Virus record (IMG/VR): IMGVR_UViG_3300006929_004998
Coordinates: 1 to 23,968 of that record
Source: a virus
Length of the DNA stretch: 23,968 nt
Reading direction: 5' to 3' (one strand)
Every line of letters begins with the position of its first letter. Positions within the stretch are counted from its first letter, which is position 1. A program made the position numbers and the translations under genes. Shown in pieces: positions 1-23,968 of the stretch. Under the pieces are notes generated by a model. The model ran no database searches. It was not told where the DNA came from and saw nothing but the letters and a program-made list of their open reading frames with translations.

Positions 1-60
1 CCCCCTCCGAAGGGGGAAAGGAACCCTCCCCTTTGTCCCCACCTGTGGAGGGGAAGGATT
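1..60 (+). repeat. GC-rich hairpin element, in-frame copy 1
   Basis: This is a copy of the composite element seen more fully at 16545-16662: CCGAAGGGGGAAAGGAA followed by a CCCTCCCC/GGAGGGGAAGG unit. It is read in frame as PSEGGKEPSPLSPPVEGK in the large protein. The terminal hairpin CCCCACC-TGT-GGAGGGG has one mismatch. Confidence 0.85.
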
Positions 61-3000
61 TGGTTGATAATGATTTACTGGGTGAGGTTTCGGATAACTT
101 CCGGAAGCTGCCGATTTCGGAGATCAAGACGGATGTGGATCGGTTTCAGAATAGGGACAGGGCTTTTAGTGAGGAAACGGCATCTAGTATTGTTGAGGAT
201 GTGAATGCGGGGGTTTTGAATCCGGATAACATCCCTCCTATCTTGGTTTGGGAGGATCCTACGAATGGCGAGACGTATGTTGTTGGTGGACATAGTAGAA
301 TTGAGGCTTTTAAGCGTTTGAAGTTGCCTTCTATTCCTACTCAAGTATTGAAGGGTATTTCTGAAGAACAGGCTATTGAGCGTGGCCGTACTGATAATGC
401 CTTGGGTACGCAAGAGACGATTACGGAGCAGGCTAATTTGTTGCGGGATGATGTTTTGGCGCTTAGAAAGCAGAATGTAGGGGGTGAGAATGTAGAAGGT
501 AGGAGTTCAGAAGTACCCTCCCCTCAATCCCCACCCGTGGAGGGGAAGGATTTGGTTTCAAAGGCTAGTATTGAGCGGAAGGCGAAGCGGTTGTTTAAGA
601 AGAATTATCGGGATGTGATGGCGTTGGCGGCTTTGAACCCGTCCGGGAAGGCTATACAGACGGTGCAGGCTTTGGAGAAGAATCAGAGTGATGATAAAAC
701 TCGCGTTCAAACGTATGCTAAGTATATTGGTGAGGCACGATTGAAGCACCAGGGTTTAACGGATAGCCATGAAACTGAGTTGTTTGATTATTTAGTGAAG
801 CACGATAATTCTAAGACTAAGAACCAAAAGAGTTTTATTGCTTTTGTGGACGATCTGGTTGGTCGGAATTCTTTTATGGGTGATTTTGATGCTTCAAAGC
901 CTTTGAATGCGAAGGAGGCGAAGCCGAAAACGCCGGAGGAAATTGCGCATGAGGCTATTACTAAGGAGCTTGATAAGGAGGTTAAGGATGCCCGTACTAA
1001 TTTACAGAAGCGTATTAAGGAGATTGAACAGCGAAGATTAGCCGGCGAGACGATTAATGAGGATGCTGCTGAGAAGAGTATTAAGCGGTTTCAGGATCAT
1101 TTGAAGGTTGCTGAACGCCGGTTACTGGAGCATAAGTTGAAGCAGGGTGAGGTTGAACAAACGAAGCGTAGCCAGGGTAGTTTTTTCGGGGATAGGATGC
1201 CGAGGAAGCAGAATGTAGTAGTTAGGAGTTTAGGAGTTCAGAATTCAGAAGAACCCTCCCCTTTGTCCCCTCCCGTGGAGGGGAAGGTGCAGAGTGAGGG
1301 TTTTGGTGGTGAGTTTGAGGGTGGTTCGAATCCGTTGAATGCGGAGCGGAAGTTAGCGGAGGCTAAGCAGATCGAAATTGTGGATGAGTATGGCCGCCAA
1401 CGTGAGATCACATTGGGTGAATTGGAGAATATTACCGGGCTTGAATTGCCGGAGCTGGTTACATTGGTTCGTGAACTTACGGGCGGTACCCCTTCGATTA
1501 GTACTCGTTTTACGAGTACGCGTGGTGTTTTTTACCCGGTTGGTGATGGTAAAATTGCCCTGAAGGCTTCTATTTTTAAGGATACTAAGCTTGCCTCACA
1601 AGTGTTGGCGCATGAGATCGGACATTTGATCGATTACTTACCTGAACAAACAATGAGCCGGGGTAATATTCTTGGTCGTTTATTGACGTTGCGTAAGTAT
1701 TTAAAGACTACCGCGGAGGGTAGCCAAAGCCGTGGCGAAGCACTGACTACTAAGGACCGCGCGAAATTGAGACGTATGGCTGAGAAATCGGTGATCGATG
1801 AATCGGGTATTACGCTTCAGGAGTATATTAATGATAAGGATTTGAAGGCTAGCTTAAGTGATGGTATTAAGGAGCGTTATCAGGAGTATGTGCAGCGAGA
1901 GATTGATAACCGTGGTTTACTGGATAATAAAGCGTTGTTTAATGAATTGTATGCCCACTCGAAAGCGTGGCGGCCGTTTGAGGAATCTGAGGTTGACGAG
2001 GATTTCTTGATGTACCGACGTAGTAGTGCGGAGTTGTATGCGGATGCTTTGAGTGCATTACTGGTTAGCCCCGGTACATTGCAAAAGAATGCCCCTACTT
2101 TTTATACTGAGTTTTTTGAGCAACTTGATAATAAGCCGGAGGTTAAAACGCAGTTTATTGAGCTTCAGGCTTTGCTTACCGGTGGCCGTGAGCGAGTGTT
2201 GCGACTTCGAAATGAGACTATTAACCAAGCTTATTATAAAGCGGAGGATTTGAACCGTGCTTTGATTGAGGAGCGTGAGAATGCGAAGCAGAGTTTTGTG
2301 GATTCTTTTAAGCAGAGTATTGTTAATAAGTACCACCCTATTATTAAGAAGGTTAATGAGGCTAAGTTAGCCGGTGAAACGATCAGGGCTGAAGAAGATC
2401 CTACGTATTTATTGGAGGAACTGGATTATAAGGATAATGTGACTTCAGCTTATTTGTATGATGTTGGTGAACAGGTGGCTAAACCGATCGAAGATGCGGG
2501 AATGACTACGTTGGAGTTGCATAAGTTTTTGCTGTTTAATAGGATTGTGAATGAGGGAAGAAGTGACAAAGGATCAGAGTTACAGAGTGACAGAGTAGAG
2601 AATGTAGAAGGTAGGAGTTCAGGAGTTCAGGATTCAGAAGGTGAGAATGTAGAAGGTAGGAGTTTAGGGGTTGAGGAGTTTTTGAGGGCGAGTGATGAGG
2701 CTTTGGACGCTGAGAAGAAGAAGTACGGACGGGCGTATATGGCGAATCCTGGCGGATTGACTTCGGAGGCTTCGCAGGAGTTGCTGGATAATATGCGGAT
2801 GGAGCTGGGTAGCGAACAGTTTGAATTATTGGAGCAGGCTGCCCGACGGTTCCAGGAGTTGAATTTTGAGTTTGTGGAGCAAGCTGTAGAGGTTGGTGTT
2901 TATAGCCGGGAGATCTTTGAGAAGATTATTGAGCCTAATAAGTATAATTATGCAACTTTTAGAGTGCTGGATTATATACAGTATCCGGATTATGTGACTT

Positions 3001-4865
3001 CGGCTATTCAGGAGAGTTCGGGAACCCTGAAGGATGTGGGATCGACGTTTGATGCTACGCTGTTAAAGACGGTGGCTCTAATACAGACGAACGCTATTAA
3101 CCGCGCGAAGCGTGGAGTGCGGGATACCTGGGCTAATCATTTTAGTGATGAGATAAGTAAGGCTAAATACTTGGGTGATGGCAAGTTTGCTAAGGAACCG
3201 GGTTTGGAACACTTGTTTGTATTGGAGAATGGACAACGGGTTGCTTACAATATTGATCCTTATATAGCGAAAGTGTTTGATTATACGAACCCTAAGATGC
3301 TGAATTGGTTTGTTAAATTGGTGCGGGCTTCGAATGAGAGTGTTTACCGCCCTTTGTTTATTACTTATAACCCGGCTTTTGTGTTTTGGCGTAATCCTAT
3401 TCGTGATTTTAAGCGTTTGTATCGCAACCTTCCGGAGGGTTCTTTGGCACGTGTATTGAAGGGATATATTGATAATTGGCAAACGGCGAAGGCTTATAGT
3501 AAGGGCGAGATCAGTAATCCTAAGATACGCAAGTTGATCGATGATTTTGCTATTACCCCTCCGGGTGAAGGTTTGGTTTTTAAGGACCGAGGCGATGCGC
3601 TGGGTAGACAAATGGAGCGTTTTCATTTAATTGATGGACAAAAGAATTGGGCTCAAAAGCAACTAGAGAAGAATAAAGCGGTACAGGCTATCCCGAAGTT
3701 ATTGGCTAATATCCGCCAGAAAGGTAGTATGCTTGAAATACTGCCTAAGTTAGTGGCTAGTGATGTTTTGGAAGCTGAAGGTGTTTCTAAAGAGCAACGT
3801 AGTTATAGGATACGAAATCATTTTGGTACGCCGAATTTTAAAGCAGGTGGTGCTGATAAGAATTTCACGAACAGCATTTATATGTTCAGTAACATTATGG
3901 TGCAGGGATATAAAGCGGATATTGAAGTGGCGACCTCTCCAAGTACGCGTGGTGCTTTTTGGTTGCGATTTGCGATGTTGGATCTACTGCCAAAGTTATT
4001 GGTTCGCGGTGCATTGCTTGGGTGGATGGGCAAGGAATTACAGGAGTTTTATGACCGTGTTACGGAGTATGATAAAACGAATTATACGGTTATCCCTTTG
4101 GGGTGGAAAGGTGAAGGCACTAATAAAGAGGCTGTATATTTGCGTGTTCCCCAGGATGAGAGCGCTCGCTTGATGAGTTCTGTGATTTGGAAGCTTACCG
4201 GTGTACTAGCTGAGGATAACCGTTCTGATTGGAATGGGGTGTTTGACCTTGGAGCTGATGAATTGCCAGGACCGGCTCCGGCGTTGGTTACTTTATCGAA
4301 ATGGGGGCAGTATCTGAGCGGTAGTAATCCTAAGGATGATTGGCGCGACAGACCGATATTACCTACTCGTATGCATAAAGCGCGGAAGGAGAATCCTGTT
4401 CCGGCTTTGAAGAAGATGGTGCAGTGGTCGGTGAACCAGACGGGTGTTACCAGCTTGGTTACTTATAATGAACATGCTGAGAGTTGGGATGAAGTGATAC
4501 TGCAGACTACGCCGATCCTGAATAGAATGATCAAAAGTACTAATTACGGACTGAAGGAGAAACAGAGCGAAGAACAGAATTTGGAGGATGCTAAAACGAA
4601 TGCCCGGAGATTGGAGTATGGGGATGATGTTTTGCGCATGATCAGCTCTACCTACTATTTACGTAAACTTGGCGATGCCCGTACTACGGACCAAGAGATT
4701 GAGTATGAGTATTATAATAATTTTTACCAACAGGTGTACCGTCCTTATGATGAACTGATTCAGCAGTATATGGAAATGGGTGATGATGAGGCTGCTAAGG
4801 ATGCTATTTCTAGCATGAAGGAGTTTGCCGATGAGTATAAAACCATGATTGAGGAGGCTAATTAA
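3..4865 (+). CDS. Giant phage polyvalent protein (ParB-like + metallopeptidase-like + LPD38-like), 5'-partial
   Basis: The frame is open to the left edge, so the true start is upstream. A TTG at 33 is only the first internal start-like codon; residues here are counted from it. Residues about 27-130 look like a ParB/sulfiredoxin-type domain with the box GGHSRIEAFKRL (85-96). Residues 527-531 are HEIGH, a zinc-peptidase HExxH motif, with SAELYADALS (E667) as a plausible third ligand. The C-terminal half (about 880-1450) resembles the LPD38 region of phage polyvalent proteins, including FGTPNF and IYMFSNIMVQGYKADIE (about 1265-1300). Such proteins are thought to be packaged and injected with phage DNA; that role is inferred here. 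Linkers at about 148-177, 392-419 and 847-881, and the N-terminal edge, are encoded by dispersed DNA repeats. It is the first and largest gene of the late block visible here. Domain names rest on eye-matched motifs. Confidence 0.85.
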   Translation, partial: PSEGGKEPSPLSPPVEGKDLVDNDLLGEVSDNFRKLPISEIKTDVDRFQNRDRAFSEETASSIVEDVNAGVLNPDNIPPILVWEDPTNGETYVVGGHSRIEAFKRLKLPSIPTQVLKGISEEQAIERGRTDNALGTQETITEQANLLRDDVLALRKQNVGGENVEGRSSEVPSPQSPPVEGKDLVSKASIERKAKRLFKKNYRDVMALAALNPSGKAIQTVQALEKNQSDDKTRVQTYAKYIGEARLKHQGLTDSHETELFDYLVKHDNSKTKNQKSFIAFVDDLVGRNSFMGDFDASKPLNAKEAKPKTPEEIAHEAITKELDKEVKDARTNLQKRIKEIEQRRLAGETINEDAAEKSIKRFQDHLKVAERRLLEHKLKQGEVEQTKRSQGSFFGDRMPRKQNVVVRSLGVQNSEEPSPLSPPVEGKVQSEGFGGEFEGGSNPLNAERKLAEAKQIEIVDEYGRQREITLGELENITGLELPELVTLVRELTGGTPSISTRFTSTRGVFYPVGDGKIALKASIFKDTKLASQVLAHEIGHLIDYLPEQTMSRGNILGRLLTLRKYLKTTAEGSQSRGEALTTKDRAKLRRMAEKSVIDESGITLQEYINDKDLKASLSDGIKERYQEYVQREIDNRGLLDNKALFNELYAHSKAWRPFEESEVDEDFLMYRRSSAELYADALSALLVSPGTLQKNAPTFYTEFFEQLDNKPEVKTQFIELQALLTGGRERVLRLRNETINQAYYKAEDLNRALIEERENAKQSFVDSFKQSIVNKYHPIIKKVNEAKLAGETIRAEEDPTYLLEELDYKDNVTSAYLYDVGEQVAKPIEDAGMTTLELHKFLLFNRIVNEGRSDKGSELQSDRVENVEGRSSGVQDSEGENVEGRSLGVEEFLRASDEALDAEKKKYGRAYMANPGGLTSEASQELLDNMRMELGSEQFELLEQAARRFQELNFEFVEQAVEVGVYSREIFEKIIEPNKYNYATFRVLDYIQYPDYVTSAIQESSGTLKDVGSTFDATLLKTVALIQTNAINRAKRGVRDTWANHFSDEISKAKYLGDGKFAKEPGLEHLFVLENGQRVAYNIDPYIAKVFDYTNPKMLNWFVKLVRASNESVYRPLFITYNPAFVFWRNPIRDFKRLYRNLPEGSLARVLKGYIDNWQTAKAYSKGEISNPKIRKLIDDFAITPPGEGLVFKDRGDALGRQMERFHLIDGQKNWAQKQLEKNKAVQAIPKLLANIRQKGSMLEILPKLVASDVLEAEGVSKEQRSYRIRNHFGTPNFKAGGADKNFTNSIYMFSNIMVQGYKADIEVATSPSTRGAFWLRFAMLDLLPKLLVRGALLGWMGKELQEFYDRVTEYDKTNYTVIPLGWKGEGTNKEAVYLRVPQDESARLMSSVIWKLTGVLAEDNRSDWNGVFDLGADELPGPAPALVTLSKWGQYLSGSNPKDDWRDRPILPTRMHKARKENPVPALKKMVQWSVNQTGVTSLVTYNEHAESWDEVILQTTPILNRMIKSTNYGLKEKQSEEQNLEDAKTNARRLEYGDDVLRMISSTYYLRKLGDARTTDQEIEYEYYNNFYQQVYRPYDELIQQYMEMGDDEAAKDAISSMKEFADEYKTMIEEAN
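475..553 (+). repeat. 7-nt-family plus GC-rich element, in-frame copy 2
   Basis: A GAATGTAGAAGGTAGGAG segment is followed by the CCCTCCCC...GGAGGGGAAGG unit. Both are read in the single open frame, giving ENVEGRSSEV then PSPQSPPVEGK. The insertion lies between the ParB-like domain and the following charged region. Confidence 0.85.
1207..1290 (+). repeat. 7-nt-family plus GC-rich element, in-frame copy 3
   Basis: GAATGTAGTAGTTAGGAG-type sequence and GAATTCAGAA are followed by the GC-rich unit ending CCCCTCCCGTGGAGGGG. The peptide is QNVVVRSLGVQNSEE then PSPLSPPVEGK. It lies ahead of the metallopeptidase-like segment. Confidence 0.85.
2572..2670 (+). repeat. 7-nt-family repeat, in-frame copy 4
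   Basis: Two consecutive GAGAATGTAGAAGGTAGGAG units are read as ENVEGRSSGVQDSEG and ENVEGRSLGV. There is no GC-rich hairpin here. The copy sits between the middle region and the LPD38-like part of the large protein. Confidence 0.8.
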
Positions 4866-4867
4866 TT

Positions 4868-5269
4868 ATGTGGCTATATATTTGCTTACAGTTGATTTTG
4901 CATGTGTGTAATGTTGTGATCATTCTTACGTATGCTTCTTTTGCCTGGCAGACTTGGCGGGCATATCGCGTGAGTGAAAAAGCTGAAACACAACGGGTGT
5001 TTTTTTATCTGAGTATAGTTTTTCTACTGTGTGCTTTTACCGGATATTTTATGCATATAGCTCGTTGGATCTTTAATTTTGAGTTGTTTTTTGAGGCGTT
5101 GGAGCATAAGAGCCTCTTTAGCTTATTTCTTAATACAGGTGCCCATATCGGATTGGCAATTGCGTCTACTTTACTGGTTAAGAGTACTGCTCTTTCTAAG
5201 CTGATCAATAGTGTTAATGATATTAAGGAACGAAATTATCAACGGTTTAAGGAGCTGCATGATGAATGA
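4868..5269 (+). CDS. Small integral membrane protein, three predicted TM segments
   Basis: A 133-residue protein I do not recognise. Hydrophobic stretches at about 3-26, 44-68 and 90-107 suggest three membrane helices, with a charged C-terminal tail (KERNYQRFKELHDE). It starts 2 nt after the stop of the giant protein, with a strong Shine-Dalgarno-like GAGGAGG at 4851-4857, about 10 nt upstream of the ATG. Its position at the head of a run of membrane proteins and a peptidoglycan hydrolase makes a role in lysis or membrane remodelling, for example as a holin, possible. No family motif proves this. It overlaps the next gene by 8 nt, so the two are probably translationally coupled. Confidence 0.75.
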   Translation: MWLYICLQLILHVCNVVIILTYASFAWQTWRAYRVSEKAETQRVFFYLSIVFLLCAFTGYFMHIARWIFNFELFFEALEHKSLFSLFLNTGAHIGLAIASTLLVKSTALSKLINSVNDIKERNYQRFKELHDE

Positions 5270-5714
5270 GAATTTAGTGGCTTGGGTGAGTTTGTTGATT
5301 GCGATAGGGACAGCGCTGGGTGGTGGCTTGGTTTGGCTCTTTAATTTTTTTAGGCAAAACAGTAAGGACATCGCGGAACATACTACAGCGGAGGCGAATT
5401 TACAGGATAAAGTATTTAAACAAGCATCGGAGATGATGGCCCGACTGGAGAGTGAACGTGGTAATGTACAGAAGGAACTTGACCGAATTAAGACTGAGTT
5501 GATCAAGGTTATTGATCGGCATAAATCGGAGAAGAAGGAGCTTGAGGAGCGGTATAAGAAGGAGATGCTACGTATCGAGGAGCGACATAAGAGCGAATCG
5601 GAGGAACTTCTGGAACAGGTTCGTCAACTGGAGGATGATAACAAGGCTCTGGAGAATAGAAATGACTTGTTTTTGCGGTTATTGGAGCAGCATGGAATTG
5701 CGGTGCCGGAGTAG
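5262..5714 (+). CDS. Membrane-anchored coiled-coil protein (i-spanin-like candidate)
   Basis: A 150-residue protein with an N-terminal membrane anchor at about 7-30 (VSLLIAIGTALGGGLVWLF). From about residue 45 to 140 it is a long, highly charged coiled coil rich in E, K and R. This topology is that of Rz-type inner-membrane spanins, but also of other phage membrane coiled-coil proteins, so the function is inferred. Tandem ATG codons lie at 5259 and 5262. I prefer 5262 because AAGGAG at 5249-5254 is then about 7 nt away. The start lies inside the stop region of the previous gene (ATGATGAATGA), a coupling arrangement. The TAG stop is immediately followed by a 14-nt tandem repeat. Confidence 0.75.
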   Translation: MNENLVAWVSLLIAIGTALGGGLVWLFNFFRQNSKDIAEHTTAEANLQDKVFKQASEMMARLESERGNVQKELDRIKTELIKVIDRHKSEKKELEERYKKEMLRIEERHKSESEELLEQVRQLEDDNKALENRNDLFLRLLEQHGIAVPE

Positions 5715-5723
5715 GTTTTAGTA

Positions 5724-5785
5724 GGTAGAATGTAGGAGGTAGAATGTAGGAGGTAGAATGTAGGAGGTAGAATTTAGGAGTTAGT
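5724..5785 (+). repeat. 14-nt tandem repeat (GGTAGAATGTAGGA x4)
   Basis: Four contiguous 14-nt units fill 5724-5779; the last has TTT for TGT, and a partial GTTAG follows. The 14-mer is two heptads of the GTTAGTA-type family. The tract begins about 10 nt after the preceding stop. Confidence 0.9.
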
Positions 5786-5786
5786 G

Positions 5787-5809
5787 AACCAACAACGAAT
5801 AAACCATTT
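5787..5809 (+). promoter_or_regulatory. Conserved A/C-rich leader motif, copy 1
   Basis: A 23-nt sequence beginning AACCAACAACGAATAAACC is identical to the one at 6840-6862. It ends 4 nt before the ATG at 5814. Related versions on the minus strand precede the genes starting at 20499 and 20984. It has no Shine-Dalgarno sequence and may be a translation leader or regulatory target. It argues for the ATG at 5814 rather than the GTG at 5784. Confidence 0.6.
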
Positions 5810-5813
5810 AGTT

Positions 5814-6173
5814 ATGAAGAGAATTTTTAGTTTTTTGAGGACATGGAATGAGTTGCTTACTGTACCGATTGCGTTTTTGCTGTGGTATTTGAGCCCTTAT
5901 TTATTGTATATAATCGACCCTACATCTACTATGTTTGATGCGGGTATCTTCCAGGTGGTGCTCTACTCCGTGATTGGTACGTTGATTTTTAGCGGGGTGA
6001 ACTGGCTTATTATTAAGCTGAGTTTTCCTGATATATACAATTACATTGATAATAAATTTGAGGGGGAATTATGTGCAATTTCAGCAAAGGAACGGGTTTG
6101 GTTTACCTTGTTTTTCTACTTTTCGCATATAGCTGTGATGGTGGCTCTGGCGCTTACCGTGCCAACGAGTTGA
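5814..6173 (+). CDS. Small membrane protein, holin-like candidate
   Basis: A 119-residue protein with hydrophobic segments at about 15-35, 45-68 and 92-115, a basic N-terminus (MKRIFSFLR) and little soluble domain. The ATG at 5814 is chosen because the conserved leader has nearly the same spacing here as before the gene at 6868; an upstream GTG at 5784 would add ten residues encoded by that leader. It lies between a coiled-coil membrane protein and a peptidoglycan hydrolase, the usual place of a holin, but no holin family signature was recognised. Its 3' end overlaps the hydrolase gene by 103 nt in another frame, which is unusually long. Confidence 0.7.
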   Translation: MKRIFSFLRTWNELLTVPIAFLLWYLSPYLLYIIDPTSTMFDAGIFQVVLYSVIGTLIFSGVNWLIIKLSFPDIYNYIDNKFEGELCAISAKERVWFTLFFYFSHIAVMVALALTVPTS

Positions 6174-6748
6174 GTGAGGGTAGTATTGAGAATGTAGAAG
6201 TTAGAAGTGAGGAGTTAGTAGTTAGTAGTGAGGGCACAAGCGGGACGCTTGCGCCAGTGGAGACGCTTGCGCTAGAACGGGAGGGGAAGGATGCCGTAGT
6301 TTCGACTTTTGTGGGTGAGATCGGGGTTAAGGAGGGTGCTTTGGATAATACGGGTGAGCGTATTGAGGAATATCTTGCTGTTACGGGATTGGGTGCCGGT
6401 TATGCCTGGTGTGCGGCGTTTGTGAGTTGGGGATTTGCGGAGCATTCGATTGCAGCTCCTAAAAGTGCTTGGAGCCCTGATTGGTTCCCGGATAGTGCCG
6501 TGGTTTATACCAGAGGTGTACAGGATTCTTTTGTTGGCGGACCAGCGGATGTTATTGGGGTTTGGTTTTCGTCTAAGAATAGGATTGCTCATGTGGGCGT
6601 GATCGAGGATGTTTCGGATAGTTATGTTATGACTATTGAAGGGAATACGAATGATGCGGGTGGCCGTGAGGGCGATAGAGTGATGCGTAAGAAGCGTTTT
6701 AAACGGCAGATCTATTCGGTGAGCTCTTGGTTTGGGGATAGATTTTAG
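6071..6748 (+). CDS. CHAP/TIGR02594-like peptidoglycan hydrolase (endolysin) with lipoprotein-type signal
   Basis: A 225-residue protein. Residues 10-22 form a hydrophobic segment ending FAYSC, so Cys22 could be lipidated, although the lipobox is not canonical. Residues about 38-72 are a linker encoded by dispersed repeats (ENVEVRSEELVV, then TLAPVETLA). The catalytic domain at about 78-225 contains YAWCAAFVSWGF (Cys114), AHVGVIEDV (His174) and IEGNTNDAGG (E190/N192). These fit the Cys-His-polar set of CHAP-type amidases/endopeptidases that cut peptidoglycan. GAGGGGG at 6060-6066 sits just before the ATG and supports this start despite the 103-nt overlap with the upstream gene. The stop codon is at the beginning of a 28-nt repeat. 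It is probably the phage endolysin; a membrane-anchored export form would be unusual. Confidence 0.85.
   Translation: MCNFSKGTGLVYLVFLLFAYSCDGGSGAYRANELSEGSIENVEVRSEELVVSSEGTSGTLAPVETLALEREGKDAVVSTFVGEIGVKEGALDNTGERIEEYLAVTGLGAGYAWCAAFVSWGFAEHSIAAPKSAWSPDWFPDSAVVYTRGVQDSFVGGPADVIGVWFSSKNRIAHVGVIEDVSDSYVMTIEGNTNDAGGREGDRVMRKKRFKRQIYSVSSWFGDRF
6183..6290 (+). repeat. Repeat-derived linker DNA inside the hydrolase gene
   Basis: GAGAATGTAGAAGTTAGAAG and TTAGTAGTTAGTAG belong to the 7-nt family. They are followed by a separate short element with GGGACGCTTGCGCC and GAGACGCTTGCGC. Everything stays in the one stop-free frame and links the signal segment to the catalytic domain. Confidence 0.75.
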
Positions 6749-6830
6749 AAGGTAGAATTTAGGAGTTAGAATGTAGAAGGTAGAATTTAGGAGTTAGAAT
6801 GTAGAAGGTAGAATGTAGGAGTTAGTTTTT
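6748..6830 (+). repeat. 28-nt tandem repeat (two 14-mers per unit), 2.8 copies
   Basis: Unit 1 is at 6748-6775, an identical unit 2 at 6776-6803, and a partial unit 3 at 6804-6825. Each unit is GAAGGTAGAATTTAG followed by GAGTTAGAATGTA. The array starts at the last base of the endolysin stop codon. Confidence 0.9.
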
Positions 6831-6839
6831 AGTTAGAAC

Positions 6840-6862
6840 AACCAACAACGAATAAACCATTT
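6840..6862 (+). promoter_or_regulatory. Conserved A/C-rich leader motif, copy 2
   Basis: A 23-nt match to 5787-5809, ending 5 nt before the ATG at 6868. The core is ACCAACAAC, two bases, ATAAACC. The sequence just upstream of both copies is 7-nt-family repeat, so the leader could have been copied together with the repeat. Confidence 0.6.
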
Positions 6863-6867
6863 GAATT

Positions 6868-7692
6868 ATGATTGAATTGAATTTTAAGAGTGCTGCTTTT
6901 GTGGCGGCTTTGCTTGTAGTTACTACTTTTTTTGTTACCAGATCGGTGACGGACAGGCCTGTTATTTACGCTCCTGATACGAAGCAGGTGCAGATCGATA
7001 GCCTGACAGTAGCAAAGGATAATGTTATCCGGAGTAAATCGGCGATCATTGATAGCTTGGAATCTGTGACTTTGGGTTTTAAGGATGAACTGGATAAGAA
7101 GAATGAAGTAATTGCCGGATATTCTTCTATAGTGGGGGACTTGAATCTTGCGGTGGATAGTTTGCGGGGGGAGGCGATATCATTAAAAGAGGTTATGGAG
7201 TTACAGAGTTACAGAGTGCAGAGTGAAGAGTATGTAGAAGGTGAGGATATAGGAGTTCAGGATTCAGAAGTTCAGAATTCAGGAGGACCCTCCCCTTTGT
7301 CCCCTCCCGCGGAGGGGAAGGATATCGCATCTGATTTCGCGAATGAAGATGGTACTTTTAAAGTGCCTAAAAATGAAGTTAGTAGGGATACTGTCCTGCG
7401 GAGTGCGGCTTATTTTGGTGATTTTCTGTTGAAAAGTAGCGCGGTGGTTACTTTTGACGGATCTGACCTTTCTTTGCATCCTCCGGATATTTCACAGCTT
7501 CGCCAACCTTCGATTGATGTGGCCGTGCTTTTGAATGAACGAACGAACGGAGTTCGGACTGTTGTGACTTCGAAGGATTTTAGGAATCTGAGGATCGAAA
7601 CTTTTACGGAGATACAACCGAAGCGGAAAAGGTTTCCGTGGTTTTTGATTGGCGTTGGTGCCGGTGTTGTTGGGTGGGAGATTTTGAGGTAG
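6868..7692 (+). CDS. Two-TM coiled-coil phage protein of unknown function
   Basis: A 274-residue protein I cannot assign. It has an N-terminal hydrophobic anchor at about 9-24, a coiled-coil-like charged region at about 38-112, and a repeat-encoded linker at about 112-152 (YVEGEDIGVQDSE, then PSPLSPPAEGK). A folded region follows at about 155-250, then a basic KRKR and a C-terminal hydrophobic segment at about 257-272. N-terminal anchoring plus a coiled coil next to an endolysin is reminiscent of inner-membrane spanins, but the second TM at the very C-terminus is atypical. The ATG at 6868 follows the conserved leader. A 7-nt-family tract follows the TAG stop. Confidence 0.75.
   Translation: MIELNFKSAAFVAALLVVTTFFVTRSVTDRPVIYAPDTKQVQIDSLTVAKDNVIRSKSAIIDSLESVTLGFKDELDKKNEVIAGYSSIVGDLNLAVDSLRGEAISLKEVMELQSYRVQSEEYVEGEDIGVQDSEVQNSGGPSPLSPPAEGKDIASDFANEDGTFKVPKNEVSRDTVLRSAAYFGDFLLKSSAVVTFDGSDLSLHPPDISQLRQPSIDVAVLLNERTNGVRTVVTSKDFRNLRIETFTEIQPKRKRFPWFLIGVGAGVVGWEILR
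7201..7325 (+). repeat. 7-nt-family plus GC-rich element, in-frame copy
   Basis: This copy holds TACAGAGTTACAGAGTGCAG, a GTAGAAGGTGAGGATATAGG segment, GAATTCAGGAGG, and then the unit ending CCCCTCCCGCGGAGGGG. It is read in the same frame as the copies in the giant protein, here giving PSPLSPPAEGK. Confidence 0.85.
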
Positions 7693-7696
7693 ATGT

Positions 7697-7800
7697 GAGA
7701 ATGTAGGAGTTAGTAGTTAGTAGTTAGTAGTTAGAATGTAGGAGTTGAGAATGTAGGAGTTAGTAGTTAGAATTTAGTAGTTAGTATTTAGTGTTTAGTT
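7697..7800 (+). repeat. 7-nt tandem repeat tract (GTTAGTA / GTTAGAATGTAGGA)
   Basis: A clear heptad register: repeated GTTAGTA alternates with GTTAGAATGTAGGA-type 14-mers. It begins a few bases after the preceding TAG stop. I see no gene in it. Confidence 0.9.
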
Positions 7801-7840
7801 GTGGGTTTGGATTTTGTGGGGTGGTTGGGTAGATTTGGGA

Positions 7841-8383
7841 ATGCGTTTTTTATTGGTGGGTTTTATTTTATGGATTGGTTGTTCCGGGCAGCGGACTGTG
7901 GTTGATGCCGGATCTGCAGCATCGCACATGGATTTTGCGGATATTGATCGGGCGGATGTTTGGACGGGTATTACCTGGGGCTCTTCGTATAAGGATGTTT
8001 TGAATGCTGTGTATGCTTTGGATCTTGATGTGTTGAAGCAAACGGATAATGAAAGCCTTATCGTTTTTGCCCAGCTTGCCGGGGAGAGCTTGGTTGCTTT
8101 GCGGTTTAGGGATTCGAAGCTTTATGAAAGTGATGCTTCGTTTGTTCTTCTGGATGATGACGAGCGTACCAATTTTGTGACGAGCGCATTGTTTAAATCG
8201 CTTAATACTTCGATTAGTTCTGCTCTTGGATCGGGTTCGTTTTATGGCGAGGCTCCGGGGAAGCGGTGGATTACGGATTCGGGGTTGAGCGTGGTTTTAA
8301 CGGAGCGTGAGGAAGTGGTTAGGGTTTTGGTTAGTGTTGAAGGAAGGAATGTAGGAGTTGAGAAGGTAGGAGTTAGAATGTAG
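7841..8383 (+). CDS. Predicted lipoprotein of unknown function
   Basis: A 180-residue protein. MRFLLVGFILWIGC is a lipoprotein-type signal with Cys14 as the likely lipidation site. The rest looks globular and unfamiliar. A TTG at 7799 would add 14 residues ahead of the signal and is less likely. The last residues, GRNVGVEKVGVRM, are encoded by the 7-nt repeat family, and the TAG stop lies inside the repeat. The original C-terminus may therefore have been replaced. It is the last gene of the rightward block. A lipoprotein beside an endolysin and coiled-coil membrane proteins could be an outer-membrane spanin partner, but it is larger than usual and no proof is visible. Confidence 0.65.
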   Translation: MRFLLVGFILWIGCSGQRTVVDAGSAASHMDFADIDRADVWTGITWGSSYKDVLNAVYALDLDVLKQTDNESLIVFAQLAGESLVALRFRDSKLYESDASFVLLDDDERTNFVTSALFKSLNTSISSALGSGSFYGEAPGKRWITDSGLSVVLTEREEVVRVLVSVEGRNVGVEKVGVRM

Positions 8384-8490
8384 GAGTTAGATGATAGTAC
8401 ATAGTAGTTAGTACAGAGTTGCAAAGTGTTAGGGTGTTATGGTGCGAGTTATTAGTTTTGAGTGCTGAGTGTTTAGTTCCTAGTTTGTTC
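8345..8490 (+). repeat. Mixed 7-nt and 8-nt family repeats at the convergent junction
   Basis: GAATGTAGGAGTTGAG and GTAGGAGTTAGAATGTAGGA are followed by GTACAGAGTT and GTGTTAGGGTGTTATGGTG. This is a mixed, degenerate tract between the converging gene blocks. Confidence 0.7.
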
Positions 8491-8512
8491 ATTTTATTCT
8501 GAATATTTAGGA

Positions 8513-8531
8513 ATATGCGTATTGAGCATAT
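8513..8531. terminator. Weak hairpin at the convergent junction
   Basis: ATATGC (8513-8518) can pair with GCATAT (8526-8531) around a 7-nt loop, between the last rightward and last leftward genes. The stem is AT-rich with no clean T-tract, so terminator function is a positional guess. Confidence 0.25.
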
Positions 8532-8537
8532 ACTACG

Positions 8538-8735
8538 TTATTTACAATTTAATTTTTCATTAACCGCATCTACTCTACTTCCATTACTCGATAAATCAGC
8601 TTCGTAAGGCAATCTTATACAAAGCAAGGCATACTGTCCATCGTCATTATCGTAGCGCCGCCATTCACCAGTTTCAATCAAGTGTTTTCCTATTTCGTAA
8701 ATTTCATCCTTTGTAAAAGTGTTGTCAAAGCTCAT
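8538..8735 (-). CDS. Small hypothetical protein
   Basis: A 65-residue acidic protein (MSFDNTFTKDEIYEIGKHLI...) that I do not recognise. The ATG at 8735 has AGGA about 7 nt upstream. A TTG at 8777 would add 14 residues with no supporting signal. It is the last gene of the leftward early block, close to the convergent junction. Confidence 0.55.
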   Translation of the reverse strand: MSFDNTFTKDEIYEIGKHLIETGEWRRYDNDDGQYALLCIRLPYEADLSSNGSRVDAVNEKLNCK

Positions 8736-8815
8736 AATAAATCCTAAAATTAAACTGTTCCCTTCGGTAAATAACAAGCGCTATATACCACAAGCGGATA
8801 AATAGCTTTATTCGT

Positions 8816-9040
8816 TCATATCTCTTCTCCTATCTCTTTAAGGTAGTGTTGGAAGCAGGCTTCTTGGGCTTCGGGTAGGGTTTTATGATAACCGGTGAAG
8901 CTACCATGCCAAGACCCTTTAATCTCTTCGTTAACTAAATACTCCACTCCAGTTGGAGACACCCAATGGAAACGATTAAGTTCATCTTGATCCCAATCTT
9001 CCGGTTCAGGCTTTTGAATTGTTACTTGTATTGGTTTCAT
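8816..9040 (-). CDS. Small hypothetical protein
   Basis: A 74-residue protein starting MKPIQVTIQKPEPEDWDQDE, with several Trp and Tyr (RFHWVSPTGVEYLV, GSWHGSFTGY). No family recognised. The ATG shares bases with the TGA of the 50-residue gene upstream, so the two are probably translationally coupled. AGAAGG lies a few bases before the start. Confidence 0.65.
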   Translation of the reverse strand: MKPIQVTIQKPEPEDWDQDELNRFHWVSPTGVEYLVNEEIKGSWHGSFTGYHKTLPEAQEACFQHYLKEIGEEI

Positions 9041-9189
9041 GCGCCTTCTTCTGTGTTTAGGTTATTTACAACATCTATTGCATTAGTCAGAGTATTATAA
9101 TGCGTTTGAGAATCTCCATTAACATCATTGCACTTGTATAAGGCATACTCTAAAGCCTCAATCAAATATTTTTTTCGTTCTTGTTCCAT
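9037..9189 (-). CDS. 50-residue small protein
   Basis: An intact 50-codon frame (MEQERKKYLIEALEYALYK... to NTEEGA) between two other leftward genes. Its TGA overlaps the ATG of the next gene (ATGA), and the preceding gene stops 5 nt upstream. The purine run AGAGAG immediately before the ATG could act as a ribosome site. Tight packing and a charged helical composition support it as real. Function unknown. Confidence 0.6.
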   Translation of the reverse strand: MEQERKKYLIEALEYALYKCNDVNGDSQTHYNTLTNAIDVVNNLNTEEGA

Positions 9190-9193
9190 CTCT

Positions 9194-9433
9194 CTACTTG
9201 TTAGGGGTTAAAAAAGCTATCTTATTTGAAATATATTCATGGAAATCACAAGGCTTAAAAGAGATATAATTTGTTTCTTCACACCCTCTATTTAAAGTTG
9301 AATGTTCAACTTTTTCTAAATTTATTACACCACAATTAATGCCATGAACTATGTTTGTTTTATATTCTCTAGCAAGTATAAAAGAGTGTTTTTCACATGC
9401 TTTTAATAGCTGATTTACTGTTAACGTTCTCAC
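9194..9433 (-). CDS. Small hypothetical protein, GTG start
   Basis: A 79-residue protein with five Cys spread along it (ACEKHS, INCGV, RGCEE, KPCDF). No clear zinc-site spacing and no family recognised. The GTG start overlaps the TGA of the upstream gene (GTGA), which supports this start and coupling. It belongs to the cluster of small early genes. Confidence 0.6.
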   Translation of the reverse strand: MRTLTVNQLLKACEKHSFILAREYKTNIVHGINCGVINLEKVEHSTLNRGCEETNYISFKPCDFHEYISNKIAFLTPNK

Positions 9434-9834
9434 TCCACTACCCCCACGCCTTCTTTAGAGCCTGTCCATATTCCTATGGAGAGTAGGTAGAACATATCTA
9501 ATGCGCTTAATCGGTTTAATTTTATATTTATGTTAAGCCACATTGTCCTATCTGTTAATGAAACAATCCTGAGTTCGGTTTCCGCTTCTTCTTGTATTGA
9601 TGGTATTTTACATGACTCTTCAAAAGTCAAGCTATCAATGCTTCGGGTTATCAGGGTGCATTTGTTCACAGTAAACCATTCTATACCGTCTTGACTTACC
9701 ATAGAGTTTTCAGAATAGCACATACATAAATCCCGTTCATGTTCACCTGATTTAAACCTAAACTTCCCACTCCCTGCAATAGCTCCAAGAATTACGGGGT
9801 TCTCATGCCAAACTGTTTCTGCTAGGTTATTCAT
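9430..9834 (-). CDS. Hypothetical protein, 134 aa
   Basis: Unrecognised. The sequence looks globular (MNNLAETVWHENPVILGAIAG...) without a signal peptide or strong TM. GAIAGSGKF is not a proper Walker A because the GK[ST] context is missing. The stop overlaps the GTG start of the next gene. It sits 12 nt after a 49-residue gene. Confidence 0.65.
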   Translation of the reverse strand: MNNLAETVWHENPVILGAIAGSGKFRFKSGEHERDLCMCYSENSMVSQDGIEWFTVNKCTLITRSIDSLTFEESCKIPSIQEEAETELRIVSLTDRTMWLNINIKLNRLSALDMFYLLSIGIWTGSKEGVGVVE

Positions 9835-9846
9835 TGGATGCCTCTA

Positions 9847-9996
9847 TTAAAATTTAAAACCATGCTTTTCAGCTATCTGCTGTATTTTATCAATCATTTT
9901 TCTATCCTCTTTATCACTCTCTAAGTATGTTTCAGAAATGTTATGTGTATCTATATACTTTCTTAGGTAATAAAGTAATATTTGAATATCACTCAT
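9847..9996 (-). CDS. 49-residue small protein
   Basis: A 49-codon frame (MSDIQILLYYLRKYIDTHNI...KHGFKF). Its ATG lies inside the end of the upstream zinc-ribbon gene (ATGAGTGA), which ends 8 nt into it. It is helical and charged; function unknown. The chained overlaps with both neighbours are the main evidence. Confidence 0.6.
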   Translation of the reverse strand: MSDIQILLYYLRKYIDTHNISETYLESDKEDRKMIDKIQQIAEKHGFKF

Positions 9997-10129
9997 CGCT
10001 CTCTGCTTTAGGGGTTGATCTTGTCATTGGGTCTATCCATCCACATTCTTTACAGGCTATACTTTCTTCGATTTTTGTATTGCAATGGACACAATAGTTT
10101 CCAATAATTGATAATCTTACTACTTCCAT
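9989..10129 (-). CDS. 46-residue zinc-ribbon protein
   Basis: MEVVRLSIIGNYCVHCNTK begins a 46-residue protein with Cys13/Cys16 and Cys26/Cys29 (CVHC and CKEC). That is a compact two-knuckle zinc ribbon, probably structural or nucleic-acid binding. The ATG overlaps the stop of the upstream gene by one base (TGATG), and the end overlaps the next gene. Small zinc-ribbon proteins are common in phage early regions; the partner is unknown. Confidence 0.65.
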   Translation of the reverse strand: MEVVRLSIIGNYCVHCNTKIEESIACKECGWIDPMTRSTPKAESDE

Positions 10130-10416
10130 CACATCTCCTTAGTTGGTTGGGTTAAATATGCGTTTATAATTCCTCTAATCTTACCTAGTTTTGGTAAACT
10201 TTCATCATTTAGGTATTCATCTAGCATTAATTCGTAAACAATGCTATCTATTTCTAAAATAGACTTCTTATGCTCCTCTCCCTCCTCCTCACGTACTGCT
10301 TGCTCAAAGGTGTTTAACTTTTCAGGAGTCTCAAAATGATAGCCATTTTGTTTTTCTCCGTTATCTCTTACTAGGGAATATTCAGCCTTTTCCTTTATTT
10401 CTTCTACCTTAGTCAT
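10129..10416 (-). CDS. Hypothetical charged protein, 95 aa
   Basis: Begins MTKVEEIKEKAEYSLVRDNG and is strongly charged, with predicted helices (ENLNTFEQAV-like central segment, LEIDSIVYELMLDEYL). No family recognised. It is the first gene of the tightly overlapping set 10416-8816. Its start lies just beyond an 8-nt repeat tract that separates it from the winged-helix gene. Confidence 0.65.
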   Translation of the reverse strand: MTKVEEIKEKAEYSLVRDNGEKQNGYHFETPEKLNTFEQAVREEEGEEHKKSILEIDSIVYELMLDEYLNDESLPKLGKIRGIINAYLTQPTKEM

Positions 10417-10418
10417 TA

Positions 10419-10511
10419 GTGTTATGGTGTTTGGGTGTTATGGTGTTTGGGTGTTATGGTGTTTGGGTGTTAGGGTGTTTGGGTGTTAGGGTGTTTGGGT
10501 GTTATGGTGTA
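10419..10511 (+). repeat. 8-nt tandem repeat, G-quadruplex-capable
   Basis: About eleven octamers of GGTGTTAT / GGTGTTTG / GGTGTTAG, often paired as 16-mers. From 10465 to 10499 five GGG runs occur exactly every 8 nt with 5-nt loops (TGTTA or TGTTT), a classical G4-forming pattern on the plus strand. The tract forms the 3' end of the gene at 10470-10766. Confidence 0.9.
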
Positions 10512-10766
10512 GCCGGGGATGATGCTGTTGCGCTGGGCGATGATCTTTCCGGATTCTGTTAGGGTGTATTTGTTGATGATGCCGGGCTCTCCTTTTTTGA
10601 GTTCTACCGTGGCTTGGGTGGTGTCTACTATCCTCTGGTATTTGAGCTCCCCGACGGCTTCTAAAAAATGATGTACCGGAATACCTATTATTTCTTTGGC
10701 TTCGATCCAGGTTATGGATCGCTCTTGAAGGATGTAGGCTAGTATCTGTCGCTGGATTTTGTTCAT
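10470..10766 (-). CDS. Winged-helix-like DNA-binding protein
   Basis: A 98-residue protein: MNKIQRQILAYILQERSITW then EAKEIIGIPVHHFLEAVGEL and a beta-hairpin-like stretch (VELKKGEPGIINKYTLTESGK). This order looks like a small winged helix-turn-helix, probably a phage regulator; no exact family recognised. The C-terminal TPKHPNTQTP is encoded by the 8-nt repeat and the TAA stop is inside it. The start lies next to a 7-nt-family tract. Confidence 0.65.
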   Translation of the reverse strand: MNKIQRQILAYILQERSITWIEAKEIIGIPVHHFLEAVGELKYQRIVDTTQATVELKKGEPGIINKYTLTESGKIIAQRNSIIPGYTITPKHPNTQTP

Positions 10767-10768
10767 GG

Positions 10769-10828
10769 GGTTGGGATGTAGGAGTTAGGATGTAGGAGTT
10801 AGTAGTGTTGAGTTTTTAGTTTTTAGTT
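10769..10828 (+). repeat. 7-nt-family tract
   Basis: GGATGTAGGAGTTAGGATGT is followed by AGGAGTTAGTAG and AGTTTTTAGTTTTTAG. It separates two leftward genes and supplies the TAA stop and last codons (TPTKN) of the gene at 10816-11394. Confidence 0.8.
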
Positions 10829-11394
10829 GGGGTTTCTTTGTACCATCCGGGGATTTTGAATTTCTTTTTTTTGAGTAACTTCTCGCGTTTTCCACTGGTG
10901 CTGGTTATGTATTGATCGATGGTTTTTAAGAGAAAGCTTTTGCCGCCGCCACTGGACATGAAGAAGAATTGATATTCTTTTTGATTGAATAGCTGGAATA
11001 TCTTTTTTGCGAGTATTTCTTGTGGGGGCGTTAGTTTTACTCCGTGCGCTTTTAGAAATCCTTTCCAGTCTTTTTCGGGGAATATTTCTTCTTTTGTAAT
11101 TTCTTTTTGGGGCTTTTCTTTGACGTCCGGATTGTTGATGTTGGCTTTTTCTCTACGGGCGGCCGCTGCTAGATCCCACATTTCGGTTGTGAAGCGGATT
11201 TTATGGGTGAATGTGGGTGGCGCATCTAGCCGATCGGGGAGCGGGATCTGCTCGCAGTGCATTACTCCTTGGGCTGTCCAGAGCTCTATGGCTTTACGAT
11301 CGGTTTCGCTTAAATGGATCTGATTGATTAACCCGTTGTTTAATACCATTTGGGTTTCTAGGTATATTATTAAGTAGTCGGTGTTGGAGAGCAT
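10816..11394 (-). CDS. Short protein with atypical Walker A motif
   Basis: A 192-residue protein. The N-terminal 75 residues look like a small helical or winged-helix domain. Residues about 104-165 contain LTPPQEILAKKIFQLF, then FFFMSSGGGKSFLL. The latter resembles a helicase Q-motif followed by a P-loop, with SGGGKS at 148-153 lacking the canonical first glycine. No Walker B or other ATPase motif follows, and the protein ends in a basic tail (KREKLLKKKKFK). It may be a truncated helicase/ATPase or a protein that borrows the fold. The last residues, TPTKN, are repeat-encoded, consistent with truncation. Confidence 0.6.
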   Translation of the reverse strand: MLSNTDYLIIYLETQMVLNNGLINQIHLSETDRKAIELWTAQGVMHCEQIPLPDRLDAPPTFTHKIRFTTEMWDLAAAARREKANINNPDVKEKPQKEITKEEIFPEKDWKGFLKAHGVKLTPPQEILAKKIFQLFNQKEYQFFFMSSGGGKSFLLKTIDQYITSTSGKREKLLKKKKFKIPGWYKETPTKN

Positions 11395-11401
11395 TTTTTA
11401 T

Positions 11402-11505
11402 TGGTGTTAGGGTGTTAGGGTGTTAGGGATTCAGAATGTAGGAGGTAGGAGTTAGTAGTTAGTATTTAGTGGTTAGTATTTAGTAGTTAGAGGGGTTAGG
11501 GTTTG
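11402..11505 (+). repeat. 8-nt then 7-nt family tract
   Basis: GGTGTTAGGGTGTTAGGG is followed by GAATGTAGGAGGTAGGAG and heptads TTAGTAG / TTAGTAT. It covers the 3' end of the gene at 11473-11799 and encodes its final TPLTTKY and TAA. The GGG runs are G4-compatible. Confidence 0.85.
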
Positions 11506-11799
11506 GGATTGGGGGATGCAGCTCTGTGGTAAGTTTATTACCGCTATGAGTACCGGTCCGTTTTCGGCGTGTTGCCAGATATAACAGTGACTGTTCCATG
11601 TTTTTACTATCGGATCGATGAGTTTTTTGGATAGCGCTTTTTCTTGCTGTTGCTCTATGAACTTATAGAGATCGCCTTCTGCTTGCTGGATGTTTACTCC
11701 TGTCTGATATACTTCGATAACGTGCTCAATTAACTGATCTTTGTCTGTTATCTGGAGATTGTTTTTTAAGTTTTTGGTGGCGTATTTGGTGGTGTTCAT
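11473..11799 (-). CDS. Hypothetical protein, 108 aa
   Basis: Begins MNTTKYATKNLKNNLQITDK; the middle is helical (DQLIEHVIEVYQTGVNIQQ, then KFIEQQQEKALSKKL) and WNSHCYIWQHAENGP follows. No family recognised. The C-terminal residues LTPLTTKY are translated from the 7-nt repeat and probably do not belong to the original protein. It lies between SSB and the P-loop fragment in the leftward block. Confidence 0.6.
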   Translation of the reverse strand: MNTTKYATKNLKNNLQITDKDQLIEHVIEVYQTGVNIQQAEGDLYKFIEQQQEKALSKKLIDPIVKTWNSHCYIWQHAENGPVLIAVINLPQSCIPQSQTLTPLTTKY

Positions 11800-11802
11800 T
11801 TG

Positions 11803-11940
11803 TTATTGGGTGTTAGGGTGTTATGGTGTTGGGGTGCTATGGTGTTATGGTGTTGGGGTGCTATGGTGTTATGGTGTTAGGGTGTTAGAATGTAGGAGTT
11901 AGGATGTAGGAGTTAGGAGGTAGAATGTAGGAGTTAGAAT
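11803..11940 (+). repeat. 8-nt then 7-nt family tract
   Basis: Octamers GGTGTTAG / GGTGTTAT / GGTGTTGG / GGTGCTAT run to about 11885. GAATGTAGGAGTTAGGATGT-type heptads follow, up to the SSB stop codon, which is itself formed by GTTAG read on the other strand. Confidence 0.9.
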
Positions 11941-12410
11941 GGGAGGTCGTCGTCTATGTTGTCTTGAAAGTTTTTGTCGATTTTGGGGGTTGTGGGTTCT
12001 ACTGTCCTTCGAGCTCCCTTCCCTGCGGGGGAAAGGGGATCGGGTTCGGTGGTGGCCGGATGGGGTACTCCGTTGGTTTTTTTGCTGTCGAGCATGGTCA
12101 TTTGCTTGGCGTTGATTTCGGTGGTGTAGCGTTTGATGCCTGCGTTGTCTTCCCAGCTTCGGGTTTGAATGGGGCCTTCAATGTATACTAATGATCCTTT
12201 TGTTAGATATTGTTGACATATTTCGGCTAACCTGCCCCAGGCTGTTACGCGGTGCCATTCGGTTTTTTCTTGGAGCTCTCCTTCACTGTTTTTGAATTTC
12301 TCGCTGGTTGCTACGCTGAGCGTGGCTACGGCGGTGTTGGATTGCGTGTATCTTACTTCGGGATCTTGCCCGAGACGGCCTATGATTTGTGCTTTGTTTA
12401 GTGAACTCAT
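11934..12410 (-). CDS. ssb: Single-stranded DNA-binding protein (SSB)
   Basis: A 158-residue SSB. Residues 4-108 match the bacterial SSB OB-fold ([54 protein letters not shown]). The C-terminus IDDDLPF is the acidic tip that recruits partner proteins. It coats single-stranded DNA during phage replication and recombination. The disordered linker at about 120-140 contains [15 protein letters not shown], encoded by GC-rich DNA resembling the dispersed hairpin element. The element therefore appears to have been tolerated between OB-fold and tip. An A-rich leader precedes the ATG, and the TAA stop comes from the adjoining 7-nt repeat. Confidence 0.95.
12010..12055 (+). repeat. GC-rich element-like segment in the SSB linker
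   Basis: CGAGCTCCCTTCCCTGCGGG then GGAAAGGGGATCGGG resembles parts of the composite element near 16550-16625 (CCCTGCGGG, GGGGGAAAGG), in the same plus-strand orientation. It is a shorter and more diverged copy. Confidence 0.55.
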
Positions 12411-12416
12411 TTTTTA

Positions 12417-12475
12417 GATTTTAGTAGTTAGTAGTTAGTAGTTAGAATGTAGGAGTTAGGAGTTTGGGTGTTAGG
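12417..12475 (+). repeat. 7-nt-family tract
   Basis: Heptads TTAGTAG repeated, then GAATGTAGGAGTTAGGAG and GGGTGTTAG. It fills the gap between SSB and the cytosine methyltransferase and supplies the latter's TAA stop. Confidence 0.85.
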
Positions 12476-14228
12476 CTGCTACCTTTAATTGCTTATTCAC
12501 TTCCGTAAATAGAGTTTCCATCATTGCTTTTACAATCTTTGGGGTTACTGAATTACCTATGAATTTCTTTTGATCGGATTGATTGCCTGCTAAGTAGTAA
12601 TCATCCCCGAAGCCTTGTATTCTTTTTAGCTCCTGAACTCTTAACATCCTTGTAGTGATGTCGGTAATACCATAGTGCCAACAGAAAGCTTTGATCTTTC
12701 TCATGGTTTCACAATCTCCTTTCTTGATCTTAGGAGTACGAACACCAAAGCGAACCTGGTTTAAGTATGGAGGAGCTTTATCCATCCGGGCAATTAGTGT
12801 GAAGCATGGATCATTTACAGAACCACCTTTAGAGCTGTACTGCGGATTCATTAAGTGAGCGCCTTTTACCGATACCATTCCTAACCTATTCTGAGTGGCT
12901 ACAGTCGGGCAAGGTTCATCTACTGATGGAGGAATATGTTTTCCGTTCTTACTTCGAGAGTTATATTTTAATATCCATTTGCTATCGAAATGAGCCTGTA
13001 CTAAGTGCTGTTTTGGATTTGCAAGTAAACTACCCGTTGGACCGTGAACGGATTCATGGTTAAGCTTACCTGAATACTGCTTATCCATAAAGGTTGACTT
13101 TACTACTGAGTAATGATCTTTCGTTGGTATAGCACCTGCCGGAGTGTTCACAGATTGGTGGTTATGAACTCCTGAAAATCCTTTATCTAAAAACATTCCC
13201 TGAACTAATCCGAATCGATCTTTAGTTGTAAGTGTTCCGGATGGCTCCTGAATGGATTCTATGTTTGCACCATTACCGTAGTATTTGTAATTGAAAGCGC
13301 AGCGCACAATCCCTTGATTGCCTCCGGTTGTTACAGTATGTCCGGGCTGATTTACATCATATACTTTCCCCTTTGGACGACCTGAATAATACTTCTGAAT
13401 AAACACACCTTCACCGGTTGCTACATACTTTTCCAGTCCTGCATAGATCCTTTTAAGCGTTGCCGGAACCAACGGCTTTTTTCGTGTAAATATACTCTTG
13501 CCTTCATCTTCAAAATCCAATACTTCCCGGACAGGCTTCCATTTCTTTAACCCTTCAAACAATCCGTTTTCTTGTGGGTTTTCGGCATGAGTTGGTGACG
13601 GCCATTCTATTCCATACTTACCATTGCTGAAGATCCCGAATAGTCTTTTTCTCTTAGTGTATTCTCCAAAGTCTGCGGAGTTTAAAATCGTTTTATCATG
13701 ACGATAACCCATAGCGTTTATGGTATCAATCCATTTCAAGTAGTCTTTTCCTTTCTTCATGGAAATAGGCTTCCCGTTTTCATCCATAGGACCCCAAGCC
13801 ATAAACTCCTCCACGTTCTCGTAGTAGAAGTAATCCGGCTTAATTGCTTCCATATATTTATACATAGCTTTTGGAAGCGTTCGGCTGTCTGCATCTCTTG
13901 GCATTCCGCCTTTAGCTTTTGAATAGTTGGTACACTCCATAGAAGCCCAGAGAACAGTTATTACTTCGTATTTCTGCGAATACTTCTCTTTATAGAATTT
14001 GGTTAACCGGGCTAGTTGCTCAATTACTTTTTCTGATCGAATATCTTCATTAAAGTGAAGCGTGTTTGGGTGGTTGCGCAAGTGGCTTTCAATAGCCAAC
14101 GGATCATGGTTTACACAAGCGATCACTTTAACCGGACACTCTACACCTATTCTTGCACGTGCAGCTCCTTCTGATACTCCTCCTGCTCCACAGAAGCAGT
14201 CAATGAATAGGATTAGTGGTTGGCTCAT
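12471..14228 (-). CDS. C5-cytosine DNA methyltransferase with repeated target-recognition-like modules
   Basis: A 585-residue protein that transfers methyl from SAM to cytosine C5. Motif I is FIDCFCGAGG (8-17), motif IV is SMECTNYS with catalytic Cys99 (not the usual PPCQ), motif VI is ENV (137-139), and motif VIII is YTKRKRLFG (190-198). Near the C-terminus are RMLRVQELKRIQGF and IGNSVTP. Between 290 and 490 lie about six copies of a 33-42-residue unit built on [EQTGD]-P-x-x-T-[VL]-x-[TA]..., for example EPSGTLTTKDRFGLV at 328-342. The Thr-Val/Leu pair recalls TRD cores of multispecific phage C5 methylases. The start overlaps the stop of the upstream PP-loop enzyme (ATGA) and shares a duplicated 18-nt junction. 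Probable roles are host-restriction evasion or genome marking. Confidence 0.93.
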   Translation of the reverse strand: MSQPLILFIDCFCGAGGVSEGAARARIGVECPVKVIACVNHDPLAIESHLRNHPNTLHFNEDIRSEKVIEQLARLTKFYKEKYSQKYEVITVLWASMECTNYSKAKGGMPRDADSRTLPKAMYKYMEAIKPDYFYYENVEEFMAWGPMDENGKPISMKKGKDYLKWIDTINAMGYRHDKTILNSADFGEYTKRKRLFGIFSNGKYGIEWPSPTHAENPQENGLFEGLKKWKPVREVLDFEDEGKSIFTRKKPLVPATLKRIYAGLEKYVATGEGVFIQKYYSGRPKGKVYDVNQPGHTVTTGGNQGIVRCAFNYKYYGNGANIESIQEPSGTLTTKDRFGLVQGMFLDKGFSGVHNHQSVNTPAGAIPTKDHYSVVKSTFMDKQYSGKLNHESVHGPTGSLLANPKQHLVQAHFDSKWILKYNSRSKNGKHIPPSVDEPCPTVATQNRLGMVSVKGAHLMNPQYSSKGGSVNDPCFTLIARMDKAPPYLNQVRFGVRTPKIKKGDCETMRKIKAFCWHYGITDITTRMLRVQELKRIQGFGDDYYLAGNQSDQKKFIGNSVTPKIVKAMMETLFTEVNKQLKVAA

Positions 14229-14242
14229 TCCACTTCCTCCAT
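14225..14242 (-). promoter_or_regulatory. Intercistronic junction repeat, copy 1
   Basis: ATGGAGGAAGTGGAATGA contains GGAGG, the last codons of the upstream gene, its TGA and the ATG of the next gene. It is identical to 15067-15084 and differs by one base from 16092-16109. It probably acts as a re-initiation cassette. Confidence 0.75.
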
Positions 14243-15070
14243 TGAATTTGATTTAGTGCAACCCACACATAGTAAAGCAGCTTCTCTTTTTATTAATGGA
14301 ATTTGACCGCGCTTCTCATTTATTAAAGTTGCATGAGGTTTTTCATGCCATAACCAATGATGTCCTGAATCCCATACTTTAGCTTGGAGATCTTCAATAT
14401 AATCCGCTGTTTCAGGCTCAATAATTCTAACCAAATCTAGTTCGGATTTGCCTGCAAAAGCACCACATAAACATTCTCCTGATATTCCTAAAAGCTTACT
14501 CACAGGATTAACTTCTAATTCATAATGATCTATATATTCTTGCTTTAGAGACTTAGTAAAATGATAGATGGCATTAACCCAAAGTTCTCGACCAACCGTT
14601 TTAACTACATCGTTCTTATAGCCTGATCTTATAAAAGATTCGTCTTCTCGAATACCAGTTAGTAGCATAATTTTATCACCCCGATTGTTTTGCTTTCTTC
14701 TGCAAAGCTCTCTTATCCCCCTTTCCTTTAAGTTACGGTACATAATTGGATGCTGAGCCGGTCCGGGGAAGCCGTGATCCAAAACCATTTCTTCATAATC
14801 TTTACCACAATCTTCTTTGGCTCTGATCTCGTTTAAGAACCAATCATTTTCTTTACAGGTCTTGCGGACATAGGCTCTAGTCTTTTCTACTCCAATCCCT
14901 GTATTTATATGAAATACTTCTGCTTCATATCTACTCATAACTAAGTGCGTTACAACCAAACTATCTGTACCGCCACTAAAGCCTACCTGCATGGACACCG
15001 GATTGAATAACTGCAAAGCTTCATCAATTATCTCTATGCTTTTAGCTATGGCAGAATTCAAATCTTTCAT
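14225..15070 (-). CDS. PAPS-reductase-like PP-loop enzyme
   Basis: A 281-residue protein. The PP-loop SGGTDS (32-37) and HINTGIGVEKTRAYV (54-68) place it in the PAPS reductase/adenine-nucleotide alpha-hydrolase fold. Cys200/Cys202 (GECLCGAF) and Cys268/Cys271 (CVGC) could bind an iron-sulfur cluster, as in DndC-like and phage PAPS-reductase-like proteins. Family members act on sulfate nucleotides or in DNA phosphorothioation; the substrate here is unknown. Its position between two DNA methyltransferases, coupled to both by overlapping stop/start codons, argues for a DNA-modification or defence-evasion role rather than sulfur assimilation. No dndB/D/E-like gene is visible. It ends SNSMEEVE, nearly the same tail as its neighbours, because of the duplicated junction. 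Confidence 0.88.
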   Translation of the reverse strand: MKDLNSAIAKSIEIIDEALQLFNPVSMQVGFSGGTDSLVVTHLVMSRYEAEVFHINTGIGVEKTRAYVRKTCKENDWFLNEIRAKEDCGKDYEEMVLDHGFPGPAQHPIMYRNLKERGIRELCRRKQNNRGDKIMLLTGIREDESFIRSGYKNDVVKTVGRELWVNAIYHFTKSLKQEYIDHYELEVNPVSKLLGISGECLCGAFAGKSELDLVRIIEPETADYIEDLQAKVWDSGHHWLWHEKPHATLINEKRGQIPLIKREAALLCVGCTKSNSMEEVE

Positions 15071-15084
15071 TCCACTTCCTCCAT
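15067..15084 (-). promoter_or_regulatory. Intercistronic junction repeat, copy 2
   Basis: Identical over 18 nt to copy 1. It encodes MEEVE plus stop of the N4/N6 methylase and the ATG of the PP-loop gene, with GGAGG inside. Confidence 0.75.
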
Positions 15085-16095
15085 TAAATGAGCGAACAGG
15101 TCATTTTTAAATGGCTTTAATCTTTCCTCTATAAGCGGTTCAAAGTCTTTGTTAAGTTCTATACCTAGGTAAGCTCGATATAACCTTAGACAAACCTCTC
15201 CGGTAGTTCCTGATCCAAAAAAAGGATCGAGAACTATATCACCTTCTCTGCTTCCTGCTTTAATACAGTCTGTAATTAGTTCAGGTGGATAAACTGCAAA
15301 GTGTGCGCCTGAATAGGGTTTAGTCGATTGAAACCAAACACTTCTTTTATTTTTTAAGTCGAAGGTGGAAATACTATCAGAATGATTTTGTTGTTTATTT
15401 AGGTTTGGAACTCCACCTTTTTTTAATGATCTATTCTTTCTGTATGCCTCTGGATTATTATTGTCTTTAGAATCGTAATTATAAATGCGATTTCTCGTTA
15501 CACCATGAGGGCGGTTTTCTTTGGTAATTGACTCTTCTTTTATTGCTTCGTGATCGTAGTAATACTTTCTTGACTTGCTTAAAAGGAAAATGTATTCATG
15601 TGATTTAGTACATCTGTCTGTAACAGATTCAGGCATTGGGTTTGGCTTACTCCAAATGATATCTTGTCTTAGATACCATCCATCTGATCGTAGAGCAAAA
15701 GCCAACATCCACGGGATTCCAACTAAGTCTTTAGGTTTAAGTCCAGTTGGAACTTGAGGGCGATTAACTACAAAAGAATCTTTCTTTGCTTGTTTGCAAC
15801 CTTTAATATGAATAGGCGCACTTTTTGTACCTGGAGCCGTTGAACAATAACTATCCCCAATATTAACCCATACCGTACCATCTTCTTTTAACACTCTTTT
15901 TACTTCTCTGAATACAAGAACCAAACGATTGATGTACTCTTCCGGAGTTTCTTCTAAACCAATTTGATCTGAATGTCCATAGTCTCTTAAACCCCAGTAA
16001 GGAGGAGAAGTAACGCACATTTGAACCGATTCATCAGGAATTGTTTTTAATACCTCTAAGGCATCCCCGAACATTGTTTGGTTGTCTAATATCAT
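15067..16095 (-). CDS. N4-cytosine/N6-adenine DNA methyltransferase (beta-class)
   Basis: A 342-residue protein. The catalytic motif TSPPYW is at 29-34. The SAM-binding FxGxG motif, DPFFGSGTTGEVC, follows near 290, an order typical of beta-class amino-methyltransferases. VKRVLKEDGTVWVNIGDSY and PWMLAFALRSDGWYLRQDIIWSKPNPMPESV are also characteristic. The central part (about 190-260, Asn/Lys-rich) is the likely target-recognition region. It methylates an exocyclic amino group in a specific site; the motif SPPY favours N4-cytosine but does not settle it. No restriction nuclease is adjacent, so it is probably an orphan phage methylase. Start and stop overlap both neighbours through the duplicated junction. 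Confidence 0.93.
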   Translation of the reverse strand: MILDNQTMFGDALEVLKTIPDESVQMCVTSPPYWGLRDYGHSDQIGLEETPEEYINRLVLVFREVKRVLKEDGTVWVNIGDSYCSTAPGTKSAPIHIKGCKQAKKDSFVVNRPQVPTGLKPKDLVGIPWMLAFALRSDGWYLRQDIIWSKPNPMPESVTDRCTKSHEYIFLLSKSRKYYYDHEAIKEESITKENRPHGVTRNRIYNYDSKDNNNPEAYRKNRSLKKGGVPNLNKQQNHSDSISTFDLKNKRSVWFQSTKPYSGAHFAVYPPELITDCIKAGSREGDIVLDPFFGSGTTGEVCLRLYRAYLGIELNKDFEPLIEERLKPFKNDLFAHLMEEVE

Positions 16096-16109
16096 TCCGC
16101 TTCCTCCAT
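16092..16109 (-). promoter_or_regulatory. Intercistronic junction repeat, copy 3
   Basis: Same module with one substitution (GCGGAATGA for GTGGAATGA). It encodes MEEAE plus stop of the small membrane protein and starts the N4/N6 methylase. Confidence 0.75.
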
Positions 16110-16343
16110 TTCAGGAAAGAGAATGACGGGAAGGACTATATCAGCGCGCGTGCCGTCATGGAGTAGGATTTTGTATTCTGTCTTGCAGAAAGTGACTTTC
16201 TCTAATCTGTACTTGGTGACGTAGTGCTTTGTTCTTACGTGCTCGTGAATGGGTTCTTTTTTTGAACAACTGCTTACAATAATTAAAAGCAACGCTATTC
16301 CTGTAATTAGCATTAAAAAAATAAACTCTAATATCTTATCCAT
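16092..16343 (-). CDS. Small membrane or lipoprotein-like protein
   Basis: An 83-residue protein. One hydrophobic segment at about 5-25 (FIFLMLITGIALLLIIVSSC) is followed by CSKKEP, so it may be a lipoprotein or a single-pass anchor. The remainder (KYRLEKVTFCKTEYKILLHDGT) is a short soluble domain, unassigned. The ATG at 16343 has GGAGGT (complement of 16350-16355) about 7 nt upstream; a GTG one codon earlier is less likely. It leads the modification cassette. A link to that function is not evident, but the overlap indicates co-translation. Confidence 0.65.
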   Translation of the reverse strand: MDKILEFIFLMLITGIALLLIIVSSCSKKEPIHEHVRTKHYVTKYRLEKVTFCKTEYKILLHDGTRADIVLPVILFPEMEEAE

Positions 16344-16426
16344 CACTTACCTCCTGCTTTATCATCAAATTGATCAGGTGCTCCCTGATTTAGTAGGTGC
16401 GCTAGTGTGTTCTTTTGTTCTTTCAT
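16343..16426 (-). CDS. 27-residue small ORF
   Basis: MKEQKNTLAHLLNQGAPDQF then DDKAGGK. Its TGA overlaps the start of the membrane-protein gene, and its last codons contain the GGAGGT used by that gene. It could be a real microprotein or a short upstream reading frame coupling translation. The evidence is only the overlap and a stop-free frame. Confidence 0.4.
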   Translation of the reverse strand: MKEQKNTLAHLLNQGAPDQFDDKAGGK

Positions 16427-16480
16427 GGTGTTATGGTGTTTGGGTGCTATGGTGTTATGGGGTTATTGGGTTGGGAGGTT
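16427..16480 (+). repeat. 8-nt-family tract
   Basis: GGTGTTATGGTGTTTGGGTG then CTATGGTGTTATGGGG. It separates the modification cassette from the repeat-rich region upstream of it. Confidence 0.8.
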
Positions 16481-16744
16481 GTTTGTGATGCGGGGTTTGG
16501 TGGATGGTTTGCGGATTGGGGACTGCCCGGATAATGGGCGGACATTCCCTTCGAAGGACCTCCCCCGCCCTGCGGGCACCCCTACTGAATCAAGTTCAGC
16601 ACAGGCTTCCGAAGGGGGAAAGGAAAACCCTCCCCTTTGTCCCCTCCCGTGGAGGGGAAGATTTGTGGGCATTGGCTGGGTACTGATTGCGTTTTGCATT
16701 TTCTCGGTTTGGGTGGCGGCTATGAAGCGTTGGGCGATGGTCAT
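16463..16744 (-). CDS. Possible small gene interrupted by the GC-rich element
   Basis: An open 93-codon frame, doubtful as a gene. It starts MTIAQRFIAATQTEKMQNAI and ends RKPSTKPRITNNLPTQ. About 40 residues in between (NLPLHGRGQRGG to GRGRSFEG) are the reverse-strand translation of the composite element. If real, the element was inserted in frame into a gene of about 50 codons; if not, the region is non-coding. The C-terminus runs into the 8-nt repeat like other genes here. No family recognised and no clear ribosome site. Apart from this, 16427-16863 contains only repeats. Confidence 0.35.
   Translation of the reverse strand: MTIAQRFIAATQTEKMQNAISTQPMPTNLPLHGRGQRGGFSFPPSEACAELDSVGVPAGRGRSFEGNVRPLSGQSPIRKPSTKPRITNNLPTQ
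16545..16662 (+). repeat. Most complete composite GC-rich hairpin element
   Basis: A chain of small hairpins: CCCGC-CCT-GCGGG (16564-16576), CTGAA-TCAAG-TTCAG (16585-16599), CTTC-C-GAAG followed by GGGGGAAAGG, and CCCCTCC-CGT-GGAGGGG (16641-16657). Partial copies with the same order occur at 1-60, 523-553, 1251-1290, 7286-7320 and 21199-21300. Palindromic repeats of this sort are dispersed in FCB-group genomes; the mechanism is unknown to me. Confidence 0.85.
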
Positions 16745-16756
16745 TGGTTTTGGTGG

Positions 16757-16863
16757 TTAGTTGTTAGTATTTAGTAGTTAGTAGTTAGTAGTTAGTAGTT
16801 AGTAGTTAGTAGTTAGTGATAAAGTGTTGGGGTGTTAGTAATTAGGAATAGGTGAATTAGGAA
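16757..16863 (+). repeat. 7-nt tandem repeat tract (TTAGTAG)
   Basis: An uninterrupted run of TTAGTAG heptads (about 16771-16816), then GTGTTGGGGTGTTAG and AATTAGGAAT-type sequence. No gene seen. It provides the stop codon of the next leftward gene. Confidence 0.9.
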
Positions 16864-17193
16864 TTAGGGATGTAATTCTTTGTCGATTACTTGGTGGACA
16901 AGAGGCCAAGGACCATCGAACCTGCCTTTTTTGGCATATCTGTTTAATTCCTTTACGTGGTCGAGTAAAGCTTCGAAGTCTCCTTCACCGATATCGTATA
17001 TATTTACAAAATCTCTGTTTTTATACCTGCCTATCATTATTACTTGGCTCTCGGATTTTAGGTGTACATCAGAATGAATTACTGTTCGCTCTTTGATAAA
17101 GTTAGTAGCATGATCTACTTTATTATTTATCTGTTGCTTATCTGAATCATACTCTTTTACTATCTTCACTAATTTTTTTATGAACTCTATCAT
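16864..17193 (-). CDS. Hypothetical protein, 109 aa
   Basis: MIEFIKKLVKIVKEYDSDKQ begins an unrecognised, mostly soluble protein, with VIMIGRYKNRDFVNIYDIGE in the middle and GRFDGPWPLVHQVIDKELHP at the end. The ATG at 17193 overlaps the TGA of the upstream gene (ATGA). An in-frame upstream start at 17241 would lie wholly inside that gene and is unlikely. The TAA stop lies at the edge of a 7-nt-family tract. Confidence 0.65.
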   Translation of the reverse strand: MIEFIKKLVKIVKEYDSDKQQINNKVDHATNFIKERTVIHSDVHLKSESQVIMIGRYKNRDFVNIYDIGEGDFEALLDHVKELNRYAKKGRFDGPWPLVHQVIDKELHP

Positions 17194-17516
17194 GGTTGTG
17201 GGGTTTGGAATTCGATGCGGAAGGGGGTTAGCATGTACCATAGTGATATCGCATTGCTGTGGCGGATTACTGTGTGGGTTTTTTCTAACCGCTGGATTAC
17301 TTGATTGGTTTGTTCTAACCTAGTGGTTCGGGTTGTGCTTGGCTTGGGTTCGCATTGAATGATGATCACATTGTCTGTGATTTCTTTTACTACCGGCTGC
17401 TTGTTACAGTGTTTTTGTATGCAGTTTAGCAACACTGATATGCTGATCTTGGATTGTGTGCTGCCGGGTGTGATTGTTGCTTGTGGCTGATTGGGTATCT
17501 GTATGGCGGTTTGCAT
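17190..17516 (-). CDS. Hypothetical protein, 108 aa
   Basis: MQTAIQIPNQPQATITPGST is followed by VLLNCIQKHCNKQPVVKEIT and an extended region rich in Thr, Arg and Gln. No family recognised. It starts right after the stop of the upstream gene and ends in an ATGA overlap with the next, so it is part of a coupled set downstream of the helicase. The N-terminus is low-complexity and probably disordered. Confidence 0.6.
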   Translation of the reverse strand: MQTAIQIPNQPQATITPGSTQSKISISVLLNCIQKHCNKQPVVKEITDNVIIIQCEPKPSTTRTTRLEQTNQVIQRLEKTHTVIRHSNAISLWYMLTPFRIEFQTPQP

Positions 17517-17813
17517 TTATTTCACCTTCTCTTTTACCCATTTCATTAGCTTTTGAAAGCGGGTGGTTTCCGTTTTTACTAATACCAGACTTTCTATATG
17601 TTCTAAAATCTGTTCAGGCGTGTGGGCTTGTACCTGATTGATTAGCGTGGTGCCGGCGGGTAATTTGTTTGATATACTGGTTACTATATCGTCTACAGCT
17701 TGATTTAACTGTTTTTGGTTTGCCGGTGTTATGTTGTGGCGACGGAGGTTGCGAAGAACTAATCCGTGGAGCTGGGTTTGCAGCTTTGTTTTTGGTGGTG
17801 GCGGTTTGTGCAT
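17517..17813 (-). CDS. Hypothetical basic protein, about 98 aa
   Basis: From the ATG at 17813 it reads MHKPPPPKTKLQTQLHGLVL. A helical region (ANQKQLNQAVDDIVTSISNK) and a charged C-terminus (RFQKLMKWVKEKVK) follow. A TTG at 17870 would add 19 residues. I prefer the ATG because an A-rich AAAACCAAAAAG precedes it, but this is uncertain. No family recognised. It lies just downstream of the DnaB-type helicase and upstream of two more coupled small genes. Confidence 0.55.
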   Translation of the reverse strand: MHKPPPPKTKLQTQLHGLVLRNLRRHNITPANQKQLNQAVDDIVTSISNKLPAGTTLINQVQAHTPEQILEHIESLVLVKTETTRFQKLMKWVKEKVK

Positions 17814-17897
17814 CTTTTTGGTTTTGGTAAGCAACACAGTATGTGGTGCCTGGTTGTTGGTTTTGCGCAATATGCAAAAAATATTTCTTATTACAAA

Positions 17898-19325
17898 TTA
17901 AAATGGATCATCGGGTTCGTAAAAATTGGTTTTGGGGATGTAGGCTTCTCCTTGTTCTGCTTTGCTCATTAGGTGATCGCCGGGGGCACTGAACCTTCCG
18001 GTTTCTTTGTGGAAGTTTAGTTTTTTTTCCCCGACGGAGCCGTTGCGTTGCTTGGCTATTATGGCGTAGGCTGTTCCGTGGGTGGGCTGCCCGTTCCATT
18101 CGTCTATCTTGTAGTATTCCGGTCGCCATAGAAACATTATGACATCGGCGTCTTGCTCTATACTTCCACTGTCTCTGAGGTCTGACATTTGTGGGCGCCC
18201 GTCCCCTCCTCTCATTTCTACAGCTCTGCTTAGTTGGGATAGTGCTATTATGGGTACTTCTAATTCTTTGGCGAGGGCTTTTAAGCCTCGACTGATGGTG
18301 CCTATTTCTTCGTTTCGATTTTGGGTGGTTTTTTCTCCACTCATTAGCTGGAGGTAGTCAATAATGATCAACCCTACCCCGTGGTTGCGTACATAGGATC
18401 TTGCTTTGGCTTTGAGTTGAGTGAGGGTTATGGCCGGTGTTTCGTCTATGATTATGGGGAGATCTGCTACTTGATTTGATGCAATTTCTACTAGGTGTTT
18501 GAATTCTTCGGGTTTGAGTTTACCGTCGCGCATGAACTCGGAGTTGAGCTTGGATCTGTAGGATAATATCCTGTTGGTTAATTGGTTGTGGCTCATTTCG
18601 AGCGAGAATATGGCTACGGGTGTTTGGTATTCGGGGTTGGGATTGTCGGCTATTTCTACTGCGTTGTTTATTACGAGGGCGGTTTTTCCCATTGATGGCC
18701 TTGCTGCTATTATGATTAAATCGGTTTTTTGCCAGCCGGATGTGAGTTCGTCGATGGGTAGCCTGGTGGGGTATCCAATGTATTTGTTGGGGGACTGCAT
18801 CCGTGTTTCTATTCCGGAGAGGACTTCTTGCATCCCTTCTATGAGTAGCTTTCCGGATTTGGAGGTATTTTTGGTTATGAGCCCATCGAGCGCATTGTTG
18901 TTTTCTTCGATGATTAGGAACGGGTCCTGATTGTCGTAGGCTTTTTTGAGGGCATTGTTGGATTGTGTGATGATTTCCCTGAGCATCCATTTTTCTTTGA
19001 AGATGAGGAGCCAGTTTTGGAAGTTTTCGGTTGGATAGAAGTTCTTTGTTATATCGTATATGTAGAATTTGTCTATTTCTTCGAGGAGTTTTGAATCTTC
19101 GAGTTTCTGTTCTACAATTAGTATGTCTATGGCTTCGTTGGCTTGATGGAGCTTCTGAAGTATCTCGAATATCTTCTGATTCCGGGAGTAGTAGAACCAT
19201 TCTTTTTTGACGAATGACATTATATCGTCGGCTAGGCGCTTATCGGTGATGATGGCGGCTAGTATCTGCTCTTCTATCTCGGGAGCTTGTGGCGGTATTC
19301 GTGGATCTGATTGTTGGGTTGACAT
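17898..19325 (-). CDS. dnaB: DnaB-type replicative DNA helicase
   Basis: A 475-residue helicase of normal DnaB length. The N-terminal collar domain is residues about 12-115 (APEIEEQILAAIITD...). The RecA-like motor at about 180-440 contains Walker A ARPSMGKTAL (208-217), Walker B IIIDYLQLM (320-328), LSQLSRAVEMR (362-372), and RDSGSIEQDADVIMFLWRPE (384-403) with the arginine-finger region. It unwinds the template ahead of the phage replisome as a hexamer; loading by the initiator encoded at 21688 is plausible. No intein or frameshift seen. TCCCCAAAAAAAATG precedes the start, A-rich as elsewhere. A 7/8-nt repeat tract separates it from the gene upstream. Confidence 0.96.
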   Translation of the reverse strand: MSTQQSDPRIPPQAPEIEEQILAAIITDKRLADDIMSFVKKEWFYYSRNQKIFEILQKLHQANEAIDILIVEQKLEDSKLLEEIDKFYIYDITKNFYPTENFQNWLLIFKEKWMLREIITQSNNALKKAYDNQDPFLIIEENNNALDGLITKNTSKSGKLLIEGMQEVLSGIETRMQSPNKYIGYPTRLPIDELTSGWQKTDLIIIAARPSMGKTALVINNAVEIADNPNPEYQTPVAIFSLEMSHNQLTNRILSYRSKLNSEFMRDGKLKPEEFKHLVEIASNQVADLPIIIDETPAITLTQLKAKARSYVRNHGVGLIIIDYLQLMSGEKTTQNRNEEIGTISRGLKALAKELEVPIIALSQLSRAVEMRGGDGRPQMSDLRDSGSIEQDADVIMFLWRPEYYKIDEWNGQPTHGTAYAIIAKQRNGSVGEKKLNFHKETGRFSAPGDHLMSKAEQGEAYIPKTNFYEPDDPF

Positions 19326-19410
19326 TTTTTTTGGGGAGTAGTGAGATTTTAGTAGTGAGTATTTAGTACAGAGTTACAAAGTGTTAGGGTGTGATGGTGT
19401 TAGGGTGTTA
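19326..19410 (+). repeat. Mixed 7-nt and 8-nt family tract
   Basis: TTTTAGTAGTGAGTATTTAG then GTACAGAGTTACAAAGTG and GTTAGGGTGTGATGGTG octamers. It lies between the helicase and the next gene upstream and supplies that gene's TAA stop. Confidence 0.8.
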
Positions 19411-19797
19411 TGGGTTGCAGTCGCACATTTGGAGTGAGAGCTCGTTGTTGTTTATTACTTTGAAGTGGTGGCCTGCTTTTGCATAGTTTACTATGTCTGC
19501 GTAACCTTCGGGATCGGATTGGGGGTCTATTCCCGGATGTTCTTTTGATAAAACTGATGCAAAGAATTCGTTACCACAGTCTTTGCAGCTTATTACTAAG
19601 ATTGGATGTGATCTGGTTTGATCTTCTTTGTGACAGTTACGCTCTAATGGTAGCCCTGAGGATTTGGCAATATCCAGTAGTGAGGATAGTATACCGTCGG
19701 GTACATCTATATCTTTGTTGGTGATGGAATCCCGATAGGTGTAAATAATCTTTACGGGTAGTTGGTTGATCTGGAGTTTTACTTGTTGTTGTGACAT
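19408..19797 (-). CDS. Hypothetical Cys-containing protein, 129 aa
   Basis: Begins MSQQQVKLQINQLPVKIIYT. Cysteines occur as RNCHKED, VISCKDCGNEF and a terminal MCDCNP; CKDCG is a zinc-knuckle half and the terminal CDC may complete a site. This suggests a small zinc-binding protein, otherwise unassigned. The final NP and stop are at the junction with the 8-nt repeat. It sits between the clamp-like protein and the helicase, so a replication role is possible but unproven. Confidence 0.65.
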   Translation of the reverse strand: MSQQQVKLQINQLPVKIIYTYRDSITNKDIDVPDGILSSLLDIAKSSGLPLERNCHKEDQTRSHPILVISCKDCGNEFFASVLSKEHPGIDPQSDPEGYADIVNYAKAGHHFKVINNNELSLQMCDCNP

Positions 19798-19809
19798 GGT
19801 GTGAAAGTG

Positions 19810-20499
19810 TTATGGTGTTTGGGTGGATGAGTCTTTAAAGGGAACCTGAAAGGATTTGATTATGCTGTCGGATTCGTTTTTAAACATTGGCATTAGCACT
19901 ATTGTTACTCCTTCACTTTCGGCCTTAAACAAATGATTGTGTTTTCTTAGGTCTGATTTGATAATCCCTTTTTTTAATCCGAATAAATTCCAAAATTTAA
20001 AAAGCGAATTAGATAGTACTAACCGAAATCTGCTCTCATTTATTTCTATAAACTGATGGAAATAGGGCTCTTTACCAAGCGGTTTATCTAAGTTGGGTAG
20101 TAACCCTTCTCCATCACATTCTTCGCAGTCCCTACCGCAACATTTACACTCTTTATAACCATCGCAAACAGGACATGCTTCTTTTACATAAGTCTGAATC
20201 ATTTTCACCTCTGAATCAGGTACTATAAAGTCAGATAAATCAATTTCTTGATATAGATCTTCATTAGTTTCTGTAAGAGCTTTCCATTCTGGATAGTTAT
20301 CTATTTTTTTACCGATTGGCTGGTAAACAGGATATACATCAAGGTCAATAGATATTAATCTAAGACCATCTGTGACTACTATATTCTTACCATCGTTATG
20401 TATGTGCATAAGATTTTCACGAATTGAATCTTCACTTACAAATTTTCTAAGCTCTGTTTCTAATTTGCCGGGCGTGAGCTTGGTATTAATTATATTCAT
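19810..20499 (-). CDS. Possible sliding-clamp-like protein with Cys-rich insert
   Basis: A 229-residue protein. Three short matches recall DnaN-type clamps: IVVTDGLRLISI (40-51, cf. ATDGHRLA), NYPEWKAL (68-75, cf. FPDYRRV), and near the end VTIVLMPMF (198-206, cf. the C-terminal MPMR/L). Between the second and third lies a cysteine-rich insert with Cys109, 112, 118, 120, 121, 125 and 128, in CxxCxG patterns like the DnaJ zinc domain. The protein is shorter than a full beta clamp (about 365 aa). A processivity-factor role is an inference supported by the neighbouring helicase and SSB. The leader carries the ACCAACAAC motif. The C-terminal STQTP and TAA are 8-nt-repeat sequence. Confidence 0.7.
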   Translation of the reverse strand: MNIINTKLTPGKLETELRKFVSEDSIRENLMHIHNDGKNIVVTDGLRLISIDLDVYPVYQPIGKKIDNYPEWKALTETNEDLYQEIDLSDFIVPDSEVKMIQTYVKEACPVCDGYKECKCCGRDCEECDGEGLLPNLDKPLGKEPYFHQFIEINESRFRLVLSNSLFKFWNLFGLKKGIIKSDLRKHNHLFKAESEGVTIVLMPMFKNESDSIIKSFQVPFKDSSTQTP

Positions 20500-20511
20500 G
20501 GTGGTTTTTTG

Positions 20512-20530
20512 GTTTTATGTGGTTGTTGGT
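20512..20530 (-). promoter_or_regulatory. Conserved A/C-rich leader motif, copy 3
   Basis: On the minus strand ACCAACAACCACATAAAACC starts 31 nt before the ATG at 20499. It shares ACCAACAAC, 2-3 nt, ATAAA with the leaders at 5787, 6840 and 20994-21012. Confidence 0.55.
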
Positions 20531-20553
20531 GGTTGGTTTATTCAGTAGATTTG
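20522..20553 (+). promoter_or_regulatory. Bacteroidota-type promoter candidate
   Basis: GTTG (20522-20525), 20 nt, then TAGATTTG (20546-20553). This agrees with TTTG...TAnnTTTG at the known -33/-7 distance, with one mismatch in the upstream box. It points rightward to a 68-nt region ending in a hairpin and T-tract. Confidence 0.4.
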
Positions 20554-20559
20554 GGTTCT

Positions 20560-20628
20560 TCCAGGGTGGTTCCTGGTTGTTGGTGCCCCTTGTGAATGTC
20601 CGTGGCGGACTAAGCAAGGGGCTTTTTT
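20560..20628 (+). ncRNA. Candidate small RNA, antisense to the 20610-20984 gene end
   Basis: It starts just downstream of the promoter-like motif and ends at a T6 tract. It contains hairpin 1, CCAGG-GTGGTT-CCTGG (20561-20576), an exposed TTGTTGGT (20577-20584), and a terminator hairpin. TTGTTGGT is complementary to ACCAACAA, the core of the leader motif in front of four genes, so it could regulate them in trans. Its last bases are also antisense to the end of the gene at 20610. Alternative: the hairpin may simply belong to the minus-strand gene end, and the complementarity reflects recurrence of the leader motif. Confidence 0.35.
20585..20628 (+). terminator. Rho-independent terminator, rightward
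   Basis: GCCCCTTG (20585-20592) pairs with CAAGGGGC (20615-20622), with an inner GTCCG-TGG-CGGAC hairpin (20598-20610), followed by TTTTTTATTT. The T-tract is on the plus strand, opposite to the flanking protein genes. Confidence 0.7.
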
Positions 20629-20984
20629 ATTTGAACGCCCATTCTTAAAAAGGCTTGTTTCCATTCGGGTGATATTTTAGCTGCTAATTCTACTTTTAAT
20701 TCTTGAGATTCATACCAATTTTTACCTAAATGTAGTTTTAAGTCAGGAGCCCAATCTATTGAGTATGCATCGTACATATCGTCTTTATTGTCGAATCCTA
20801 ATTGCTGGAATACTGCGGTCATATATTTCTCAAACATAGTTTTTGATAACTCTACTGCCTGAGATTTAAGTGCTTCGGGATCTAGGTCTTTTATCTGTTT
20901 TTCTAAATCCTTAATTGTTTTTTCACTTCTATCAAGTTTGGTTTTTAATGAATTTAAATCGTTTAGTTCAATTTCGACTTTCAT
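20610..20984 (-). CDS. Hypothetical coiled-coil protein, 124 aa
   Basis: Residues about 5-45 (LNDLNSLKTKLDRSEKTIKD...) form a coiled coil. A folded C-terminal part follows (YMTAVFQQLGFDNKDDMYDA, then GKNWYESQELKVELAAKISP). Not recognised. The ATG has the conserved ACCAACAAC leader 28 nt upstream. A terminator at 21013-21048 just before that leader suggests that this gene is expressed from its own promoter. Its last codons (KKPLA, stop) lie inside the inverted stem of the plus-strand terminator. Confidence 0.65.
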   Translation of the reverse strand: MKVEIELNDLNSLKTKLDRSEKTIKDLEKQIKDLDPEALKSQAVELSKTMFEKYMTAVFQQLGFDNKDDMYDAYSIDWAPDLKLHLGKNWYESQELKVELAAKISPEWKQAFLRMGVQIKKPLA

Positions 20985-20993
20985 TGTTTTGGG

Positions 20994-21012
20994 GATTTAT
21001 GTGGTTGTTGGT
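20994..21012 (-). promoter_or_regulatory. Conserved A/C-rich leader motif, copy 4
   Basis: On the minus strand ACCAACAACCACATAAATCC begins 28 nt before the ATG at 20984, directly after the T-tract of the preceding terminator. Transcription that starts here would have to begin very close to the motif. Confidence 0.55.
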
Positions 21013-21048
21013 TTAAAAATCCGGAAGGGCTCTATCTCCTTCCGGATT
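21013..21048 (-). terminator. Rho-independent terminator, leftward
   Basis: An 11-bp perfect stem, AATCCGGAAGG (21018-21028) with CCTTCCGGATT (21038-21048) and a 9-nt loop, followed on the minus strand by ATTTTTAAA. It would end transcripts coming from the initiator gene and the structured RNA region. Confidence 0.8.
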
Positions 21049-21099
21049 ACGTTTTCGAAAGCACAAGAGAGAGAGATTTCTGTCCTGTGATTTGGTTTC

Positions 21100-21127
21100 T
21101 GCTGATGGGTTAGCATTGCCATTAGCA
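21100..21127 (+). other. 9-bp hairpin in the gene-free region
   Basis: TGCTGATGG (21100-21108) pairs with CCATTAGCA (21119-21127) around a 10-nt loop. One G-T pair is only allowed if the plus strand is transcribed. A second small hairpin, TTCGGG-ATTTT-CCCGAA, follows at 21133-21149. Function unknown. Confidence 0.4.
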
Positions 21128-21171
21128 GGGTTTTCGGGATTTTCCCGAAGGTGGTTTGTTGCGCGTTACGA

Positions 21172-21300
21172 GAATGTAGAAGGTAGGAGTTCAGAAGGCC
21201 CCCTCCCTCAATCCCCGCCCGCAGAGGGAGGAGTTCAGAATTCAGGAGTTTAGAATTCAGAATGACCCTCCCCTTTATCCCCTCCCGAGGAGGGGGAGGA
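21172..21300 (+). repeat. Two tandem composite repeats, intergenic
   Basis: GAATGTAGAAGGTAGGAG and GGCCCCCTCCCTCAATCCCC... are followed by GAATTCAGGAGTTTAG and CCCTCCCC...CCCCTCCCGAGGAGGGGG. The order matches the in-frame copies inside the late genes, in the same plus-strand orientation, although genes here are on the minus strand. Confidence 0.85.
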
Positions 21301-21319
21301 TTGAAGCGCTGTTAATTTG

Positions 21320-21518
21320 TTGAGTGAGGACAGGATTCGATACCTGTATCCCGATTAACCAGCTTACTATCCACAGTCAGCCTTTGCCCGGAGTCATGCA
21401 GTGTGGATCTTTCGGACTGCACCGCCTTACTTTTCGAGTAACTGTATTCAGGTTTCGATCCTGATTTACTCTCCCTATGTACAGAGATACAATTAAACGC
21501 TTCCGCCACCTCACTCAA
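21320..21518 (-). ncRNA. Structured RNA candidate: tRNA-like acceptor/T-arm plus pseudoknot
   Basis: Read on the minus strand. A perfect 10-bp closing stem (TTGAGTGAGG, 21518-21509, with CCTCACTCAA, 21329-21320) abuts directly a T-arm-like hairpin ACAGG-TATCGAAT-CCTGT (21347-21330), as acceptor and T stems do in tRNA. The 5' side continues TGGCGGAAGCGTTTAA, like a class II tRNA D-arm, but its stem does not close well. Inside are hairpin GAGTAA/TTACTC with TCAGG-ATCGAAA-CCTGA (21471-21436) and a possible H-type pseudoknot: TGCAGT (21421-21416)/ACTGCA (21402-21397) crossed by ATCCAC (21408-21403)/GTGGAT (21374-21369). At about 199 nt and without CCA it is no ordinary tRNA. A decayed or intron-containing tRNA is the alternative. 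A 74-codon open frame across it (start 21536) is probably fortuitous. Confidence 0.55.
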
Positions 21519-21533
21519 TTTTGGGAAGGCAGA

Positions 21534-21611
21534 CAATCGTAGTACTTTTGCAAGCTAGGCACCGTGAGATAAATAGCGCTTTTAACGCCAGTGCCTATTC
21601 CACTACAATTG
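21534..21611 (-). ncRNA. Second structured RNA candidate, 78 nt
   Basis: Read on the minus strand: a 10-bp closing stem CAATTGTAGT (21611-21602)/ACTACGATTG (21543-21534) with one U-G pair. Inside is a perfect 7-bp TAGGCAC/GTGCCTA stem (21597-21591 with 21562-21556) enclosing TGGCG-TTAAAAG-CGCTA (21590-21574). A GCTT-GCAA-AAGT hairpin with a GNRA loop adjoins the closing stem. Two wobble pairs would be A-C mismatches on the other strand, so the minus strand is the likely RNA. It has tRNA size but not a tRNA fold. It lies 15 nt upstream of the larger element and may be part of one RNA with it. Confidence 0.5.
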
Positions 21612-21687
21612 AATGGCTTCTTATTTTCATTATGTTAAAGAACGGTTTTAGAGGATGAGGAGCTTTCAGGTTCCCCATCATTAGGGA

Positions 21688-22524
21688 CTAACTCATAAAT
21701 AGTGGGTGGTACATGTATTGGGTACCTTTTTTTATTGCTTCGAAATTGCTTTCGTCGAATTTTATGCGTCGCTGATCGGCTAGGTTTTGGGCTTCTTTTT
21801 TTGTTAATAGCTTTTGATTAGCGGCCGATTTACTTGTTTTTTTGGATTCAGGATCTCTGTTTAACCATGTTTCTAAATCTTTGTCGGACCGGAGTACCGG
21901 GTCTGTATTGGATTGTTGATTGTTTTCTTTTACCCATGTGGAGTTGGCTCTGTTTAGTATGGCTTTTTTTATTTCTTCTATGGAAAATGTTTTGAGCCGA
22001 GCCCTTACTTGGGGCATTCTTTCTTTGGTGGATTTTAACCGGGTGCCATTGCATTGATTCCAGTATTCCAGTATTTCTTGGGTTTGGGAGTTTAGGGTAT
22101 TGGTTTGAGGTTTGGGTTTTGGAACTTCGGGTTTTGCAATACTTTCGAGCGGGGGTACAGCTGCATCGTTATATATTTGCTGGTTGTATTTTTGGTGGTT
22201 TACCAAACTAATTACATTTACACCTTGTGAGCTGTCTATATATATCATTTCTTCACGCTCTAAGTATTTTAAGAAGTTGTTGACGTTGGAGTTGTTTTTC
22301 CAGCTCCATGCTTTGCGAAGGAATGTGAGTGAGGCTGCTATTTCGCCTTGTTCCCATACGATTAATTTTTTACCTATTATTTTTTTACCCGGATCGGATT
22401 TGTACCTTGCCTGATATAGTATCCAGATCCAAGCTTCTGCTTTGCTGAGTGTTCTTTTTTCTGTCCAGAATTCGTGGCGAAAGAACTTTCTGTATAATTT
22501 GATAAATCCTTCATCATTACTCAT
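21688..22524 (-). CDS. Phage replication initiator (replisome organizer-like)
   Basis: A 278-residue protein. The N-terminus (GFIKLYRKFFRHEFWTEKRT, then SKAEAWIWILYQARY) is typical of phage replisome-organizer/O-like winged-helix domains (about 5-115). After a Pro-rich linker (about 120-145) comes a helical C-terminal domain, EILEYWNQCNGTRLKSTKER to DLETWLNRDP (about 148-225). This resembles the conserved C-terminal domain of phage initiators that contact the helicase. It would bind the phage origin and load the DnaB-type helicase encoded downstream. No iteron array was recognised inside the gene; the structured region just downstream might include the origin. Family assignment is by eye. Confidence 0.8.
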   Translation of the reverse strand: MSNDEGFIKLYRKFFRHEFWTEKRTLSKAEAWIWILYQARYKSDPGKKIIGKKLIVWEQGEIAASLTFLRKAWSWKNNSNVNNFLKYLEREEMIYIDSSQGVNVISLVNHQKYNQQIYNDAAVPPLESIAKPEVPKPKPQTNTLNSQTQEILEYWNQCNGTRLKSTKERMPQVRARLKTFSIEEIKKAILNRANSTWVKENNQQSNTDPVLRSDKDLETWLNRDPESKKTSKSAANQKLLTKKEAQNLADQRRIKFDESNFEAIKKGTQYMYHPLFMS

Positions 22525-22580
22525 TATTGCAGCTTTCTTACTTATTTAGTGTTCTTTTGCTGTTTATTTTGTTTAGATAA

Positions 22581-22952
22581 CTAGCTGTTTTTAAGTAGCT
22601 TTATCTTTTTATTTTGCGTTATTGGTATTGAGTTTCCTTCTGAATCGAACTGCCCACCTTTGAGAAAATGATCTAAATCGGTTTTTAATATTCTTTTTGC
22701 AGCTCCGCATTGTGTTAGCGGCAGGTTGTATTTGTGAATGAGGTTACTGATATGGGCGGTACTTTTACCGCCAATGTATTTGGCTGCTGTTTTACGATCG
22801 AAGCTTGGTGCCTGGAGCGCAAGGGCGTTTTCGTGTTCTTCTATTTTTTTGTTGATTTCTTCGAGGTCTTTTCTGGAGGCTTCTTTAACTACGTGTGCTA
22901 ATTCTTCGACAGACAGATCTATTACTCGTTTTTTGTAAAAATCAGTGGACAT
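22581..22952 (-). CDS. Excisionase-like helix-turn-helix protein
   Basis: A 123-residue protein. An N-terminal charged helix (about 12-45) is followed by FDRKTAAKYIGGKSTAHISN...LIHKYNLPLTQ and AKRILKTDLDHFLKGG (51-100). That order is the MerR/excisionase-type helix-turn-helix seen in phage Xis/AlpA-like and regulator proteins. It probably binds DNA in the early switch; excision versus regulation cannot be separated here. The ATG overlaps the end of the upstream gene by 11 nt. A 56-nt gap separates it from the initiator. Confidence 0.7.
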   Translation of the reverse strand: MSTDFYKKRVIDLSVEELAHVVKEASRKDLEEINKKIEEHENALALQAPSFDRKTAAKYIGGKSTAHISNLIHKYNLPLTQCGAAKRILKTDLDHFLKGGQFDSEGNSIPITQNKKIKLLKNS

Positions 22953-23307
22953 GAGCTTGGATGTTTTTTTGGATGGTTTTATTTACGACATCTAAATCGA
23001 ACTCTAATCCGGCGTTGTTCATGTAATCTTTTACTGACTGAGGGAGTAGTGTAGCATCGGCAGATTCTATGAACGAGAGTATGCTGTGTAATTTCTTTTT
23101 TGAGCGATCAGTATCGTATAGGATTTTTGTTACCATACTACGATCTGAATCAATACCCAGACACATTAGAACGTCTTTATTGCTTAGCCTGGTTAGTTTT
23201 AACCGGTGCGCATGAATTAATTTTGCGTGGTCTAAAGCCCTTACTAATAATGATATATCGCACTTAAGGATACCGTGCTTTTTTGTAATATTTTTAGATG
23301 TGTGCAT
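22942..23307 (-). CDS. Early regulator candidate divergent from the repressor
   Basis: A 121-residue basic protein (MHTSKNITKKHGILKCDISL...). The stretch LSNKDVLMCLGIDSDRSMVT...KILYDTDRSKKKLHSILSFI at about 41-81 reads like a helix-turn-helix. Being the first leftward early gene and divergent from an XRE repressor, it occupies the position of a Cro- or CII-type regulator. That function is positional inference; no family recognised. The ATG follows an A-rich TAATAAAAAATG, and the operator-like repeat lies 14-33 nt upstream. Confidence 0.65.
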   Translation of the reverse strand: MHTSKNITKKHGILKCDISLLVRALDHAKLIHAHRLKLTRLSNKDVLMCLGIDSDRSMVTKILYDTDRSKKKLHSILSFIESADATLLPQSVKDYMNNAGLEFDLDVVNKTIQKNIQAHVH

Positions 23308-23320
23308 TTTTTATTACTAT

Positions 23321-23340
23321 TCAACAGTGTTGAGTTCAAC
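23321..23340. promoter_or_regulatory. Candidate operator with three alternating half-sites
   Basis: TCAAC (23321-23325), GTTGA (23329-23333) and TCAAC (23336-23340) form two overlapping inverted repeats with spacers of 3 and 2 nt. They lie between the divergent genes, a typical place for a lysogeny-switch operator. TAAATATG at 23350-23357 may be part of a rightward promoter. Confidence 0.5.
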
Positions 23341-23373
23341 GACAGTGATTAAATATGTAAATTATATTACAAT

Positions 23374-23968
23374 ATGACAAGTTCCAGAGTAGAAAATTTT
23401 GATAAAGCCCGTGGATTGCGTTTGAAGCGATTTAGAACGGAGATCCTGGATATAAGCCAGAAGGATTTGGCTTTGGATAGGGATGTTTCGCAGAGTAAAA
23501 TGAGTATGATTGAGCGCGGGCAGATGCCGGATGATGATCTTATTAAGTTTTATACGGATTCGGGTATTAACTGGAATTGGGTTATGAACGGGAACGGTCC
23601 TTTACAGTTGAACGGAGAGAACGGCGTTGTAAATGAGGAGCCTATTAATTACCGTAGTATTACTGAGATCATGGATTATCTGGATAGTGATGATCCGATT
23701 GATGTGTTTTTTAAAGACCTTGAGAATATGAGGGATGATATTCTTTTCCGGATAAAGACAGCTTCCGACTTATCTGATGTTGAACGGGATGATCTGTATA
23801 AAAAGCTTGTATCTAAGATCTTTGAAAAGGCTAAAAAACTGTATGAAAATAGCAAACGTATTGATCATACTGGCGATCTAGCTCAAAAGGCATTATCTGG
23901 AGAAATACCAAGCTTAGATGATATATCTGTATCCTTTTCAGGGAAGTCCTTACCATCCGATGTAGATC
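23374..23968 (+). CDS. XRE-family phage repressor (CI-like), 3'-partial
   Basis: The frame is open from the ATG at 23374 to the right edge, 198 codons seen. Residues 9-50 (KARGLRLKRFRTEILDISQK to SKMSMIERGQ) form an XRE helix-turn-helix; ISQKDLALDRDVSQSKMSMI holds the two recognition helices. WNWVMNGNGPL (67-77) is the signature that often follows the HTH in phage CI-like repressors. The rest (about 78-198) is helical and acidic with no recognised peptidase motif before the window ends, so whether it has an S24-type autocleavage domain is unknown. It probably binds the 23321-23340 sites to control itself and the leftward early genes. Confidence 0.85.
   Translation, partial: MTSSRVENFDKARGLRLKRFRTEILDISQKDLALDRDVSQSKMSMIERGQMPDDDLIKFYTDSGINWNWVMNGNGPLQLNGENGVVNEEPINYRSITEIMDYLDSDDPIDVFFKDLENMRDDILFRIKTASDLSDVERDDLYKKLVSKIFEKAKKLYENSKRIDHTGDLAQKALSGEIPSLDDISVSFSGKSLPSDVD

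Follow-up and report, generated by a model that had tools for sequence, protein, structure and literature searches.

We identified in a phage genome an RNA that is very likely a remodelled class II (Leu/Ser/Tyr-type) tRNA. We are similarly confident that this minus-strand RNA has a tRNA-derived fold, a conclusion that rests on three distinct sequences, two of them close, and on no expression data. The RNA is an accessory insert common to otherwise unrelated phages. It is unannotated in the Leptospira biflexa phage LE1 and has probably not been described before.

Locus and arrangement of the RNA

The window, meaning the whole stretch of DNA that was analysed (23,968 nucleotides), is the 24-kb virus record IMGVR_UViG_3300006929_004998. 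Its minus strand carries a tailed-phage replication module, with a DnaD-like loader, a DnaB helicase, an SSB, and methyltransferases. The tRNA-like RNA sits in a 703-nt gap between the end of the loader gene (21688) and the start of the next minus-strand gene (20984), and it reads in the same direction as the flanking replication genes (21518→21320). In the window copy and in all homologues, the RNA strand is that of the neighbouring genes. A reading on the plus strand was rejected because it would put the T arm after the 5' acceptor strand, contrary to the order in a tRNA, and because the homologues would lie on the other strand relative to their genes. The original prediction gave no strand, and the order it described (acceptor 5', insertion, T arm, acceptor 3') is that of the minus strand. 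The features of the locus are listed below.

21688 to 22524, minus strand: upstream gene, DnaD-like helicase loader (phrog_2514, E=3.4e-14)
21320 to 21518, minus strand: whole tRNA-like RNA, 199 nt, or 133 nt without the D-loop insert (R1 match of 123.9 bits, end-to-end alignment; homologue in LE1 and L033/L034)
21509 to 21518, minus strand: acceptor stem 5' strand, 7-bp core AGUGAGG at 21509-21515, 10 bp UUGAGUGAGG in the window copy (stem search; 5/7 pairs change on both sides among homologues)
21504 to 21508, minus strand: U8, G9 and D-stem 5' strand GCG (the stretch GGUGGCGGAA equals E. coli tRNA-Leu in sequence and register)
21436 to 21501, minus strand: 66-nt D-loop insert, not in LE1 or L033 (alignment A4)
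21448 to 21464, minus strand: hairpin UCAGG-AUCGAAA-CCUGA with a T-loop-like cap, inside the D-loop insert (read from the sequence)
21424 to 21426, minus strand: D-stem 3' strand (2/3 pairs form in the window copy, 3/3 in LE1 and L033)
21396 to 21422, minus strand: anticodon-position arm, stem GUGCA(GU)/(AC)UGCAU, with a 17-nt loop (on the 5-bp stem) containing CCGAAAGA (2/5 pairs compensatory)
21403 to 21408, minus strand: pseudoknot (kissing) helix 5' strand AUCCAC, in the anticodon-position loop (3/6 pairs compensatory, in exact register with CUCUC/GAGAG of LE1)
21369 to 21374, minus strand: pseudoknot (kissing) helix 3' strand GUGGAU, in the variable-arm loop (alignment and covariation)
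21350 to 21392, minus strand: enlarged variable arm, with outer stem UCCGG (21388-21392)/UCGGG (21350-21354) and inner stem GGCU (21379-21382)/AGCU (21361-21364)
21330 to 21347, minus strand: T arm ACAGG-UAUCGAAU-CCUGU, 8-nt loop, 7 nt in LE1 and L033 (2/5 pairs compensatory)
21320 to 21329, minus strand: acceptor stem 3' strand, core CCUCACU at 21323-21329, no CCA encoded (stem search and covariation)
21018 to 21048, minus strand: 11-bp perfect palindrome followed by TTTTT, probably a terminator, which separates the RNA from the next gene at 20984-20610 (repeat search; T run read from the sequence)
20610 to 20984, minus strand: downstream gene, 124 aa, no family (ORF list and protein family scans)

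The sole minus-strand frame overlapping the RNA (74 aa, 21312-21536) cannot be shared with the homologues, since a 1-nt indel distinguishes LE1 from L033 inside the most conserved stretch. We found no sigma-70-like promoter of the RNA's own on the minus strand.

All the helices named in the original prediction exist, at or inside the places it had assigned to them. The outer 10-bp perfect stem corresponds to 21320-21329/21509-21518, the TGCAGT/ACTGCA helix falls inside 21416-21422/21396-21402, and the ATCCAC/GTGGAT helix is formed by 21403-21408/21369-21374. The T-arm-like hairpin is at 21330-21347 and the nested hairpin at 21448-21464. The terminal stem is unusual, as a 10-bp inverted repeat with arms at least 100 nt apart arose in only 6 of 2000 dinucleotide shuffles. 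Two crossing 6-bp helices are by themselves unremarkable (183/2000 shuffles) and the folding energy of the RNA is only mildly low (z -1.8), so the structure remains unsettled from sequence alone. What lifts the RNA above chance is comparison, through the blastn match to LE1 and the 12 two-sided compensatory pairs over three distinct sequences.

Several other elements were observed in the window. A 13-nt inverted repeat (85%; 21304-21316/21569-21581, 252 nt apart) brackets the whole RNA locus and could form an outer stem or delimit a small mobile unit. Palindromic repeats rich in C (CCCTCCC...GGGAGG with GAATTCAG units) occur throughout the phage, at 33-4865 (+), 6868-7692 (+), and 11934-12410 (-) and in the intergenic region 21200-21300. 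Those inside genes are translated as extra peptides, for example LSPPVEGK and ENVEGRS. Judging by their sequence, they look like dispersed small repeats that insert in frame. The plus-strand gene at 33-4865 encodes a 1610-aa protein with a ParB-like N-terminal stretch; among annotated proteins, those of Salisaeta icosahedral phage 1 and a Pelagibacter phage are its closest relatives.

Homologues in Leptospira phages

A blastn search of phage records (2.3 Gb) returned a single relative of the RNA, in LE1 (81% over 67 nt, E=1e-4), where the copy occupies an unannotated gap between gp16 and gp17. Capsid-protein relatives of LE1 led to two LE1-like prophages, L033 and L034, whose element is 84% identical to that of LE1 and matches the window element at E=1.5e-10 (blastn within a small set). 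A protein comparison of LE1 with the window phage found no shared protein above noise. The most conserved part of the RNA is the variable-arm core, in which 38 of 48 bases are identical between the window and LE1 (79%). Identity in the acceptor is 7/14, and the base at position 73 is A in LE1 and L033 and a paired C in the window copy.

In LE1 and L033/L034, the RNA lies between gp16 and gp17, which are 200-300 nt apart there. Homologues of both genes are present in six LE1 relatives (L035-L038 and the plasmids L039/L040) without a match to the model, and in L036-L038 and L040 they are nearly adjacent, representing an empty site. Phages related to the window through DnaB (L004-L009) also had no element according to R1, a covariance model made from the phage RNAs alone, with no tRNA included. 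Six pattern scans of viral contigs and one of genome contigs returned only LE1-type members and chance matches. A search with R1 of 1292 genomes from several phyla, and of the Leptospira plasmids W01-W03, gave no member beyond the LE1 type, with Spirochaetota genomes not among the draws, and weak Bacteroidota matches were at chance level. One candidate at 20.9 bits (L096) was rejected as a member, being coding sequence. These broad scans needed near-exact core motifs or stricter filters, and divergent members could have been missed.

The flanks of the LE1 copy hold further features. On the 3' side (L030 20218-20291), the distance from the RNA to gp17 in LE1 exceeds that in L033 by about 100-105 nt, and LE1 has an inverted repeat there, GGTAGTT...AACTACC. 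The extra stretch is likely a second insertion at the same place, although this is inferred only from the sequence itself. On the 5' side (L030 20009-20087), a CCTAAATC/GATTTAGG hairpin and an AGGAAC/GTTCCT pairing are kept in L033, around a variable hairpin, and it is possible that the transcript carries a 5' domain formed by this flank. The variable hairpin is capped by a T-loop in LE1 only. Its absence from L033 led us to reject it as a homologue of the T-loop hairpin in the window, which itself is not conserved at the corresponding place in LE1 and L033.

Fold and probable class II tRNA origin

The LE1-type members are plain cloverleaves, with a 7-bp acceptor, a 3-bp D stem, a 5-bp anticodon-position stem, a long variable arm, and a 5-bp T arm, and for L033 the cloverleaf is the unconstrained lowest-energy fold. 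The acceptor is CGCAAGG/CCUUGUG in LE1, CACAAGA/UCUUGUG in L033, and AGUGAGG/CCUCACU in the window; in the LE1 type it directly precedes UGGCGGAA. An ACAAG sequence upstream in LE1, considered as an acceptor strand, was replaced by CGCAAGG, which adjoins the D arm and covaries. We aligned LE1, L033, and the window copy (A4) by fitting them to the structure of the model, which does not include the pseudoknot, and 96.8% of cells pair on this model-guided alignment. Two-sided compensatory changes occur at 12 of 31 base pairs among the three sequences, five in the acceptor, two in the anticodon-position stem, three in the pseudoknot, and two in the T arm. None of 500 shuffles reached 12, and slid structures gave 0 or 1 such pair.

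The pseudoknot occupies identical columns in all members (AUCCAC/GUGGAU in the window, CUCUC/GAGAG in the others). Since it joins the 16-17-nt loop of the anticodon-position arm to the loop of the inner hairpin in the variable arm, it amounts to an intramolecular kissing contact. The window copy deviates in having one broken D-stem pair, an 8-nt T loop, and a 10-bp acceptor without a free 3' end or CCA.

Relationship to genuine tRNAs was examined by running R1, unfiltered, over the tRNA loci of E. coli and T4. Three E. coli tRNA-Leu(CAG) genes scored 24.0-24.3 bits and aligned arm to arm and end to end; end-to-end matches were also obtained for tRNA-Leu(UAA) (20.0 bits), two tRNA-Tyr genes (16.9-17.4 bits), and T4 tRNA-Ser (23.0 bits). 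Class I tRNAs (Lys, Cys, Val, Arg, and Gly) reached no more than 10.3 bits, the maximum being Lys, and T4 tRNA-Leu scored 9.6 bits. LE1 and E. coli leuV agree at 19 of 24 bases over tRNA positions 4-27, in exact tRNA register. The R1 matches and this identity in register therefore indicate that the RNA is either a descendant of a class II tRNA or a close mimic of one. Two tests of class II identity are thus passed, homology with genuine tRNA-Leu genes and possession of the class II cloverleaf, the latter except for the broken D pair in the window.

The retained tRNA parts are the acceptor stem, U8, the 3-bp D stem, the anticodon-position stem, the long variable arm, and the T arm. The RNA lacks a 7-nt anticodon loop with a readable anticodon: the loop is expanded from 7 to 16-17 nt, and the 3' half of it is base-paired with the enlarged loop of the variable arm; for this reason the RNA cannot decode like a tRNA. 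The G18 G19 pair of the D loop is absent (LE1 AAAAUACAGA versus leuV AAUUGGUAGA). CCA is not encoded and could be added after transcription.

These losses could suggest a decayed phage tRNA-Leu gene that is now functionless, with G18 G19 lost, no CCA, an altered anticodon loop, and a 66-nt D-loop insert in the window. We consider this very unlikely. The 12 two-sided compensatory changes and a column-perfect, non-tRNA pseudoknot in two unrelated phage lineages point instead to selection on the altered form. Also very unlikely is a working tRNA after intron removal, or a tmRNA, for which the class II tRNA body is the supporting evidence. ARAGORN at default thresholds found no tRNA, intron-bearing tRNA, or tmRNA in these sequences, and the intron-bearing calls printed at lowered thresholds have arms that do not match the covarying fold. 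Moreover, the anticodon loop has gained only about 9-10 nt, this added part is itself paired, and there is neither a tag frame nor a tmRNA-like 5' sequence.

The claims of the original prediction held: the element is tRNA-like, has a real pseudoknot, and lies in a gene-free region; it is also absent from Rfam. Covariance-model searches, which it proposed as a check, gave no standard model match, with only chance matches to Rfam models including the group I intron and other families. In its second check, compensatory change, the stems covary, including 3/6 pairs of the pseudoknot it named. A conserved protein read through the region would have refuted it, and none is present. Its assignments are in part revised. 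TGCAGT/ACTGCA is the anticodon-position stem, and ATCCAC/GTGGAT is the loop-loop contact of the enlarged anticodon loop with the enlarged variable arm. Within the insertion of about 140 nt that it described, 66 nt (21436-21501) are an extra D-loop insert peculiar to the window copy. Its likeness to tmRNA gives way to a class II tRNA body, and the RNA is tRNA-derived, which goes beyond the earlier wording of tRNA-like.

Possible roles and comparison with known systems

The same RNA in unrelated Leptospira phages has likely been kept for a purpose other than ordinary decoding. In the mechanism we propose, the RNA would be transcribed together with the surrounding minus-strand genes, an inference made without expression data, and the transcript may be trimmed like a tRNA precursor, possibly by RNase P/Z. 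It would then act in trans as a tRNA mimic, binding a host tRNA-handling protein without being translated. Our best guess is that, in phage-host conflict, it would engage defence enzymes that cut tRNAs, as a competitor or a decoy: the anticodon loop and the variable loop, where such enzymes are known to cut, are here locked in one helix. The decoy role is argued by analogy, with no tRNA-cutting defence target tested, and we lean slightly against it. The explanation as a whole (a remodelled class II tRNA, accessory, acting in trans as a tRNA mimic) is likewise the best available but falls a little short of even confidence.

An alternative, suggested by conservation that peaks in the variable-arm core (79%) and not in the elbow or acceptor of the tRNA, is that the tRNA body may merely serve as a scaffold. 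The core, with its conserved stretches CCGAAAGA, CAUGACUCCG, AAGGCUGACUG, GUAAGCUG, and UAAUCGGGAU, could then be a new binding or catalytic site, making the RNA a riboregulator, a protein-binding RNA, or a ribozyme. In favour of this possibility, the core is conserved across unrelated phages and the acceptor is not, and the differing acceptor identity bases and position 73 speak against a shared aminoacylation role. Against it, there is no known ribozyme or aptamer motif and no Rfam match, and the tRNA arms still covary. Conservation of the core fits a dedicated binding or catalytic site as well as it fits tRNA mimicry, and both remain live rivals, with a processing signal as the third.

As a processing signal, the acceptor and T-arm half would form a minimal substrate for RNase P or RNase Z, at which a polycistronic phage transcript is cleaved, with the remainder keeping it folded. 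This is possible, given that the RNA lies between co-directional genes in both phages and that the acceptor and T arm both covary. However, such a signal needs no conserved anticodon-loop/variable-arm core, yet this is the most conserved part. The distance to the next gene also varies, being about 100 nt greater in LE1 than in L033, and a terminator-like palindrome separates the window RNA from the next gene.

Returning to the tRNA mimic, a bolder reading, which we offer tentatively and rate somewhat below even odds, is that the RNA represents a new class of non-decoding tRNA-derived RNA. A cis "codon" on the variable arm would occupy the anticodon loop, and the RNA would pass between unrelated phages as an RNA gene in its own right, either putting a tRNA-directed system of the host out of action or supplying a catalytic or regulatory core that is new and built on a tRNA scaffold. 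If true, a tRNA gene has been turned into a non-decoding RNA with an anticodon-loop/variable-arm contact that is backed by covariation and absent from the families searched. This would have a direct bearing on why tRNAs and tRNA-like RNAs are carried by phages, which is still an open question, and on the defences that cleave tRNAs, which are known to cut in the two loops that the phage RNA ties to each other. As LE1 is a cultured model phage of L. biflexa, the RNA is directly testable.

Among known RNAs, the phage RNA resembles bacterial tRNA-Leu (also Ser and Tyr) in its five arms, the lengths of the acceptor, D, and T stems, U8, the D-loop length (in LE1), and the sequence of its 5' part in register. 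Unlike class II tRNAs, it has a paired anticodon loop of 16-17 nt and a variable arm of about 45 nt with an inner hairpin, and it lacks G18 G19, CCA, and a usable anticodon. It shares with tmRNA the tRNA-like ends and a pseudoknotted insertion. tmRNA differs in lacking an anticodon stem and a class II variable arm, in carrying a tag frame, and in its length of 300+ nt. Membership is not met, given the negative ARAGORN tmRNA search, no Rfam match, no tag frame, and no tmRNA-like 5' sequence.

YrlA and other bacterial Y RNAs are likewise non-coding RNAs with a tRNA-like domain, and a role as a nuclease competitor has been proposed for that of YrlA (PMC7790460). Membership in this group is not met either, with no Rfam match and no Ro60/Rsr-type gene among the scanned proteins, which did not include every ORF of either phage. 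T4 rnaC (species 1) is another stable phage RNA with a perfect 3'-end T arm and gave the second-best R1 match in the T4 tRNA region (L188 1409-1547; 12.2 bits). This match rests on the acceptor and T arm, and the two RNAs have no core in common. Finally, phage anti-defence tRNAs such as the tRNA-Tyr of T5/T6 are decoding tRNAs, unlike the phage RNA, which cannot decode. They resemble it in being phage-borne and class II with a special variable loop, and they have been proposed to act as a decoy or supplement against defence (PMC13096335, PMC11555353).
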